NCBI GenBank assembly: GCA_944328495.1
Contig: CALVHR010000004.1
Location: forward strand, 35,222-99,221
Direction of reading: 5' to 3'
Origin: an uncultured Clostridia bacterium
Lineage (GTDB): Bacteria; Bacillota; Clostridia; Christensenellales; Borkfalkiaceae
Length of the DNA stretch: 64,000 nucleotides
Under the pieces are notes generated by a model. It made no database searches, had not been told where the DNA came from, and saw only the letters and a list, made by a program, of their open reading frames with translations. The position numbers and the translations under genes are program-made. Shown here in pieces: positions 1-64,000 of this stretch. Position 1 is the first letter of the stretch. Every line of letters begins with the position of its first letter.

Positions 1-846
1 CAGCGCCAATAAAAATTCTCGCACAACTTTGCATGCCGTCGCCGTGGATACTCCGCTGTGATCGAGCGAAGGCGCAAGTTCGTTTACGTCCGCCCCCACA
101 ACATTCAGCTTGCAAACTTCTCGGATCGCCGCAAGCAGCTGTAAAAAAGTGACTCCTCCCGCCTCGGGCGTCCCCGTGCCCGGAAAAACCGAAGGATCAA
201 GACAATCCAGATCCACCGTAATGTAAACAGGCGTTCCCGCCTTTGCTATTCGCTCTGCCGTTTCCTTCAAACCCGAAAAGTCAAAAGGATGCAGGCAAGT
301 ATGTTCCTTCGCAAATGCGAATTCCGCACGGTCGCCGCTCCGAATGCAGAACTGATGTATTTTCCCGTCCCCCAAAAGCTCGTGACATCGCCGCATCACA
401 CAGGCATGACTGAGCCTCGCTCCGAGATAATCGTCCCGCAAATCGGCATGCGCATCAAAATGAATGATGCAAAGGTCAGGATATTTTTTGTGCACCGCAC
501 GTACCGCTCCGAGCGTGACGAGATGCTCTCCGCCGAAAAGGAAAGGAAATTTGCCGTCTTGCAAAATCCTTTCGGCACGCTTTTCAATTTTCCGCAGCGC
601 AAGCGCAGGCTCACCGAAACATAGCTCGATGTCCCCGCTGTCAAATACGCTTATATCACAAAGATCCTTGTCCTGATAAGGACTGTACGTCTCCAAGCCG
701 AAACTTTCGTGCCGCATGGCGGAAGGACCAAAACGCGCCCCCGGCCGATAACTCGTGGTCGAATCAAACGGCGCCCCGAACAAAACAAATGCTGCTTCTT
801 TATAATCCGCATCGCATCCGATAAAGGTTTCTACATTGCGTCTCAC
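1..846 (-). CDS. speB: Agmatinase (SpeB), C-terminus cut by window edge
   Basis: Hydrolyses agmatine to putrescine and urea, the second step of the arginine route to polyamines. The 282 visible codons cover nearly the whole ureohydrolase fold; the family is usually about 285-300 residues, so only a short tail is missing. Seen in sequence: the Mn-binding signatures GGEH, HFDAHADLRDDY and VDLDCLDPSVFPGTGTPE. The start is GTG at 846, which directly follows the speE stop (TAAGTG) and has an AGGAGGTGG ribosome site ahead of it; the nearby ATG at 836 is out of frame and closes at once. Last gene of the speA-speE-speB operon and translationally coupled to speE. Confidence 0.93.
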   Translation of the reverse strand, partial: MRRNVETFIGCDADYKEAAFVLFGAPFDSTTSYRPGARFGPSAMRHESFGLETYSPYQDKDLCDISVFDSGDIELCFGEPALALRKIEKRAERILQDGKFPFLFGGEHLVTLGAVRAVHKKYPDLCIIHFDAHADLRDDYLGARLSHACVMRRCHELLGDGKIHQFCIRSGDRAEFAFAKEHTCLHPFDFSGLKETAERIAKAGTPVYITVDLDCLDPSVFPGTGTPEAGGVTFLQLLAAIREVCKLNVVGADVNELAPSLDHSGVSTATACKVVREFLLAL

Positions 847-1698
847 TTACTCCACCTCCTGCAACATGCGCTCGAGAAACGCGGGCAGATAAAACGATCC
901 GACGTGCAGACGCGTCGTATAATAATCGGTCTTTAACTGCAATGCCTCCCACTTCTCCGCATGAAAATCATTGATCGGATGATATTTCTTGCTCGCAAAC
1001 CCAAACAGCCAATACCCTGCGGCATACGTAGGTATATGCGCCTGATAAACACGGCTGATCGGAAAAGTGTTCACAATTCTCTGGTGACTGCGGCGCATCG
1101 CTTCTGCATCATGTTTGTAAAACGGACTCCCTTGCTGATTGACCATTATCCCGTCTTCGCGCAGTGCGTTGTAACAAATTCCGTAAAACTCACGCGTAAA
1201 ATATCCTTCCGACGGACCGAACGGATCAATCGAATCCACTATGATCAGATCATAGTTCGCGTGGCACCTGCGAAGAATACGCAATGCATTGTCAAAAAAA
1301 ATGTGAACGCGCGGATCGTCAAGCTTGCTCGCATTTTCCGGAAGATACATCCTGCAAACTTCGACTACCTGCGGATCCATTTCTATAAGATCGATCTTCT
1401 CTACACTTTTGTAACGGGTCAGTTCCCGCACAACTCCGCCATCCCCCGCACCGATCACCAGTACGTCCCGAATATCCGGATGTACGGATAACGGAACATG
1501 CGTAATCATTTCATCGTAAATGAACTCGTCCCGCTCAGTCAGCAACACACTCCCGTCGAGCGTCAGCACTCTGCCGAATTCGGGCGTATCGAATACATCG
1601 ATTTGCTGATAAGCGCTCCTTTGCGAGTACAGATGCCTGTTCACGCGAATGCTGTGCTTTACGTCCGGCGCATGAAATTCACTGAACCACAAATCCAT
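847..1698 (-). CDS. speE: Spermidine synthase (SpeE)
   Basis: Aminopropyltransferase that joins putrescine with decarboxylated S-adenosylmethionine to give spermidine. 283 residues, normal for the family. The nucleotide-binding GAGDGG lies at residues 83-88, and the catalytic region VDSIDP, with Asp155 and Asp158, follows; an N-terminal beta domain precedes the Rossmann domain. Its ATG overlaps the stop of the decarboxylase gene by one base, and the agmatinase start abuts its own stop, so the three genes form a tight operon. No S-adenosylmethionine decarboxylase (speD) is present in the window, so the aminopropyl donor must come from elsewhere in the genome. Confidence 0.96.
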   Translation of the reverse strand: MDLWFSEFHAPDVKHSIRVNRHLYSQRSAYQQIDVFDTPEFGRVLTLDGSVLLTERDEFIYDEMITHVPLSVHPDIRDVLVIGAGDGGVVRELTRYKSVEKIDLIEMDPQVVEVCRMYLPENASKLDDPRVHIFFDNALRILRRCHANYDLIIVDSIDPFGPSEGYFTREFYGICYNALREDGIMVNQQGSPFYKHDAEAMRRSHQRIVNTFPISRVYQAHIPTYAAGYWLFGFASKKYHPINDFHAEKWEALQLKTDYYTTRLHVGSFYLPAFLERMLQEVE

Positions 1699-3167
1699 CA
1701 GCGGCCCTCCTGTGTAAGAATGTTAATATGATTGATCTCAGGATCTTCCGGTCCCGTCATCGAACAGCCTTTTGCCTTGGCATATTCAATGTATCGGATA
1801 ATTTCATCCGTCACACGCTCCCCCGGTGCAATGATCGGAATTCCCGGCGGATAACACATTATGAATTCACTGCATACATGCCCGACGCTTTCACTCAGCG
1901 GTACGCTTTTCTTCCCGGCATAAAATGCTTCCTGCGGGCTGAGAACTACCTCAGGCGCAAGATATTCCTGACTGAGCAGCCCGCGGCTGTCTTTCTGATA
2001 TCGGCGGCGGATCTCTGCCAAAGCACTGACCAACCGCTCCAATTCCTGCATGCGGTCTCCGATCGAAAGATACGCCAAAATGTTTCCTATATCACCGAAT
2101 TCGATCTGAATGTCATACTCATCCCGCAGCAGATCATACACTTCAATTCCCGCAAGACCGATATCACGCGTATGAACGCTCAGCTTCGTACTGTCAAAGT
2201 CAAAAACCGAATCGCCGTTGATCAATTCCCTGCCAAAGGCGTAATACCCTCCGATCGCATTGATCTCCTCCCGCGCATAGTCCGCCATTTCGATTACTTT
2301 TCCGAATACGCGCTTTCCCTTCAACGCAAGATTCCGCCTGCTGATGTCAAGGCTCGACAAAAGCAAATAACTTCCCGAAGTCGTTTGCGTCAGATTGATG
2401 ATCTGCCGCACATATCCGGCATTGATGTTCGGGCCCGTCAGAAGTAAACTGGATTGCGTCAGGCTCCCCCCGCTTTTATGCATAGAAACCGAAGCCATGT
2501 CCGCCCCCGCCGCCATCGCCGAAACAGGAAGCCCCTCTCCAAAATAAAAATGCGTACCGTGCGCTTCGTCCGCAAGGCAGTACATCCCCGCTTTATGCGC
2601 CATCGCAACAATTTCTTTGATATCGCTGCAAATTCCATAATAAGTCGGATTATTCACGAGAACTGCCACCGCATCCGGATGTTCGCATATGGCTTTTTTC
2701 ACTTGCTCGCGCTTCATCCCCAGAGATATCCCAAGCTTGACATCCACCTCCGGATTCACGTAAACAGGTACAGCCCCGCACAATACCAAAGCATTGATCA
2801 CGCTCCTATGTACATTGCGCGGTAAAATGATCTTATCCCCGCGCTTGCAGACCGACAAGACCATGCTCTGCACCGCACTCGTTGTCCCTCCGACCATCAA
2901 AAACGCATGCGAGGCGCCGAACGCATCTGCCGCAAGTTCTTCCGCTTCCCGTATTACCGAAACAGGATGACATAAATTGTCCAGCGGTTTCATGCTGTTT
3001 ACATCGATCCCGACACACTGCTCCCCCAAAAATTCCGTCAGCTCAGGATTCCCTCTCCCGCGTTTATGCCCGGGCACATCAAACGGAACAACCCGCATTT
3101 TCCGAAACATTTGAAGGGCTTCATAAATCGGTGCCCTGTTCTGATCAAGCTTTCTTTTGATTTCCAC
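1698..3167 (-). CDS. speA: Orn/Lys/Arg decarboxylase, probably arginine decarboxylase
   Basis: PLP-dependent fold-type I decarboxylase of the short Bacillus SpeA class (489 residues). The lysine that binds PLP is in SMHKSGGSLTQ (Lys231), and the cofactor Asp200 is in the DEAHGTHF motif. Substrate choice between arginine, lysine and ornithine cannot be read from motifs, but the genes downstream (spermidine synthase, agmatinase) argue for arginine to agmatine. The start chosen is GTG at 3167, seven bases after GGAGA. An in-frame TTG at 3197 lies inside the upstream terminator stem and is unlikely. Expression is probably controlled by the attenuator at 3181-3220. Confidence 0.9.
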   Translation of the reverse strand: MEIKRKLDQNRAPIYEALQMFRKMRVVPFDVPGHKRGRGNPELTEFLGEQCVGIDVNSMKPLDNLCHPVSVIREAEELAADAFGASHAFLMVGGTTSAVQSMVLSVCKRGDKIILPRNVHRSVINALVLCGAVPVYVNPEVDVKLGISLGMKREQVKKAICEHPDAVAVLVNNPTYYGICSDIKEIVAMAHKAGMYCLADEAHGTHFYFGEGLPVSAMAAGADMASVSMHKSGGSLTQSSLLLTGPNINAGYVRQIINLTQTTSGSYLLLSSLDISRRNLALKGKRVFGKVIEMADYAREEINAIGGYYAFGRELINGDSVFDFDSTKLSVHTRDIGLAGIEVYDLLRDEYDIQIEFGDIGNILAYLSIGDRMQELERLVSALAEIRRRYQKDSRGLLSQEYLAPEVVLSPQEAFYAGKKSVPLSESVGHVCSEFIMCYPPGIPIIAPGERVTDEIIRYIEYAKAKGCSMTGPEDPEINHINILTQEGR

Positions 3168-3547
3168 CGTTTCTCTCCACAAAAAAATAAAACGCAAGTT
3201 ATAACTACATAACTTGCGTTTTGTCCGCTCTCAAAATATCGCACTCCCCGCCTAAACGGAAAGTACGGACGGAAAACTTCTTTGCCTTTACAGTCCGCTC
3301 GGCAAAATTCTGGCATACAGAGTCTATATAGCAACAACTTTTACTACTCTTATTGACCGTTTCACAAGTTTGCGTAGTTACGCATTTCGGTTATAAAGTA
3401 ACCAACTTATAAAATTTGAGCTTTTAACTCAATCAATAAGGCGGATGATCCGCCGATCGGCAGTGGACCCGGCTGTCCGTATGGCCTTAACTTTTTGCAA
3501 AGTGGTCCAAAAATTGTTGGAAGACTCTATGCAATAGAAGCTATCCT
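3168..3547 (-). promoter_or_regulatory. 380-nt structured leader of speA operon, unassigned RNA
   Basis: The transcript from the 3554-3582 promoter has about 380 untranslated bases. Seen by eye: a three-way junction near the 5' end closed by TGGACC/GGTCCA, with an ACTT/AAGT arm and a GGC/GCC arm; a GGCGGA-TCA-TCCGCC hairpin; GGTTA/TAACC and TGCGTA/TACGCA hairpins; then the terminator at 3181-3220. I could not match it to a riboswitch class I know. A polyamine-, arginine- or SAM-related ligand is only an inference from the genes it controls. Confidence 0.6.
3181..3220 (-). terminator. Attenuator terminator in front of speA
   Basis: A 12-bp perfect stem (3209-3220 with 3191-3202) with loop GTAGTT is followed by TTATTTTTTT, only 14 bases before the GTG start codon. 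A segment upstream at 3365-3379 (AACTAC-GCA-AACTTG in the RNA) can pair with 3203-3216 (CAAGTT-AT-GTAGTT). That pairing would break the terminator, so the two structures are mutually exclusive. Confidence 0.75.
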
Positions 3548-3553
3548 TTCATT

Positions 3554-3582
3554 ATTATATCTGACACCGTAATCTTTGTCAA
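3554..3582 (-). promoter_or_regulatory. Consensus sigma-A promoter of speA operon
   Basis: Perfect -35 TTGACA (3577-3582) and perfect -10 TATAAT (3554-3559) with a 17-base spacer. Such a strong core promoter fits control by attenuation of elongation rather than of initiation. The stretch from 3583 to 3750 behind it holds no recognisable gene. Confidence 0.9.
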
Positions 3583-3750
3583 CGATTTGCATTTAAAAAT
3601 TTCATCATTTATACAATTTTCATATCCTTTCCCCTAGTAAACGCTTTTTTTCCTGTATTCCCGCCAGAATCCTTTCATTGCGAACCTATATTCGCACGAC
3701 AAACTTTTTTGGAAAATCCGAACAATGAAAATTACGTTGCATACTCTAAA

Positions 3751-3784
3751 AATAACAAAAAACACCCGAAAATCGGGTGTTTTT
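3751..3784 (-). terminator. Terminator after tRNA-Ser
   Basis: AACACCCGA/TCGGGTGTT hairpin followed, on the minus strand, by TTTTTTGTTATTTTT directly behind the tRNA CCA end. Confidence 0.85.
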
Positions 3785-3875
3785 GGCGCAGAGAAAGGGA
3801 TTTGAACCCTTGTTACCCTTATGGGGGTAAACACGATTTCGAGTCGTGCGCGTTCGACCGCTCCGCCATCTCTGC
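3784..3875 (-). tRNA. tRNA-Ser(CGA)
   Basis: Full cloverleaf: acceptor GCAGAGA/TCTCTGC, discriminator G and an encoded CCA. The D arm begins TGGCGGAGCGGTCG; the anticodon stem CACGA/TCGTG holds loop CTCGAAA (anticodon CGA). There is a long variable arm (TTACCCCCATAAGGGTAA), as expected for serine, and a GGGTTCAAATCCC T arm. Reads UCG codons. Confidence 0.96.
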
Positions 3876-3913
3876 ATTTTTTGGCGCAAACCTCGTGCGC
3901 ATTACAGTAGTTA

Positions 3914-3942
3914 ATTATATCTTTTTATTTTCCGTTTGTCAA
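3914..3942 (-). promoter_or_regulatory. Promoter of tRNA-Ser
   Basis: TTGACA (3937-3942), 17-base spacer, TATAAT (3914-3919). It overlaps the 3' end of the Gx transporter gene and starts about 30 bases before the tRNA. Confidence 0.85.
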
Positions 3943-4443
3943 TCTTTCCGGCAGATGTTTTAACGACAAAATTGTTAAAACACCCACAATTATTCCCGCT
4001 GCCACACTGAAACCGCATACAAACGGCAATTGCACATACAAAGAAGGTGCTTCCATCAGCAAAACGGCCACACCCGTGCGAGCAATATTGCTTATAATCG
4101 CCCCGGCCACACTCACCGCCACCAAACTGACTTTCGGAAACAGCAATACATAGAGCGCCGCCATAACGCAATAAGCGCCAACGCTTCCTGCCAGATTGAA
4201 CGGAAAAGCATACCATCCGACAAACAACGCCGTCAATAGATTTTTTGCCAAAACAAATACAAACGCCTCCGCTGCACCGTAACACACAATTACGATCAGA
4301 ACAATGCAGTTTGCCAGGCCGATTTTTACATAGGGTGCCATCGGCAACAGAGGCGGAATCAGCGACTCGATCAGAAAGACAATGCTTGCGACAGCCAACA
4401 TCAGCCCCAGCACCGCAACTCTTCCGGCGGAATATTTTTTCAT
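3925..4443 (-). CDS. Gx transporter / Hpre_diP_synt_I family membrane protein
   Basis: 172-residue integral membrane protein with about five hydrophobic helices (for example residues 8-30, 38-60, 85-105, 140-160). It belongs to the family named both heptaprenyl diphosphate synthase component I and Gx transporter, which resembles small ECF-type substrate subunits. The substrate is unproven. It overlaps the NusG_II gene by four bases (ATGA) and follows apbE, a cluster often found next to Rnf or flavin-based electron-transfer genes. The inference is a role in supplying a redox cofactor (flavin or quinone precursor) to the membrane. Confidence 0.8.
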   Translation of the reverse strand: MKKYSAGRVAVLGLMLAVASIVFLIESLIPPLLPMAPYVKIGLANCIVLIVIVCYGAAEAFVFVLAKNLLTALFVGWYAFPFNLAGSVGAYCVMAALYVLLFPKVSLVAVSVAGAIISNIARTGVAVLLMEAPSLYVQLPFVCGFSVAAGIIVGVLTILSLKHLPERLTNGK

Positions 4444-4877
4444 AAGTCGGTCACCAGTCCTTCCCCTTCCACCACAATTTTCATTTTATGAGGAAGGCAC
4501 AAAATTTCACCCCAATCCGTTTCGCCCTGATACATACAGGTATGATCGGGACAGCTTGCCTCCCGAACCGAAACTTTTCCGTTTGCGACGGCAATTACAT
4601 TGTATTCGCCTTGTTTCAGCTCATCGCGGTAATTCAGAACTACGCCCTCACCGTCTTCCACCCTGAAAATATATTCCGCATCTTCTGAGAGGGATCCCTC
4701 GAAAACAAGCTGTTCTCCGTAATAAACAGAAAAAAACTCCCCTTTCTCTTTCGGAATGGCAAAAGCAAATAAAGTAAACACGACAATCAAAAGAAGCGAC
4801 GCCAAATAGACTGCGACGTCGCCCCTCGCAAAAAATTTTTGCTCTCTGATCGATTTTTGCTTATCTGTAATCTCCAT
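4440..4877 (-). CDS. NusG domain II-containing membrane-anchored protein
   Basis: 145 residues: a short cytoplasmic N-terminus, one transmembrane helix (about residues 22-43) and an extracytoplasmic NusG_II domain carrying CPDHTCM and CLPHKMKI. The two conserved cysteines suggest a disulfide or a redox role. The start ATG at 4877 lies 12 bases after the apbE stop with AAAGG as ribosome site; upstream in-frame codons overlap apbE. The domain is named for its resemblance to NusG domain II and has no link to transcription here. Third gene of the degV-apbE-NusG_II-Gx operon. Confidence 0.85.
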   Translation of the reverse strand: MEITDKQKSIREQKFFARGDVAVYLASLLLIVVFTLFAFAIPKEKGEFFSVYYGEQLVFEGSLSEDAEYIFRVEDGEGVVLNYRDELKQGEYNVIAVANGKVSVREASCPDHTCMYQGETDWGEILCLPHKMKIVVEGEGLVTDL

Positions 4878-4888
4878 CCGCTTTGCCT

Positions 4889-6103
4889 TTAACTCAATTC
4901 CGCAACCCTTTCGATATATTTGAGCTCTTCTTCGCACGGCGTCACTGTATCGGAAGCTTCCGATGCCTGCGCATACGTAAATACGTTTTTCGTCGATGCC
5001 TCAAGTTCAGGCGCCGTCTGGTGTGCATAATCTTTTCGGTTCAGGACGGAAAAATCTCCTACAACATAATAGCGAAAATCCGCCGTAAGAATGACCGCAC
5101 CCGTTCCGCTCGCTTCCCAAAGCCCCTGATAAAAAGCCAAAGCTTCGGTCAAAGGCATGCAGAATCCTGCGGTCGAATACGCATCGGCAAGCGCCCCCGC
5201 CGAGGGTACCGAAAGAGGTACGATTGCCGTAATACTGATCACCCCGTTGTCAGAAGGCTTGCCCGTCGCGGGATCGATTATGTGCGAATAGATCTTCCCG
5301 TCATAAACATAAAAGCGATAGGTATCCGCACTTGTACTGATCGCTGCGTCATGAATATCCGTAAGAAAGAGTGCGTCCGACGCGGAAGTCGTAAGCTTTC
5401 GGGGATTTTCGATCCCTATATTGTATCCGCGGAGCAAGGAACCGTCATGCTTTTGCCCGAGAAAAACCGTATTTGAAAGAACGCTCAACGTACATTCCAC
5501 CGTCTTTCCGCTGTATGCATTGCGGATATATTGCGCCGCGACATCACCCATGTATCCTTTCGCAATCCCGCCGAAATCAAGTTTTGTTTCTCCGTTTTGT
5601 TTCGATACGGTATTGTTTTGCCCGATACGTATGTCTGAAATCGAAGACGCCGCCTTTGCAACCGCAATTTCCTGCTCCGACGGTTCGGCGCGAGTCTGTG
5701 AATACAGCCCCTCGTATTCCGGCGTAAATTTCCAAAGTTCGCTCAAGTTATACAAAGCCGTGGAAAAAGCGCCGTCCGTCCTCGCATACAAATTTTCGCT
5801 CATTTGCAACATCGCATACGTGTGTTCCCCGACAATCAGTTCTTCCCCCGCCGCCGCACGATTGATGCGCGACACGTCACTGTCCGGTTTTTCAACACTG
5901 ACTTCATCCTCGATCGAAAACAACAATGCGGAAATTTCTTCTTTGAGCTTGTTCCTCTCCGAAACAGAGATCGGTTCCCCGTCCACATACACTTCCTGAG
6001 ATATTTCAAACTCTATAAAATAATCTTTTGTCCCCTCCTGCGAACATGCGGCAAAGGGAATAAAAAGCAAAACAGCCGCAAGCAATAGCCGGATTTTGCG
6101 CAC
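4889..6103 (-). CDS. apbE: FAD:protein FMN transferase (ApbE)
   Basis: Attaches FMN through a phosphoester bond to threonine in Dxx(S/T)GAT-type motifs of Rnf/Nqr subunits and other flavoproteins, outside the membrane. 404 residues with a lipoprotein-like signal (hydrophobic run, then FAAC at residues 17-20). Core motifs: DFGGIAKGYM and HIIDPATGKPSDNG, then VPSAGALADAYSTAGF. GTG start at 6103, five bases after GGAGG. It lies 20 bases behind degV. Likely substrates in this window are RnfG and the RnfD with three extra motif-bearing modules at 48469-50625. Confidence 0.94.
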   Translation of the reverse strand: MRKIRLLLAAVLLFIPFAACSQEGTKDYFIEFEISQEVYVDGEPISVSERNKLKEEISALLFSIEDEVSVEKPDSDVSRINRAAAGEELIVGEHTYAMLQMSENLYARTDGAFSTALYNLSELWKFTPEYEGLYSQTRAEPSEQEIAVAKAASSISDIRIGQNNTVSKQNGETKLDFGGIAKGYMGDVAAQYIRNAYSGKTVECTLSVLSNTVFLGQKHDGSLLRGYNIGIENPRKLTTSASDALFLTDIHDAAISTSADTYRFYVYDGKIYSHIIDPATGKPSDNGVISITAIVPLSVPSAGALADAYSTAGFCMPLTEALAFYQGLWEASGTGAVILTADFRYYVVGDFSVLNRKDYAHQTAPELEASTKNVFTYAQASEASDTVTPCEEELKYIERVAELS

Positions 6104-6123
6104 ACCTACCTCCGAAAGGCCCT

Positions 6124-6987
6124 TTATTTATTCCCGTAAAATATCAATCCCAAAGTCCCGGGCCCGCAATGGGAAGCAATGACCGGTCCGACAATCTGAC
6201 AATCAACGACAACATCTTGTCCGAATTCTTCTTTCAATGCCGCGGTAAATGCTTCACCTGTTTCAGGACAATCTGCCTGCATGACTTCCACACGATAATC
6301 TTTTACATTGCAAGAATGTTCGTGCATAATGCGCAAAAACTCCGCAATCACGCGCTTAGACCCTTTCACCTTTCCCACACTTTTGAGCGATCCGTCGGGC
6401 ATAATAGAGATCATCGGTTTGATGCCAAGCAATGTTCCGAACGCCGCCGTGAGCGCAGAGATTCTTCCCCCGCGCTTCAAATATACAAGATCGTCGACCA
6501 CAAAATATACAACCGTATGTTCGCGAAGATCTGTCAAAAAAGCATCAAGCTCGTCCATCGTCGCGCCGGCTCTGTATTTTTCCGCCGCATACCGTACCTG
6601 GAACCCCGCACCGAGGCTGATCGACTTCGTATCGAAAGTGCGAATTTCGCGATCGGGATATTTCTCTTTCAGCGTTGCGATCGCCCTGTCCATACTTTCA
6701 AATGTTGCAGACAATTTGTGCGAAAAAGTAATATAATATATATCTTTTCCTTCCTGCAATACCGGTTCGAAATAATCAATATAGTTCTGCTCGTTGATCG
6801 CGGACGTCGTGGGCACCGCTCCCTCGCGCATACGCTTATAAAAATGTGCGAAATCTGTGTTCTCCCCGAGATCGTAATAGTATTCCTGCCCGTCCAAGAC
6901 ATACGGCATGCGGATCACGCGAAGCCCGTATTCCTTCGCAACGGTATGCCAAAGCTCGCAATTACTGTCACAAAACAATTGATACAT
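6124..6987 (-). CDS. DegV family fatty-acid-binding protein
   Basis: 287-residue EDD-fold protein. Seen: the N-terminal CDSNCEL segment, the PTTSAINEQNY segment and ISLGAGFQV, which line the lipid pocket in DegV/FakB proteins. Family members present a bound fatty acid to the kinase FakA for phosphorylation; no fakA is in the window. ATG start with AAAGGAG nine bases upstream. First gene of the operon that continues into apbE. The link between a fatty-acid carrier and flavin transfer is not obvious and may be only co-transcription. Confidence 0.88.
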   Translation of the reverse strand: MYQLFCDSNCELWHTVAKEYGLRVIRMPYVLDGQEYYYDLGENTDFAHFYKRMREGAVPTTSAINEQNYIDYFEPVLQEGKDIYYITFSHKLSATFESMDRAIATLKEKYPDREIRTFDTKSISLGAGFQVRYAAEKYRAGATMDELDAFLTDLREHTVVYFVVDDLVYLKRGGRISALTAAFGTLLGIKPMISIMPDGSLKSVGKVKGSKRVIAEFLRIMHEHSCNVKDYRVEVMQADCPETGEAFTAALKEEFGQDVVVDCQIVGPVIASHCGPGTLGLIFYGNK

Positions 6988-7040
6988 TTTCTCAAATTCT
7001 CCTTTGTCTGATCAAACCCAATGCGGTTATTTCTTTATTT

Positions 7041-7069
7041 ATTATACAATATCCTGAAATGGTTTGCAA
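7041..7069 (-). promoter_or_regulatory. Promoter of degV-apbE operon
   Basis: TTGCAA (7064-7069), 17-base spacer, TATAAT (7041-7046), about 55 bases before the degV start. Confidence 0.75.
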
Positions 7070-7084
7070 ACGATTCGCCCGATT

Positions 7085-7909
7085 TCAGAATTTTTTATGA
7101 ACAATTTTACCGCTTCTGTCTTTTTCCAGCAAATAACAATTGAATATTACGCCGATCACAAAACAAATCATGAGCAAATACAGCCATAATAAAAATAATA
7201 TAAAAAACACTGCCGCTCCATATAATTTTTCCATGGAGCTGAAACTTGCATAAATTGTAAAGCCAAACGAAGCCAGCCCACCCAATAGCAATGTCAGCAA
7301 ACTTCCCCATACCGCTTGCTTCACCCCGATCCGATAAGGGCATATATACAGGTTAAGCAACAGCAATAAAGTAAATACAAAAACCCCGAAAAGCGCATAT
7401 ACCGCCATCTGCGCAAGAAAAGAAGGAAAAAACCGCCGCAAAAAGGAATTCCCCAACAAAAACAGAGACACCCCCAGCACCAGCAAAAGCATCACGATAA
7501 AAATCAGCGCAAGAGCCGATAATCGCAATACTATACTCCCCTTTTTCCGATGACTGTCATATATAATTTCTCCGCTGCGCCGCATATGATAAAACAAATT
7601 GGTCGATGAATATAATGTTGTAGCCAAGAGCACTACCGACGCTCCCGCCGTCGCGCTCTGTGCTGAGTCCCGAAAATAAAGCAATAAGTCTTTGACCTCG
7701 CTGAATATCTCCAGATCAAAGATCTGCTCGTAACTGATATTAAGCTTGCCAAATAAGATCGTTACCCAAAACAAAAAGGGCACGACAGACATTACCAAAA
7801 AAAACGCCATCGTTCCCGCAAGCGTCGTGTATTTTTTAGAAGAAAGATATGAAAAAGTTGCACGGACTTTCCTGTATGCATCTTTGATGTGGCTTTTTGC
7901 TCCCGTCAT
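7085..7909 (-). CDS. YihY/BrkB-family inner membrane protein
   Basis: 274 residues with six hydrophobic helices (about residues 30-55, 90-110, 130-155, 175-200, 210-230, 240-265). The N-terminal signature includes TLAGTMAFFLVMSVVPF, typical of the YihY/virulence-factor BrkB family, once wrongly called ribonuclease BN. Function is unknown; transport or envelope roles have been proposed. There is no good ribosome site before the ATG, but its start overlaps (ATGA) the end of a possible small upstream ORF at 7906-7980, so it may be translated by coupling. Confidence 0.87.
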   Translation of the reverse strand: MTGAKSHIKDAYRKVRATFSYLSSKKYTTLAGTMAFFLVMSVVPFLFWVTILFGKLNISYEQIFDLEIFSEVKDLLLYFRDSAQSATAGASVVLLATTLYSSTNLFYHMRRSGEIIYDSHRKKGSIVLRLSALALIFIVMLLLVLGVSLFLLGNSFLRRFFPSFLAQMAVYALFGVFVFTLLLLLNLYICPYRIGVKQAVWGSLLTLLLGGLASFGFTIYASFSSMEKLYGAAVFFILFLLWLYLLMICFVIGVIFNCYLLEKDRSGKIVHKKF

Positions 7910-7980
7910 ATCATTATTTTATGCAATTCCCGCCGCAAAAATTTATCGATCTCTTCTTCCTTTTTGCACTCCCTGCGCAT
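7906..7980 (-). CDS. Possible small ORF coupled to yihY
   Basis: A 24-codon highly charged peptide (begins MRRECKKEEE, contains DKFLRRELHK) whose TGA overlaps the yihY ATG. The reading frame stays open upstream to about 8055 with alternative TTG or GTG starts. No clear ribosome site is visible. The only support is the four-base overlap with the next gene and the lack of any other start signal for it. Confidence 0.3.
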   Translation of the reverse strand: MRRECKKEEEIDKFLRRELHKIMI

Positions 7981-8031
7981 ACGTTGCCCGGCCCTGCCGA
8001 AATCCGATACAACATTCAATAACAGCGCGAA

Positions 8032-8057
8032 TGCGGCCGCCCCGAAGGGCGGCCGCA
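8032..8057 (-). repeat. GC-rich inverted repeat after hpf
   Basis: 10-bp perfect arms TGCGGCCGCC/GGCGGCCGCA 20 bases behind the hpf stop. No U run follows on the minus strand, so it may be an RNA-stability hairpin rather than an intrinsic terminator. Confidence 0.5.
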
Positions 8058-8077
8058 CTTGCAGTTTTTCCGTTGGT

Positions 8078-8608
8078 TTATGCCTTTTTGGGAATCAAAA
8101 GCCCGATATCGCCGCTCTGACGCAGATACACGACCCGAACATCGCCCGTGTCTGCGTCCTGAAACACATAAAAACTGTGTCCCAGAAGATCTAACTGTTC
8201 CGCCGCTTCTTCCGTCGTCATCGGCGTCAGCTCAAACGTCTTCGTCTTGACCAGTTTACTTTCTTCAGCATCCACATCGTCGCGGAAGAACAGCTGCTTC
8301 CCCAAAAAAGCATCCTTTTTGAGCTTATCTTCGATCTTTGTCTTATGTTTGTAAATCTGACGTTCGATCTTGGGAAGCACCGCATCAATATTGTCGTAAA
8401 AATTGTCGCCGCTCACTTCCGCACGGACCATATTCCCTTTATAGTAAATTGTGATCTCTGTTTTCAGATATTTGTTCTCTTGCTTCAGATACACCGAACA
8501 CACAGCATCGTCATCGAAATATTTGCTCAGCCGCGAGACTTTTTTCTCCACCACGCCGACCAACTTTTCGCTTGCCTTGCAGTTCTTTTCACTGATTTCA
8601 ATGCGCAT
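8078..8608 (-). CDS. hpf: Long-form ribosome hibernation promoting factor
   Basis: 176 residues in two domains. The N-terminal beta-alpha S30AE domain (residues 1-100) sits in the decoding centre of idle 30S subunits. After a linker, the C-terminal domain (from about KTFELTPMTTEEA to the end) makes 70S dimers into 100S particles. The start is ATG at 8608, preceded by AGGAGGG; a longer frame to 8713 lacks a ribosome site. It follows clpC by 64 bases and may share the mcsA transcript, which would place ribosome dormancy with the stress proteolysis genes. Confidence 0.93.
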   Translation of the reverse strand: MRIEISEKNCKASEKLVGVVEKKVSRLSKYFDDDAVCSVYLKQENKYLKTEITIYYKGNMVRAEVSGDNFYDNIDAVLPKIERQIYKHKTKIEDKLKKDAFLGKQLFFRDDVDAEESKLVKTKTFELTPMTTEEAAEQLDLLGHSFYVFQDADTGDVRVVYLRQSGDIGLLIPKKA

Positions 8609-8672
8609 AAACTTTTCCCTCCTGTATTTATTTCCGCAATCCGCAAAAACACGGAATGCGTGCGCTTCCTTT

Positions 8673-11174
8673 TTAATTGATCGAACGAAAAACAAATTTC
8701 CCGTCTTTCGCATCGACCATCACTTTTTTACCCGAAGTAATACGGTTCGCCAAAATCTCTTCGCTGAGCGCGTCTTCGATGCGGCGCTGGATCACGCGCT
8801 TGAGCGGCCGCGCACCGTACACCGGATCGTACCCTTCGTCCAAAAGCAATTCTTTTGCGGCTTGCGTCACGCTCACTTCGATCTCCCGCTTTTTCAATCG
8901 CTCGGTCAGCATCGATATAAACAGATCGCACACCTTCGCCGCATCTTCGCGGCTGAGTTTATGGAATATTATGATCTCATCGATACGATTCAAAAATTCG
9001 GGCTTGAACTGCGCTTTGAGTTCCTCCGTGATTTTCTCCTTCATGCGTTCGTATTCTTCGTCCGCTTCGCGCGAAGGTTCGCCGCTCGCAAAGCCCAAAC
9101 GGCGCATCTCCCCCGCTTTGCTTGCTCCGACATTTGACGTCATGATGACAATCGTGTTTTTAAAACTCACGACCCTGCCTTTGCTGTCCGTCAGCCTGCC
9201 GTCATCGAGAATCTGCAACAATATATTGAATACATCGGGATGCGCCTTTTCAATTTCATCAAACAATACCACCGAATACGGCTTGCGGCGGATCTTTTCG
9301 GTCAGCTGTCCGCCCGCATCGTCAAACCCGACATATCCCGGAGGCGCACCGATGATCTTGCTCACCGCGTGCTTCTCCATGAACTCACTCATATCCATGC
9401 GCACAAGCAAACGCTCGTCGCCGAACATCGCCGCCGCCAGCGCCTTGCAAAGTTCTGTTTTGCCCACCCCCGTAGGTCCGACAAAAATAAATGAACCGAT
9501 CGGACGATTGGGATCTTTCAGTCCCGCACGCGCGCGGCGTATCGCCTTCGCCACCGCTGAGACCGCTTCGTCCTGCCCGATCACACGTTTGTGCAACTCA
9601 TCTTCCAGCCGCAAAAGCCGCGTGCTCTCCTCTTCGGTCAATTTAACGACCGGTATGCCCGTCCAACTCGCAACGATTTTCGCAACATCCTCCGAACCAA
9701 TCGAGACATGACTTTCTCCGCGGTTCTTTTCCCAGTCCGCACGGATCTTTTCGATCTCCGCTTCCGCTTCCTTGATCCGGTTGAGCAACTGCTGCGCCAT
9801 ATTGAAATCATCCTTGCGCGCAGCCTTGTTCTTTTCGGCATTCAGCCGTTCGATCTCCGCTTCCTTTTCTTTGATGCCCGCAGGGCCGTTATAGCTGTCC
9901 AGCCGCGCACGGCTCGCCGCCTCGTCAATCAGATCGATCGCTTTATCGGGCAGAAAACGGTCGGTAATATAACGATCGGACAAGCTCGCCGCCGCCACGA
10001 TCGCGTCATCGCTGATCGCCACTTTATGATGCGCTTCGTATTTATCGCGCAAACCGCGCAAAATCTCGATCGTCTCCTCTACGCTCGGCTGCTCCACGTT
10101 CACGGGCGTAAAACGCCGTTCAAGCGCGGAATCTTTTTCAATATACTTTCTGTATTCGTCGATGGTCGTCGCTCCGATCGTCTGCAATTCGCCGCGCGCA
10201 AGCATCGGCTTTAATATGTTCGCCGCATCCATGCTGTTATCCGAACTCGAACCCGCGCCGACTATATTGTGTATCTCGTCGATAAACAAGATGACGTTGC
10301 CGTTTTTCTGCACCGCTTCAATGGTCTCTTTCAGGCGCTCTTCAAAATCTCCGCGGTATTTCGCCCCCGCCAACATCCCGGGAAGATCAAGAGAAAAAAC
10401 CGTCTTGCCAAGAAGCAGATCGGGAACTTCTCCCTTGACGATCGCCTGCGCCAATCCCTCTACAACCGCACTCTTGCCAACGCCCGGCTCTCCGATCAGA
10501 ACGGGATTGTTTTTCGTGCGGCGGGATAGCACCTGTATGATCTTGTCGATCTCTTTTTTTCTGCCGATAACGGGGTCGATCTTGCCTTCGCGCGCCTTTT
10601 GCGTAAGGTCCGTTCCGTACAAAAGATTCAAACCTCCGCTCGGCTTGGCCTGTACACCCGCCGTCTCAAACTGCTGCTTTTGGTGCTGCTGACGAAACAA
10701 AAGATTCTCATACATGCTGTCGTATTCCGGATCGGGCTCGGGATCGCCCATTTCGCTGTCCAACGTGTTCAAAATGGCGCGTACGTCCGCCCCCAACATT
10801 TTCAACAGCCGCACCGCCACCGATTCTTCATCCACAAGAATCGCAAGAAGCATGTATTCCGATCCTACGCTTGCGCCCGTACCGTCATGATTGATCGCAA
10901 ATTCACAGGCTTTGTCAAACATGTTCTTGGTGCGCGGCGTGAATCCGCCGATCTTGACACGCTTATCCAGCGTTCGCACAAAGACCGACCTGTATTTCGG
11001 TTCCTTTACCCCCGCCTCGCGCAAAATTTTACAGGCACGGCACTCGGGAACATTCAAAATCCCGAACAAAATATGCTCGCTCCCGATATAGGCGCTCCCG
11101 TAATACTTCGCCGCGTCTATGGATAATTTTATCGCTTTTTGCAGATTGATGGAAAATTTATTAAAGTCGTACAT
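8673..11174 (-). CDS. clpC: ATP-dependent Clp protease ATPase subunit ClpC
   Basis: 833-residue AAA+ unfoldase that feeds arginine-phosphorylated and adaptor-bound proteins to ClpP. Order: N-terminal Clp repeats (1-140), first AAA module with GEPGVGKS at 228-235, a middle domain with a UVR-like coiled segment (LNAEKNKAARKDDFNMAQQL), second AAA module with GPTGVGKT, then a C-terminal D2-small domain. ATG with GGAG ten bases ahead. It is 24 bases behind mcsB. No clpP lies in the window. Confidence 0.96.
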   Translation of the reverse strand: MYDFNKFSINLQKAIKLSIDAAKYYGSAYIGSEHILFGILNVPECRACKILREAGVKEPKYRSVFVRTLDKRVKIGGFTPRTKNMFDKACEFAINHDGTGASVGSEYMLLAILVDEESVAVRLLKMLGADVRAILNTLDSEMGDPEPDPEYDSMYENLLFRQQHQKQQFETAGVQAKPSGGLNLLYGTDLTQKAREGKIDPVIGRKKEIDKIIQVLSRRTKNNPVLIGEPGVGKSAVVEGLAQAIVKGEVPDLLLGKTVFSLDLPGMLAGAKYRGDFEERLKETIEAVQKNGNVILFIDEIHNIVGAGSSSDNSMDAANILKPMLARGELQTIGATTIDEYRKYIEKDSALERRFTPVNVEQPSVEETIEILRGLRDKYEAHHKVAISDDAIVAAASLSDRYITDRFLPDKAIDLIDEAASRARLDSYNGPAGIKEKEAEIERLNAEKNKAARKDDFNMAQQLLNRIKEAEAEIEKIRADWEKNRGESHVSIGSEDVAKIVASWTGIPVVKLTEEESTRLLRLEDELHKRVIGQDEAVSAVAKAIRRARAGLKDPNRPIGSFIFVGPTGVGKTELCKALAAAMFGDERLLVRMDMSEFMEKHAVSKIIGAPPGYVGFDDAGGQLTEKIRRKPYSVVLFDEIEKAHPDVFNILLQILDDGRLTDSKGRVVSFKNTIVIMTSNVGASKAGEMRRLGFASGEPSREADEEYERMKEKITEELKAQFKPEFLNRIDEIIIFHKLSREDAAKVCDLFISMLTERLKKREIEVSVTQAAKELLLDEGYDPVYGARPLKRVIQRRIEDALSEEILANRITSGKKVMVDAKDGKFVFRSIN

Positions 11175-11198
11175 CGTTCGTCTCCGTAAATTATGCCC

Positions 11199-12230
11199 TC
11201 AGCGATCGGAACGCCGCACACCGTTCAACGCCTTGCGGCATTCCCGGGCTCGATGCTCGTCACGCTCCCCCGCTGTAAGCGGTTTATCTATAAAAAGGTT
11301 AATATTTGCGGGCCGCATCGCCGCAATCAGATCGTCCAGCGCACCGAATTTATCCGTTTCCAAAAAACCCAGCGCAATGCCCAGCTTCACATCCGAAACC
11401 AATTGCAAAAATTCCGCATACGAGATCGTCTCGCACTGCGTGAGTATTCCCAACGCGCGGCAACAACTGTCTTTCGTACCCACATAATCCGCCGCAAGCA
11501 ATGCCTTGCGCGCCTGTGCCTCAAAATTCACGATTTCCAGCACCGCACGCTGCACTTCCGACAGAATATACTCTTCGCTCACACCCAGCGTTACTTCGTT
11601 GCTGATCTGATACATATATCCGTCCGCCGCGCTCCCTTCTCCGTAAACGCCCCGAACAGTGTGCCCAAGTCTGGAAATTTCACGGATCAGCCGATTCATT
11701 TTATTGATGCGCGTCAGCCCCGGCAAAAACAACATGACCGATGCCCGAAGCCCCGTTCCCAGATTGGTCGGACACGCCGTCAAATACCCCAGCTGCGCAT
11801 CAAACGCAAACCGAAGCGTTTTGGACAGCTCGTCATCGATCCCCGAAATCTTATGATATGCCAGCGGAAGATTCAGTCCGCGCATGATATATTGTTCGCG
11901 AAGATGATCTTCTTCGTTGATCATTACCGAAAATTTACCGCGCGGTCCGTCGGTTTCCTCTTCTTCATCGATAAGCGCCGCCCCGCATTGACGGTTTGCG
12001 ATCAAGTCTGCGCTGATCAGATGATCGTCGCAAAGCGATTGCGCAACGCTCTCGCTGATCTCATTCATATCGTACAAACAAAACCCGCGCAAACGGCTCG
12101 CCGCCGCAAATACCGATCGAATGATCTCGCGCGCCTGCTTTTTTTTCAACTTTGCGGGAAAAGGGTATTCGGCAAGATTGCGCGCCAGACGCACTCGCGT
12201 GGATATGACCGTGCTTTCTATGTTATTCAC
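11199..12230 (-). CDS. mcsB: Protein-arginine kinase McsB
   Basis: Phosphorylates arginine residues on misfolded proteins and on the regulator CtsR, marking them for ClpC-ClpP. 343 residues of the ATP:guanido phosphotransferase fold, with STRVRLARNL, INEEDHLR and the catalytic-loop motif CPTNLGTGLRASVM. GTG start at 12230, overlapping the last codons of mcsA and preceded by AGGAG. Order mcsA-mcsB-clpC as in Bacillus, but without ctsR. Confidence 0.95.
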   Translation of the reverse strand: MNNIESTVISTRVRLARNLAEYPFPAKLKKKQAREIIRSVFAAASRLRGFCLYDMNEISESVAQSLCDDHLISADLIANRQCGAALIDEEEETDGPRGKFSVMINEEDHLREQYIMRGLNLPLAYHKISGIDDELSKTLRFAFDAQLGYLTACPTNLGTGLRASVMLFLPGLTRINKMNRLIREISRLGHTVRGVYGEGSAADGYMYQISNEVTLGVSEEYILSEVQRAVLEIVNFEAQARKALLAADYVGTKDSCCRALGILTQCETISYAEFLQLVSDVKLGIALGFLETDKFGALDDLIAAMRPANINLFIDKPLTAGERDEHRARECRKALNGVRRSDR

Positions 12231-12720
12231 TGTCTTCTCCTCCGCTCTTCCCGCCGTAAATCATGCGGCTGATATCGCGAATGTCACGGTTGATGCGCTC
12301 CGCATCCTTCATCCTTTTTTCGCGCAGCGCGCTCTCCAGCTCACTGCGCAGACGCTTCTGTACGTCCAACAGCTCGAACTGCTTTCCGTCACCCAGCGGA
12401 TGCTTGCCTTCGTGTTCCGTCTTGCCGTGTATGCGTCGGATCGCCGGCATCAGATCTTCACGGAACGTTTCATAGCATGCCGCACAGCCTAAAAGCCCCG
12501 TGCGCGAATAATCCGCAAGCGTCGTCCCGCAAACGGGACATTTTCGTGCGTCTCCCTCTTCTGCCTGCAACAGCGAAACAAAAAACCCGGGCTCTTCGCC
12601 AAGATACGCCGCCGCTCCGCCCAGCCGTTCATAGCATCCGTCACACAGACACAGCTCCGTCCCGTCCGCGCGCTGAATCGTATGCACTCCCTCTCTCTTT
12701 TTGCAATTGGTACAAAGCAT
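12223..12720 (-). CDS. mcsA: McsB activator McsA (zinc-finger, UVR domain)
   Basis: 165 residues. Two pairs of CxxC zinc knuckles at the N-terminus (CTNCKK, CDGC) and two more (CPVC, CAAC), followed by a C-terminal UVR motif (LRSELESALREKRMKDAERI). It activates and stabilises McsB. Start ATG at 12720 behind AGAGGA; a longer in-frame ATG at 12759 sits about 20 bases after the predicted transcription start without a good ribosome site. Confidence 0.9.
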   Translation of the reverse strand: MLCTNCKKREGVHTIQRADGTELCLCDGCYERLGGAAAYLGEEPGFFVSLLQAEEGDARKCPVCGTTLADYSRTGLLGCAACYETFREDLMPAIRRIHGKTEHEGKHPLGDGKQFELLDVQKRLRSELESALREKRMKDAERINRDIRDISRMIYGGKSGGEDSE

Positions 12721-12784
12721 GTTATCCTCTTCTATAGGAATGCGCAGACCGCTCCTCATGCATCGCCTGCCGTTTCTTATTTTT

Positions 12785-12813
12785 ATTATACCATGAACAA
12801 TGCATGTTGTAAA
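12785..12813 (-). promoter_or_regulatory. Promoter of mcsA-mcsB-clpC
   Basis: TTTACA (12808-12813), 17-base spacer, TATAAT (12785-12790). No tandem GGTCAAA-type CtsR heptads are visible around it. Confidence 0.8.
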
Positions 12814-12863
12814 CCGATATTTAAAATTTCGCCGCGGTTTGCGCAGCGAAATCTTTTTTCTTT

Positions 12864-13562
12864 TCAGGTATAATCGCTTTTATCCATGCGCGCTCGGACT
12901 TTCTCGATCGCCCTTTTCTCAATACGCGATATGTAGGAACGAGAAATCCGCAAAAACACCGCTACTTCACGCTGCGGCATCGGCGCACCGCCTTTCAACC
13001 CGTACCGAAGACACAGCACCGTGTATTCACGATCATTGAGCGTTTCCTTTAATAGACGCATAAACTTTTCTTTGACAAGTTTGCTTTCCACCGTTTTGAA
13101 AACACCGTCTTCCTTTTCAAAAAGAAGATCCATCAGCGTCAGCTCGTTGCCCTCTTTGTCTACCCCGACAGGATCGGAAAGATATACCGTGTTTTTGTGC
13201 TTTTTATTGCTCCGCAACAGCATAAGTATTTCATTTTCGATGCAACGCGCCGTGTATGTAGCAAGTTGGGTCCCTCGCCCCTCCTGATACGTGTTGATCG
13301 CCTTGATCAGCCCGATGCTCCCCACCGAAATCAGGTCGTCCGTTTCCGCCGCACCGTTGTATTTCTTCACTATGTGCGCCACAAGACGCATATTGTGCCG
13401 CACAAGCATATCTTTTGCCGCCTGATCCCCCTCTCTCGCCAGCTTTAAACACCGCGCCTCCTCTTCCGGCGGCAATGGTTTCGGAAAGGACCCCTTCCCT
13501 CCGACGGCTGACGTAAAAAACAACAGCTTGCCGATCAACGCATACAGAAATTCAAAAAACAT
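12864..13562 (-). CDS. sigK: Sporulation sigma factor SigK (pro-sigma-K)
   Basis: 232-residue sigma-70 family factor for late mother-cell transcription. A hydrophobic pro-sequence of about 20 residues (MFFEFLYALIGKLLFFTSAV) suggests processing by a SpoIVFB-type protease. Region 2 contains VRHNMRLVAHIVKKYN and DDLISVGSIGLIKAI; region 4 has the helix-turn-helix QREVAVFLRISRSYISRIEK. The gene is whole, with no skin-type insertion. Start ATG at 13562 after GGGG; the upstream extension of the frame looks untranslated. Confidence 0.93.
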   Translation of the reverse strand: MFFEFLYALIGKLLFFTSAVGGKGSFPKPLPPEEEARCLKLAREGDQAAKDMLVRHNMRLVAHIVKKYNGAAETDDLISVGSIGLIKAINTYQEGRGTQLATYTARCIENEILMLLRSNKKHKNTVYLSDPVGVDKEGNELTLMDLLFEKEDGVFKTVESKLVKEKFMRLLKETLNDREYTVLCLRYGLKGGAPMPQREVAVFLRISRSYISRIEKRAIEKVRARMDKSDYT

Positions 13563-13592
13563 ACCGCTTACCCCGCTTTTTTGAGATATCAA

Positions 13593-13601
13593 TAATGTAT
13601 G
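13593..13601 (-). promoter_or_regulatory. Possible mother-cell sigma -10 element of sigK
   Basis: CATACATTA on the minus strand, 31 bases before the sigK start. It fits the -10 consensus of both sigma-E (CATACAnT) and sigma-K (CATAnnnTA). No clear ATA-type -35 was found at the right distance, so support is partial. Confidence 0.4.
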
Positions 13602-13689
13602 TTTTTTTCGGCTTGTACCATGCCGCTTTCTTGAAATTACCTGCAACCGAAACAATTGTCCCGCAAATCCTTCGACACGCCGCGAACCT

Positions 13690-13718
13690 TTGACAAACAT
13701 AAAAAAATAGAGTAAAAT
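13690..13718 (+). promoter_or_regulatory. Promoter of the Crp/Fnr gene
   Basis: TTGACA (13690-13695), 17-base spacer, TAAAAT (13713-13718), about 130 bases before the predicted start codon. The 13563-13855 intergenic region thus carries divergent promoters and no gene. Confidence 0.75.
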
Positions 13719-13855
13719 ATTGGCATATTGCAATTAAACAAAAACGTTCATCTGCGGCATGAAAAAACTATGCCGAATGATAACTCTTTTATGCAATCAT
13801 CGATCCGCCGCATTGTGCCGACAACTTGAATTCTAATTTTATCAGAGAAACGACA

Positions 13856-14506
13856 ATGAATGCAATCGAAAACTTTCCCTTTTATAAAGATTTGTCCGAT
13901 AATGAGCGAAGCGTGTACCGAAATACTGTACGCGAACGCAATTTCTCTCGCGGCGAGACGATCCACCGCGGCGACTGCGCGGGTTTGATCCTCGTATTGC
14001 GCGGAAGATTGCGCGTCTTTACCGTGTCCGAAGAAGGTAAGGAAATTACCCTGTATCGCCTTACCGCGGGTGAAACATGCCTGCTGAGCGCTTCCTGTAT
14101 GCTCTCAAATATTTCCTTTGAAGTATTCGTTACCGCAGAGACCGATTGTTCTCTCCTCTTAATGCCCGCAGCCGCATTCAAAGAACTTTCCGAAAACTCC
14201 CTCGCCGTCGCCAAATTTGCAAACGCTTTGATGGCCGAACGCTTTTCGGGCGCCATGTGGGTTTTAGACCAGGTCCTGAATAAAAAATTTGATGCGCGGC
14301 TCGCTTCCCTTCTCTTGCAAGAAAAAGAATACCGCAATTCCGATGAACTCAAAATCACACACGAACAACTTGCGGCACATCTCGGTACCGTACGCGAAGC
14401 AGTTTCTCGCATGTTGAAATATTTTGAAGAAGACGGACTTGTCTCCCTGTTCCGCGGCGGGATCCGCATCCTCGACGAACAGCGCCTGCGCGCACTCGCG
14501 CAATAA
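13856..14506 (+). CDS. Crp/Fnr-family transcriptional regulator
   Basis: 216 residues: cyclic-nucleotide-binding-type beta barrel (about 20-120, with VLRGRLRVF and YRLTAGETCLLSASCML), a dimer helix, and a C-terminal winged helix with ITHEQLAAHLGTVREAVSRML. There is no N-terminal cysteine cluster, so it is not a classic iron-sulfur FNR; several internal cysteines (near residues 38, 73 and 79) could sense redox. Start ATG 13856 behind GAGAAAC; an in-frame ATG at 13826 is possible. It probably activates the downstream trx-rhodanese genes through the palindrome at 14604-14616. Confidence 0.9.
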   Translation: MNAIENFPFYKDLSDNERSVYRNTVRERNFSRGETIHRGDCAGLILVLRGRLRVFTVSEEGKEITLYRLTAGETCLLSASCMLSNISFEVFVTAETDCSLLLMPAAAFKELSENSLAVAKFANALMAERFSGAMWVLDQVLNKKFDARLASLLLQEKEYRNSDELKITHEQLAAHLGTVREAVSRMLKYFEEDGLVSLFRGGIRILDEQRLRALAQ

Positions 14507-14553
14507 GAATCGTATAAATCCCGAGAATTCTTTTAGCGTTGGTACCCGCATCT

Positions 14554-14586
14554 AAAAAACGGCAATGCGCCGTTTTTATTTTTTTA
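14554..14586 (+). terminator. Terminator after Crp/Fnr gene
   Basis: ACGGC-AATGC-GCCGT hairpin followed by TTTTATTTTTTT. It separates the regulator from the trx promoter. Confidence 0.8.
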
Positions 14587-14603
14587 AATTTTTTTACTTT
14601 TAT

Positions 14604-14644
14604 GTAACATTGTTACGGTAAATCCCCAAAAAATGCGCTATACT
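14604..14644 (+). promoter_or_regulatory. trx promoter with Crp/Fnr-type palindrome at about -41
   Basis: -10 TATACT (14639-14644). The base positions 17 upstream read CGGTAA, a poor -35. The perfect inverted repeat GTAAC-ATT-GTTAC (14604-14616) is centred about 41 bases before the expected transcription start, the place of a class II Crp/Fnr activator site. Confidence 0.6.
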
Positions 14645-14675
14645 AAGGTCACAAAAACAACGGAGGTAGTTTACA

Positions 14676-14978
14676 ATGGTCAAAACGATCACAAAAAATA
14701 ATTTTGAAGAAGAAGTACTCAAGCACAACGGAACCGTTCTGCTCGATTTCTGGGCCGGTTGGTGCGGCCCTTGCCGCGCTATGTCGCCTGTCGTGGAAAA
14801 GCTCGCCGAAGAACATCCCGAAATCCGATTTGGAAAAGTCAATGTCGATGAAGAAAGCGAACTTGCCGCACGGTTCGGAATTTTTTCCATCCCGACTTTC
14901 GTCGTACTGGAAAACGGCAAAGTAAAAGCGCAGACCGCAGGCGCGCGCCCGAAAGAAGCTTTGGAGGCATTGCTGTGA
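14676..14978 (+). CDS. trxA: Thioredoxin
   Basis: 100 residues, classic thioredoxin fold with the redox site WCGPC at 29-33 and the cis-proline in SIPTF. Reduces protein disulfides and could pass electrons to, or take persulfide sulfur from, the rhodaneses next door. GGAGG ten bases before the ATG. No thioredoxin reductase is in the window. It overlaps the rhodanese gene by four bases (GTGA). Confidence 0.95.
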   Translation: MVKTITKNNFEEEVLKHNGTVLLDFWAGWCGPCRAMSPVVEKLAEEHPEIRFGKVNVDEESELAARFGIFSIPTFVVLENGKVKAQTAGARPKEALEALL

Positions 14979-15283
14979 GTATCCTGTCCCTGTTTAAAAA
15001 GACAAATTTCGATGAAAGCCTTCGCGAGGCCAAAAATTGCGGGGGGATCCTCTTGGATGTGCGCACCCCCGAAGAATATGCGCAGGGCCATATCCCCGGC
15101 GCTCGCAATTTCCCTCTCGATTCTCTCCCCCGCGCGACTCTTCCCGCCGGAAAATTGTTCGTCTATTGCCACAGCGGGGCAAGAAGCGCTCAGGCAGTAC
15201 GATTTCTGACCAACCAAGGCAGAGACGCCGTCAATATCGGCGGAATTATCCAATACCATGGCCCGATCGAACGCGGCCTGTAA
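14975..15283 (+). CDS. Single-domain rhodanese
   Basis: 102-residue sulfurtransferase with active loop CHSGARS (Cys65) and the typical LLDVRTPEEYAQGHIPGA substrate-side motif. GTG start overlaps the thioredoxin stop, so the two proteins are made together. It probably carries persulfide sulfur between the thioredoxin and the CoA-disulfide reductase fusion that follows 59 bases later. Confidence 0.92.
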   Translation: MSILSLFKKTNFDESLREAKNCGGILLDVRTPEEYAQGHIPGARNFPLDSLPRATLPAGKLFVYCHSGARSAQAVRFLTNQGRDAVNIGGIIQYHGPIERGL

Positions 15284-15342
15284 AAACTTATTCGCAATTT
15301 AGTATATCGTAGCACCCCAAGGTGCAAATGAGGTATTCGTTT

Positions 15343-17037
15343 ATGAAAGTTGTTATCATCGGCGGCGTCGCGGGCGGCGCCACTGCGGCGGCTCGCCTGC
15401 GCCGCCTCGACGAAAATGCAGAAATCATCGTTTTTGAACGCGGCGGGTTTGTCTCCTATGCAAACTGCGGTTTGCCCTATTATATCGGCGGCGTCATCAC
15501 CGATCGAAAAAAACTGACGCTCCAAACCCCTGCCAGCTTTAAAAAAAGATTCAACATCGATGTGCGCGTGCACAGCAATGTTATCAAAATCTTACCGCAG
15601 GAGCACCGCGTTCTGGTCCGCGATCTCAGTACCGGTACAGAATATTTTGAAAACTACGATAAACTTGTCTATTCTCCCGGCGCTAAAGCGATCTTTCCGC
15701 CCTTCGCTTCCCGCAATGAACGGACTTTTACGCTGCGCACCGTCGAAGACACTTACCGCATCGACGATTTCCTGAAATCGCATTCCGTTCAAAGCGCAAT
15801 CGTCGTCGGCGGCGGATTCATCGGCCTTGAAACCGCTGAAAACCTCACTCACCGCGGAATCCGCGTCACTCTGCTCCAACTGGAAGACCAGATCATGGCG
15901 CCGTTCGACTACGACATGGCATGCATCCTGCACTCCCATATGCGCGAAAAAGGCATCGACCTGCGCCTTTCCAATAAAGTGACTTCTCTTTACCAATCGG
16001 GAGAGCAGATCGTCGCCGAAATCGAAGACAAAAACAGCGTTTCCGCCGACATAGCCCTCGTTGCCATCGGCGTTGTCCCCGAAACGGAACTCGCCGCCGA
16101 TGCCGGTCTGGAACTCGGCGCAAAGGGCGCAGTGATCGTCGATTCTCATATGCTCACTTCTGACCCGGATATCTATGCCGTGGGCGACGCAGTTCTCATT
16201 AAAAACAATGTCAGTAATCGGGACACCCTTGTTCCGCTTGCGGGCCCTGCCAATAAACAGGGGCGCATCGCCGCAGACAACATTGCAGGTATTTCAAGCA
16301 CCTATCGGGGCGCGCAAGGCTCATCTGTATTAAAATTGTTTGATTTGACCGCGGCATCTACGGGATTGAACGAACGCGCCGCACAATCGGCAGGCTTCGA
16401 CACTGACAGCGTTCTCCTCTTTTTGCCTGATCACGCGACTTACTATCCCGGCGCTCGCAATATGACACTGAAAGTCCTTTTTGAAAAAAAGACAGGGCGC
16501 ATTCTCGGAGCGCAAGCAATCGGATTCGGCGGTGTGGAAAAGCGAATCGATGTACTTGCAACCGCAATTCGCGCAAAAATGACAGCACTGGATCTTACCG
16601 AAATCGATCTTTGTTATGCTCCTCCCTATTCTTCCGCAAAAGACCCGGTCAATATGGCTGGATTTGTCATCGAAAACGTGCGAAGCGGCATCGTAAAACA
16701 GCACTCATGGAAGGATATGGATGCGATCCGCGCAGACAAAAACGCCGTCCTGCTCGATACGCAGACCAAAGAAGAGTACGATGAAGCGCACTTCGACGGA
16801 GCCATAAACATTCCCGTCGATGAACTCCGCGGCCGCCTTTCCGAGCTGGATAAAAATAAAAAAATATACGTAAACTGTTATAGCGGATTGCGCAGCTACA
16901 TTGCCTGCCGCATTCTCTCCGCAAACGGGTTCAACTGCTCCAACCTCGCAGGCGGAATGCGCTTTTACAAAGTTGTCGCAGAAGGAAGTGCGTACGACAG
17001 CGTTTCCAGGCATCTGTGCGGAATCGAAAACAAATGA
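15343..17037 (+). CDS. CoA-disulfide reductase with C-terminal rhodanese domain
   Basis: 564 residues. N-terminal FAD/NAD(P)H pyridine nucleotide-disulfide oxidoreductase with IIGGVAGGATAAA and a single redox cysteine (Cys42 in YANCGLPYY), typical of CoA-disulfide or CoA-persulfide reductases. The second nucleotide motif is VVGGGFIGLETAEN. The last about 100 residues form a rhodanese domain with active site CYSGLRS. Fused enzymes of this kind reduce CoA persulfide or polysulfide to sulfide. Start ATG 15343 after GAGGT. Confidence 0.92.
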   Translation: MKVVIIGGVAGGATAAARLRRLDENAEIIVFERGGFVSYANCGLPYYIGGVITDRKKLTLQTPASFKKRFNIDVRVHSNVIKILPQEHRVLVRDLSTGTEYFENYDKLVYSPGAKAIFPPFASRNERTFTLRTVEDTYRIDDFLKSHSVQSAIVVGGGFIGLETAENLTHRGIRVTLLQLEDQIMAPFDYDMACILHSHMREKGIDLRLSNKVTSLYQSGEQIVAEIEDKNSVSADIALVAIGVVPETELAADAGLELGAKGAVIVDSHMLTSDPDIYAVGDAVLIKNNVSNRDTLVPLAGPANKQGRIAADNIAGISSTYRGAQGSSVLKLFDLTAASTGLNERAAQSAGFDTDSVLLFLPDHATYYPGARNMTLKVLFEKKTGRILGAQAIGFGGVEKRIDVLATAIRAKMTALDLTEIDLCYAPPYSSAKDPVNMAGFVIENVRSGIVKQHSWKDMDAIRADKNAVLLDTQTKEEYDEAHFDGAINIPVDELRGRLSELDKNKKIYVNCYSGLRSYIACRILSANGFNCSNLAGGMRFYKVVAEGSAYDSVSRHLCGIENK

Positions 17038-17043
17038 TATTCA

Positions 17044-17093
17044 TATACGAAAGCGCGCAGCCGAACATTTTTTCGGCTGCGCGCTTTCGTATA
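17044..17093. terminator. Bidirectional terminator
   Basis: 22-bp perfect arms (17044-17065 and 17072-17093) between convergent genes. Confidence 0.85.
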
Positions 17094-17112
17094 GAAATTC
17101 TAATTACACTAG

Positions 17113-17970
17113 CTATGGTTCCATCAAAACTTCGTCTACATACGCATAATATTTTGACGGAACAATTCCAAGCCGCTCTTTATACATTTTAATAAGCGGC
17201 TGTGTCGAATGAAATCCCGCCTCTTCCGCCGCAAACGAAACCGTACATGACTTGTTTGCCAACAACGTTTTGCTGTACGCAAAACGTAAATCAGCGATCG
17301 TTTCGGCAATAGATGCTCCTGTATGCTTACGAAATTCTCTTTCCAAATGGTATTTGGACAGGTTAACCGCTCTGGCAACCTCCGCTACCCCGATATCCTT
17401 CCTATAATTTTCCCGAATAAAAATTTGTGCCGCATAAACCGATTTTGATACAAGCGGTGCCTTTTTCTCACGGCAATGCGCAAGAATGCGCATCAGCAAA
17501 TTGTAAATGCATGCCGAAATTTCACACAATCGGTTCCCGTTTGCTTTCTGCAAAGTAAAAATTTTTTTTATTTCCCCCGCATAAAGATCTATGCTAAAAT
17601 CGTAACAAACAGGCCCAAATACATCATAAAATTCGCGCCGAATAGCAAAAGAATCCCCTCCCGAAACATGAAGATATAAAATACTCCAATCTTCACTTGT
17701 CGGATAAAATATATGTGGTTCCCTGCAATCAATAAATACAAGCGCCCCCTTCTTTAACGCATGCATTTCGCCACCGTAATGCATCACCGCTTCCCCTCGC
17801 ATCGTCATCGTTAGAAGCACATTCGGCACATCTTTCCGTTCTAAATAATAATTGCTTCCGATCTCTTCATATCCGTTCAGCGTGGAATAATACAGCGAAG
17901 CCACTTCATCCGCAACGCGCGGGAATGAATACTTATAACTCCCTTCTCTGAAATCCAATCTTGTTTTCAT
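17113..17970 (-). CDS. AraC-family transcriptional regulator
   Basis: 285 residues: N-terminal cupin-like sensor domain (about 45-120, with LTMTMRGEAVMHYGG and FIDCREPHIFYPT) and C-terminal double helix-turn-helix (from about 190, with VAEVARAVNLSKYHLEREFRKHTGASIAE). AraC proteins of this shape usually sense sugars. It is divergent from the secreted esterase at 18111, its probable target. Its own -10 box ends six bases before the ATG, so the mRNA seems to be leaderless. Confidence 0.9.
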   Translation of the reverse strand: MKTRLDFREGSYKYSFPRVADEVASLYYSTLNGYEEIGSNYYLERKDVPNVLLTMTMRGEAVMHYGGEMHALKKGALVFIDCREPHIFYPTSEDWSILYLHVSGGDSFAIRREFYDVFGPVCYDFSIDLYAGEIKKIFTLQKANGNRLCEISACIYNLLMRILAHCREKKAPLVSKSVYAAQIFIRENYRKDIGVAEVARAVNLSKYHLEREFRKHTGASIAETIADLRFAYSKTLLANKSCTVSFAAEEAGFHSTQPLIKMYKERLGIVPSKYYAYVDEVLMEP

Positions 17971-17976
17971 ACCAGA

Positions 17977-18005
17977 ATTATATCATATGTGCTCTTCAAG
18001 GTCAA
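17977..18005 (-). promoter_or_regulatory. Promoter of the AraC gene, leaderless
   Basis: TTGACC (18000-18005), 17-base spacer, TATAAT (17977-17982). The ATG starts at 17970, leaving room for no ribosome site. Confidence 0.7.
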
Positions 18006-18055
18006 GTTTTATTCAAAAACAGCACAAAAATATAAATTATTAGCAAAAATAACTC

Positions 18056-18084
18056 TTGCACACAGCATGCCATGCGCGTATAAT
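18056..18084 (+). promoter_or_regulatory. Promoter of the esterase gene
   Basis: TTGCAC (18056-18061), 17-base spacer containing GCATG-C-CATGC, TATAAT (18079-18084). Confidence 0.75.
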
Positions 18085-18110
18085 TAAATCAGCAATCAAA
18101 AAGGAGAAAA

Positions 18111-20210
18111 ATGATGAAAAAAAGTTTAAGAAGCATCGTTCTGCTGCTGGCATTGCTTTTTATTTTTGCTTTGCTTGCCGGATGCACCAACTCGACCGAT
18201 CAGGACAAAAACAGCAATACCAACACCGAAGACAATCAAGAAGAAACTGAAGATGAACAAGAAACAACAGATCAAAATACCGAAAATACCGCACCCGAGA
18301 TTATTTATGATCTCACCGGAACTACACTCAATGTCTATGCCCCCGAAGGCGCAGAATATAGGCTGGATGACGGGACTTGGCAAAAAAACGGAAATTATAC
18401 GGTCAACCGCGGACAAACTTATTCTCTTTCCATGCGGTGGGAAGGCGAAGACAAAATAACAACCGAAGAAATTTCTGTCTCCGAAAAGAAAGTTATGGAT
18501 GTTTACCTCATCGGCGGACAGAGCAATGCACTGGGTATTTCTCAGATACCGCAATTGCTCGACGAAGATGAGAAAGCTATGATGGAACCGAACGACAACG
18601 TGCGCATCTATGCAGCGGGCGAAACAGCTACAAATACTTCAGGAAATGTCAATACTTGGACGACCGTTCGCGGCGGACTCGGACTGACAGCCGACCATTT
18701 CGGTCCGGAAATCGGGATTGCAGACACTTTGGAAGATTACTATCCCCTCGACAGCGACGGCGACGCAAGCGTTGCCATAATCAAATATACCTGGGGAGGA
18801 ACAAATCTCTTCTATCGCTGGCTGCCCCCTACCTCTTACAAGGAAAATATCGGCTGGATCAATGAGCTCGCATACTATCCGCAACTGGACGGTGAATATG
18901 TTGGAGACCTGTACGCAAATTTTGTCAACACTGTCCGGGCTCAGATTTTTGCCCTGCAAGAAGAAGGTTTCGAAACCCGCATACGCGGAATGATGTGGAT
19001 GCAGGGTGAAGCGGACGCTGGAGTCTGGAACGAAATGACCTGTTACGAACGCAATCTCGAAAACTTGATAAACGATTTGCGCGACGCGCTCGAAACTCCC
19101 GATATGCCTTTTATTATCGGCGAAATCAATACCAGAGTAGATTCCTTTGCCAACGAAATCCGCGCCATTCAAAAACGCGTTGCCAATAAAGTTGAAAACA
19201 CTTATTTTGTTTCCACCACAGACCTTGAAATGGGCCTTTGGGATTGGTATCACTTTTACGCGCCGGATATGATCACCCTCGGCAGAAGATTTGGAGCAGC
19301 CCTCCTCTCCGCGGCAAGGAATATCCCTGTTTCCGAAGGGCAATCACTATCCTACACCGTTAACGAAGGCAGTGCGTTCACGCTTCCGCAAATGGATAAA
19401 TTGAATACGGCGGACGGAAACGCACGCCTGACCTACATCGAATGGGACACACCGGCTGCATCCGACCTCGCCGCGGGCAAAAATTTCACCTTAAACGGTA
19501 AAGCAATTTGGAACGATCATTTCACCCCCGTTACCGCAAACATTACCGTCGAAAAAGGCGTTACTTTGGACGGCATCATGGATGAAGCAATTTGGCAAGA
19601 ATATAAATTGTTTGAACTCGGTGATAACAAAACCTCTTTCCGCACTTTCTATACCGATGAAGGAATTTATGTGGGAGCATACATAAAAGATAAAGAAATC
19701 GTCAGCAAAATAGCTACCTCCAATTTCGACGGTGATATTCGCACTCTTGCCGACAACTTAGGGTTGTTCTTTGAAACTACCGGCCTTGAATCGGATACCC
19801 GCACTACCGGACAAACTCTTGTCTGGCTGGGCGCCAACGATATTCTGCGCGTTTACCAAACCGACGCAAATGCCGCCTGGGCCGTAATCAACGGAAATGT
19901 AAACCTCTATCTCTCTCAAGCGCAGATGAATGTCTTCCGCGGCATACAGGTGTACGGGACACCCGATCTTTTATACCCCGCCGACGAAGGATATGCAATG
20001 GAAATTTTTATTCCGTTTTCTACGCTCGGCATCTCTGCAGGCGAAATCGAAACTCTTCGCTGGAACCTCGAAGTCACCGAAGCAAGCCAGTCGGATACAA
20101 CCGTTACCTTCCGAAATCTGAATTCGGATGCACTGCTCTACTTTGACAATACTTCAAACGAAAATTATGTTCCCTATCTGAACTATGCTGTTGCTCCCGA
20201 TGCTGAATAA
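18111..20210 (+). CDS. Lipoprotein SGNH esterase (sialate O-acetylesterase-like) with CBM9-like domain
   Basis: 699 residues. Signal peptide with lipobox LLAGC (Cys25), then an Asn/Glu/Thr-rich linker to about residue 60. The SGNH hydrolase has GGQSN (Ser138), WMQGEAD (296-302) and the late His in WYHFYAPD (381), as in sialate O-acetylesterase (SASA/DUF303) enzymes. The last 200 residues (ITVEKGVTLDGIMDEAIWQ onward) resemble a CBM9/DOMON-type sugar-binding sandwich. Likely role: cell-bound deacetylation of host or plant glycans. AAGGAG before ATG. Probably controlled by the AraC regulator opposite. Confidence 0.85.
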   Translation: MMKKSLRSIVLLLALLFIFALLAGCTNSTDQDKNSNTNTEDNQEETEDEQETTDQNTENTAPEIIYDLTGTTLNVYAPEGAEYRLDDGTWQKNGNYTVNRGQTYSLSMRWEGEDKITTEEISVSEKKVMDVYLIGGQSNALGISQIPQLLDEDEKAMMEPNDNVRIYAAGETATNTSGNVNTWTTVRGGLGLTADHFGPEIGIADTLEDYYPLDSDGDASVAIIKYTWGGTNLFYRWLPPTSYKENIGWINELAYYPQLDGEYVGDLYANFVNTVRAQIFALQEEGFETRIRGMMWMQGEADAGVWNEMTCYERNLENLINDLRDALETPDMPFIIGEINTRVDSFANEIRAIQKRVANKVENTYFVSTTDLEMGLWDWYHFYAPDMITLGRRFGAALLSAARNIPVSEGQSLSYTVNEGSAFTLPQMDKLNTADGNARLTYIEWDTPAASDLAAGKNFTLNGKAIWNDHFTPVTANITVEKGVTLDGIMDEAIWQEYKLFELGDNKTSFRTFYTDEGIYVGAYIKDKEIVSKIATSNFDGDIRTLADNLGLFFETTGLESDTRTTGQTLVWLGANDILRVYQTDANAAWAVINGNVNLYLSQAQMNVFRGIQVYGTPDLLYPADEGYAMEIFIPFSTLGISAGEIETLRWNLEVTEASQSDTTVTFRNLNSDALLYFDNTSNENYVPYLNYAVAPDAE

Positions 20211-20230
20211 CCAAAGAAAAATTTAAACAA

Positions 20231-20279
20231 AGTCGGGGCGCGCGTTCTTTGAACGCGCGCCCCGACTTTTATTTTTTTA
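20231..20279. terminator. Terminator between esterase and pyrD
   Basis: 17-bp GC-rich arms (AGTCGGGGCGCGCGTTC and complement), loop TTT, tail TTTATTTTTTT on the plus strand; serves the esterase and perhaps the pyr operon. Confidence 0.85.
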
Positions 20280-20282
20280 TAT

Positions 20283-21194
20283 TCAATTTAAAACAAGTGT
20301 TCCGCGCATTTCATTGATATCTTTAACCCCGTGTGCATCCAGCCAACGAGACAAGCCTTCAATGATCTTCGGCATTGCGAGCGTATCCGTAAAATTCGCC
20401 GTACCTACCTGCACAGCCGCAGCGCCCGCAATAATAAATTCCAACGCGTCTTCCGCACAGGTGATCCCGCCCATACCGATGACGGGAATATCTACTGCCC
20501 GACAAACTTCATACACCATGCGCACCGCTATCGGCTTGATTCCCGCACCTGAAACGCCGCCCGTGTTGTTGGCTATGAGCGGACGTCTGCGCTCGATATC
20601 GATCACCATGCCCGTCAGCGTATTGATCAAAGATACGCAGTCCGCACCCCCTTCCTGCGCCGCCAATGCATTCACCGCAATGCTTTCCACATTGGGAGAC
20701 AGTTTCACTATGAGCGGTGTTCTTTTCAGTGCGCTCTTTGCGACAGAGGTAACCTCTTTCACGCTTTCGGGGCGAATCCCGAATGCCATCCCGCCGCACT
20801 TTACATTGGGGCAAGATATATTGAGTTCAACCATGTCTACCTTGCCGTCCAGTCTAGCGCAGATGCCCGCATAATCATCCAGCGTCTTTCCCGCAACGTT
20901 GGCGATCACCGCCGTATTCTTGCTTTTAAGAAAATCCAAATCCTCTTCCAAAAAAACATCCAACCCCGGATTTTGCAATCCCACCGCATTGAGAATTACG
21001 CCATACCCCTCCGCTATACGCGGGACGGGATTTCCGAGACGCGGTTCAAGCGTCAGTCCTTTGGTACTGACTCCACCCAAAACGCCGATATCATAAATTT
21101 CATTAAACTCTTTTCCGAATCCGAATGTACCGCTCGCCGCGATCACCGGATTTTTCAGTTCTACGCCGCAAATATTGACTTTCAGATTCGCCAT
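20283..21194 (-). CDS. pyrD: Dihydroorotate dehydrogenase B, catalytic subunit
   Basis: 303-residue FMN-binding TIM barrel oxidising dihydroorotate to orotate. Signatures: AASGTFGFG near the N-terminus, the active-site loop ELNISCPNVKCGG, and IIAGAAAVQVGTAN near the C-terminal phosphate site. It overlaps pyrK by one base and works with it as the class 1B (NAD-linked) heterotetramer. Last gene of the pyr operon. Confidence 0.95.
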   Translation of the reverse strand: MANLKVNICGVELKNPVIAASGTFGFGKEFNEIYDIGVLGGVSTKGLTLEPRLGNPVPRIAEGYGVILNAVGLQNPGLDVFLEEDLDFLKSKNTAVIANVAGKTLDDYAGICARLDGKVDMVELNISCPNVKCGGMAFGIRPESVKEVTSVAKSALKRTPLIVKLSPNVESIAVNALAAQEGGADCVSLINTLTGMVIDIERRRPLIANNTGGVSGAGIKPIAVRMVYEVCRAVDIPVIGMGGITCAEDALEFIIAGAAAVQVGTANFTDTLAMPKIIEGLSRWLDAHGVKDINEMRGTLVLN

Positions 21195-21967
21195 CAGATC
21201 TCAACCTCCCCGATCGCAAAAACAGGTCCGTCTTTACACACGCGCGCATTTCCTTTGCCGCCGGCCCTTTTACATACGCAGACGAGACAAGCACCGATGC
21301 CGCACCCCATTCGCTCTTCCAAAGAAACGTAGCAGGGAATATTTACTTTTCTCGCAGAAAGCTCCGTTTTCAGCGCCCGCAGCATAGGCGTAGGACCGCA
21401 GGCAAAAATCACATCCGGGTTCGCCGCATCAATTCCCGCAAAAAAAGCTGAAACCGCATTGCCGCGATCGCCGAAACTGCCGTCATCCGTAACGATATGC
21501 AATTCTTGGGAAAGCGCGCTGAATTCCTCCTCCATGCAAACGGCGTCCTTGTTACGAAAACCGATATAGGAATAAAATTCTTTTCCCAGCCCCGCATATT
21601 CGCGAAGTACGGACAACATAGGGAATATCCCTACACCTCCGCCGATCAACGCGATGCGCTTTTCCTGCTCTTCGACAACAAATCCGTTTCCGAGCGGAAG
21701 CACGCAAGACAAAGTATCTCCTACCTTCTTCTCACTCATGGCGCGCGTGCCCGCACCTTTAAGCTGATAGCAAATCGTTACCGACGTTTCATCGTATCCG
21801 CATATCGCGATCGGACGCCGCAGAAGATGCGCTCCGTCTCCAACCGAAATATTCACAAACTTTCCGCAAGCAAGTCCTTCTGTTTTTTCGGGAAGAAGAA
21901 ACCGCATTTTATATACGTTTTTCGCAATCGGCACATTTTCCGCCACGGTCACTCTTAACTCTTTCAT
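21194..21967 (-). CDS. pyrK: Dihydroorotate dehydrogenase electron transfer subunit
   Basis: 257 residues: FAD domain with RRPIAICGYD, NAD domain with IALIGGGVGIFPML, and a C-terminal 2Fe-2S cluster (CGIGACLVCVC, then VCKDGPVF). Passes electrons from PyrD to NAD. ATG start; the 53-base gap to pyrF carries one copy of the 20-bp repeat. Confidence 0.95.
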   Translation of the reverse strand: MKELRVTVAENVPIAKNVYKMRFLLPEKTEGLACGKFVNISVGDGAHLLRRPIAICGYDETSVTICYQLKGAGTRAMSEKKVGDTLSCVLPLGNGFVVEEQEKRIALIGGGVGIFPMLSVLREYAGLGKEFYSYIGFRNKDAVCMEEEFSALSQELHIVTDDGSFGDRGNAVSAFFAGIDAANPDVIFACGPTPMLRALKTELSARKVNIPCYVSLEERMGCGIGACLVCVCKRAGGKGNARVCKDGPVFAIGEVEI

Positions 21968-21995
21968 TCTTATCTAAAACCCCGATTTTTTACTG

Positions 21996-22015
21996 TTTAT
22001 GTGTAACATAGTACT
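21996..22015. repeat. 20-bp interspersed repeat, copy A
   Basis: TTTATGTGTAACATAGTACT between pyrF and pyrK. It differs at two positions from copy C at 32575. Confidence 0.6.
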
Positions 22016-22020
22016 TCGTT

Positions 22021-22929
22021 TTAACCTTTTATTGCACGATTTAGGTCGATTTTCATATCCATACATGCTTGGCGTGCCGCTGCATCAAAAGAAAGTCCTG
22101 CATACTTTTCCTGCTTGTACGCGCAGAGAATTCCACGTGAAGAGTTGACTATGCCGCCCAAACCGTCCTTATCAAAACATACTTTGAGATCATCCGCCGT
22201 ACCGCCCTGCGCACCGTAACCCGGAATCAGGAAAAAGGTGTGCGGCATTTCGCGGCGAAGAATTTGCGCTTGCTGCGGGTGCGTTGCGCCGACCACTGCA
22301 CCGACTGCCGAATAACCGTATTTACCGATGCAGTCCTTGCCCCATTCTTCGACCAGCCCGCCCATATATTCATAGACAGTTTTGCCGTTTTCAAGCTTCA
22401 AGTCCTGCAATTCGCCGCTGGATTTATTGGATGTCTTTACCAAAACAAAAATTCCTTTATCCCTTTTTTGCATCCAACCTAAAAACGGCTTGATCCCGTC
22501 CGAACCGAGATACCCGTTGACGGTAAGAAAGTCTGAATCAAACGCGGTATACACTTCGCCGTCAACCACGGTTTGACCGAGATAAGCCTTCGCATAGCAC
22601 TCCGCCGTCGCGCCGATATCGTTACGCTTGGCATCCGTCATCACAAGCATCCCCTTTCTCGAAGCATACTTCACCGTTTCGGCAAAAGCGCGCATTCCTT
22701 CCAGACCATACATTTCATAATAGGCGATCTGCACTTTTACGCAAGGAACAATGTCGCAAATGGAATCCACGATTTTTTTATTGAACGCAAGCACCGCATC
22801 CGCCGCACCGGCAAAATCTTGAACGCCCTCCTTCATCGATTCGGGAAGATAATCAAAAGACGTATCCAACCCCGCAACGGTCGGATTGTCGTATTCTTGA
22901 ATTTTATCAATAAGCGTATCTATGATCAT
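22021..22929 (-). CDS. pyrF: Orotidine 5'-phosphate decarboxylase, type 2
   Basis: 302 residues, the long bacterial type 2 form. Catalytic motif VMTDAKRNDIGATAECY with the Lys/Asp pair; C-terminal phosphate loop GIVNSSRGIL. Converts OMP to UMP. It starts 17 bases after pyrE. Confidence 0.94.
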   Translation of the reverse strand: MIIDTLIDKIQEYDNPTVAGLDTSFDYLPESMKEGVQDFAGAADAVLAFNKKIVDSICDIVPCVKVQIAYYEMYGLEGMRAFAETVKYASRKGMLVMTDAKRNDIGATAECYAKAYLGQTVVDGEVYTAFDSDFLTVNGYLGSDGIKPFLGWMQKRDKGIFVLVKTSNKSSGELQDLKLENGKTVYEYMGGLVEEWGKDCIGKYGYSAVGAVVGATHPQQAQILRREMPHTFFLIPGYGAQGGTADDLKVCFDKDGLGGIVNSSRGILCAYKQEKYAGLSFDAAARQACMDMKIDLNRAIKG

Positions 22930-22946
22930 ATTTCAATCCCCCGATT

Positions 22947-23606
22947 TTAGTACTTTGCGCCGTACTGTGCCAGATATTCCCGGATCGCGGGAACGTGCTC
23001 TTTCCCCTCGATCACACCTGCTTCAAGCGCAGCGACGATATCCTGAATATTCACAATGGAATAAACTTTGACACCTTCTTCCGCCCATGCCTGCTGCACG
23101 GCGGATTTATCGCTGTCCAGCGCCTTTTCCATGCGATCGACCGTAATGACCATACCCGTAATATTCACATTCGCAGCTCCGCGAAGTTTGGGCAATACTT
23201 CTTTGAGCGCCTTACCGCTGGTCATGACATCTTCGACGATGACCAGTTTCTCATTATCCTGCGGCTGTTTTCCGACAAACATACCGCCCTCTCCGTGGTC
23301 TTTGACCTCCTTGCGATCAAAACAAAAATTGACGTCCTGACCGTATTTCTCATACAACGCCACAGCTGCGGAAAGCGCCAGCGGTACCCCTTTGTACGCA
23401 GGTCCGAATAAGGTTTCGACTTGTATCCCGTTTTCATGAATGCAGTCCGCATAGAACTCCCCGAGACGCTTGATTTGCGCGCCTGTCTTGTACTCTCCCG
23501 CATTCAGAAAATACGGCGCTATGCGCCCGCTCTTCAATTTGAACGTACCGAATTTAAGAACACCGCATTCCGCCAAAAAAGCTATGAATTTCTGCTTATA
23601 ATCCAT
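22947..23606 (-). CDS. pyrE: Orotate phosphoribosyltransferase
   Basis: 219 residues with the PRPP-binding signature KLVIVEDVMTSGKAL and the KDHGEGG loop. Makes OMP from orotate and PRPP. ATG with AAAGGAG eight bases ahead; copy B of the 20-bp repeat lies just upstream of this ribosome site. Confidence 0.94.
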   Translation of the reverse strand: MDYKQKFIAFLAECGVLKFGTFKLKSGRIAPYFLNAGEYKTGAQIKRLGEFYADCIHENGIQVETLFGPAYKGVPLALSAAVALYEKYGQDVNFCFDRKEVKDHGEGGMFVGKQPQDNEKLVIVEDVMTSGKALKEVLPKLRGAANVNITGMVITVDRMEKALDSDKSAVQQAWAEEGVKVYSIVNIQDIVAALEAGVIEGKEHVPAIREYLAQYGAKY

Positions 23607-23617
23607 GATTTTCTCCT

Positions 23618-23637
23618 TTTACGTCTGACATAGTACT
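23618..23637. repeat. 20-bp interspersed repeat, copy B
   Basis: TTTACGTCTGACATAGTACT between pyrE and pyrC. One mismatch to copy C at 32575; both are followed on the plus strand by an AATATGCTTT stretch. Confidence 0.65.
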
Positions 23638-23661
23638 TTGAATATGCTTTATTATTTTAAT

Positions 23662-24933
23662 TTACGCCGAATATTTGATCTTTCCGTCCACAATTGTGTA
23701 CTTTACCCTGCCATACACTTCTGTACCGTCAAACGGTGTGTTTTTGCCTTTTGAGACAAATTTTTTACTATCGATCACATATTTTTCGTTCAAGTCCGCG
23801 AGCATTATATCCGCAACCCCGCCTTCTTTCAGTTCCCCGCCTTCCAAATTCAAAATGCGGGCAGGTGCCGTGCTCATGCGTTCGGCAAGCTGTTCAAGCG
23901 TCAGCACGCCGCCGCGAACAAGATTTGTGTAAGAAAGAGCAAAGGACGTTTCGATTCCGCTGATACCGAACGCCGCAAGGTTGTATTCGACGCTCTTCTC
24001 GTCGACGTGATGCGGTGCATGATCGGTAACGATGCAGTCAAGCGTTCCGTCACGAAGACCCTCTTTGATCGCCTCAACGTCTTCCTTTTCACGAACAGGA
24101 GGATTGACTTTTGTATTCGCATCGTAGCTGAGCACAATATCGTCCGTAAGCGTAAAATAATGCGGACAAGTCTCGGCACTGATCGCAACTCCTCGCGCCT
24201 TTGCTTCGCGCAAAAGCTGCACCCCGCCTTTTGTCGATACGTGGCAGATATGCGCACGCTTCTGCAAGGTCTCCGCAAGTATGATCTCGCGCGCAATCAT
24301 AATTTCCTCCGCCGCACGCGGAATCCCCTTCAACCCGGCCAAGGTGCTATTGTATCCTTCGTTGACGACTCCCCCGTCCACCAACGATTTGTCCTCACAG
24401 TGCGAAAGACAGATCAGACCGAAATCGGACGCATATTCCATCGCCAGCCGCATAACGCGCGCATCGGAAACGGGCCTGCCGTCATCACTGATCGCAACCG
24501 CACCCGCATCTTTCATCTTTCCGATCTCTGCAAGCTGTTCGCCTTTTTCCCCGACCGTGATCGCACCGATCGGCCGCACTTTGCAAAGGCCTACCTCCTT
24601 GCCGCGCGCAACAATGTATCCGACAACCGCGGCATTGTCACAAACAGGATTGGTGTTCGGCATACAGCATATCTGCGTAAAACCGCCGTGCACCGCCGCA
24701 GCCGAACCGCTCGCGATGTCTTCTTTGTATTCATACCCCGGTTCGCGCAGGTGCACGTGCATATCGATCAGGCCGGGAAACACATGCAATTCGCTCGCAT
24801 CGATCGTCTTTACCCCTGCCATATCAATATTTTCCGAAATCTTTGCGATCTTGTCGCCGTCAACGAGGATATCGCATTTCTTTACGCTATCCGTAAACAC
24901 CGCTGTCCCGTTTTTGATGAGAAGTTTACTCAT
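23662..24933 (-). CDS. pyrC: Dihydroorotase
   Basis: 423-residue class I amidohydrolase. Metal ligands in DMHVHLREPGYEYKED, the later HCED and HVSTKGG histidines, and catalytic Asp in IVTDHAPHH. Cyclises carbamoyl aspartate. Its start overlaps the end of pyrB by eight bases. Confidence 0.95.
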   Translation of the reverse strand: MSKLLIKNGTAVFTDSVKKCDILVDGDKIAKISENIDMAGVKTIDASELHVFPGLIDMHVHLREPGYEYKEDIASGSAAAVHGGFTQICCMPNTNPVCDNAAVVGYIVARGKEVGLCKVRPIGAITVGEKGEQLAEIGKMKDAGAVAISDDGRPVSDARVMRLAMEYASDFGLICLSHCEDKSLVDGGVVNEGYNSTLAGLKGIPRAAEEIMIAREIILAETLQKRAHICHVSTKGGVQLLREAKARGVAISAETCPHYFTLTDDIVLSYDANTKVNPPVREKEDVEAIKEGLRDGTLDCIVTDHAPHHVDEKSVEYNLAAFGISGIETSFALSYTNLVRGGVLTLEQLAERMSTAPARILNLEGGELKEGGVADIMLADLNEKYVIDSKKFVSKGKNTPFDGTEVYGRVKYTIVDGKIKYSA

Positions 24934-25861
24934 TTTTTTCGCCTCCCTGCCTGTTTTTGACGAGCAGGAACAAGAGTGCCATACGCACGGCGACCCCGTT
25001 GAGCACCTGCTCCGTAATTTTGCTGTTCGGCGCGTCGATGACGTCTGTCGTCATCTCCACACCGCGGTTTACAGGACCCGGATGCATGACGATGCAATCC
25101 TTATCCGCAAATTTCAAATGCTCCTCGCTCACTCCGTAATATTTGCTGTACTCGGACAGTGAAGGGAACAACCCGCCCTGTTGACGCTCCAATTGAATAC
25201 GAAGCCCCATTACAACATTCGCGCCCGCGAGCGCCTCTTCGCGCGAGCGGGCAATTTTTGCTCCCATCCTTTCGATCCCCTGCGGCATCAGCGTTGCGGG
25301 AGCAAACATTGTCACCTCCGCGCCAAGTTTGACAAGTCCGAACAAATTGCTCTTCGCCACGCGAGAATGTTTGATATCACCGAGAATCGCAACTTTCAAG
25401 CCCTCGAACGAACCAAACTTTTCGCGCATCGTATAAAAATCCAGGAGCGCCTGCGTCGGATGCTCATTCATCCCGTCGCCCCCGTTTACTACGGATGCTT
25501 TGACATGCCTTGCCAAAATATGAGGCGCACCCCCCATAGGATGCCGCATGACAATAACATCGTTCTTCATCGCATCGAGAGTGTAGCCCGTATCGATGAG
25601 CGTTTCCCCCTTCTGCACCGAACTGGACGACGCCGAAATGTTTACCGTGCCCGCACCCAAATATTTTGCCGCAAGTTCAAACGAACAGCGGGTACGCGTG
25701 CTATTCTCGTAAAAGAGAGTCGTTACCGTCCTGCCCTGCAAGTGCGGCAGCTTTTTTAAATTCTGCGTAAGCAGTTTTTTCATGCCGACCGCCGTATCGA
25801 GAATGAGCATGATATCCTCTGCCGACGCATCGTACAAACCCAAAAGATCTTTTCCAAGCAT
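24926..25861 (-). CDS. pyrB: Aspartate carbamoyltransferase catalytic chain
   Basis: 311 residues. Carbamoyl-phosphate motif STRTRCSFELAAKYLG and second-domain HPTQALLD, with MHPGPVNRGVE near the end. No regulatory chain pyrI follows, so regulation is likely at the RNA level through PyrR. GGGAGA seven bases before ATG. Confidence 0.95.
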   Translation of the reverse strand: MLGKDLLGLYDASAEDIMLILDTAVGMKKLLTQNLKKLPHLQGRTVTTLFYENSTRTRCSFELAAKYLGAGTVNISASSSSVQKGETLIDTGYTLDAMKNDVIVMRHPMGGAPHILARHVKASVVNGGDGMNEHPTQALLDFYTMREKFGSFEGLKVAILGDIKHSRVAKSNLFGLVKLGAEVTMFAPATLMPQGIERMGAKIARSREEALAGANVVMGLRIQLERQQGGLFPSLSEYSKYYGVSEEHLKFADKDCIVMHPGPVNRGVEMTTDVIDAPNSKITEQVLNGVAVRMALLFLLVKNRQGGEKNE

Positions 25862-25948
25862 ACTATGGTCTCCCGTTCCGATAATAGTTATCCGATTGTT
25901 TTTCGCCGCCGTTTTCGGCAGTCCGAATTTTCCAATTCCAAACTTCTT

Positions 25949-26485
25949 TTAATCCCTTGCTTCAATACCCAGACTGTCTTGCCCCTCGATCTCCGCAAGG
26001 CGGACGTCGATAAATTCATGGCGCGAAGCAGGTATGTTTTTACCCACAAAATCGGGACTGACAGGCATCTCCTTGCCGCCGCGATCGCACAACACAAGCA
26101 GGCGAATATTCGCCGGCCTGCCCAGATCGAACAAAGCCTCGATCGCCGCACGGACACTTCTGCCCGTATGCAATACATCGTCGCACAGCACCACATTTTT
26201 CCCGTCCACCGAAAATCCGAGCTCATTGACCTTCGCATCGGGAACAAAATAACCGCTCACCAAATCATCGCGGTACATTCCGATATCGATGCCGGCACAG
26301 GGAATTTCCGCCCCGTAATACTTTAAAAGCAAGTCACGCAAGCGCGCCGCAACAATCTCACCTCGCCGACGTATGCCGACCAGGCAAAGATTTTCCGTAC
26401 CTTTGTTCTTTTCAACGATTTCGTGGGAAAGACGGGTCAGCGTGCGCGAAATCGCATCGGCATCCATTAAAATTCTTTCGGACAT
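25949..26485 (-). CDS. pyrR: PyrR regulator / uracil phosphoribosyltransferase
   Basis: 178 residues with the PRPP loop NVVLCDDVLHTGRSVRAAI. The UMP-bound form binds a hairpin in the pyr leader and stabilises the terminator; it also has weak uracil phosphoribosyltransferase activity. AAAGGAG before the ATG. First gene of the operon, 100 bases behind its own attenuator, so it is autoregulated. Confidence 0.95.
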   Translation of the reverse strand: MSERILMDADAISRTLTRLSHEIVEKNKGTENLCLVGIRRRGEIVAARLRDLLLKYYGAEIPCAGIDIGMYRDDLVSGYFVPDAKVNELGFSVDGKNVVLCDDVLHTGRSVRAAIEALFDLGRPANIRLLVLCDRGGKEMPVSPDFVGKNIPASRHEFIDVRLAEIEGQDSLGIEARD

Positions 26486-26583
26486 CTCTTCTCCTTTTTG
26501 CGGAACATGTCACCCGACACACCCGAATTCATCAAACGACCAACCGACAGCCTGTCCGACAGCACTCTTGCCGAGCCGGACAT

Positions 26584-26615
26584 AAAAAAAACGCCCGCGC
26601 CAAAGATGCGCGGGC
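26584..26615 (-). terminator. pyr operon attenuator terminator
   Basis: GCCCGCGC-ATCTTTG-GCGCGGGC stem-loop followed by GTTTTTTTT on the minus strand, about 100 bases before pyrR. Confidence 0.85.
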
Positions 26616-26729
26616 AAATCAGGACATAATGTATGCGAAAGCGTCAACGTGCATATCGCACGCCATCCAAATCGGCGCCCCCTTGACGGGCACGACCGTA
26701 TTTCGCATTCGTGTTCGATCAGACTTCGC

Positions 26730-26743
26730 GGCATCTCTGTACC
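26730..26743 (-). promoter_or_regulatory. PyrR-binding anti-antiterminator hairpin
   Basis: GGTACAGAGATGCC: a four-base stem with hexaloop CAGAGA, the conserved loop that PyrR recognises in Bacillus pyr leaders. It lies 30 bases after the predicted transcription start. Confidence 0.75.
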
Positions 26744-26769
26744 GTATGTTAAAGTCGTTTATCGCATTT

Positions 26770-26798
26770 ATTGTAACACATCACCGCCTGCCTGTAAA
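26770..26798 (-). promoter_or_regulatory. Promoter of pyr operon
   Basis: TTTACA (26793-26798), 17-base spacer, TACAAT (26770-26775). The 26486-26861 gap is thus leader and promoter, with no gene of its own. Confidence 0.8.
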
Positions 26799-26861
26799 GC
26801 AAATACACAAAAAAATTTTAAAAATTTACAGACGGCTTCAAAGCATAAAATACTGCAGGAT

Positions 26862-27560
26862 TTAAAGTACGCGCGCCAACGTAAAGCCTAAAAGATCGCA
26901 CGACGTCAGAAAATAACGGATCCCGCCGCGTTCGCATACGAGCGGGTATTGTCCCGCATATTGATGCAAGTGTCCGTAAACAGCCAGATCAACATTGTTC
27001 TTTTCAAACGCATCGGTATAGAGCGAACTTTCACGCTTGGCATTAAAAGGAGGATAATGGATCATCGCAATCAGCTTGTCCCCTTCCGCACGCACTTCCT
27101 GTACCGCCCGAAAAGCAAGACGGAAACGCTCCCCTTCGCGAAGATAGATCTTTTCATCCTCTGCCTTGAAATCCGCACTGCCCGGACACGCCCAGCCGCG
27201 TGATCCGCAGATCACAACCCCATCAAAGCGCACGCAATCGTTCTGCAAAAAATAAAAACTTGCATCGGGGGCACTGCGGCGAAGCGCCGTGATCCCCGAC
27301 CACCAATAATCATGATTCCCGCGTATAAACACCTTTCTCCCGGGCAACGCGCGAAGCTTTTCAAGATCGGTCAGCGCATCCGCAAGCGTCATCGCCCAAC
27401 TGATGTCTCCCGCAATCAGCACAACGTCTTCTGCCCCGACATTTTTCAGCCAATCCTCTTTAATTTTTTCAAAATGATCCGTCCAGTTTCCGCCAAATAC
27501 ATCCATCGGCTTTTCCTGGTTCCCGGGCAAATGCAGATCGCTCACCGCAAAAACTTTCAT
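26862..27560 (-). CDS. Calcineurin-like metallophosphoesterase
   Basis: 232 residues with the five phosphoesterase blocks: SDLHLPG, GDISWA, RGNHDYWW, IHYPPF and YGHLHQY. Substrate unknown; the family includes nucleotide and UDP-sugar phosphodiesterases. Start ATG 27560 after TTGGAG; a TTG four codons upstream is less likely. Confidence 0.88.
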   Translation of the reverse strand: MKVFAVSDLHLPGNQEKPMDVFGGNWTDHFEKIKEDWLKNVGAEDVVLIAGDISWAMTLADALTDLEKLRALPGRKVFIRGNHDYWWSGITALRRSAPDASFYFLQNDCVRFDGVVICGSRGWACPGSADFKAEDEKIYLREGERFRLAFRAVQEVRAEGDKLIAMIHYPPFNAKRESSLYTDAFEKNNVDLAVYGHLHQYAGQYPLVCERGGIRYFLTSCDLLGFTLARVL

Positions 27561-27587
27561 CACGCGCTCCAAAGAGTGATTTCGCTC

Positions 27588-27785
27588 TTATTGTACCATA
27601 AAACCGCCCTTTTTGAAAGCATTTCCGCCCGTACGCAAACAAATTTTACCGACCGCCTTTCGCTGCGGATAATCTTCAATATCGCAAAGCATCAGGCTGT
27701 CTTTACAGCAATCACACAGCATCCCTTCCGTTACCGGCGATCCGCAGATCACACACGTTCCGTACATTTCCTGTTCCCGTTCCAT
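27588..27785 (-). CDS. Small CxxC zinc-ribbon-like protein
   Basis: 65 residues with two cysteine pairs (CVICG and CDCC) near the N-terminus, which suggests a zinc knuckle. No known family recognised. GGAGG five bases before the ATG at 27785 supports translation. It lies 27 bases before the phosphoesterase gene. Confidence 0.65.
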   Translation of the reverse strand: MEREQEMYGTCVICGSPVTEGMLCDCCKDSLMLCDIEDYPQRKAVGKICLRTGGNAFKKGGFMVQ

Positions 27786-27803
27786 TTTTCCCTCCGAAAA
27801 TTG

Positions 27804-27833
27804 AAAAAAGCCGACGCACAGCATCGGCTTTTT
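27804..27833 (-). terminator. Terminator after the cysteine-rich protein gene
   Basis: AGCCGA/TCGGCT hairpin with TTTTTT tail on the minus strand, 18 bases behind the stop of the 27852-28523 gene. Confidence 0.8.
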
Positions 27834-27851
27834 CCATACAAGCACAAGCCT

Positions 27852-28523
27852 TTACTTGCCGCAATTGTTGCAGCCGCAATTCGCATTTCCCTGCGGATAG
27901 AGCGGCAGCTCGAAAAACCCCGCACACACTTCCTGCGAATATTCCTGCGCAGGCGGGATCACACAATACCCGTAAGACGGCACCAAAAGATCGACATTGA
28001 TCACGATCTTCAAAATCACCGTAATGCACATATCCACGACAAACGTATTGTTCTCCGCGTTAAACGTGCCTTCCGGCGAAACCGCACTCACTACACTATG
28101 CACCTCATACGGCATAATGGAAGGCTGCGGCACAAACAGAATAACGTCTTCATTGACGGTCACGGTGGCAGTCGCCTTGCCTTCCGTACCGTTTGCATCG
28201 GTATATACCACTTCGACAGGAATATCCACACTGCATTGCACACGCGCACAATTTGCACGATCGGGCAGGCGATCGATCTGGAACGCCGTGACCTTTCCGA
28301 CCGACGTCGTGCTGCGCGCACTGATAAACGTCAGGGGATATGTAGGATTGGAAGGAACGGGGTCTGTGATATTCAAAACAATCCCGTCGCTCTGACCCTG
28401 CTTGATGCAGGCGTCAAACACCCGCTGCGCCTGCACGCATACTTTTTCGTTCAGGCCGTTCAACGGATTCCCGTTGATCGGGCCGGGACATTTATCCGTC
28501 TGAAAATTGGAAAAAAACGACAT
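27852..28523 (-). CDS. Conserved hypothetical protein, beta-rich, Cys-rich tail
   Basis: 223 residues, no signal peptide and no enzyme motif. It begins with SFFSNFQTDKCPGPING and has alternating beta-strand patterns (VTVNEDVILFVPQP, VILKIVINVDLLVP), which suggest a structural sandwich. The tail CGCNNCGK looks metal-binding or cross-linking. Near the LysM and spore genes a coat or exosporium role is possible but not shown. Start at 28523 behind GGAGG. Confidence 0.7.
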   Translation of the reverse strand: MSFFSNFQTDKCPGPINGNPLNGLNEKVCVQAQRVFDACIKQGQSDGIVLNITDPVPSNPTYPLTFISARSTTSVGKVTAFQIDRLPDRANCARVQCSVDIPVEVVYTDANGTEGKATATVTVNEDVILFVPQPSIMPYEVHSVVSAVSPEGTFNAENNTFVVDMCITVILKIVINVDLLVPSYGYCVIPPAQEYSQEVCAGFFELPLYPQGNANCGCNNCGK

Positions 28524-28652
28524 TTTTGACCTCCGGTTGTTAAAAGTTGAGGGAAAGCGCACCGCGCTTTCTATAATTCAATGTATGAACGGGCAAGCAA
28601 AAAGGTTACTCGCCCGTCAGCCCGCACAACATATACGCTCGCCCCTGCCGCT

Positions 28653-28967
28653 TCAATCACGCACAAATACCCGCTGCGTCGGATAAACATATGTACATCC
28701 GTTCAACCGCACAAACTCCTCGCGCGACATCCCGTGTTCGGCACACACGGAAGCGAGCGTATCCCCCGCCCGCACCACATACATGACCCCGCGCTCCCGC
28801 GGCAGAACCAATAATGTACCCGCAGCCGGGAATTCCCGCAGACGATTGCAGGCGATCAACACCGACGCAGGCACTTTACAAGCTTCGCTCACCGAACGCA
28901 GCGTGTCGTTTTCGCGCACACAATACAATCCCATCGGATTGGCGCCGCAGTCTTTGAGTTCGTACAT
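28653..28967 (-). CDS. Protein with two LysM domains
   Basis: 104 residues. LysM 1 about residues 14-58 (YCVRENDTLRSVSEACKVP) and LysM 2 about 62-104 (YVVRAGDTLASVCAEHGMS). There is no signal peptide, as in spore-envelope LysM proteins such as SafA-type factors. It would bind peptidoglycan or cortex glycan. Start ATG 28967 behind GGGAGG. Confidence 0.82.
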   Translation of the reverse strand: MYELKDCGANPMGLYCVRENDTLRSVSEACKVPASVLIACNRLREFPAAGTLLVLPRERGVMYVVRAGDTLASVCAEHGMSREEFVRLNGCTYVYPTQRVFVRD

Positions 28968-29119
28968 ACTTTCCTCCCGAATCATTTTATTGTATGCAGT
29001 ATCCCACACTTTATGTCAATTTTGCAAAAAATCCGAAGCGCATATTTACGCGCCCCGTTCAATATAATGCTATGAAACAATCTTGCGGCTTTACCGCCGC
29101 CCGTAACGGAGTGATCGAT

Positions 29120-30640
29120 TTGAACAGACAGAATATTTACAGGACCGCAGCCTACGTAACGGCTTTTTCCATCACAGAAAAATTTTTCGGTTTCCTCTAC
29201 CGCGTTATCCTTTCTCGAACCCTCGGCTCCGAAGGCATGGGCTTGTACCAGATCGCGCTTTCCGTCTTCGCCGTTCTCGCCACCGCAGCCGCATCGGGAA
29301 TCCCCCTGACCGTATCAAGACTGATCACGAAATATCGCGCGAAAAATAACCGAAACGCACAGCAGTCGGTCGTTTCCGCCGCACTCGTCGCCGCCCTGTG
29401 CTTTTCCGTGCCGACGTTCTGCATCCTGTTCTTCGGACACGACCTGTTCGACTTCATATTCTCCGACCCTCGCTGCATGAGCATCTTGCTGATCCTTTTG
29501 CCGAGCCTGACTTTTAACTCCGTCTATTCCGTTCTGCGCGGCGCTCTTTGGGGCAATAAGCAATTTATCCCGTATTGCGTGATCGATCTCGTTGAAGAAC
29601 TTACCATGATGACCGCCGGCGTCATTCTCGTTACCGGCATGAGCGACGTCTTTGACGGCGCAAAACGCATCGCTTTCGCAATCGTATTATCCTACCTCGT
29701 ATCCTTCACCCTCTCCACTGCCTATTTTTTCATAAAAGGCGGCCGGCTCAAAAACCCGAAACATCAACTGAAACCGCTTCTGTCTTCCGCAATCCCGATC
29801 ACGGGAATGCGCACCTCCAATTCTCTCATCAATTCGGCAATCTCTCTGCTTCTCCCTGCCCGCCTCATCGCCGCAGGATACACATCCGCCGAAGCAGTCA
29901 GCGAAATCGGCGTGGCTATGGGCATGAGCATGCCCATCCTTTCCATCCCCGCAACACTCATCGGCTCCCTCGCGCTCGTTATGGTGCCCGAACTCGCCGA
30001 AAATTTCTTCCGCGGTCAACACGCGAAACTCCGCGACAATATCGAAAAAGCGCTCAAAGCAACCGTTCTCATCGCCTGCCTTCTCATACCGCTCCTGTTT
30101 GTGCTCGGCGAAAATATCGGCATTCTGCTCTTTTCCAACGAGCACGGAGGCCGAATCATCCGTTTCAGCTCTTTCATGCTCTTACCCATGAGCGTAGGCA
30201 TGATCACTACCAGCATCTTAAATTCCCTGGGCTACGAAAAACAGACCTGCGCCTACTTTTTCATCGGCGCCGCAGTAACACTCTCCTGCGTTTGGTTTTT
30301 GCCGCGCTTTGCAGGCGTGTACGCCCTCATGATCGGCATGGCGGCAAGCTCGATCGTTTCCGCCGTGCTCAACCTGCGGCTGATCACAAAAAAGAGCAAA
30401 GAAAAAGTGCGCTTTTGCAAGCACACTTTGATTTCCGCCGCAACAATAGTACCGGCGTCTCTGTTTGGAATTTTGACCTTGAATATGCTGTCCGCACTCC
30501 TCCCCGCAGCCGCGGCTACCGTCCTCTGCGCATTCATACTTTTATCGGCACACGCTCTCTTTCTGTTCGCCCTCGGTTTGGTTCGACCGCGCTGGATCAA
30601 AGCATTCGTGCGCAGATCCCCTGATCAAACTAAATTATGA
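29120..30640 (+). CDS. Polysaccharide/lipid flippase, SpoVB family
   Basis: 506 residues with 12-14 hydrophobic helices, MOP/MATE-superfamily flippase. N-terminal part EKFFGFLYRVILSRTLGSEGMGLYQIALSVF is typical of stage V sporulation protein B and related exporters that flip lipid-linked wall precursors. The start is uncertain: TTG 29120 has ACGGAG eight bases upstream, while ATG 29072 has none and overlaps a -10-like TATAAT. It ends inside the convergent folT gene (16-base overlap). Confidence 0.85.
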   Translation: MNRQNIYRTAAYVTAFSITEKFFGFLYRVILSRTLGSEGMGLYQIALSVFAVLATAAASGIPLTVSRLITKYRAKNNRNAQQSVVSAALVAALCFSVPTFCILFFGHDLFDFIFSDPRCMSILLILLPSLTFNSVYSVLRGALWGNKQFIPYCVIDLVEELTMMTAGVILVTGMSDVFDGAKRIAFAIVLSYLVSFTLSTAYFFIKGGRLKNPKHQLKPLLSSAIPITGMRTSNSLINSAISLLLPARLIAAGYTSAEAVSEIGVAMGMSMPILSIPATLIGSLALVMVPELAENFFRGQHAKLRDNIEKALKATVLIACLLIPLLFVLGENIGILLFSNEHGGRIIRFSSFMLLPMSVGMITTSILNSLGYEKQTCAYFFIGAAVTLSCVWFLPRFAGVYALMIGMAASSIVSAVLNLRLITKKSKEKVRFCKHTLISAATIVPASLFGILTLNMLSALLPAAAATVLCAFILLSAHALFLFALGLVRPRWIKAFVRRSPDQTKL

Positions 30641-31197
30641 AAAGCTTTTATGCGCACACTGAACGGCAAGACAATGTAACAAAGAACCATATTGACCGCA
30701 TAGACCACCGACTGAAAGGCAAGCCTGCCGCCCAACCATACCCAAAAAGCCTTTTTATATACCCCTTCCCATACGAAAATGTACAGATAATAATAATTGA
30801 CCAATGAGTTTGTTATGCATGTAATAAGAACAAAACATACCGCGAACGTGATCGCCGCTTTCCCGTACAGCCATTTTTTTCCTTCACCGGGAATAAGGTT
30901 CATGAACACACCCGCAAAAAAACCGTACAATCCGAGCGTAAGGCCGAAAAGCCAATATGCCCCCGACGGCACAAGCAAAAAACCGATCGCATCGCCAAGG
31001 ATCCCGACAATAAAACCGGGAAAAGGCCCCAGCAAAAATCCGGCAAAAAAACACACAAAATATGAAAAAGTGATCTTTGTGCTCGGTGTAACGTCAATAT
31101 TCAGATATGAATTCGCTACCACGCTTGCCGCAATAAATACGGCAAGAAACGCTGTTTGCTTCGCTGCCGAAAATGACCGAAACGTTTTGCTGAACAT
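30625..31197 (-). CDS. folT: Folate ECF transporter S component
   Basis: 190-residue membrane protein with six helices. The fold and motifs (NSYLNIDVTPSTKITFSYF, GILGDAIGFLLVP) match the folate-specific S component of energy-coupling factor transporters. The EcfA/A'/T module must be encoded elsewhere. The upstream THF riboswitch confirms the substrate class. Confidence 0.93.
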   Translation of the reverse strand: MFSKTFRSFSAAKQTAFLAVFIAASVVANSYLNIDVTPSTKITFSYFVCFFAGFLLGPFPGFIVGILGDAIGFLLVPSGAYWLFGLTLGLYGFFAGVFMNLIPGEGKKWLYGKAAITFAVCFVLITCITNSLVNYYYLYIFVWEGVYKKAFWVWLGGRLAFQSVVYAVNMVLCYIVLPFSVRIKAFHNLV

Positions 31198-31198
31198 A

Positions 31199-31224
31199 GA
31201 AAAAAACCTCCCGTTCTGAGAGGT
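31199..31224 (-). terminator. Riboswitch expression platform of folT
   Basis: ACCTCTC-AGAAC-GGGAGGT hairpin followed by TTTTTT, right before the folT ATG. The 3' arm contains the GGGAGG ribosome site, so one hairpin can both end transcription and hide the start. Confidence 0.8.
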
Positions 31225-31278
31225 CCGCAGAAAAACAGGCGCGCAGTATCAATCCAAAAGATCACGCTACGGCTTATC

Positions 31279-31373
31279 TTGCAACGGACGCGCGTCGGCA
31301 CCGCAGGGAATCCCCTTTCGTTTGCGAACAACGTCCCGTTTCGCAACACTTAACGCGCCTCGGCTACTCTGCA
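31279..31373 (-). promoter_or_regulatory. Tetrahydrofolate riboswitch
   Basis: The minus strand shows the conserved THF (folT) aptamer blocks in order: GAGTAG, GCGCGTTAAGTGTTG, GGGACGTTGTTC, ACGAAAGG and GCGGTGCC, closed by a TGCA/TGCA helix. It represses folT when reduced folates are plentiful. Confidence 0.94.
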
Positions 31374-31385
31374 TTTATTGTTTTT

Positions 31386-31414
31386 ATTATACAATAATTT
31401 TCTGTGTTTTGCAA
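31386..31414 (-). promoter_or_regulatory. Promoter of folT
   Basis: TTGCAA (31409-31414), 17-base spacer, TATAAT (31386-31391), just upstream of the riboswitch. Confidence 0.8.
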
Positions 31415-31486
31415 GCATTTATGACCGCGATTTTCCAAAAGCATTCATCGCGGCATAATATTTCCCTACATCGCCATACTATCGGC

Positions 31487-32179
31487 ATGGGACTGATCTT
31501 TCTTCGCACGGCGATCATCTTCGTCGTGCTCCTGGCTATTATGCGCCTTATGGGAAAACGTCAAATCGGGGAAATGCAGCCTTTTGAGCTGGTCATAACT
31601 CTGCTCATAGCGGAGCTCGCCTGCATCCCCATGGCCGACACAGCAATTCCTCTCTTGTACGGCATCGTTTCAATGGTCGCGATCTTTTTACTGCATCAAC
31701 TGGTTTTACTGATCGATCTGAAATGCAAGCCGATCAAGACCGTGATCGGCGGGAAACCGTCCATTGTCATCAACAAAAACGGCATCGATATTTCTCAGCT
31801 CAAACGAAATCACCTGGACTTGTCTGACCTTATCGAATCCATGCGCACCGCCGGATATTTTTCTTTGGACGAAGTCGCCTACGCACTCTATGAAGCAAAC
31901 GGCCAGTTCACCGCCATGCCGCGCGAAGACGCTCCGAAAGAAAACAAAATATCCCTGCCGGTACTCATCGTCGAAAACGGAAAATACGACCAAAAAAATC
32001 TTGCCCTTACAAAAACAGATACGGCATTCTTTGAGCAGATCCTTCGCGAACAAAAGGTCCGCTCGGTGCGAAACGTATATGTTCTGACATTGGACGGAAC
32101 AGGCAAAATTTATATGCAATGCAAAGGCGAAAAGTTCCGCTCCTTCCGCGTTCGCCTTCCGGAGGGCAGTTCATGGTAA
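31487..32179 (+). CDS. YetF/DUF421 family membrane protein
   Basis: 230 residues: three N-terminal helices with MRLMGKRQIGEMQPFELVIT, then two soluble YetF domains (IGGKPSIVINKNGIDIS; YFSLDEVAYALYEANG). Conserved in spore formers; role unclear. Start ATG 31487 is chosen from family alignment, as no clear ribosome site precedes it; an upstream in-frame ATG at 31421 overlaps the folT promoter. Confidence 0.85.
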   Translation: MGLIFLRTAIIFVVLLAIMRLMGKRQIGEMQPFELVITLLIAELACIPMADTAIPLLYGIVSMVAIFLLHQLVLLIDLKCKPIKTVIGGKPSIVINKNGIDISQLKRNHLDLSDLIESMRTAGYFSLDEVAYALYEANGQFTAMPREDAPKENKISLPVLIVENGKYDQKNLALTKTDTAFFEQILREQKVRSVRNVYVLTLDGTGKIYMQCKGEKFRSFRVRLPEGSSW

Positions 32180-32550
32180 AAACACTTTTATCCATTTTTA
32201 TAGCGCTCGGACTTCTCGCGGCCGCCGCAATTTTTGAAGAAATTTTTGTGGACAAACAGTTTGATAAATTCGAAGCAGCCCTTGAAACGCTCGACGTGAA
32301 AGTGCGCAATGAGACCGCCTCGCGCGGCGACGCCGAATCCGTCCGCACACTGTGGGAAGAAGAAAAAAAAGTCCTTCACATCGTCATCCCGCATCGCGAC
32401 ATCGGATACGTCGACTATTGGCTCGGAGAAGCGGTCAGCCTGATCGAAACAAAAAACTACGACGATGCCCTTTCCAAAATCGACGTGCTTTTAACGATCT
32501 GTGAACAAATTCCGGAAACGTATCGCATCACATTTGAAAACGTATTTTAA
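32173..32550 (+). CDS. DUF4363 family membrane-anchored protein
   Basis: 125 residues with one N-terminal membrane helix (3-24) and a helical outer domain. It overlaps the YetF gene by seven bases, with GGAGGG ahead of its ATG. The DUF421-DUF4363 pair recurs in Clostridia, so the two proteins probably act together. Confidence 0.8.
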   Translation: MVKTLLSIFIALGLLAAAAIFEEIFVDKQFDKFEAALETLDVKVRNETASRGDAESVRTLWEEEKKVLHIVIPHRDIGYVDYWLGEAVSLIETKNYDDALSKIDVLLTICEQIPETYRITFENVF

Positions 32551-32574
32551 ACAAAAATTTATAAAATTCAGTGC

Positions 32575-32594
32575 TTTATGTCTGACATAGTACT
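32575..32594. repeat. 20-bp interspersed repeat, copy C
   Basis: TTTATGTCTGACATAGTACT behind DUF4363, in a noncoding gap. Same element as at 21996 and 23618. Confidence 0.65.
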
Positions 32595-32644
32595 GTATTA
32601 TTATGAAAAATATGCTTTTTTAATAAAGTTTCAGACAAATATTC

Positions 32645-32690
32645 AAGGAGGGCGGACGCTTTATAAAGCGTCCGCCCTCCTTCTTTTTAT
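32645..32690. terminator. Bidirectional terminator between DUF4363 and uvrA
   Basis: Long perfect palindrome 32645-32682 centred on TTTATAAA, followed on the plus strand by CTTTTTAT. Confidence 0.88.
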
Positions 32691-35512
32691 TCGTCGGGAT
32701 TCAATATTTTCTTCAAAAATTTTCCGGTATAGCTGTCTTCACAAGCGGCGACCGTTTCCGGCGAGCCCGTGACTACAACTTCACCGCCGCCGTCTCCCCC
32801 CTCTTTACCGAGATCGATCACCCAGTCCGCAATTTTGATAACATCGAGGTTATGCTCAATGACGATCACTGTATTTCCCGCACTGCGAAGGCGCTGCAAA
32901 ATTTTGATCAGTTTGTCTACATCATAGCTGTGCAGGCCCGTCGTGGGCTCATCGAGAATATAGCAAGTTTTGCCCGTCGAACGTTTGGAAAGCTCTGTCG
33001 CAAGTTTAACTCTCTGCGCTTCCCCGCCCGACAGCGTCGTCGCACTCTGTCCCAATTTAATATATCCGAGCCCCACGTCGTTGATGGTTTTCAGTTTATT
33101 GTAAACAGATGGAACAGGCTGGAAAAACTCGCACGCTTCTTCGATCGTCATGTCAAGCACTTCCGCAATATTCTTTCCTTTGTATCGGACCTCCAAAGTT
33201 TCGCGATTGTAACGCTTTCCGCCGCACACTTCGCACGGAACAAATATATCCGGCAAAAAATGCATTTCGATTTTTATAATGCCGTCGCCAAAGCAGTGCT
33301 CACAGCGTCCGCCCGAAACATTGAAAGAAAATCTGCCCGCTTTGTAGCCGCGCTCGCGCGCATCGGGCGTTGCGGCAAACAATTCGCGGATCATCGAAAA
33401 TACCCCTGTATAGGTTGCAGGATTGCTCCGCGGCGTCCTGCCAATCGGTGACTGATCGATGGCAATCACTTTATCAAAATACTCCAGCCCCGTACATCCG
33501 TCACACTTCCCAGGGTAAATATGCGCCCCGTTGAGCGCGTTCGCCATATACGGATAGATGATCTCGTTGACAAGCGAACTTTTCCCCGAACCGGATACCC
33601 CCGTAACCGCGGTGATCAACCCTACGGGTACTTTTACGTCAATGTTTTTGAGATTGTTTTGACGGCACCCTTTTACCTCGAACCAACGATCGGAAGGCTG
33701 CACGCGAACGGGCGGGACTTCAATTTTCCGTCTCCCCGCAAGATAGTCGCCCGTAATGGAATTTTTTGCGTTCATGATATCCTGCACACTGCCGCAAGCA
33801 ACCACTTCCCCGCCGTGCACCCCGGCTTTGGGGCCGATATCAACGATGTAATCGGCGGCGCGCATCGTATCTTCATCGTGCTCGACAACGAGAAGAGTGT
33901 TGCCAAGATCGCGCAAACTTTTCAACGTGGACAGCAACTTTTCATTGTCACGCTGATGCAGCCCTATGCTCGGCTCGTCCAAAATATACAGTACCCCCGT
34001 CAATCCGCTGCCGATCTGCGTCGCAAGGCGGATCCGCTGCGATTCCCCGCCCGAAAGCGTCGCCGCACTGCGCGAAAGATTCAAATATGCTAAGCCCACA
34101 TTCTTTAAGAAATTCAGGCGCGCCCGAATTTCCTTGAGGATCACATCTGCAATCATATGCTCGGTGGGCGTAAGGACCAGCTTATCAAAAAAATCGTACA
34201 GATCGGTTACGGAAAGATCACAAAGCTCGGCAATGTTTTTACCGCCGACATAAACAGACAGAGCTTCTTTTTTCAGACGTTTCCCGCCGCAAGCCGTACA
34301 GGGCAGCTCTGTAACAAAACGCTCAATCTCTGCCTTGACCCCGTCGCTTTCCGTATGCGCATACCTGCGTGAAAGCGAATTTACAAATCCTTCCCACGCT
34401 ACTTCGTATGTGCCGTGAAAATTATATGCATCGTAGCGCATGGGTATCTTTTCCCCTTTGGAGCCGTACATGATGATATCATATTGCTCTTTGGGAAGAT
34501 CTTTGACCGGCACGTCCATGTCGATATTATAATGCTTGGCGATCGCTTCCACATACATCTGATTGGTGGATTTGCTTTCCAAATACCACCCGCCGATCGC
34601 AATGGCTCCTTCCCGAAGGGTTTTATTCTTGTCCGGACATATGAGCGCCTCGTCGACAACCTGTTTAAACCCCAGCCCGCCGCATTCGGGGCAAGCCCCG
34701 TACGGCGTGTTGAAGGAAAACAGACGCGGCTCGATCTCTTCGATGCTGATGCCGCAGTCGGGACAAGCATACTTGACCGAATACAGATCCTCTTTTCCGT
34801 CACAATCGATAACCACCAATCCGTCGGCTAACTTTAATGCGCTTTCCAGACTATCCGCCAGCCGCTTGCGTATCCCCTCCTTGACGACAAGACGATCAAT
34901 TACAACCGAAATATTATGTTTCAGGTTTTTATCGAGCTTAATGTCTTCTTGCAAATCATAGACAATGCCGTCCACTTTCACGCGGCCGTAACCGCTTTTA
35001 CGGTATGTCTCAAAATTCTTTGTATATTCGCCTTTTCTGCCGCGCACGACGGGAGCGTTGATGAGTATTTTACTCCCTTCCGGCATCGCCATCACTTTGT
35101 CCGCGATCTCATCCACCGTCTGACGGCGGATCTCACGGCCGCACCGCGGGCAATGCGGAACACCCACGCGCGCAAACAAAAGACGCATATAATCGTAGAT
35201 CTCCGTCACCGTCCCCACCGTCGAACGAGGATTGTGCGAAGTCGTCTTCTGGTCAATGGAAATCGCAGGCGACAGCCCGTCAATCGATTCTACATCCGGT
35301 TTTTCCATCTGACCCAAAAACTGACGCGCGTATGACGATAAACTTTCAACGTAACGGCGCTGCCCTTCCGCAAATATCGTATCAAAAGCAAGCGTCGATT
35401 TACCGCTCCCCGACAGCCCCGTCAAAACCGTAAGCGTGTTGCGAGGTATATGCACGTCGATATTCTTTAAATTGTTCTCTTTGGCACCCTTTACAAAAAT
35501 TTCGTCCTTCAT
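32687..35512 (-). CDS. uvrA: Excinuclease ABC subunit UvrA
   Basis: 941-residue double ABC ATPase that detects bulky DNA lesions. Walker [14 protein letters not shown] near residue 33 and [11 protein letters not shown] in the second half; signature [12 protein letters not shown] and [12 protein letters not shown]; zinc modules CPRCGR, CPDCG/CPECG and CEHCFGDG with CEVCGGKRY. Lies 133 bases behind uvrB, probably one transcript. Confidence 0.97.
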
Positions 35513-35645
35513 GATCCTTCCTGTAAAACATGCGGCTTGCGTCCGAACGCAACCGCCGCTTTTGCACCCGCAGGCGCAAAATCTCTCTTCTGTTTAGTTT
35601 TCGCCCAGCCGCACCGATCTATTCACCCCGCCCGGCGCAAAATAT

Positions 35646-37610
35646 TCATCCCTTGCGCAGGCGGCGTTTCAACAGATTGATCGTATCGCGAATTTCGATC
35701 GCCTTTTCAAAATCCAATTGATTGGAAGCAACTTTCATCAGCGCTTTCAGCTTTTCGATTTCCGCAGGGATATCCTCCGTGCGGATCTTGTCAGCCGGTA
35801 TGCTCTGCTGTTTCTTTGTAATATTCAGCGTGCTCTTGACTTCTTTAATGATCGTTTTCGGTACGATACCATGCGCCTCGTTATACGCCTTTTGCGCCGC
35901 GCGACGTCGGTTTGTTTCGTCTATTGCGCGTTTCATGCTTCCGGTGACCGTATCCGCATACATGATCACACGCCCTTCGGCGTTTCGGGCGGCTCGCCCG
36001 ATCGTCTGAATGAGAGACGTATCGCTCCGCAAAAAGCCCTCTTTATCCGCGTCCAGTATTGCCACCAATTTAACTTCGGGCATGTCCAGCCCTTCACGAA
36101 GAAGATTGATGCCGCACAATACGTCGAATTCACCGCTGCGAAGCCCGTTTACAATATCGATTCGCTCCAACGTGTCGATGTCGCTGTGCATGTAACGGAC
36201 TTTGATACCGTTCTCTTTCAGAAAATCCGTCAGGCTCTCTGCCATACGCTTGGTCAGCGTCGTGATCAATGTCCTGCCGCCGCTTTCCGTGACCTTGCGG
36301 ATTTCACCCAAAAGATCATCGACCTGCCCTTTGATCGGACGAACTTCGATCTCCGGGTCCAAAAGCCCTGTCGGACGAATGATCTGTTCGACGACCTGTC
36401 CCGCCTCTTTGAGTTCATATTCGGCAGGCGTAGCCGAAACGCAGATCATTTGCGGCACGCGCGCATCAAATTCCTCAAACGTCAAAGGTCTGTTGTCATA
36501 TGCCGAACGCATCCGAAACCCGTAATTGACGAGGTTGGTCTTGCGAGAAAGATCTCCGTGGTACATCGCACGGATCTGCGGTATAGTCATGTGACTCTCG
36601 TCTATAAATACAAGAAAATTTTTCGGAAAATAATCAAGCAACGTGAAAGACGGCTCCCCGGGCTTCCTGCCGTCAAAATATCGGCTGTAATTTTCTACCC
36701 CGCTGCAATAGCCCACTTCACGCATCATCTCGATGTCATAATTGGTGCGCTGTTCCAGCCGCTGCGCTTCCAAAAGTTTCCCGTCATCGCGGAACGCTTT
36801 CACTTCATCCTGCAAATCGCGTTCGATCGCCGCCAGAGCCGCCGCCATTTTTGCGCTTCCTACCGCATAGTGACTCGCCGGAAAAATACAGATATGCTTC
36901 AATTCCGCCGTAATTTTTCCCGTCACGACCTCCTCTTCACACAGCCTGTCGATTTCATCGCCGAAAAATTCTACACGAATCGCAATTTCCGAGTTCCCCG
37001 CAGGAAAAATCTCTACGATGTCACCGCGCACCCGAAAAGATGACCGCGTAAAATCGACGTCCTTGCGTTCGTATTGCAGTTCGATCAAGCGGCGCAGCAA
37101 TTCGTCGCGCGAAAGCTTGTCTCCCGGGCGCATGGAAATCGCGAGGTCAAAATATTCTTCCGGTGCACCCAAACCATAGATACAGGACACGGACGCGACT
37201 ACGATCGTATCCTCCCTCTCTCCAAGCGATGCCGTCGCCGAATTACGCAGTTTATCGATCTCGTCGTTGACGGACATGTCTTTTTCAATATAAGTATCCG
37301 TGCTCGGAATATAACTCTCCGGCTGATAGTAGTCGTAATAGGAAACAAAATATTCGACACGGTTGTGCGGGAAAAACTCGCGGAATTCATTGCATAGCTG
37401 TGCCGCAAGCGTTTTATTGTGCGCAATTACCAGCGTCGGCCTGTTAACGTTTTTGATGACGTTCGCCATCGTGAACGTCTTGCCGCTGCCCGTCACGCCG
37501 ACCAAGACCTGCGTGCGGATCCCGTCCTCGACCCCTTCGGTCAGTTTTTGGATCGCCTGCGGCTGGTCACCTGTGGGCGCATACGGCGCAATAAGTTCAA
37601 ATCCGCTCAT
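35646..37610 (-). CDS. uvrB: Excinuclease ABC subunit UvrB
   Basis: 654 residues. Helicase core with [14 protein letters not shown], the beta-hairpin segment [24 protein letters not shown] box and motif [15 protein letters not shown]-terminal UVR domain (from about 620, [20 protein letters not shown]). Verifies damage and recruits UvrC, which is not in the window. GGAGAG before ATG. A LexA-like box sits between promoter and start. Confidence 0.97.
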
Positions 37611-37629
37611 ATCTTCTCTCCGATTTTTA

Positions 37630-37643
37630 CGAACAAATGTTTA
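37630..37643 (-). promoter_or_regulatory. LexA (SOS) box-like site of uvrB
   Basis: CGAAC-AAAT-GTTTA matches 8 of 10 fixed positions of the Gram-positive consensus CGAACnnnnGTTCG. It lies just downstream of the -10 box. Confidence 0.55.
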
Positions 37644-37648
37644 TCTAT

Positions 37649-37677
37649 ATTATAATCCAAATCACAAAATTCGTCAA
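37649..37677 (-). promoter_or_regulatory. Promoter of uvrB-uvrA
   Basis: TTGACG (37672-37677), 17-base spacer, TATAAT (37649-37654). Confidence 0.8.
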
Positions 37678-37699
37678 CGAAATGACACGCATTTAAAAC

Positions 37700-37733
37700 A
37701 AGAAAAAAGCAATGCCGCAAAAAGCATTGCCTC
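37700..37733 (-). terminator. Terminator behind the winged-helix pair
   Basis: GGCAATGC/GCATTGC hairpin with TTTTTTC tail on the minus strand. Confidence 0.75.
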
Positions 37734-37734
37734 T

Positions 37735-38094
37735 TCAGGAAAAAATCCCGCGCAGAATCAGACCGACCACAAACGTGATCACCGCACTCCCGATCGCAAG
37801 ACAGATCTTAAACGTAAGATTGCGCCGCATCTGCTGTGCCGTGCGCTTGTACGCGATCCCGTTTTGATGCAACGTGATCACATACAATTTTTCCCCTTTC
37901 CTGTCCGTCTCGATCAAATCGAAATAATCGTCCAGCTCCAGCGAACGCAAGATCTTATCTACCTTTTCACGCGTATAATTTCTCTTCTGCGGCAAAATAC
38001 TCATGATCTCCAACGAACTGACCAGACAACTGTCTTTGCCGTCACACATCTCATATACGGCGTTCATCACCTCGTTTTCCTGTTTGTTTAACAT
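37735..38094 (-). CDS. Winged-helix-like membrane-anchored protein A
   Basis: 119 residues: N-terminal helical region resembling a small winged helix (about 5-80; TREKVDKILRSLELDDYFDLIETD) and a single C-terminal membrane helix (98-117). No known family recognised. It follows its paralogue by 13 bases. Tail-anchored DNA- or protein-binding adaptor is an inference only. Confidence 0.65.
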   Translation of the reverse strand: MLNKQENEVMNAVYEMCDGKDSCLVSSLEIMSILPQKRNYTREKVDKILRSLELDDYFDLIETDRKGEKLYVITLHQNGIAYKRTAQQMRRNLTFKICLAIGSAVITFVVGLILRGIFS

Positions 38095-38107
38095 ACAAAA
38101 CCTCTAT

Positions 38108-38476
38108 TTATAAGAAGCGGAATAAGATCCCCGCCAAACATCCGCCTACAAACGCCCCCAAAAGCGCCCCGAAAAACGTCAACAATAATTGATTGCGAAA
38201 GGAACGCTTCCCCCTCGATCTGTCCGCCGTCACTCCTTCCTCATACGTCCTGCCTTTGGGAAGCGAACATATGCAAAATGTCGTCTTGTCCGAATAGCGC
38301 ACATCGACATAGCCGCGCTCCGCCAAATACGAAAGCGCGTTCGATATCCCCGTCGCATCCGTTTTCACTTTCTCCGGCAATGCTTTGATGATCTCGGCCG
38401 AATCGATCACTTTATAAGAACCGTCCGATGCCGCGTTTATAATCCCCAGTACCGCAGACGTCAGCTTATCCAGCAT
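38108..38476 (-). CDS. Winged-helix-like membrane-anchored protein B
   Basis: 122 residues, same plan as the next gene: a winged-helix-like N-terminus (SAEIIKALPEKVKTDATGIS, then LAERGYVDVRYSDK) and a C-terminal glycine-rich membrane helix (100-120). GGAGGAGAG before the ATG. The pair looks like an old duplication. Function unknown. Confidence 0.65.
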   Translation of the reverse strand: MLDKLTSAVLGIINAASDGSYKVIDSAEIIKALPEKVKTDATGISNALSYLAERGYVDVRYSDKTTFCICSLPKGRTYEEGVTADRSRGKRSFRNQLLLTFFGALLGAFVGGCLAGILFRFL

Positions 38477-38530
38477 GCTCTCTCCTCCAGAATCAGCGGC
38501 TTGTTTCCGTTATTCCGCTTTTCTCCCTGT

Positions 38531-38559
38531 ATTATACCATCCCGCGAATAAATTTGCAA
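38531..38559 (-). promoter_or_regulatory. Promoter of the winged-helix pair
   Basis: TTGCAA (38554-38559), 17-base spacer, TATAAT (38531-38536). A plus-strand TATAAT at 38622-38627 with a poor -35 probably serves the divergent acyl-CoA synthetase gene. Confidence 0.7.
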
Positions 38560-38670
38560 TTCTCCGCACAATTTTTGCATAAATTTTGCAAATATACTTT
38601 TTTTCCGAACAATTTTATGGTATAATTAAAAACGATATGTTTGCACCGCAAGATGCGGAGGTATGTTCCC

Positions 38671-40341
38671 ATGAACCTGTTGAAACGCTTTTCAAATTAC
38701 GAAAAATTTAAAACGTATGATGATTTTTACCGCAATTTTGAACTCTACGTACCCGAAAACTTTAACTTCGCTTACGACGTAGTCGACGAGTACGCCCGTC
38801 TCGAACCGACAAAACGCGCTCTCGTCTGGTGTGACGATCTCGAAAACGAAAAAATCTTTAATTTCGAAGACATGCGCCGCATGTCCAATCAGGTCGCGAA
38901 TTACTTCCTGTCCCTCGGCATCGGCAAAGGCGATACCGTTCTCGTTATCCTCCAACGCAGATACGAATATTGGACCACGCTGTTGGCTCTTTCCAAGATC
39001 GGCGCGATCGGCATTCCCGCCACTCACATGCTCATGGAAAAAGACATCGTGTATCGCATGGAAAAAGCAGACGTCAAAATGGTCATCTCCGTAAACGAGG
39101 ACGAACTCTGCGACAATATACGCAGAGCTGCCGAAAAAGTCGATACCGTAAAATTTCTTGCCGTAATCGGAAAAAGGGACGGATTCCTCGATTTTACCCG
39201 GGGAACCGAGACGCAATCCGATCAATTGCCCGAACTGCCCTACTGCTCTGAACGCAGTGCGGAAGACATTGTTCTGCTCTACTTCACTTCAGGCACAACA
39301 GGTATGCCCAAGATGGTTACACTCAGCCAGGGTTATACCCTCGCCCATATCATCACGGCGGGATATTGGCTTTGCTGTGAAGACGACGGACTCCACTTCA
39401 CTCTCGCCGAAACCGGCTGGGCAAAAGCAAGCTGGGGCAAGCTGTTCGGTCAATGGCTGTGCGGGTCAGCCATCTTCGTATATGATTTTCACGGAAAATT
39501 TGACCCCGATGCACTGCTCAACCACGTTTCTAAATACAAAATCACAACTTTTTGCGCCCCTCCGACTGTCTATCGGTTTATCATGAAAACCGACCTGAGC
39601 AAATACGACCTTTCATCCATTCACCGCATGCTTACGGCAGGCGAAGCGCTCAACCCCGAAATTTATAAGCAAATCCGCATGAAGACGGGACATGAGATTT
39701 ACGAAGGATTCGGCCAGACCGAAACCACTATAGTCTGCGCAACTTTTCCCGGGCTTGTGGACATTCGACCCGGTTCAATGGGGAAACCCTCTCCCCTTTA
39801 TGACGTTCAACTCCTCGATGATAACGGCAATCCGGTGGATACAGGCGCAGGCGAGATCTGTCTTCGCCTCCGCAAAAATCAACAAGGTCTGTTCAGCGGA
39901 TACTATGAAGATCCCGCACTCACCGAATCGGTAATGCACGACGGGTACTATCACCTCGGCGATCTCGCTTACCGCGATACCGACGGATACTACTGGTTTG
40001 TCGGAAGAAAAGACGACATTATCAAAAGCTCCGGTTATCGTATCGGACCTTTTGAAGTGGAAAGCGCACTGATGGAACACCCCGCAGTACTCGAATGCGC
40101 CATTACAGGTGTTCCCGACACCGAAGGCGTACGCGGACAACTCGTAAAAGCAACGATTGTCCTTGCTAAAGGATACGCGGCAAGCGATGAACTTGTCAAG
40201 GAGTTACAAAATTACGTCAAAAAAACAACTGCACCCTATAAATATCCCCGCGTCGTCGAATTTGTGGACGAGCTCCCCAAGACCATCAGCGGGAAGATCC
40301 GCAGAGTACAAATCCGTGAACAAGACGGTGCAGATTCTTAA
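38671..40341 (+). CDS. AMP-forming acyl-CoA synthetase (medium-chain type)
   Basis: 556-residue ANL-superfamily ligase activating a carboxylic acid through an acyl-AMP. Motifs: YFTSGTTGMPKM (P-loop-like), YEGFGQTET, YHLGDLAYRD and the C-terminal hinge and catalytic lysine in KTISGKIRR. Its length and the ETGWAKASWGKLFGQW segment fit acetyl/medium-chain acyl-CoA synthetases of the AcsM group. Start ATG 38671 with GGAGG nine bases ahead; a nearer ATG is out of frame and short. Confidence 0.9.
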   Translation: MNLLKRFSNYEKFKTYDDFYRNFELYVPENFNFAYDVVDEYARLEPTKRALVWCDDLENEKIFNFEDMRRMSNQVANYFLSLGIGKGDTVLVILQRRYEYWTTLLALSKIGAIGIPATHMLMEKDIVYRMEKADVKMVISVNEDELCDNIRRAAEKVDTVKFLAVIGKRDGFLDFTRGTETQSDQLPELPYCSERSAEDIVLLYFTSGTTGMPKMVTLSQGYTLAHIITAGYWLCCEDDGLHFTLAETGWAKASWGKLFGQWLCGSAIFVYDFHGKFDPDALLNHVSKYKITTFCAPPTVYRFIMKTDLSKYDLSSIHRMLTAGEALNPEIYKQIRMKTGHEIYEGFGQTETTIVCATFPGLVDIRPGSMGKPSPLYDVQLLDDNGNPVDTGAGEICLRLRKNQQGLFSGYYEDPALTESVMHDGYYHLGDLAYRDTDGYYWFVGRKDDIIKSSGYRIGPFEVESALMEHPAVLECAITGVPDTEGVRGQLVKATIVLAKGYAASDELVKELQNYVKKTTAPYKYPRVVEFVDELPKTISGKIRRVQIREQDGADS

Positions 40342-40425
40342 AATTTGAACGATCAAAATAATTTCGCGCTTGCTCGCTCAACACTATGAACGGCAAGAAC
40401 TCTTAGACAACTGAAATATTTGACG

Positions 40426-40467
40426 AGCCGCCCGACGCGCAATCAGCGCGTCGGGCGGCTTTTTATT
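40426..40467. terminator. Terminator copy 1, left border of XRE-SLOG cassette
   Basis: 15-base arms AGCCGCCCGACGCGC and complement, loop AATCA, tail TTTTATT. The arms are identical to those of the terminator at 41509-41547. Confidence 0.9.
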
Positions 40468-40494
40468 GCTCCTTATTACCTACCTTGACTGCTT

Positions 40495-40935
40495 TTACAT
40501 TAAGCTGATTATTCTTTTTCCCTTTCTTCTCGCATATTCCAAAGTACGAGCGGCTCCTCCACATGGATTGCTAATGCATGAAACGATTATATCTGCTTGA
40601 TCAACCATCCATTCATTCCGTTTTATAATCGCAAACCTTTGAGGAATATTTTCTAATGAAGGATAATATACTCCATCATAGTAGCCCTCGATTAATTTTT
40701 TTTGAAGATGAGTTTCCGAAAGATATGGGCTTATATAATAACTTTTAATAAGAGGATGTAATCTCTTAAACTTATACACGCAGTATGAAGCAAACCGATC
40801 AAAATTTCCGTATCCACCACAATAAAAAATCAATGTTTGACATTCAGCTTCTATCGATTCTAAAATTTTGCAAAATTTTTCTTCTTCGCCTCTTTTAGCT
40901 TGAAAATCTCTATGCCCACAAAACGTTACTATCAT
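40495..40935 (-). CDS. SLOG-family (DUF1273-like) nucleotide-binding protein
   Basis: 146 residues. N-terminal FCGHRDF and YCGGYGNFD, then PQRFAIIKRNEWMVDQAD and CGGAARTLEYA, as in small SLOG/DUF1273 Rossmann proteins thought to bind nucleotides or nucleotide derivatives. Some SLOG proteins act as sensors in conflict systems; that role is not proven here. The gene is AT-rich against its neighbours. The promoter (TTGATA-17-TATACT, 40977-41005) lies within an 18-bp inverted repeat shared with the divergent XRE gene. Confidence 0.8.
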   Translation of the reverse strand: MIVTFCGHRDFQAKRGEEEKFCKILESIEAECQTLIFYCGGYGNFDRFASYCVYKFKRLHPLIKSYYISPYLSETHLQKKLIEGYYDGVYYPSLENIPQRFAIIKRNEWMVDQADIIVSCISNPCGGAARTLEYARRKGKRIISLM

Positions 40936-40976
40936 TCATCCCCCTTCAACAAATAACTTTAATCTTTTTTGATAAT

Positions 40977-41029
40977 AGTATATCTCACATTTAAGAAATT
41001 ATCAAGTAAAAATATCTTGAATGGGAGAT
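40977..41029. promoter_or_regulatory. Promoter-operator between SLOG and XRE genes
   Basis: Minus promoter: TTGATA (41000-41005), 17-base spacer, TATACT (40977-40982). Imperfect inverted repeat with 18-base arms 40982-40999 and 41012-41029, 15 of 18 positions complementary, covering both promoter boxes. A likely binding site for the XRE protein. Confidence 0.6.
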
Positions 41030-41049
41030 AATTTTCAAAGAGGATTAAA

Positions 41050-41490
41050 ATGGAACTGTTAAAATTTTCTGAAAGGTTAGAAGAACTTATTTTTGACACA
41101 GAACTACCGCAAAATGAATTTGCCGGAAAATGTGGGCTTACACCTTCCGAAATTTCGAAATATTTAAAGGGAAATTGTATGCCATCCCTGAGTTCGGTAC
41201 TTAAAATTGCAGACTTTTTCAAATGTTCCGTCGACTATGTACTGGGTATAGAAGACCAAAAATATTCTACCTGCTTTCATCCTATACCGCCATTTGCCCA
41301 GCGATTACGATTTCTCCTTCCCCACTTTGGCTATACGGGATACCGTTTTTGCAAGGAAGCGAAAAACATCAGTGCTGCCAGATATTACGACTGGTTAAAC
41401 GGAAAACACGAGCCATCCTTGGAAAATATAATTAATATTGCAGAATTTTTTGATTGTTCAGTCGATTTTGTGATCGGCAGAAGCAATTGA
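41050..41490 (+). CDS. XRE-family regulator with two helix-turn-helix domains
   Basis: 146 residues made of two tandem Cro/C1-type domains. The first (about 1-68) has PQNEFAGKCGLTPSEISKYL and PSLSSVLKIADFFKCSVDYVLG; the second (about 78-145) has PSLENIINIAEFFDCSVDFVIG. The halves look like an internal duplication, and the second has a weaker recognition helix. Probably represses the divergent SLOG gene and itself. AT-rich composition unlike its neighbours. Confidence 0.85.
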   Translation: MELLKFSERLEELIFDTELPQNEFAGKCGLTPSEISKYLKGNCMPSLSSVLKIADFFKCSVDYVLGIEDQKYSTCFHPIPPFAQRLRFLLPHFGYTGYRFCKEAKNISAARYYDWLNGKHEPSLENIINIAEFFDCSVDFVIGRSN

Positions 41491-41508
41491 TCAACTTATA
41501 TAATAGCG

Positions 41509-41547
41509 AGCCGCCCGACGCGCTAATTGCGCGTCGGGCGGCTTTTT
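41509..41547. terminator. Terminator copy 2, right border of XRE-SLOG cassette
   Basis: Same 15-base arms as at 40426, loop TAATT instead of AATCA, tail TTTTT. The preceding GAGCCG context is also shared. Confidence 0.9.
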
Positions 41548-41609
41548 TAAAATACATTCCGTCTGCTTTTTTGAACCCTCTGTTTCCTGAATGAATACGA
41601 TTTAAAACA

Positions 41610-41636
41610 AAAAACACCCCGCACGGGGTGTTTTTG
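41610..41636. terminator. Terminator after mreB-like gene
   Basis: AAAACACCCC/GGGGTGTTTT hairpin with U-rich tails on both strands. Confidence 0.85.
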
Positions 41637-41644
41637 TTAAAACT

Positions 41645-42643
41645 TTAATAATCGATACGCACAGCTTCAAGAATATCCGCGCTTCCGACCGTCCTTCCCC
41701 CGCCAAGTACAGCCGCCATCTGCGGCTCTTCCGCGAGATTCACGTCCATCTGCAAAGCCTTGGAAAAGTAATCATCCAAACCGATCAACTTTGCCCCGCC
41801 GCCCGAAAGATAGATGCCGCTGTGCCAGATCGAAGCCGAAACCTCCGCAGGAAGTTTCGCCAACAGCATACTTGTGTATTCGATAATTTTATCCGCAAAA
41901 ACTTTTACGCATTCGAAGATATCTCCGGACGAAACAGCTACCGAACGCGGCCTTCCCAACGTAATGTCACGCCCGTTCACGATCATGCTTTCATTGTCCG
42001 ATTTATACAAACTCCCGACCGTCATTTTTAATTTTTCACTCGTGAGCAAACCGATCTTTAAATTAAACGAATCGGCAACACAATCAATTATATGACTGTC
42101 GATGTTTCCGCCCCCGATATTCAATCCGATACCCGCAATGATACCGTCCAGCGAGAAGGCTGCAATATTCGTACTCCCTCCACCGATATCTACAATAAAT
42201 ATCGGATTGGTTTCACTAAGCGTCAAATTCTGTCCGAACGCTGATAAAAACGGGGTTTCCACGAAATGTACTGCCGCAAGTCCGCACGCATCCGTAAGGC
42301 GATAATATTTATCGAGCAGTTCGTCCTGCGCCCCGCAAGGTACATTAAAAAGCACCTCCGTACGCTTTGCCTGCGATTTTCCGATCCCGATCTTTTTTAA
42401 AAAATAGGTAAGCATTACCGCCGCCATTTCTTCGTTGACGATGTCCGCTTCAAAGACAGGAAATACAATGGTCGTATATTCCGCCGTTTTCCCGATCAGA
42501 CGCTTTGCATCTTCGCCGATCGCCTTGACCGTCGACGTTCCGGAAGCCACTGCTACGCATGTAGGTTCCGCAAGCACGATACCGCTTCCCAATTTAAAAA
42601 TTTTTGTGACCGATGATCCCAAATCGATTGCAAGTTTAATCAT
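41645..42643 (-). CDS. MreB-like actin-family protein
   Basis: 332-residue actin-fold ATPase. Phosphate-1 loop AIDLGSSVTKIF, phosphate-2 IVDIGGGSTNIAAF, and adenosine motif SGIYLSGGGAKLIGLDDYF. Probably forms membrane-bound filaments guiding lateral wall synthesis. It overlaps maf by four bases; maf-mreB neighbours are common, but mreC and mreD do not follow here, so it may be an MreB paralogue such as Mbl or MreBH. Confidence 0.82.
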   Translation of the reverse strand: MIKLAIDLGSSVTKIFKLGSGIVLAEPTCVAVASGTSTVKAIGEDAKRLIGKTAEYTTIVFPVFEADIVNEEMAAVMLTYFLKKIGIGKSQAKRTEVLFNVPCGAQDELLDKYYRLTDACGLAAVHFVETPFLSAFGQNLTLSETNPIFIVDIGGGSTNIAAFSLDGIIAGIGLNIGGGNIDSHIIDCVADSFNLKIGLLTSEKLKMTVGSLYKSDNESMIVNGRDITLGRPRSVAVSSGDIFECVKVFADKIIEYTSMLLAKLPAEVSASIWHSGIYLSGGGAKLIGLDDYFSKALQMDVNLAEEPQMAAVLGGGRTVGSADILEAVRIDY

Positions 42644-43200
42644 TTTATTATCCCGACCGCCTTCAACAATTCCCGCGTTTCTTCTTCCGGTAAACCTACG
42701 ATATTCGTGTAACTTCCTTCATACCCCGCTACGAGACGCGCATCGTCCTGAATGCCGTAACTGCCCGCTTTATCCATAGGCGAACCGCTCGCAACGTACT
42801 CATCAATAAATTCTTGCGTCAATTCGTGAAACCGTACGCGCGTTTTGACCGCGCCGATGCGTTCCCCTTCTTTCGTACACAGACAATATCCCGTATAAAC
42901 TTCATGCACTTTGCCCGAAAGAGAACGCAGCGTATTCTTTGCGTCCTCCGCATCTTTGGGTTTACCCAATACCTTTCCCGCAAACCAAACGATCGTATCC
43001 GCACCCAAAACAGCCGCATCGGGACGAGAGAAATACACTTCCTCCGCTTTTTGCCTCGCAAGCGTTATGACCAGCTCTTCGGGAGAGAGTCCCGCGTTCG
43101 CACGCTCCTCGCCCCGCGCGGGGATCACATCAAATTGCGGCAGAATTCTGCCCAGTATTTCCTTGCGCCGCGGGGATGCGCTCGCCAAAATCAATTGCAT
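42640..43200 (-). CDS. maf: Maf family nucleoside triphosphate pyrophosphatase
   Basis: 186 residues. Signature ILASASPRRKEIL at the N-terminus and AVLGADTIVWFAGKVLGKP in the middle. Hydrolyses dTTP/UTP or modified nucleotides; linked to septum control in Bacillus. Start ATG 43200; only weak ribosome site (GGAT). Confidence 0.92.
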   Translation of the reverse strand: MQLILASASPRRKEILGRILPQFDVIPARGEERANAGLSPEELVITLARQKAEEVYFSRPDAAVLGADTIVWFAGKVLGKPKDAEDAKNTLRSLSGKVHEVYTGYCLCTKEGERIGAVKTRVRFHELTQEFIDEYVASGSPMDKAGSYGIQDDARLVAGYEGSYTNIVGLPEEETRELLKAVGIIK

Positions 43201-43214
43201 CGCAATATCCGAAT

Positions 43215-43240
43215 ATAGCCGCAAAAAAATTTGCGGCTAT
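43215..43240 (-). terminator. Hairpin between ppx and maf
   Basis: ATAGCCGCAAA/TTTGCGGCTAT arms with a T-rich loop. It could reduce read-through into maf. Confidence 0.5.
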
Positions 43241-43246
43241 CGTTCC

Positions 43247-44761
43247 TTACAATATTTCCAAATTCTTACGGAAGGATTTACGGAACTCCGCATTCGCTGT
43301 AAGTGCGTCGCGAATCTCCAAAGACGCGTCCCCGTCCACTTCCGTCTTCATAATGACCGAGTCGCCCAGCACATCACAGTTGATGCCCTTGATCGTGCCC
43401 GAACAGCTGCGGTCCAAGCTCTCCGCAATGCGGAGCATTACGCCCAGTTTGCGAACTGCCTCAAAATCTTCTTCCTGCACGATATCACGGTATTTTGCCC
43501 AATCGGCGAGCGAGATATCTTCCTTCTTATGGCAGCCAGCCACAAACGCGGCAAGCACGATCTCGCGATGCGTGATCCCGTACAACGTGGAATTCAGAAT
43601 CATATAGCAGCTGTGTTTCTGATGGTTGTAAAATTTGATGCGATTGCCGCAATCGTGCAACGTCGCCGCCACTTTCAGAATTTTCAAATACTGACGCGGG
43701 AACTTGTGCAAAACGCGAAGCTGCTTGAAAAGCTGAACGGAAAGATTTACCACCTGCTCGACATGCTTTTCGTCGCATTCATAATACTTGACAAGGCTGT
43801 TCAAACTGTATCCGAGAATATCCGTGATCGGCTTTTCCAACGTGATCGGCATCGCCTGATTAAACATGATCCCTTCGCGAAGCCCCGAGCCGCCGATGGT
43901 AAATGTCTCGAAATTCATGAAACGCGTAAACGAACGCACCACTGCAAGCGCCGCAGGTAAAATATCTGCTCGGCCCGTCGAAAGCCCCTTGATCTTTTTC
44001 TTCTTGTCAAGATCCAGGACTTTGATCATATCGTAAATGGATACGAAATCTTCAACCGGAAGCACATAGTTATGCACCGTATCCAGAGGATATTTGCGCA
44101 CTAATTTGCTGATCTTGAAAATATTGCGGAATGATCCGCCTACCCCGATCATCTGTGTATCGGGATCGATCTGCGACAGCCATTCGATGCCGGACAGCTG
44201 TTCCGTGAAGAATTCCTCTACTTTTTGCGTCTGCTCTTCGGGTGAAAGCCCGTCATTTTTGAAAAGATCAGTCAGCGTAACCGCACCAAACGGAAGCGTC
44301 ACGTAATTGAGCATATTTCGGCGATTGTAATACACGATCTTCGTGCTTCCGCCGCCGATCTCCAAGATGATACCCTTGGGTATATCCATCGAGTTGATCA
44401 CACCGCGATATACAAGCGTCGCTTCCTCTTCTTCGCTGAGAACCTTCACTTTGATCCCGCACGTCGCCTGGATCTCGTCCAGAAAACTGCGCTGGTTCTT
44501 CGCCCGACGCACTGCCGCGGTCGCCACCGCTATAATACGGTCCACTTTGCTCGCATCCGCAAGTTTTTTGAACATTTTCAGCGTCTTGATCGTCTCTTGC
44601 ACACGCTGAGGTTTCAAAAAACCGTCACGCTCCATATCCTGCCCGAGCCGCACGCTCTCTTTCAGTTCGTCGACTACCATGAAATGCCCTTCGCCGAATA
44701 ACTCGACGATCACAAGTCGCGCCGAATTGGAGCCTAAATCAATAATTCCGATCTTTTCCAC
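43247..44761 (-). CDS. ppx: Ppx/GppA exopolyphosphatase
   Basis: 504 residues: two actin-like N-terminal domains (IIDLGSNSARLVIVE; ILEIGGGSTKIVYY) and a C-terminal HD-like helical domain (ATLHDCGNRIKFYNHQKHS). Degrades polyphosphate and possibly pppGpp. First gene of ppx-maf-mreB, with its own promoter about 90 bases upstream. Confidence 0.92.
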   Translation of the reverse strand: MEKIGIIDLGSNSARLVIVELFGEGHFMVVDELKESVRLGQDMERDGFLKPQRVQETIKTLKMFKKLADASKVDRIIAVATAAVRRAKNQRSFLDEIQATCGIKVKVLSEEEEATLVYRGVINSMDIPKGIILEIGGGSTKIVYYNRRNMLNYVTLPFGAVTLTDLFKNDGLSPEEQTQKVEEFFTEQLSGIEWLSQIDPDTQMIGVGGSFRNIFKISKLVRKYPLDTVHNYVLPVEDFVSIYDMIKVLDLDKKKKIKGLSTGRADILPAALAVVRSFTRFMNFETFTIGGSGLREGIMFNQAMPITLEKPITDILGYSLNSLVKYYECDEKHVEQVVNLSVQLFKQLRVLHKFPRQYLKILKVAATLHDCGNRIKFYNHQKHSCYMILNSTLYGITHREIVLAAFVAGCHKKEDISLADWAKYRDIVQEEDFEAVRKLGVMLRIAESLDRSCSGTIKGINCDVLGDSVIMKTEVDGDASLEIRDALTANAEFRKSFRKNLEIL

Positions 44762-45149
44762 AAGCCACCTCTGCTAACGATAATAAAACCATTTTTTTCT
44801 TTATCTTCAAAATGATAATTTACAAAATATTATAGATTTCCAAATTAAACCTCTACCATTATACCATTGAATTCCATTTTTGTATAGAGCTTTTTGAAAA
44901 ATTTGTGCATTTTTTTTCGAAAATTTGTAAATGAACGATAACGTGTCAATAAACCACATAAATATTGCAAATTATTGACTTTTTTTTGAAAATTATACGC
45001 GAAATGTACCGTTTTTACACGAAAAAAGGGCTGTGCATTTTGCACAATCCCCCATAAAACGCCCTTTTTCATTGCTTTTTGTTTCCATAATGCAACCGAT
45101 ACGCACAAAATTGTGCATTTCCTTCAATTTTTCAATCGATATCGGCCGT
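44762..45149. other. AT-rich intergenic region, 388 bp
   Basis: It holds a ppx promoter (minus; TATACA-17-TATAAT with -10 at 44858-44863) and the HAD-gene terminator at 45021-45069. TGTGCATTT occurs three times (near 44904, 45032 and 45112), one of them inside the terminator. No ORF with a start signal was seen. Confidence 0.6.
45021..45069 (-). terminator. Nested terminator after HAD gene
   Basis: AAAAAGGGC (45061-45069) pairs with GCCCTTTTT (45023-45031), with an inner TGTGCA/TGCACA hairpin and a U-rich end on the minus strand. Confidence 0.65.
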
Positions 45150-45800
45150 TCAGTCAAGCAACAACATCTGCGTCAGCCGTTCATAATCTTCCGCTACGGC
45201 GATCGCGCCGGCACGCGCAAACTCTCCCTCTTCCGCAAATCCGGTCTTCAACCCGATGCAAGGAATGCCGCACGCGGCTGCCCCCTCGACATCGTATTTT
45301 CGGTCTCCGACCATCACACAATTTTTTGCTCCTTCGCACAAGGAAAGCGCCGTCAACGCGTTTCGTACAACGTCGGACTTTTTTTGAGCATCCGATTCTG
45401 CCCCGCAAATTGCCGCAAAATAACGCGTAAAACCATGCCTTTCAAGAATTTGCTTCGCAAAAGCATCCGGCTTCGATGTCGCTACCGCAAGCGTTCTGCC
45501 TGCTTCGCTGAGAACACGCAAGCATTTCTCCGCCCCTGCGATCGGTTTGCATTCAAACACTCCCTTTTCTCGGTAGAACACCCGAAAGACATCCTTGACT
45601 CGTTCCGCTTTTTCGGCGCTCATACCATAAAATTCTTTGAGCGCAATGATCAGCGGCGGCCCTATAAATTTATACATCTCACTGTCGCTTTCGCATTTTT
45701 CACCACATTGTTCCAATGCGGAACGCAGACTGTGTATAATTCCCTCGCTCGTATCGAACAACGTGCCGTCCAGATCAAAAAGAATGTAATTCCAGTGCAT
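45150..45800 (-). CDS. HAD-family phosphatase (phosphoglycolate phosphatase-like)
   Basis: 216 residues. Motif I FDLDGTLFDTSEG, motif II AVATSKPD, and motif III/IV CVMVGDRKYDVEGA. It has an alpha-helical cap, so it resembles Gph/PpaX-type phosphatases; substrate unknown. Start ATG 45800 behind GGAGGAGAG. Follows the rnf operon but is separated by a terminator hairpin. Confidence 0.88.
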   Translation of the reverse strand: MHWNYILFDLDGTLFDTSEGIIHSLRSALEQCGEKCESDSEMYKFIGPPLIIALKEFYGMSAEKAERVKDVFRVFYREKGVFECKPIAGAEKCLRVLSEAGRTLAVATSKPDAFAKQILERHGFTRYFAAICGAESDAQKKSDVVRNALTALSLCEGAKNCVMVGDRKYDVEGAAACGIPCIGLKTGFAEEGEFARAGAIAVAEDYERLTQMLLLD

Positions 45801-45842
45801 TCTCTCCTCCTTGCTCTTCCGCGCAATCGTATTCCGTAAAAT

Positions 45843-45872
45843 GCGCGCGGCAGTTGCCGCGCGCGCTTCTTT
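45843..45872 (-). terminator. Terminator after rnfB
   Basis: GCGCGCGGCA-GT-TGCCGCGCGC stem just behind the rnfB stop; ATTTTA follows on the minus strand. Confidence 0.65.
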
Positions 45873-45874
45873 TA

Positions 45875-46669
45875 TCAATGTTCTTTAATACATTTGCGCG
45901 GACATTTTTCCACGCATATGAGACATCCGATACATTTGGAATAATCAATTTCGGGAAGCCCGTTTTTCATTTCGATCGCTCCCTGCGGGCAATTTTTCGC
46001 ACAGATCCCGCAACCGATACAGCCGTGCCGGCACAATTCCATAACGTCTTTGCCCTTCCCGTGGTTGGAACAAGCAATAAATACCTTTGCGCTTTTCGGA
46101 ATACGCGATATGATTTTTTTCGGACAATCGGCTATGCAAACACCGCAAGATGTACATTTTTCTTTATCCACGACCGCATAACCGCCGTCTTTTACAGTGA
46201 TCGCGCCGTACGGGCATACACCCGCGCAGGTCTTTTTTCCGATGCATCCGACCGGACAAGCCTTAATACCGCCCGCAATCAGTTCACAGGAAGCACAGTC
46301 CCCGTAACCTTGATAGTCGTATTTATTATAGCACGCATGCCCGCCGTTGCAATGAACGACGGCAACCGTCTCTTCTCCGATCTCCCCGCCGCCAAGGATC
46401 TCTGCGATCTTTTCCTTGTTCGCCGTCGGAGTCGCCCGACAGTCGGAAAGTTTTGCTTCCCCTTTCACCAGCGCTTCCGCAAATTGCGCACAACCCGCCT
46501 TGCCGCAACCGCCGCAATTGGATTTCGCAAGAAGATTTTCAACCTTTTCGACCCGTTCGTCGCGCTGCGCTGCAAAAGCGTTGGAACATATAACGAGTAT
46601 TACGCCGAATACTACGGCGATTGCGAGCATAATGCCGCCCGCCAGCAAGATCTGTACGAGTGTATCCAT
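45875..46669 (-). CDS. rnfB: Rnf complex subunit B (ferredoxin-like)
   Basis: 264 residues. N-terminal membrane helix, then a 4Fe-4S domain (CGGCGKAGC with a later cysteine) and several ferredoxin-type clusters (CASCELI, CTSCGVCIADCP, CIGCGICAKNCP, CIGCLICVEKCP). Accepts electrons from cytoplasmic ferredoxin and passes them to the complex, which pumps sodium or protons while reducing NAD. Last gene of rnfCDGEAB, the usual clostridial order. Confidence 0.96.
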   Translation of the reverse strand: MDTLVQILLAGGIMLAIAVVFGVILVICSNAFAAQRDERVEKVENLLAKSNCGGCGKAGCAQFAEALVKGEAKLSDCRATPTANKEKIAEILGGGEIGEETVAVVHCNGGHACYNKYDYQGYGDCASCELIAGGIKACPVGCIGKKTCAGVCPYGAITVKDGGYAVVDKEKCTSCGVCIADCPKKIISRIPKSAKVFIACSNHGKGKDVMELCRHGCIGCGICAKNCPQGAIEMKNGLPEIDYSKCIGCLICVEKCPRKCIKEH

Positions 46670-46680
46670 ATATGCCCTCC

Positions 46681-47271
46681 TTACGCCAAAATGCCCGAAA
46701 ATCCCGCAAACGCCATTGCCATAATTGCCGCGGTCACCAATGTGATCGGGAAACCTTTAAAGCATTTCGGAATATCCGCTTTATCCGTTTTCAGGCGCAC
46801 TCCCGCCAGCAGACAAATCGCAAGCAGGAACCCGACGCCCGTCGCGACGGATACTGCAAACGCTTCAACAAAAGAATACGTCGCCGCATTGAATACCACG
46901 ACACTGTTTGCCGTTCCGAGAATGGCACAGTTGGTCGTGATCAGCGGAAGATATACGCCCAGTGCGCTGTATAACGTAGGAGAAAAACGCTTCAGGATCA
47001 TTTCTAAAAGCTGCACGAGACTTGCGATGACAAGAATGAATGCCATCGTATACAAATAATCGATCTCCAGCGGCAGCAATATATAATTATATGCAAGCCA
47101 ACAGAAGACTGAAGCGATCGCCATGACGAAAATGACCGCAAACCCCATTCCGGCTGCACTGGACATTTTCTTCGAAACGCCCAAAAACGGGCAGATGCCC
47201 TGATACTGCGAAAGTACAATGTTTTGCGATATGATCGCCGCAAACATGACCGATATCAACGATGCTGTCAT
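46681..47271 (-). CDS. rnfA: Rnf complex subunit A
   Basis: 196-residue membrane protein with six helices. NIVLSQYQGICPFLGVSKK at the N-terminus contains the conserved cysteine that, in Nqr/Rnf structures, binds a membrane iron-sulfur cluster together with RnfE. Start overlaps the rnfE stop. Confidence 0.96.
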   Translation of the reverse strand: MTASLISVMFAAIISQNIVLSQYQGICPFLGVSKKMSSAAGMGFAVIFVMAIASVFCWLAYNYILLPLEIDYLYTMAFILVIASLVQLLEMILKRFSPTLYSALGVYLPLITTNCAILGTANSVVVFNAATYSFVEAFAVSVATGVGFLLAICLLAGVRLKTDKADIPKCFKGFPITLVTAAIMAMAFAGFSGILA

Positions 47272-47942
47272 TTTGCCGCCTCCCCGCTGCTCTCAACAAC
47301 CCCTTCGGACAGAGGCAGTGACGCCGCTTTCATTTTTTCTTTTCGCTCATTGACTTTCTGTATCACAAAATTGAAAAGAGCCATCATGCACCCGAATACA
47401 ATAAACCCGAACGCGCTCGCCCCGACACCTTCCATGACAGGGAAACCAGAGATCGCAAACCCCGCAAACGAACCGTTCGCAAAAAACTCACGCACGATCC
47501 CGATCAGACAAAGGGCCCCCGTAAAGCCAAGCCCCATCGATACGCCGTCCAAAACGCTGTACAGCGGTTTGTTACAGGAAGCAAAGCTCTCCGCCCGAGC
47601 AAGAATAATGCAGTTTACAACGATCAGTGCGATAAACGCCTGCATCGTCGAGTACAAATCGGGCAGATACTTCTGCATCACCATCTGCACAATGGTAACA
47701 AAAGTGGAAATGATCACGATATAACACGGAATGCGCACCTTGTCGGGAATGACGTTCCGCAAAAGACTGACGAACAAATTGGAGAAAATCAGAACAAAAG
47801 TTGTCGCCACACCCATCGCAAAAGCCTGAAACAGACTGGTCGTCATCGCGATCGTCGGACACGTTCCCAACACCAAGACAAATGTCGGATTGTTTTTGAT
47901 CAGGCCGCCCAGAACGGTCTCTTTCATACGATTCCTGTTCAT
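47268..47942 (-). CDS. rnfE: Rnf complex subunit E
   Basis: 224 residues, six helices; GGLIKNNPTFVLVLGTCPTIA carries the conserved cysteine paired with RnfA. Overlaps rnfG and rnfA by four bases each. Confidence 0.96.
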   Translation of the reverse strand: MNRNRMKETVLGGLIKNNPTFVLVLGTCPTIAMTTSLFQAFAMGVATTFVLIFSNLFVSLLRNVIPDKVRIPCYIVIISTFVTIVQMVMQKYLPDLYSTMQAFIALIVVNCIILARAESFASCNKPLYSVLDGVSMGLGFTGALCLIGIVREFFANGSFAGFAISGFPVMEGVGASAFGFIVFGCMMALFNFVIQKVNERKEKMKAASLPLSEGVVESSGEAAK

Positions 47943-48472
47943 GATTGCCCTCCCGCTACGTTTTCTTTATAGTACTGCACGACTGCGTCCACCGCATTCC
48001 GCACTGCATCCGAACTTTTTGTAGCGCCTGAAACAGCATCCGCCGCAAATGCATCCAAAGAATTGACGTCCTTTCCGATAAAGTTTGAATAATAATTTGC
48101 CGAATCCAACTTATTCAAAAATGTTTCGGAGTTATCGCCAGCAATAATCTTTTCGATCTTCGCGTCAGTTACGTAAATATATAACTGCACATTTCCGCCG
48201 TACCCGCCGCTGCCTTCGGCAACAAACGCATGCGTCGTACCGTCATCGGAAACCGCATAGTACGAGACCAAACCGTTTTCGTAACTTTTCCCTTCGTCGT
48301 CCGTCATTTTACTGAACGTTTTGCCCGTATCCTCCGCGAATCGGTCATACGCAGACTGCAACGGATCGACATACGTTATGATATGAAACGCACCGAGAAG
48401 CAAACCGCTGACCAACGCGATCGCCGCGAGGACCAGCACGCACTGCAACATGGATTTTACTTTTGCCGTCAT
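47939..48472 (-). CDS. rnfG: Rnf complex subunit G (covalent flavoprotein)
   Basis: 177 residues: one N-terminal membrane helix (8-32) and an outer FMN_bind domain ending in DAVSGATKSS. Thr151 in the D-x-x-S-G-A-T motif is the predicted covalent FMN site set by ApbE. Overlaps rnfD and rnfE by four bases each. A complete rnfG is therefore present as well as the FMN_bind-like tail of RnfD. Confidence 0.95.
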   Translation of the reverse strand: MTAKVKSMLQCVLVLAAIALVSGLLLGAFHIITYVDPLQSAYDRFAEDTGKTFSKMTDDEGKSYENGLVSYYAVSDDGTTHAFVAEGSGGYGGNVQLYIYVTDAKIEKIIAGDNSETFLNKLDSANYYSNFIGKDVNSLDAFAADAVSGATKSSDAVRNAVDAVVQYYKENVAGGQS

Positions 48473-50625
48473 GCCGCACCACCTCCCAAAACTTCAAAAC
48501 ATTCCAGTATCATGGCGCGAAGCGAAGCATTCGTATGCGTCGCCGATGTCTGTGAATCGGTCGAAAGATCGCTCAAAGCAGAAATTTCCGCAGACGTCTT
48601 TCCCTCAAAAAGCGACAGTTCCGCAACATATCCCATTGTGCTCTGCTTCAACGGAACGACGGTTTCAACTTTTGCGTCTTTTATAACGACGTAGAACAAA
48701 AGCGGCTGCTGATAATTATATTCTTTCAAATCGGCCACGCCTTCCACAAGAAAGGCATTCCCGCCGAACAGCGCCGACTGCGCCGCACCCTTAATATAGC
48801 TATAACCGCCATACAGTGCTTCAGCACCAGCATGCGCGTCCGACGCGATAAAGCACTCTTCGATCATTCCTTTCAATGCGGTGTTTGTGCGCGTCGCAGA
48901 TGTCTGCGAATCGGTCGAAAGATCGCTCAAAGCGGAAATCTCTGCAAACGTTTTCCCTTCGAACAGTGATTCTTCCGCAACATATCCCATTGTGCTCTGC
49001 TTCAACGGAACGACGGTTTCAACTTTTGCATCTTTGATCACGACATAGAACAAAAGCGGCTGCTGATAATTATATTCTTTCAAATCGGCCACGCCTTCCA
49101 CAAGAAAGGCATTTCCGCCGAACAGCGCCGACTGTGCCGCACCCTTAATATAGCTATAACCGCCATACAGTGCTTCAGCACCAGCATGCGCGTCCGACGC
49201 GATAAAGCACTCTTCGATCATTCCTTTCAATGCGGTGTTTGTGCGCGTCGCAGATGTCTGCGAATCGGTCGAAAGATCGCTCAAAGCGGAAATCTCTGCA
49301 AACGTTTTCCCTTCGAACAGTGATTCTTCCGCAACATATCCCATTGTGCTCTGCTTGATCGGTTCGATCTCCTGCACGACCCCGTCTCCCAACGTAATGC
49401 TGTATTCGAGTTCCTGCACGTAATCGCTTCCGTCAAATTTTAAAGAGCCCTTTACATCAAAATAATAATTACCCAATGCATCGACAGACATTGTCTGGAT
49501 GTAATTATATTGCACCGGGAGTTCCTGTTCCTGCGGGCGCCTTCTCTCGGCCGCATATACAATCGGCGTCGAAACGACAAGCGCCGCGACAAGTGCGATG
49601 CAAATACCGCGCATCGTCCACTGCATGATCTGCGGTTTTATTTTACCGCTCTTGGTAAGCTCCCCGAACCGTACAGGCAAAATAAATTTGTCCATGATCG
49701 GAACAAGCAAGTTCATGATCAGAATCGCAAGAGAAGTACCCTCGGGATAAGAGCCAAACCTGCGAATCAACATCGTGATGATTCCAAGCCCGATCGCATA
49801 GAGAATACGGTTATAACGCCATTTCGGGGAAGTCGCATAATCGGTCGCCATAAACACGGCACCGAACATCAAGCCGCCCGAAAGCAGTTGCAACAAAATT
49901 TCCGACGCGCTTTGATAGCAAACAAGAACCATAACGGAAGCGGTCAGAAGATACACGACGGGAATGCGCCAGTCGATCACGCGCCGCGCCGTCAGATATA
50001 CCCCGCCCGCAAGGATTGCGACTTTACAGGCTTCGCCGATGCTTCCGCCGATATATCCGAACAAAAGCTGCAAGACGTAACCCCAGTAACCGCTTACGCC
50101 CCAAAAAGAATCTTTGAAAGCTGCAACCCCTCCGGACAAATAAGTAGCTCCCGTCGTCACGTCGCCCGCGAGCATATTGGAAACATCCGCGCCGACATAT
50201 TTCGTCATTAAGCTCGAATAAGCGAGAAGCAAAAATACGCGCGCCGTCGCCGCGGGGTTTGCAAAATTCTTGCCCAGCCCGCCGAACAGCATTTTTACAA
50301 TGATTATTGCAAATACACCGCCGATGATCGGAATGTACCAAGGCGCGCGCGGCGGCAGGTTTAATCCGAGAATCAGGCCCGTCACGACACAAGATAAGTC
50401 GAACGTATACGGCTTTTTGCGTACAAGATTGTAAATTTGTTCGGACACGAAACATGTCGCGACACAGACCGCAACGAGCATGAGCGCGTACAATCCGTAA
50501 AACACGACGCCGCAGACAAGGCAGGGCACCATTGCGATCAGAACATCCGCCATGATCCTGCGGGTATTGGATGAATCCAATTTGTGCGGCGAGGCTGCCA
50601 CTTTATAATTTTTGATCTCAGCCAT
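48469..50625 (-). CDS. rnfD: RnfD fused to three tandem FMN_bind-like modules
   Basis: 718 residues, twice the normal RnfD length. Residues 1-325 are a complete RnfD/NqrB-type membrane core with its flavinylation motif DVTTGAT (Thr161) and the usual end (ILPVRFGE). A further membrane helix (about 336-358, followed by AAERRRPQEQ) leads into a soluble tail. The tail carries three modules ending in DSQTSATRT, DSQTSATRT and DSQTSATHT, with candidate acceptor threonines 460, 578 and 696. The repeat spacing is 118 residues. Each motif keeps the D-x-x-T-x-A-T pattern but has Ser for Gly. Two repeat units are identical in protein. The tail looks like an RnfG-type FMN_bind domain that was fused and multiplied. 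Confidence 0.9.
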   Translation of the reverse strand: MAEIKNYKVAASPHKLDSSNTRRIMADVLIAMVPCLVCGVVFYGLYALMLVAVCVATCFVSEQIYNLVRKKPYTFDLSCVVTGLILGLNLPPRAPWYIPIIGGVFAIIIVKMLFGGLGKNFANPAATARVFLLLAYSSLMTKYVGADVSNMLAGDVTTGATYLSGGVAAFKDSFWGVSGYWGYVLQLLFGYIGGSIGEACKVAILAGGVYLTARRVIDWRIPVVYLLTASVMVLVCYQSASEILLQLLSGGLMFGAVFMATDYATSPKWRYNRILYAIGLGIITMLIRRFGSYPEGTSLAILIMNLLVPIMDKFILPVRFGELTKSGKIKPQIMQWTMRGICIALVAALVVSTPIVYAAERRRPQEQELPVQYNYIQTMSVDALGNYYFDVKGSLKFDGSDYVQELEYSITLGDGVVQEIEPIKQSTMGYVAEESLFEGKTFAEISALSDLSTDSQTSATRTNTALKGMIEECFIASDAHAGAEALYGGYSYIKGAAQSALFGGNAFLVEGVADLKEYNYQQPLLFYVVIKDAKVETVVPLKQSTMGYVAEESLFEGKTFAEISALSDLSTDSQTSATRTNTALKGMIEECFIASDAHAGAEALYGGYSYIKGAAQSALFGGNAFLVEGVADLKEYNYQQPLLFYVVIKDAKVETVVPLKQSTMGYVAELSLFEGKTSAEISALSDLSTDSQTSATHTNASLRAMILECFEVLGGGAA
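48636..49344 (-). repeat. Two 354-bp tandem repeats inside rnfD
   Basis: Units 48637-48990 and 48991-49344 align without gaps and differ at about six positions, all silent. A third, partial and more diverged unit extends to about 48481. The spacing of the shared marker CCCATTGTGCTCTGCTT (at 48632, 48986 and 49340) is exactly 354. Confidence 0.93.
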
Positions 50626-50626
50626 A

Positions 50627-51913
50627 TCAGATCTTCCTCTCCGCTATGATTTTTTTCGCGAGCTTCACGCTCTGCGTCAGGAAACGCTTTGCGGGGCAGA
50701 CATACGAACAACAGCCGCAGCCGATGCAAGCCGACGCGCCGTAACGCTTTGCCTCCGCGAAATCCTTGCGGAAAAGCGCTTCCTCGATGAACGTCGGCGA
50801 CAGTCCCATCGGGCATGCCTGCACGCACCTGCCGCAACCGATGCACGCCGACGCTACTTTCCCCTCGCTTTCGCTTTCATCCAGGAACAGCAAGCTGGAA
50901 GAAGTCTTTCCCGTGCAAATTTTTAAAGAGAACACGGAATCGCCCATCATCGGTCCGCCCGATACGATCCGCGCGCAGTCTTCCCTGCCGCCGCAAAATT
51001 GCGCCAGCGCACGAAAAGGCGTGCCGTTTTTCACCCAAAGATTTTTCGGAGTTTCCACCGCCCTGCCGCTGACCGTCATCACGCGCTCATAACAGGGGAT
51101 ATCCAGGTCCACTGCCCTGTGAATGGAAAAAGCAGTGTGCACATTCACAACGACCACGCCCGCATCGACGGGAAGTTTCCCTTCCGGAATCACTCTGCCC
51201 GTGCAACTGTATACAAGCTGCTTTTCTGCACCCTGCGGATACAGTGTCCTCAGCGCGCGCACCGTAATATTCCCGCCGCACTTTTCCGACAAAGCCGCGA
51301 TCGCGTCCGGCTTGTTCTTTTCAATGCCGATGACAGCGCTCTTTGCTCCGCAGGCGAGCATGGCAAGCTCAACGCCGCGCAGTATCTCGTCCGTATATTC
51401 AAGCATTAAACGATGATCGCATGTGATATAGGGCTCGCATTCCGCGCCGTTCACGACCAGGACGTCTGCCCTGCCTCCTACGTTCAGCTTCGCCGCCGTA
51501 GGAAAACCTGCGCCGCCCATTCCGACAATGCCCGCTTCTTCTACCCGCGCAAGCACGCTCTCCCGCGTAACTTCGCTCAGATGCGGAAGCAACATCGATT
51601 CGTCCGAAAAATCGTTTTCGATAAGAATATGATCCTTTTTTTTGCCGGAAACGGTAATGTGCCCGACAACTCCTTTGACCGTACCCGCAACGGGCGAATA
51701 CACGTTTGCGGACAGCCCTTCTGCTTTCTTCGCAACCAATTGCCCGCGAAGCACACGATCTCCCGGAGCAACGATCGGTTCTGCGGGCGCGCCGATATGC
51801 TGCGACAAAGGCAGCCACACACTCTGCGGCTCCGGTCCCCTCTCGATCTTCTGACCGGCAGACAGATCTTTGCATCCCGCAGGATGCACGCCTTTTTTGA
51901 ATGATTTCAACAA
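50627..51913 (-). CDS. rnfC: Rnf complex subunit C (NADH-side)
   Basis: 428 residues. N-terminal FKKGVHPAGCK, Rossmann-like FMN/NADH domain (GMGGAGFPTAAKL; NGAECEPYITCDHRL), SLBB segment and C-terminal clusters CIGCGRCVQACP and CIGCGCCSYVCP. Transfers electrons to NAD. The likely start is TTG 51913, seven bases behind GGAGG. The in-frame ATG at 51946 has GGAG only one base away, which is too close. Confidence 0.94.
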   Translation of the reverse strand: MLKSFKKGVHPAGCKDLSAGQKIERGPEPQSVWLPLSQHIGAPAEPIVAPGDRVLRGQLVAKKAEGLSANVYSPVAGTVKGVVGHITVSGKKKDHILIENDFSDESMLLPHLSEVTRESVLARVEEAGIVGMGGAGFPTAAKLNVGGRADVLVVNGAECEPYITCDHRLMLEYTDEILRGVELAMLACGAKSAVIGIEKNKPDAIAALSEKCGGNITVRALRTLYPQGAEKQLVYSCTGRVIPEGKLPVDAGVVVVNVHTAFSIHRAVDLDIPCYERVMTVSGRAVETPKNLWVKNGTPFRALAQFCGGREDCARIVSGGPMMGDSVFSLKICTGKTSSSLLFLDESESEGKVASACIGCGRCVQACPMGLSPTFIEEALFRKDFAEAKRYGASACIGCGCCSYVCPAKRFLTQSVKLAKKIIAERKI

Positions 51914-51976
51914 AGATACGCCTCCGATATCATCTTTTGCGCACATTCTCCGAATATGCGGTACATACTGTTATTA

Positions 51977-52005
51977 TTTTATCACAAACCGTTCACACTG
52001 TAAAG
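51977..52005 (-). promoter_or_regulatory. Promoter of rnf operon
   Basis: TTTACA (52000-52005), 17-base spacer, TAAAAT (51977-51982). Confidence 0.75.
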
Positions 52006-52047
52006 AATTTTATTCGGTGTCACGCCGAAGTTTTGTCTTTTTCACCT

Positions 52048-52437
52048 TTATGCCGTGCCTTTTTTCGCCGCTAAAAAACCGCGAATCCCTACCATAAACT
52101 GATACAGCGACAGTAAACACAAAAACACGCCGAAGCCGATGCGCAACGCGCCGCCCGATATCCCCTGCACAAATAGCCCGCCCAAAACCGAAAGTACCGT
52201 CGCAGGAATGATCATCCACAACACTCCGCGCGTGTCGAGCAGCCCGTTCTGTTTGTGCACCCGAAGAGAAGCCGCCGACATTGGCAGAAAGGATAACAGG
52301 TTGACCGATTGCGCCAAATGCTGGGGCACTCCGCAAAATACCGTAAGGATCGGGATCAGCACGGTACCTCCCCCCATCCCCATTCCGCCAAGCACTCCTC
52401 CGGCAAGCCCCGCAACAAAATAAACTAGAAACCGCAT
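52048..52437 (-). CDS. TauE/SafE half-transporter, second gene
   Basis: 129 residues, four membrane helices; signature GGVLGGMGMGGGTVLIPIL. Normal TauE/SafE anion exporters have about 250 residues with two such halves; here each half is its own gene. Start ATG 52437 after AGAGG, 13 bases behind the first half. Possible cargo: sulfite, sulfonates or other sulfur anions. Confidence 0.85.
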   Translation of the reverse strand: MRFLVYFVAGLAGGVLGGMGMGGGTVLIPILTVFCGVPQHLAQSVNLLSFLPMSAASLRVHKQNGLLDTRGVLWMIIPATVLSVLGGLFVQGISGGALRIGFGVFLCLLSLYQFMVGIRGFLAAKKGTA

Positions 52438-52450
52438 CGCCGTCCTCTCG

Positions 52451-52813
52451 CTATACAATCATCCGCACACCTGCCGCAAACATGACTGCCGCAAACAGGA
52501 TGGTCGCAAGATCGGGTGTGATCGATCCGAGAACTTTTGCTCCCGCGATCCCCCCCGCAAGCACCCCTAAACTCACCGCTATAAATAACTCCGTATCAAA
52601 TTGCCCGCTCCACAGGTATACGATCGCACTCGCCAGGCTTACGGGCAGAATCACGAGAATTGCCGTGGCATGCGCAACCAGCGGCGGCTTTTTCCCGACC
52701 GACGTCAAAAGCGGCACAACGATCATCCCGCCTCCCCCGCCGAATATTCCGTTTACTGCGCCCGTTACACATCCCGCCGCAGCAAGCGATACCTTGTTTT
52801 TTAACCGAAGCAT
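52451..52813 (-). CDS. TauE/SafE half-transporter, first gene
   Basis: 120 residues, four membrane helices; signature GAVNGIFGGGGGMIVVPLL equivalent to that of its neighbour. The two proteins should combine into one eight-helix exporter. GGAGG precedes the ATG. Near the sulfur-handling theme of the window, but 35 kb from those genes, so no functional tie is shown. Confidence 0.85.
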   Translation of the reverse strand: MLRLKNKVSLAAAGCVTGAVNGIFGGGGGMIVVPLLTSVGKKPPLVAHATAILVILPVSLASAIVYLWSGQFDTELFIAVSLGVLAGGIAGAKVLGSITPDLATILFAAVMFAAGVRMIV

Positions 52814-52908
52814 CCCCCCAAATCCTCCTTTTCTTTCCTTTTATAATTATAAGTTTGCGCGTTACAGGAAAAATAATGAGATTTTCACCTTTTTTTTATC
52901 TTTATTGC

Positions 52909-52937
52909 TTGATTTTAATCGCCTTTTATATTAAAAT
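52909..52937 (+). promoter_or_regulatory. Promoter of the large surface protein gene
   Basis: TTGATT (52909-52914), 17-base spacer, TAAAAT (52932-52937). Confidence 0.7.
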
Positions 52938-52995
52938 AAGATAGTACGATTTAAAAGTATCTTTTTAATTTTATCTTTCTACAAAAAGGTGTTTT

Positions 52996-55900
52996 ATGGC
53001 TAAAAACAAACATTCAAGAAAACTGAGAATCGCAACTTTATTCCTGACGTTCGTCATGATCCTTGCATTCTGTGCATTCTTCCTCGCCGCTTGCGCGACA
53101 ACGACGGAAGAGAACGAAGAAGAGGATACTTCCGTCAAGAAAACGGATACTCAGACTTTCAAAAACGGCAACTTTGAGTACTTCGACGACAACAGCGAGA
53201 GTTATCTTATCTCCACGCCCGAAAGCTGGACAAGCTCCACCGGCTCGAACAGCAGCGGCGTGAGCGCCAGCTCGTCTGTCGCGAAATCGGGTATCGTCGA
53301 TACCTCCATCGATTGGAGTACTTTCGTAGACGCTTACAACGACTACGAATATTACAGCGACCTCGACGATAATGACCCCGCTTTGGAAGATGCCAAATAT
53401 TATAAGGATATCGACAATAACTACGATATCCCCGGCTGGGATATCGCCGATGCCGCCAAAGGTGAAGACGAGGACGCCGCTTCGGACGATGCCGTCAAAA
53501 CTGCGGCAAAGGCGCTCAATCCCGGTACCCACTGGGGAGATGACGTCGGCGATAACGGAACACATGTTTTGATGCTGCATAACTATCGTTCCAATAAGAT
53601 GGGAACCGCAGCCAAGTATACATCGACCTCCATTACCCTCGCCGCGGGAACCGCCGCAAAATTTTCTGTCTGGGTCAAAACATCCAATCTCACTTATAAC
53701 GACGGCACCGCCGTGGACGGCAACAGAGGCGCTTACATCGAAGTCTCCAATACCGTCGGCGGTCAGACCCAGGATTCTTTGATCGTACGCAACATCAATA
53801 CCGATGAATGGGAACAGTATACATTCTACGTGAAAGCATCTTCGTATGCAACGACCACTTTCTCCGTCATCCTCGGGCTCGGCATGCAGGCGGAAAGCAC
53901 TTCCACCAACTATTATGAATATGTGCAGGGCTATGCGTTCTTCGATGACCTCACCTATGAAGTCATGACCGCAGATGAATTTGACGATAATCTTACTACA
54001 AACGTGACCGTATCGCAGCAGAGAACCAAACTCGATCTCTCTTTCGGCAGCGACGCTTGGAAATTTGACGCGGCCGAGCTTACGGATAATTCTTTCTCCC
54101 TCGATCTCGATACCGTGCAGTTTGCCGCTCTGGATATCTCCGGGGCTGTGGTAGACGACACGAAAGACAACGCAAACCGCTACGAAAACACCTATATCGA
54201 ATATTTTAAAGATAAATTCAACTCCGCAGAATTAAAAGCGCAACAAGACCAGATTAAGAAAGACAAAGAACTTTCAAAAGTTGTTAACAAGAGCAATATC
54301 GACAGCGGAGATTATACCGCAGCATTCAAAAAGGATTTTGAAAAATTCAATGATCTTTCTTTCGGCGGTGCCGATGAAAATATCCTTGTCTTGTACAGCG
54401 GTAAAGGAGCCCCCTACACCGCAACCCTTACCTCCGGAGAATTCAAGCTCGCAAAAGATTCTTACATGATGATCACTTTCTGGGTCAAGACATCCGACTT
54501 GCAGGGAGGCACGGGGGCGCAGATTACCCTCATCGATGCGGACAACGAAACCTCGATCGCGGCATTCGATACCACTACCCTGACAGGTACTGACCTCGTT
54601 GATGACCAGAAAAAGGACAAAGAAGAATATCAGGATATCAACGACGGCTGGCAGCAATGCTTCTTCTATCTCACCAATGACACAGACGAAACCCGTACTT
54701 TTAGCCTCGAATTTTCATACGGTCCCACCTCGATATCCGGCTCAACGCTTTCTTCGTTTACTCCCGGCTATGCGGCCTTCACGGGATTTGAAACAGCAAC
54801 CGTCGAGAGTGAAGAATATTCCCTCAAAACCACGGGAACATACGCCGTTGAAGTCGCGCTCAAAGGCAGCGAATTTGTGTCCGAAAGCGTGTTCGACGAT
54901 GTTTCTTACGCCTACCCCGACGCGATCAAGACAGGGTTTGCCGATCCCCGCAACTATTCGGGGGTATATGGCAACAGCACCTATGTCGGCGGTGAAACCG
55001 TAGGCGATACAGACCGGCTCGCAACTGCAGGACTTCTCAACCGCGAATATGCAGCCGATTATGCGACTTCACTCAGCGAAGCTCTGACAAACTGCCCGTC
55101 GCTCGTAGATGCGATCGCAAACTGGGATACCGTGTTCGGCAAAGACTGCACCCAGCCCCTGCTCATCGCCAATACCGTAGAATCGTACGGGTTCTATTCG
55201 AGCAGTACCGCTTCCATCTCTGCCAGCTCCTATTCGATCGTGACGGTGCGCGTGATGCTCAGCGCAAAAACCACCGCGAACGTTTATCTCATCGATACCG
55301 CGGATCCCGAATTCGGCGATAAACAGTACGTTTCCCCCATCGAGTATACCTCGGGCGTTTCCTATCGCTATGATGAAAACGGAAATGTAGTAAATAAGGA
55401 TCCCGAAGCAGACGATTACAGCGCAAAGACCAATACCCTGTTCTACAAACAAGATAACGGACTTTGGTTTACCGCAAAAGATTTTACCGGCGACACATAC
55501 TATGCCAACCTCGCAAATTACGAGCGCGACGCCGAAACAGGCGACCTGCTCGATGCAAGCGGAAACGTGGTCTATTATGCGACCGAGGAAGACGGCGTCT
55601 ATTATCGCTATAAAGACGCGAACAGCGATGCTCTCTCTGTGAAAGTAAAAGACTTCGCAGACGCAGGCATTGACTTGACCGGCGCTGTCCGCCAGCAGGC
55701 GAAATCAAAGGCGCTTTCACAGGAAATCGTCAATGACGGCGATACAACTTCTGGCTGGATTTATGTACGCTTCTTTATCGCGACAGGCGACGAAGCGAAA
55801 AATTACAGATTGGAAGTTTGGTCCGGTGATCGCAAAGGCGAAACCACGAACCCCGCAGACAGCTTTGTTGCGTTCGACGTCGTCGAATACAGCGAATTGA

Positions 55901-56676
55901 CAGCAGAAAAATTTGACGAACAAGTTAATTCGCGACTTGATAAGCTTGCAACCGATCTCAAGTACGACGATGCCGACGCTTTGAAGAAGGCTTATGACGC
56001 CGATCCCGACAGTTTTGCCGATAAGACGGACGGGAAAGAGCTTATCCTCTTCCACTTCTCTCTCTTCGATGATAACAGCTACACCTCGTATGACGCCGAT
56101 TATTCGGATGCGGAAGTCGATCCGTACAGCGACTATAACGCGGACGATTATTCCACCGAAGTCGCGTATCTGCGTTACAATAACGCTTCTGCCGCGGACG
56201 GCCGTGTTTATTACGACACTTTCGTGAACTATGCGGCAAGCGAAATAGCGGTTACCACGACGACTGAAGAGGAAGAAGAGACCGAAGACACTACCACGAC
56301 CCCTACCGACCAGAACGTATGGCTGCTCGTAGTTTCCATTGTGCTCGCAGTTGTGCTCATCTTCACGATGCTTGCCCTGCTCCTGCGGAAACTCCTCGCG
56401 AATGTCCGCGTAAAAGGACCTCGCTCCAACCGCAAAGGACCTTCGTATGACAACAAGCGCAAACGTTATATTCGCAAGCTCCGTCTGGAAGAAGCGGAAC
56501 ACGATGATAGCGCCGACGATGTCCTGCCTGACGAGGATGAAATCTCCGAGGAAGATATTTACAAAGTAGATCTACCCGAAGAATCTGAGATCAGCGAAGC
56601 AGAATCTGAATCCGACGACAAAGAAAAAGGCGGCTCTGACAATTCGGATGGCAGCGATAATGGCGAAAATGCCTGA
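52996..56676 (+). CDS. Large surface protein with beta-sandwich modules, C-terminal membrane anchor and acidic tail
   Basis: 1226 residues. N-terminal signal with lipobox FLAAC (Cys33) and a Glu/Thr-rich linker. Then about three jelly-roll, carbohydrate-binding-like modules: near 55-330 (FKNGNFEYF; AAKFSVWVKTSNL), 470-650 (YMMITFWVKTSDL) and 740-1020 (IVTVRVMLSAK; GWIYVRFFIATGD). A Thr/Glu-rich stalk, a membrane helix (about 1107-1130) and a 96-residue cytoplasmic tail that is first basic, then strongly acidic, follow. No catalytic motif recognised. Possibly lipidated and also membrane-spanning, which is odd. Likely function: glycan binding or adhesion. AAGGTG before ATG. Confidence 0.8.
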   Translation: MAKNKHSRKLRIATLFLTFVMILAFCAFFLAACATTTEENEEEDTSVKKTDTQTFKNGNFEYFDDNSESYLISTPESWTSSTGSNSSGVSASSSVAKSGIVDTSIDWSTFVDAYNDYEYYSDLDDNDPALEDAKYYKDIDNNYDIPGWDIADAAKGEDEDAASDDAVKTAAKALNPGTHWGDDVGDNGTHVLMLHNYRSNKMGTAAKYTSTSITLAAGTAAKFSVWVKTSNLTYNDGTAVDGNRGAYIEVSNTVGGQTQDSLIVRNINTDEWEQYTFYVKASSYATTTFSVILGLGMQAESTSTNYYEYVQGYAFFDDLTYEVMTADEFDDNLTTNVTVSQQRTKLDLSFGSDAWKFDAAELTDNSFSLDLDTVQFAALDISGAVVDDTKDNANRYENTYIEYFKDKFNSAELKAQQDQIKKDKELSKVVNKSNIDSGDYTAAFKKDFEKFNDLSFGGADENILVLYSGKGAPYTATLTSGEFKLAKDSYMMITFWVKTSDLQGGTGAQITLIDADNETSIAAFDTTTLTGTDLVDDQKKDKEEYQDINDGWQQCFFYLTNDTDETRTFSLEFSYGPTSISGSTLSSFTPGYAAFTGFETATVESEEYSLKTTGTYAVEVALKGSEFVSESVFDDVSYAYPDAIKTGFADPRNYSGVYGNSTYVGGETVGDTDRLATAGLLNREYAADYATSLSEALTNCPSLVDAIANWDTVFGKDCTQPLLIANTVESYGFYSSSTASISASSYSIVTVRVMLSAKTTANVYLIDTADPEFGDKQYVSPIEYTSGVSYRYDENGNVVNKDPEADDYSAKTNTLFYKQDNGLWFTAKDFTGDTYYANLANYERDAETGDLLDASGNVVYYATEEDGVYYRYKDANSDALSVKVKDFADAGIDLTGAVRQQAKSKALSQEIVNDGDTTSGWIYVRFFIATGDEAKNYRLEVWSGDRKGETTNPADSFVAFDVVEYSELTAEKFDEQVNSRLDKLATDLKYDDADALKKAYDADPDSFADKTDGKELILFHFSLFDDNSYTSYDADYSDAEVDPYSDYNADDYSTEVAYLRYNNASAADGRVYYDTFVNYAASEIAVTTTTEEEEETEDTTTTPTDQNVWLLVVSIVLAVVLIFTMLALLLRKLLANVRVKGPRSNRKGPSYDNKRKRYIRKLRLEEAEHDDSADDVLPDEDEISEEDIYKVDLPEESEISEAESESDDKEKGGSDNSDGSDNGENA

Positions 56677-56700
56677 ACCTAATAAAAAATAACATCGAAT

Positions 56701-56739
56701 AACAGGATCCCCGAAAGCAGAGCTTTCGGGGATCCTGTT
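56701..56739 (+). terminator. Terminator after the surface protein gene
   Basis: 18-base arms AACAGGATCCCCGAAAGC and complement around AGA, tail TTTTCTGTT. The 56740-56972 stretch behind it has an AATCG-rich imperfect hairpin (about 56793-56822) and no gene. Confidence 0.85.
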
Positions 56740-56972
56740 TTCTGTTATGGTCTTGTTTCTCGATCCGTGACCGTCAAAGATATTTCAAGTTTAAATTGTT
56801 CGGTCCGATTTTTTAAAATCGAACCGCCGCGAAGAAGCGTGCACCGCAATGCCGACATTTTATTTCTGCCGCAACGCTTGAAAAAGTGATTTACAAAAAT
56901 CTCTTGCCGTCTCTTTGTATCTCCCTGACGAGCTGCTTTCCCGATGCCTCACAAAATATACTTTTGGAGTTA

Positions 56973-58262
56973 TCAAACATCCGCCAAATTATGTCTTAGC
57001 CCTTTGGGGTAATGATTTTTTATCACGGCATTTGCGATCTTTCCCAATCCAAGCGGATATCCTCCATATGCTACGGCGCACCAACCGCGCTTTCCGTTTC
57101 CGCCCGGCAATTCTTCGCCTCGAATATAATGCATTGCATCCTCTGCCGAAACATCCGAAATATTTAAAAAGTCCTCTCTTGGCGTACCCAATGCCAACGC
57201 ATGGGAAGGTTCAAACCGCCCGCCTCGGTCTTCCCCCAGCAAGAGCCCTGCTCGAAGCACTTTTAACCCGTTCAGGCTGACGCCAAGTTCCGCTACCAAA
57301 CTGAGCATATTCCCGAATGAAACAATATTCCCTTCCTGCGGGCGTCTCAGAAATTCTCTTTCAAAACTGCGGTACAGCGCCAACGATTTTTTGTCCGCAC
57401 TCAATTTTTGCGGACGCAACCGCGCGGTCTCACCGTCTTTTTTTTGAAATAGCACCGCAAAGTGCCCTTCGCCACGATCCCGATGCGGATAGATCTTTCG
57501 CTGTTCCAATAATACAAACTCCGGAAACGTTCTTACAAACCACTCCGCATTGCGTTCGTCCTCCTCTTCCGAAAAAGTACAAGTCGAATAAACCAATAGT
57601 CCTTCGGGCGCAAGCATTTTTGCAGCGCTGTGCAGAATTTTTTTCTGCCGCGCCGCACACATCTCTACGTTTTCCTCGCTCCATTGCTTTGCCGCTTCGC
57701 TCTCTTTGCGAAACATGCCCTCTCCCGAACAGGGCGCATCCACCAAAATTTTATCGAAATACCCGACAAACCGCTGTGCCAGCTGTTCGGGATCGACACA
57801 GGTGACAATTGCGTTTGGCACCCCCATACGCTCAACGTTCTGCAACAATATTCGCGCACGGTCAGGAATCTTTTCGTTGAGCACAAGAATCCCTTCGCCT
57901 TTCATCGCCTGCGCAAGCTGCGTACTCTTGCCGCCGGGAGCGGCACAAAGATCGAGTACGCGTTCTCCGGGCTGCACCCGTAAAAGCGGCACTGCGCACA
58001 TGGCGCTCGGCTCTTGCACATAGAACAAGCCCGCGTCGTGATACAGGCACTTCCCGGGCTTTTCTTCGTGAATATATATGCCGTTCTTCTCCCATTCAAC
58101 GCGGCCGTCTGTGGGAAAAGGCAAGATATTTTCCAACATATCCGCCGAAATCTTCAATGTGTTTGCCCGTATAGCCCGCTGAGGCGCCTGTGCAAGGCAA
58201 GCCGCATATGCTTCGTAATCGGACAATTGCTCGCGCATCCTCTGCAAATACTTTTCGATCAT
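56973..58262 (-). CDS. NOL1/NOP2/Sun-family rRNA cytosine methyltransferase
   Basis: 429 residues: S-adenosylmethionine-binding LDLCAAPGGKSTQLA, catalytic DAPCSGEGMFRK and STCTFSEEEDE with the two active cysteines, and a C-terminal PUA-like domain. It resembles RsmF, which makes 5-methylcytosine in 16S rRNA, rather than RsmB. Overlaps the exonuclease gene by four bases. Confidence 0.9.
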   Translation of the reverse strand: MIEKYLQRMREQLSDYEAYAACLAQAPQRAIRANTLKISADMLENILPFPTDGRVEWEKNGIYIHEEKPGKCLYHDAGLFYVQEPSAMCAVPLLRVQPGERVLDLCAAPGGKSTQLAQAMKGEGILVLNEKIPDRARILLQNVERMGVPNAIVTCVDPEQLAQRFVGYFDKILVDAPCSGEGMFRKESEAAKQWSEENVEMCAARQKKILHSAAKMLAPEGLLVYSTCTFSEEEDERNAEWFVRTFPEFVLLEQRKIYPHRDRGEGHFAVLFQKKDGETARLRPQKLSADKKSLALYRSFEREFLRRPQEGNIVSFGNMLSLVAELGVSLNGLKVLRAGLLLGEDRGGRFEPSHALALGTPREDFLNISDVSAEDAMHYIRGEELPGGNGKRGWCAVAYGGYPLGLGKIANAVIKNHYPKGLRHNLADV

Positions 58263-59233
58263 TCTTCTTCCGCCAGAAACTGCCGACGAAAATCAGACAG
58301 TTTAAAAATATCAGAAATTTTGCCTTCGTCCCGCATTTTATGCGCAGCTTCTTTGCGTACGCTTTCGTCATTGTCGGCTTCGACAAACGTATTGCAACCT
58401 GAAAGCTTAAAAGAATATTTTCCGCCGCGGCGAACGATCTCCTTTACGAGTTGCTTTGCAAGAGGCAGATCTTCCTCAATGCTCCTCGAAAAGCTGAACC
58501 TCTTCCCGCGCAGTTCCTGCGTTTGCGGACGTACGCGATATCCGTAAACAAAATCGTTGAACTTTGCTCGGCGCTGTCCGCGCTCACGCTTTTCTCGGCG
58601 CTTTTCATTCAGATATTCACTGCGGCGGCGCGAAACACAATTCGAAAACTGATAATTGTCGATCTTACCCGATCGTATCCCGTACTTTTCCAAAAGCTCG
58701 GAAAGACTGCATCCGTCATGTTCGCACATTTCCTGTGCTATGCGCATTGTGGCATATGCGTCATCCGCCGCACAATGAGGTGTATAATCGATCTCAAATA
58801 TTTGCGTCAACGATTCCAGCCCCGCCTGACGGTCATACGTCTCCGTCATTGCCATGTACAAAATCTGCGTGTCTGCAAAACGAAAGGAAAACGACGGCAA
58901 TTTATACCGACGCGTTTCAAGATTCAGATACTTGATGTCATTGATCGCCGCATGCCCGAAAACAAGCTTGTCCTCTCCTTCGAGAAGCTCTTTGATGCGC
59001 GGATAAAAATGCTTGAAATCCGGATAATTCTTAAAATCATCGTAATCGTACGGTAAAACCAGCCCTCCGCCCTGATGATCGGTCAGATGAAACTTTCCGT
59101 TCGGATTGATCAAAATGTCTTCTTTCTTTATAATATTAAATCTTTCATCCGCCACGCAATATCCGAATACACAGATCTTCGCCGTGTTCTTGTATACGCA
59201 TGCGCATTCAATGTCAAAAAATATATAATTCAT
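58259..59233 (-). CDS. DEDD-family 3'-5' exonuclease with BRCT-like C-terminus
   Basis: 324 residues. Exonuclease core 1-180 with FFDIECA (Asp7, Glu9), FGHAAINDIKYL and HCAADDAYATMRIA (DEDDh type). A basic linker (EYLNEKRREKRERGQRR) follows, then a segment (about 240-320, GKRFSFSRSI to KYSFKLSGCNTFVEAD) shaped like a BRCT domain. A repair or RNA-trimming role is possible. Confidence 0.82.
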   Translation of the reverse strand: MNYIFFDIECACVYKNTAKICVFGYCVADERFNIIKKEDILINPNGKFHLTDHQGGGLVLPYDYDDFKNYPDFKHFYPRIKELLEGEDKLVFGHAAINDIKYLNLETRRYKLPSFSFRFADTQILYMAMTETYDRQAGLESLTQIFEIDYTPHCAADDAYATMRIAQEMCEHDGCSLSELLEKYGIRSGKIDNYQFSNCVSRRRSEYLNEKRREKRERGQRRAKFNDFVYGYRVRPQTQELRGKRFSFSRSIEEDLPLAKQLVKEIVRRGGKYSFKLSGCNTFVEADNDESVRKEAAHKMRDEGKISDIFKLSDFRRQFLAEEE

Positions 59234-59330
59234 AAACCTTTCGCGCTTTCATACGTTCATTCTTCCCTAAAATTATACCATAGAGACGACGCTATGTAAA
59301 GCCATTTTCCGACTTTGGCGAGGCATGGCG

Positions 59331-59373
59331 AAAAAAGCCGCGGATACCATGCACCCGCGGCTTTTTTATTTTT
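59331..59373 (-). terminator. Terminator after the ferritin-like gene
   Basis: AAAAAAGCCGCGG and CCGCGGCTTTTTT arms, U-rich on both strands. Confidence 0.85.
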
Positions 59374-59383
59374 TTCGACTGCT

Positions 59384-60631
59384 TTAAGCACCCTTAATAC
59401 GGGCAATGTCCGCATTGTCGTTCTGTCGGTCATTCAGCGCACGAATCGGATGCGCTTTATCCTCATATCGATAGTCTCTGCCGTATTTGCGGATCGTCTT
59501 TTCAATCACCATGTGCGATGCCAGGCTGTTTACATTGCCCTGTACGCCCCGATTATATGAAAAGAATCGGAAATGATCGGGCAGCGTATCGACTTCTTCA
59601 AAACTTTCCGCCCTTCCCGTCAAGCGCACACTCTTTAAAATTTCCCGCACATATTCTTTCTGCGGAACAAACGAGATCAGCTCGGGAAATGCTCCGCCTT
59701 CCGGAAACAGTTGCTGCCAGACCCTGCCTTCGTATTTTTCCATCATTTCGCAGGCAAAACGAAGATGCGAGAGCTCCTCTTCAAAGTGCATCAGCCACAT
59801 GTCTTTGATGCGCGCATCCTTTTCATCGTTGTAACAGCTCCAATATAGATAACATTCCGTGTATTCATGCATGACCATGCATTCAAACATGTCGACGGAC
59901 GGATCGGCAAGACATCCGTATCCCGTCACGTGCTGCTCCTCGATCATTGCAATCTCCGAATACAACTTTCTGCCCAACTCCGATTCATACAAATTTGCTA
60001 TATTGAGATAATAGTTCATCGTCTGTTGTTCCGCCGCCGTTATGATCCCGACATTCAGCCGCGTGATCGGATCACTCAGAAAATTATTGATATAAAAACG
60101 CACATCGTCTTCCGGATGCCGCGCTTCGGCAACCGTAGGCCGCCCCGGCATGATTTCCGTGTAATTCCCAACAAGCTTTTCCGCATGGATACCGCGTTCA
60201 AAATCCAAAAGATCGGCATAACGGTACAAATGATCGAAATCCTCCAAAAGCGCAAAGTCCAGTTGCTTTTTTACATACCCGTTCTTTTCTCTCTTGGCCA
60301 AAATCGCGGTCAGATCCACGGCAAGCTGTTCGTACCCGATCGTATGCTCCAACATGCTCTCGTTGCGAGGTTTTAAGCTCGCGATCCGCTTTTGCTGTTG
60401 CTGTTCCCCTCGGCGGATAAGCGCCATCCCACGACGTACGTCATTATTCGCACAATGCCTCGTAAACCGCGACGTATTCCAGATCGCTTCAAATTCCGTA
60501 CCGTTCATCAGTATCATCCGCACCCGCGTATAAGGGTCCACCGTCTCTTTGTCATACGGCTTTACATTGATACTTTTCCAGTTTTTGTAAATCTTTGTAA
60601 TGTCTTTGGCTTTCTCTTCAAAAGGGTTCAT
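59384..60631 (-). CDS. Ferritin-like superfamily protein of unknown function
   Basis: 415 residues, almost all helical. Repeated Glu/His pairs typical of diiron four-helix bundles are seen: EHTIGYEQLAVD, RGIHAEKL, IEEQHVTGY, CMVMHEYTECYLYW and HFEEELSHLRFACEMM. Two bundle halves seem to be joined. I do not recognise a named family. Could be a diiron oxidase, oxygen/peroxide scavenger or metal store. Start ATG 60631 behind AAGGAGG. Monocistronic. Confidence 0.7.
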   Translation of the reverse strand: MNPFEEKAKDITKIYKNWKSINVKPYDKETVDPYTRVRMILMNGTEFEAIWNTSRFTRHCANNDVRRGMALIRRGEQQQQKRIASLKPRNESMLEHTIGYEQLAVDLTAILAKREKNGYVKKQLDFALLEDFDHLYRYADLLDFERGIHAEKLVGNYTEIMPGRPTVAEARHPEDDVRFYINNFLSDPITRLNVGIITAAEQQTMNYYLNIANLYESELGRKLYSEIAMIEEQHVTGYGCLADPSVDMFECMVMHEYTECYLYWSCYNDEKDARIKDMWLMHFEEELSHLRFACEMMEKYEGRVWQQLFPEGGAFPELISFVPQKEYVREILKSVRLTGRAESFEEVDTLPDHFRFFSYNRGVQGNVNSLASHMVIEKTIRKYGRDYRYEDKAHPIRALNDRQNDNADIARIKGA

Positions 60632-60691
60632 ATCCGCCTCCTTGGGTTTTGAAATATTATTCACAAAATATCGATTTTCTATTCCGAAAAT

Positions 60692-60721
60692 TTGCAAACA
60701 AAAGCCCGTTTGTGGTAAAAT
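60692..60721 (+). promoter_or_regulatory. Promoter of mtn-luxS-ung-apgM
   Basis: TTGCAA (60692-60697), 18-base spacer, TAAAAT (60716-60721). Confidence 0.65.
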
Positions 60722-60758
60722 ATATGTTGAAAAAAGCATTTTTACGGAGGAAGTTTGC

Positions 60759-61415
60759 ATGCTCGCCATAATCGCCGCCATGAAAAAAGAAGCGGACGTC
60801 CTGCTCGGCCAATCCGTTACAGAGCCGCCCCGTAACCTTTACGGCAAAGAAATTACGTACGGCAAATTCAAAGGCGTACCATATACTTTGATCTTGTCAG
60901 GCGTCGGAAAATCCAATGCCGCAGCAGCAGCGATGCTTGCACTCTCACTGGGTGCAAATCGCATCGTGAACATCGGCGTCGCCGGCGGATTGACTCAAAA
61001 AGCAAAAATAGGAAAAATTTTGCAGATCTGCCGCGCCGTACAGTTTGATTTCGACCTGAGCATGATCAACCATACGCCTGTCGGTACCCTCGACGAATAT
61101 ACTTCCCCTTATTTCCCTCTCGAAACAAGGACGACTGCTTTTTTGCCCGCAACACTTGCAACCGCCGACCGATTCGGCTGCGGACATGCGGACGATGCCC
61201 TTTTAAAAGCTCTCGGCGCCGATGTGTGGGACATGGAAGGAGCCGCAATCGCGCACATCGCTTTTGCCGCAGGCGTGCCTTGCTTTGCCTTTAAAGCGAT
61301 TTCCGACAACGCCGGCGAAAACAGCCCCCGCGAATACAGTGAAAACCTGCAAACGGCACTCAGCGCTCTCTCCGACACACTGCCCGATATTTTTTCCGAG
61401 GTCTCCCATGAATAA
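60759..61415 (+). CDS. mtn: 5'-methylthioadenosine/S-adenosylhomocysteine nucleosidase
   Basis: 218 residues. IAAMKKEADVLL at the start, NIGVAGGL, and the substrate-binding and catalytic motifs WDMEGAAIAHIA and AISDNAG. Cleaves adenine from S-adenosylhomocysteine (and methylthioadenosine, a spermidine synthase by-product). GGAGG before ATG. Coupled to luxS by an eight-base overlap. Confidence 0.94.
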   Translation: MLAIIAAMKKEADVLLGQSVTEPPRNLYGKEITYGKFKGVPYTLILSGVGKSNAAAAAMLALSLGANRIVNIGVAGGLTQKAKIGKILQICRAVQFDFDLSMINHTPVGTLDEYTSPYFPLETRTTAFLPATLATADRFGCGHADDALLKALGADVWDMEGAAIAHIAFAAGVPCFAFKAISDNAGENSPREYSENLQTALSALSDTLPDIFSEVSHE

Positions 61416-61890
61416 AATCCCTTCTTTTGAAAAAGACCACAATACATTGCAACCCGGGTTTCACTTTTCCACACTGCAACAAGGCGTTGCGACCTTTGAT
61501 CTCCGCTTTAAAAAGCCAAACAGCGGCGATTTTATCACGCCAGCAGCGCTTCACAGCATCGAACATATGCTCGCCACGGCTCTGCGCAACGGTCAGGCAA
61601 AAGACGATGTGATCTATTTCGGCCCCATGGGATGCCGTACTGGTTTTTATCTTCTTACCGTAAATCGTTCCTTTCATGAGGCGTATGATATGGTCATCGC
61701 GGCCTTGAACGAAGCGTTGCATATGGATACCGTACCCGGCGCCGAAAAGAGGGAGTGCGGTAACTATCTGGAACATGACCTTCAAGGAGCAAAACGCGAA
61801 TGCGGCAAATACCTTGAACTGCTTTCCTCTCTTCATTCGGAAGAACTTGCCGCAGAGGCTGAGAAATTTCTCTCGGAGGGACAAAAATGA
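61408..61890 (+). CDS. luxS: S-ribosylhomocysteine lyase (LuxS)
   Basis: 160 residues. Metal ligands HSIEH (His49, His53) and His123 in EHDLQGAK; catalytic Cys76 in GPMGCRTGFY. Splits S-ribosylhomocysteine into homocysteine and the autoinducer-2 precursor DPD. With mtn it completes the activated methyl cycle. GAGGT precedes the ATG. Confidence 0.95.
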   Translation: MNKIPSFEKDHNTLQPGFHFSTLQQGVATFDLRFKKPNSGDFITPAALHSIEHMLATALRNGQAKDDVIYFGPMGCRTGFYLLTVNRSFHEAYDMVIAALNEALHMDTVPGAEKRECGNYLEHDLQGAKRECGKYLELLSSLHSEELAAEAEKFLSEGQK

Positions 61891-62558
61891 TCACTCTCGG
61901 CGGCGGTTGGGACGAAGCTCTCGCGCCTCTGTTCCAAAGCGAAAACTATAAAAAAATACGTGAATTTTTGAAATCCGAATATTCGCATCATGTCGTGTAT
62001 CCGAACATGTTCGATATATTTAATTGTTTTAAACTGACCCCCTTCGACAACGTCAAAGCCGTTCTGCTGGGCCAGGATCCATACCACAACGAAGGACAAG
62101 CGCACGGACTGTGCTTTTCCGTTCGCGAAGGCGTAGAACCTCCCCCCTCCCTCGTCAATATTTACAAAGAACTGCATGACGACTTGGGATGCCCTGTGCC
62201 TCGCGGAGGCGACCTTACAAAATGGGCAAAAGAGGGCGTTCTGCTTTTAAATACAGCGCTTACCGTGCGCGCGCATCAGGCAAATTCACATAAAAACTGC
62301 GGCTGGACTTGGTTTACGGACAGCGTCATAAAACTCATCAGCGACCGCCGTGAACATGTCGTATTCATCCTCTGGGGCGGCAATGCCCGTTCCAAAAAAC
62401 CGCTCATAGACGAAAGCAAACATCTCATCCTTGAATGCGCGCACCCCTCTCCGCTCTCTGCCTACAACGGTTTTTTCGGTTGCAGACACTTTTCAAGAAC
62501 CAACAACTATCTGTCAGCGCACGGCATCGCGCCCATTGACTGGGACCTTACAAAATGA
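61887..62558 (+). CDS. ung: Uracil-DNA glycosylase
   Basis: 223 residues. Catalytic loop VLLGQDPYHNEGQAHGLCFS (Asp64) and the His loop AHPSPLSAYNGFFG. Removes uracil from DNA. Overlaps luxS by four bases and is followed 23 bases later by apgM. Confidence 0.96.
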   Translation: MITLGGGWDEALAPLFQSENYKKIREFLKSEYSHHVVYPNMFDIFNCFKLTPFDNVKAVLLGQDPYHNEGQAHGLCFSVREGVEPPPSLVNIYKELHDDLGCPVPRGGDLTKWAKEGVLLLNTALTVRAHQANSHKNCGWTWFTDSVIKLISDRREHVVFILWGGNARSKKPLIDESKHLILECAHPSPLSAYNGFFGCRHFSRTNNYLSAHGIAPIDWDLTK

Positions 62559-62581
62559 TCTGCCGCGCAAAGGAGTCAATT

Positions 62582-63793
62582 ATGAAATATATCGTAGTTC
62601 TCGGCGACGGAATGGCCGATTACAAAATCCCGTCCCTCGGCAACAAAACACCGCTGCAGTGCGCGCAAAAGCCGCACATCGATCAACTTGCAAAAGTAAG
62701 CGAAGTCGGGCTTTGCAAGACAGTTCCCGACGGCTTTAAACCGGGAAGCGACGTCGCGAATCTCTCCGTCATGGGGTACGCCCCCAAGGATTGTTATACC
62801 GGGCGCTCACCCTTGGAAGCCGTTTCTATCGGAATCGACCTCAAAGACACCGACGTCACTCTTCGCTGTAACCTTGTAACTTTGTCCGAAGAAGAAGTCT
62901 ATGAGGACAAAACCATGATCGATTACAGCGCCGGCGAGATCTCCACCGAAGAAGCACGCGAACTCATCCGTGCACTCAAAGAAGAGTTCGACAATGAGAA
63001 GTTTACCCTGTACAGCGGCGTAAGCTACCGACACTGCCTCGTCGTCAAAAACGGCGTTACCGGACATGAATTGACTCCGCCGCACGATATCAGCGGAAAA
63101 CCTGTCCGCGGCCACTTGCCGCAAGGTCCGCTCGGAAACGAATATCTCGCCATGATGAAGCGTTCCGCACAGATCTTGAAGGATCATCCCGTCAATAAAG
63201 CACGAGTCGCCGCAGGTAAACGCCCCGCCAATTCCGTTTGGTTTTGGGGAGAAGGCACAAAACCTGCTCTCGAAAATTTTCAAAAAAAATTCGGTAAAAA
63301 AGGCGGCGTAATTTCCGCCGTCGACCTCGTGAAAGGCATCGGCATTCTCGCGGGAATGAAAATAATCGAAGTAGACGGAGCCACGGGAAATTACGACACA
63401 AACTTCGCCGGAAAAGCAGACGCCGCCCTCAAAGAATTGCTCGGCGGTCTGGATTTTGTCTACATCCACATGGAAGCCCCCGACGAATGCGGACATCAGG
63501 GAGATATTCCCCATAAGATCTATTCGATCGAGCAGATCGATCAGAAAGTCGTAGCGCCTCTCATCGAGGGACTGACCGCTGCCGGTGAAAAATTTCGTAT
63601 GCTCATCTGCCCCGATCACCCTACCCCCATTGCCGTGCGCACGCATGTAGCCGATCCCGTCCCTTACCTGCTCTATTCCTCCGATGCTCCCCGCGGATGC
63701 GGCGCGCAAACTTACGACGAAGAAAGTGCAAAAAATACGGGCATTTTCCTTCCCGACGGCTGTATGCTCATGAAAAAATTGCTCGCTGAATAA
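62582..63793 (+). CDS. apgM: Cofactor-independent phosphoglycerate mutase, archaeal (ApgM) type
   Basis: 403 residues, alkaline phosphatase superfamily. Metal-binding start VVLGDGMADYKIPSLG, DVANLSVMGYAP with the active serine, EAPDECGHQGD and CPDHPTPI near the end. Interconverts 3- and 2-phosphoglycerate. AAAGGAG before ATG 62582. Confidence 0.92.
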   Translation: MKYIVVLGDGMADYKIPSLGNKTPLQCAQKPHIDQLAKVSEVGLCKTVPDGFKPGSDVANLSVMGYAPKDCYTGRSPLEAVSIGIDLKDTDVTLRCNLVTLSEEEVYEDKTMIDYSAGEISTEEARELIRALKEEFDNEKFTLYSGVSYRHCLVVKNGVTGHELTPPHDISGKPVRGHLPQGPLGNEYLAMMKRSAQILKDHPVNKARVAAGKRPANSVWFWGEGTKPALENFQKKFGKKGGVISAVDLVKGIGILAGMKIIEVDGATGNYDTNFAGKADAALKELLGGLDFVYIHMEAPDECGHQGDIPHKIYSIEQIDQKVVAPLIEGLTAAGEKFRMLICPDHPTPIAVRTHVADPVPYLLYSSDAPRGCGAQTYDEESAKNTGIFLPDGCMLMKKLLAE

Positions 63794-63845
63794 CTCCCTC
63801 TTTCCTTTATTTTTATCAATAATACGGTTCACAAATTTCCATACA

Positions 63846-63892
63846 ACAGCACGCGGCGCCGCACATTTTACTTTGTGCGGCGCCGCGTGCGC
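63846..63892 (+). terminator. GC-rich hairpin after apgM
   Basis: 16-base arms CACGCGGCGCCGCACA and complement around TTTTACTT; no U run follows. Confidence 0.6.
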
Positions 63893-63972
63893 AATACAAA
63901 AACGGAAGAGCTTTACCGCAATACCGATAGGGAATTTTGGTAAAGGCCGCCCATTGAAAAAGAGAGCAGGCG

Positions 63973-63996
63973 TGGCGTGAAAGCCACGCCTTTTCT
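63973..63996 (+). terminator. Second hairpin at the window end
   Basis: GGCGTGGC-GTGAAA-GCCACGCC followed by TTTTCTC. It could end the apgM transcript or belong to a gene beyond the window. No gene is seen from 63794 to 64000. Confidence 0.65.
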
Positions 63997-64000
63997 CATG

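Follow-up and report, generated by a model that had tools for sequence, protein, structure and literature searches.

Among the ion pumps of anaerobes, the Rnf complex has a central place; it is usually drawn as a U-shaped electron path between ferredoxin and NAD+. The described systems closest to the locus presented here are the following. Multi-flavinylated RnfG proteins are found in RNF clusters, in some Christensenellales together with a multiheme domain, and a second path leading to outside acceptors has been suggested for them (Meheust et al. 2021, PMC8238504). SaFMN3 and CbFMN4 harbor several FMN_bind domains with canonical DxxxGAT motifs and are separate soluble proteins (PMC10339131). 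Nqr/Rnf-like complexes possess an NqrB/RnfD-like domain with a C-terminal fusion, and an outward transfer of electrons has been proposed for them as well; there, the fused domain is cytosolic and binds NAD, and the flavin site is described as missing from the membrane domain (PMC8238504, PMC11334425). In the RNF of M. acetivorans, a multiheme cytochrome, hence hemes located on a separate protein, forms an added conduit that is expected to lead to other acceptors, or to outside ones (PMC12174285).

The window, i.e., the whole stretch of 64,000 nucleotides analysed here, harbors an rnfD gene whose product is extended by a membrane helix and by a "tail" of three modules, each with a candidate flavin site. 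As in the multi-flavinylated RnfG clusters, and in the same taxonomic order, extra candidate FMN sites are thus added at the predicted outer side of RNF, and a second electron path may be proposed. In contrast to these clusters, RnfG is here single (one stretch of its 177 residues is matched by FMN_bind, and not several) and the array is borne by RnfD, behind an added helix. The candidate flavin sites are on RnfD itself, unlike the hemes of M. acetivorans, and no heme domain of Pfam is matched in the protein. No cytosolic NAD-binding C-terminal domain is matched by Pfam either, and the C-terminus is predicted to be outside. A CbFMN4 structure (8p2b) is the top Foldseek match of the tail module; the latter, however, is modelled with four strands and a single short helix before the last one, unlike SaFMN3 and CbFMN4, and its motif mostly ends in SAT.

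Another Clostridia genome (G418, locus L135) encodes an RnfD fused to a canonical RnfG module. It shares with the window's protein the RnfD core, an added hydrophobic stretch and, at the C-terminus, an RnfG-like module that bears a flavin motif. The fused module of G418, however, is single, carries LSGAT and replaces RnfG, no separate rnfG being present between the fusion gene and rnfE in the locus stretch, whereas the tail described here is repeated and comes in addition to RnfG. The G418 fusion may be a model for how the tail began. A sequence-only reading of the window had known of no described fusion of RnfD with several flavin modules. This holds for multi-module RnfDs, of which no report was found in the available parts of the open-access literature (subscription literature being outside the scope), but it has to be tempered by the plain RnfD-RnfG fusion of G418 and by the published multi-flavinylated RnfGs.

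The rnf Operon and the Anatomy of RnfD

The operon is complete, in the order rnfC-rnfD-rnfG-rnfE-rnfA-rnfB, with rnfA and rnfG below their own TIGR cut-offs, the latter reaching only 26.1 bits against TIGR01947 (cut-off 102). The rnfD stop and the rnfG start share 4 bp (ATGA), and the plus-strand frame over the rnfD gene is interrupted by stops. Membership in the RnfD family is established by PF03116 (339.8 bits, cut-off 27.7) and TIGR01946 (cut-off 207.05), both passed, which confirms the full-length core with a DVTTGAT motif that had been read from the sequence; the last Thr of the three DSQTSAT motifs had likewise been placed at the exact positions. The tail is built of repeat units of 354 bp (~118 aa). 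The apbE gene lies outside the operon and is the sole PF02424 match in the window's genome. The anatomy of the gene and its conservation in the genus (see below) are solid.

Table 1. Features of the rnf locus and of the tailed RnfD (positions in the window; residues of RnfD in brackets).
Feature	Position	Strand	Basis
apbE (flavin transferase) match	5126..5965 (contig 40347-41186)	-	PF02424
rnfB	45875..46669	-	TIGR01944 91 bits (cut-off 68.7)
rnfA	46681..47271	-	TIGR01943 224.1 bits, slightly below cut-off 229.3
rnfE	47268..47942	-	NF009070 220 bits (cut-off 184); TIGR01948 206.2 of 213.4
rnfG, separate, 177 aa, single FMN_bind	47939..48472	-	PF04205 38.7 bits (cut-off 22)
rnfD with C-terminal tail	48469..50625	-	718 aa ORF
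tail module 3 (609-711)	48493..48801	-	
motif DSQTSAT, candidate acceptor Thr696	48538..48558	-	
second copy of duplicated 354-bp unit (542-659)	48649..49002	-	
tail module 2 (491-592)	48850..49155	-	
motif DSQTSAT, candidate acceptor Thr578	48892..48912	-	
first copy of duplicated 354-bp unit (424-541)	49003..49356	-	
tail module 1 (374-474)	49204..49506	-	
motif DSQTSAT, candidate acceptor Thr460	49246..49266	-	
extra membrane helix, predicted N-in/C-out (332-361)	49543..49632	-	model, hydrophobicity, charge
RnfD core (9-321)	49663..50601	-	PF03116 E 1.9e-101; TIGR01946 270.8 bits
core flavin motif DVTTGAT (155-161)	50143..50163	-	sequence motif
rnfC	50627..51946	-	TIGR01945 469.8 bits (cut-off 245.95)

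Topology of the Tail

A short positively charged stretch links the RnfD core to the extra predicted helix, which is sufficiently hydrophobic to cross a membrane, in line with the sequence-only reading. Over 35 proteins of the genus, the mean net charge drops from +4.6 on its N-terminal flank to -0.4 on its C-terminal flank, as expected from the positive-inside rule. In the structure of C. tetanomorphum RnfD, both the N- and C-terminal ends reach into the cytoplasm (PMC9588780), and the RnfD of A. woodii has ten membrane helices (PMC11889175). An added 11th helix would hence place what follows outside, and the tail is predicted to be extracytoplasmic. A model of the full-length protein (pLDDT 75.7, pTM 0.57, with tail blocks mostly at 75-94 and parts of the core below 50) displays one strand/helix pattern shared by the three predicted modules.

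Nature of the Tail Modules

Assignment of the modules to the FMN_bind family (PF04205), as initially proposed, is not direct. Neither the window's protein nor its tail alone matches PF04205 at E<=1, and RnfG is the only match in a search of the window's genome; the term "FMN_bind-like" therefore rests on relatives, on profile comparison and on modelling. Among the relatives, the RnfD tails of two genomes, G303 (24.9 bits) and G325 (22.4 bits), exceed the cut-off of 22, that of G321 falls below it with 20.6 bits, and the remaining tails of the genus have no PF04205 match at E<=0.001 in the genome searches. Taken singly, 21 of 72 modules match PF04205 at E<=0.1, the best at 2.7e-5. Compared with a profile of the genus RnfGs, the tail profile gives an E-value of 2.8e-5 (probability 74%), DxxTSAT being aligned on DxVSGAT. 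Weak matches to the RnfGs of the genus were also obtained with a tail-only model (27/36 at E<=10, best 5.2e-5) and with a model of the window's three modules (3/36 at E<1e-3); an iterated profile recruited RnfG itself, making its RnfG scores circular, and these were not counted.

An AlphaFold2 (AF2) model of the module, built from 55 sequences, is confident (pLDDT 85.9, pTM 0.82). It comprises four strands and two helices, a short one and a last one that begins at the motif and has the motif Thr close to its start; a similar placement of the Thr is described for CbFMN4-D1 and RnfG (PMC10339131, PMC9588780). Foldseek ranks CbFMN4 domain 1 first and second among PDB entries, with weak E-values of 0.22 and 0.46 and TM-scores of 0.38/0.51, and finds nothing in the PDB at E<=0.001. 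A profile search of the PDB with the module returned two unrelated matches and no flavin protein. Matches of the tail to NCBIfam HsaB and Pfam Inv-AAD are below cut-off and were rejected.

It is the joint evidence, and no single test, that supports an RnfG-like FMN_bind assignment of the module from its sequence and modelled fold. The claim of three FMN_bind-like modules is thus supported by the RnfG-profile match, the two relatives above the cut-off and the confident model, but not by the window's own modules, which PF04205 misses. As to the checks put forward along with that claim, the PF04205 search of the tails was negative in the window and positive in G303 and G325, and modelling of the tail gave a confident module whose Foldseek matches are only suggestive.

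Conservation of the Candidate Flavin Sites

Within the genus, 75 module pieces were collected; leaving out three incomplete ones (two of G324 and one of G328), 72 modules from 36 genomes were compared. The motif Asp and Ala are found in 72/72 and the acceptor Thr in 71/72, module 3 of G329 being the sole exception, and these three residues are among the most conserved of the module. The last helix has a conserved Cys in 70/72. The Gly position is occupied by S (55), G (16) or N (1), and the S/T position by T (53), F (8), L (6), V (2), S (2) or I (1). Motif endings are TSAT in 36 modules and TGAT in 16, the latter comprising all the Gly-containing ones. The core motif, readable in 35 RnfDs of the genus, ends in GAT (13), [ST]APT (15), [TS]SAT (5) or otherwise (2), with the final Thr in 35/35 and Ala in 19/35. 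By this comparison of sequences, the tail sites appear about as strictly kept as the classical RnfD site, and more strictly at the Ala.

The ApbE substrate motif is given as D-x-x-[S/T]-G-A-[S/T] (PMC12052999). Ser replaces Gly in the three tail motifs of the window, from which the strict motif is consequently absent, while it is present in 16/72 modules of the genus. This replacement had been considered the main doubt about the tail sites, and it is largely answered. Besides the 16 TGAT modules, Ser takes the Gly position in 5 of the 35 genus cores that could be read and, among the 28 best-scoring order relatives (L007-L034, not a random sample; 27 readable), in 16 cores (15 TSAT, 1 SSAT), the others having Thr (5) or Gly (3) there or a motif that reads differently (3). 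Furthermore, covalent flavin is reported on Thr156 of A. woodii RnfD (PMC11889175) and on Thr153 of C. tetanomorphum RnfD (PMC9588780), which, with the numbering checked on the sequences, close DTVTTAT and DGVTTAT, respectively; Gly is therefore dispensable in RnfD. What is left of the doubt is a possible loss of yield: replacing Gly by Ala in a fumarate reductase substrate reduced flavinylation to ~50% (PMC12052999), and by analogy Ser may lower the flavin yield in the tail. The RnfD site and the FMN_bind site have different surroundings.

Distribution and Number of Modules

A search of 40 genomes of the genus, a group of uncultured gut bacteria which we infer to be Candidatus Borkfalkia (Christensenellales), returned an RnfD match in 37, and in all 37 RnfD is followed by a tail module, complete or partial. 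The tail is hence beyond chance and no isolated oddity. Completeness is 74, 75 and 89% for the three genomes in which RnfD gave no match, and PF04205 gave none there either. The number of modules per RnfD ranges from one to five: one in 13/37 genomes (including G324, split over two contigs), two in 17/37 (uncertain for G328, which is distributed over contigs, and for G305, which has a frameshift), three in the window's genome, G297 and G298 (3/37), four in G316, G334 and G318 (3/37), and five in G329 (1/37). Like the window, all 36 tail-bearing relatives keep a separate rnfG.

In the order, the whole protein finds matches in 203 of 297 genomes, and those listed from beyond the genus stop at or before query residue 358, ahead of module 1. 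A class-wide search with the module profile matched 1/391 genomes, the window's own. A contig scan with two peptide patterns yielded 40 matching stretches, of which 24 loci were kept, all within the genus, and a search of plasmids for the tail gave no match. Long-frame RnfDs were inspected among the matches listed: of six examined in the class, five are without tail and one is the G418 fusion, and of eight taken in the phylum, the seven that were read (all but L151) are without tail. Three long frames of the order (G035, G144, G182) were left out of the tail check. No such tail was found outside the genus among the matches listed, and other RnfD fusions may exist.

Growth of the Array

The two copies of the duplicated unit in the window differ at six positions in 354 nt, all six synonymous, with a longest exact run of 221 nt. 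The motif half (51 codons) is identical between modules 1 and 2, and the first half of module 3 matches that of module 2 at 97%, which points to a two-module ancestor and one out-of-register tandem duplication. As judged from the sequence, the middle module is probably a hybrid gained recently by this duplication. Six of six changes would be synonymous by chance with P about 1.5e-4 if unconstrained, which argues for selection maintaining the two copies or, with lower likelihood, for a tandem assembly of strain variants.

In a tree of the modules (few columns; 34/69 inner branches well supported), the first modules and the last modules tend to cluster across genomes, and the extra ones cluster by genome: m2/m3 of the window, of G334, of G318 and of G316, and m3-m5 of G329. 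Such within-genome clusters indicate repeated, separate expansions. Values of dN/dS range from 0.09 to 0.65 (21 defined of the 22 closest among 54 module pairs), which we take as signs of purifying selection on the duplicated modules.

Possible Function of the Tail

The tail is best read as an extracytoplasmic flavin relay on Rnf, an explanation that, taken whole, stands about an even chance of being correct. Tandem small RnfG-like FMN_bind modules would be held outside by the added 11th helix, and ApbE would attach one FMN to the last Thr of each DxxTSAT or DxxTGAT motif. The Rnf of the window would then carry five covalent FMNs, in the RnfD core, in RnfG and in the three tail modules. The tail flavins would swap electrons with those of RnfG and RnfD at the outer face, and this side branch would deliver electrons to acceptors outside the membrane, beside the normal route to RnfC and NAD+. 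While flavinylation, electron flow and an outside acceptor are what we infer, the relay is supported by the anatomy of the gene, the genus-wide tail, the conservation of the sites, the predicted fold and topology, the signs of purifying selection and the presence of ApbE. Against it stand, at the level of sequences and models, the PF04205 miss in the window, the Foldseek E-value of 0.22, Ser in place of Gly, and F, L, V or I at the S/T position in 17/72 modules. Two further points count against a relay: the single-module tails of 13/37 genomes make no wire, and the PF04205 matches of the genus, which all lie at rnf loci, reveal no FMN_bind protein that would receive the electrons. More tentatively, and at less than even confidence, Rnf might be an outward-wired respiratory complex in the whole genus: a chain of covalent flavins on RnfD, extended from one to five modules by tandem duplication, would lead electrons from ferredoxin or NADH into the cell wall or past it, to an acceptor located there, with the ion pump still working.

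Several of the same observations can be accommodated otherwise. The modules might be flavinylated and yet act within the ordinary RnfG-RnfD step, where they would buffer electrons or provide additional docking flavins and thereby speed or smooth the transfer between the two proteins, with no outside acceptor. Such a local role is possible though rather doubtful: it would agree with the failure to detect another FMN_bind protein in the genus, with the single module of 13/37 genomes, with the retention of RnfG in the window and all 36 relatives, and with the drift of the core motif to [ST]APT in 15/35, as if a tail flavin partly substituted for the core one, but up to five modules exceed the needs of a local step, and nothing locates all of them close to RnfG. 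Alternatively, the FMN_bind fold might be kept without flavin, the modules serving as structural or binding domains that would, for instance, attach to the cell wall or hold RnfG. The loss of Gly in 56/72 modules, the replacement of S/T by F, L, V or I, the lack of a Pfam match for the window's tail and a conserved Cys without known flavin role would fit this; it is nonetheless unlikely given that the motif Asp, Ala and Thr are among the module's most conserved residues, that 16 modules have a canonical TGAT, and that RnfDs with Thr in the Gly position are flavinylated.

That the fusion or the number of repeats results from misassembly is very improbable. The window's genome is indeed a draft (56 contigs), and the 221-nt exact run is longer than common short reads, so that three versus two modules in that genome is not beyond doubt. 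The tail is nevertheless present in all 37 genus genomes with RnfD, the window's copies differ by six synonymous changes, and multi-module tails with more diverged copies are found in G297, G298, G316, G318 and G329, along with a near-identical pair in G334.

If flavinylated, the tail could let the Rnf pump hand electrons to something outside the cell. Outward feeding by Rnf has already been proposed from the multi-flavinylated RnfG clusters; extra conserved sites, predicted to be outside, on every RnfD detected in the genus (37/37) would make it testable. The natural series of one, two, three, four and five modules offers a ready comparison of chain lengths, and the Ser-for-Gly motif a test of the real recognition rule of ApbE.

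Partners and Possible Acceptors

ApbE is found in 38/40 genomes of the genus. The PF04205 matches of the genus number 37 and all lie at rnf loci (34 RnfGs and 3 RnfD tails), so that the search revealed no further FMN_bind protein to act as the next carrier; it also missed most tails, and a diverged partner could escape it. If electrons do reach an outside acceptor, this leaves small molecules, minerals, diverged FMN_bind proteins and proteins of another type as candidates. Reductases of the PF00890 family account for 12 matches in the window's genome, none of which is put forward as an acceptor.

Fusion of RnfD and RnfG

Genome G418, from a different Clostridia family, carries a single gene that encodes a fused RnfD and RnfG (locus L135). 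The operon at this locus reads rnfC-(rnfD-rnfG)-rnfE-rnfA-rnfB, and a separate rnfG is absent between the fused gene and rnfE.

Coordinates of the rnfD-rnfG fusion and of the window rnfG
Feature	Location	Position	Strand	Length
RnfD-RnfG gene fusion	L135 (genome G418)	5022-6689	minus	555 aa
RnfG	window	47939-48472	minus	

Motif variation in RnfD, RnfG and the tail modules

Among the rnfD loci of the genus (L064-L099), the classical flavin motif of the RnfD core is replaced by Dxx[ST]APT in 15 of the 35 readable cores, the final Thr being retained despite this drift. The RnfD reading frame of the G305 contig (L099) is broken within the core, giving two matches in different frames, which reflects either a frameshift or an assembly error.

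The window RnfG scores 26.1 bits against TIGR01947, far under the 102-bit cut-off of this model. In the alignment of genus RnfG proteins (A2), the motif ends in SST, NAT or GST in some members, and some display two-residue insertions C-terminal to it.

The last helix of the tail modules harbors a Cys (ECF/LECF) conserved in 70 of 72 modules, as exemplified by Cys591 of the window protein, with no equivalent in the RnfG consensus derived from A2. This residue may serve as a disulfide, dimer or redox partner.
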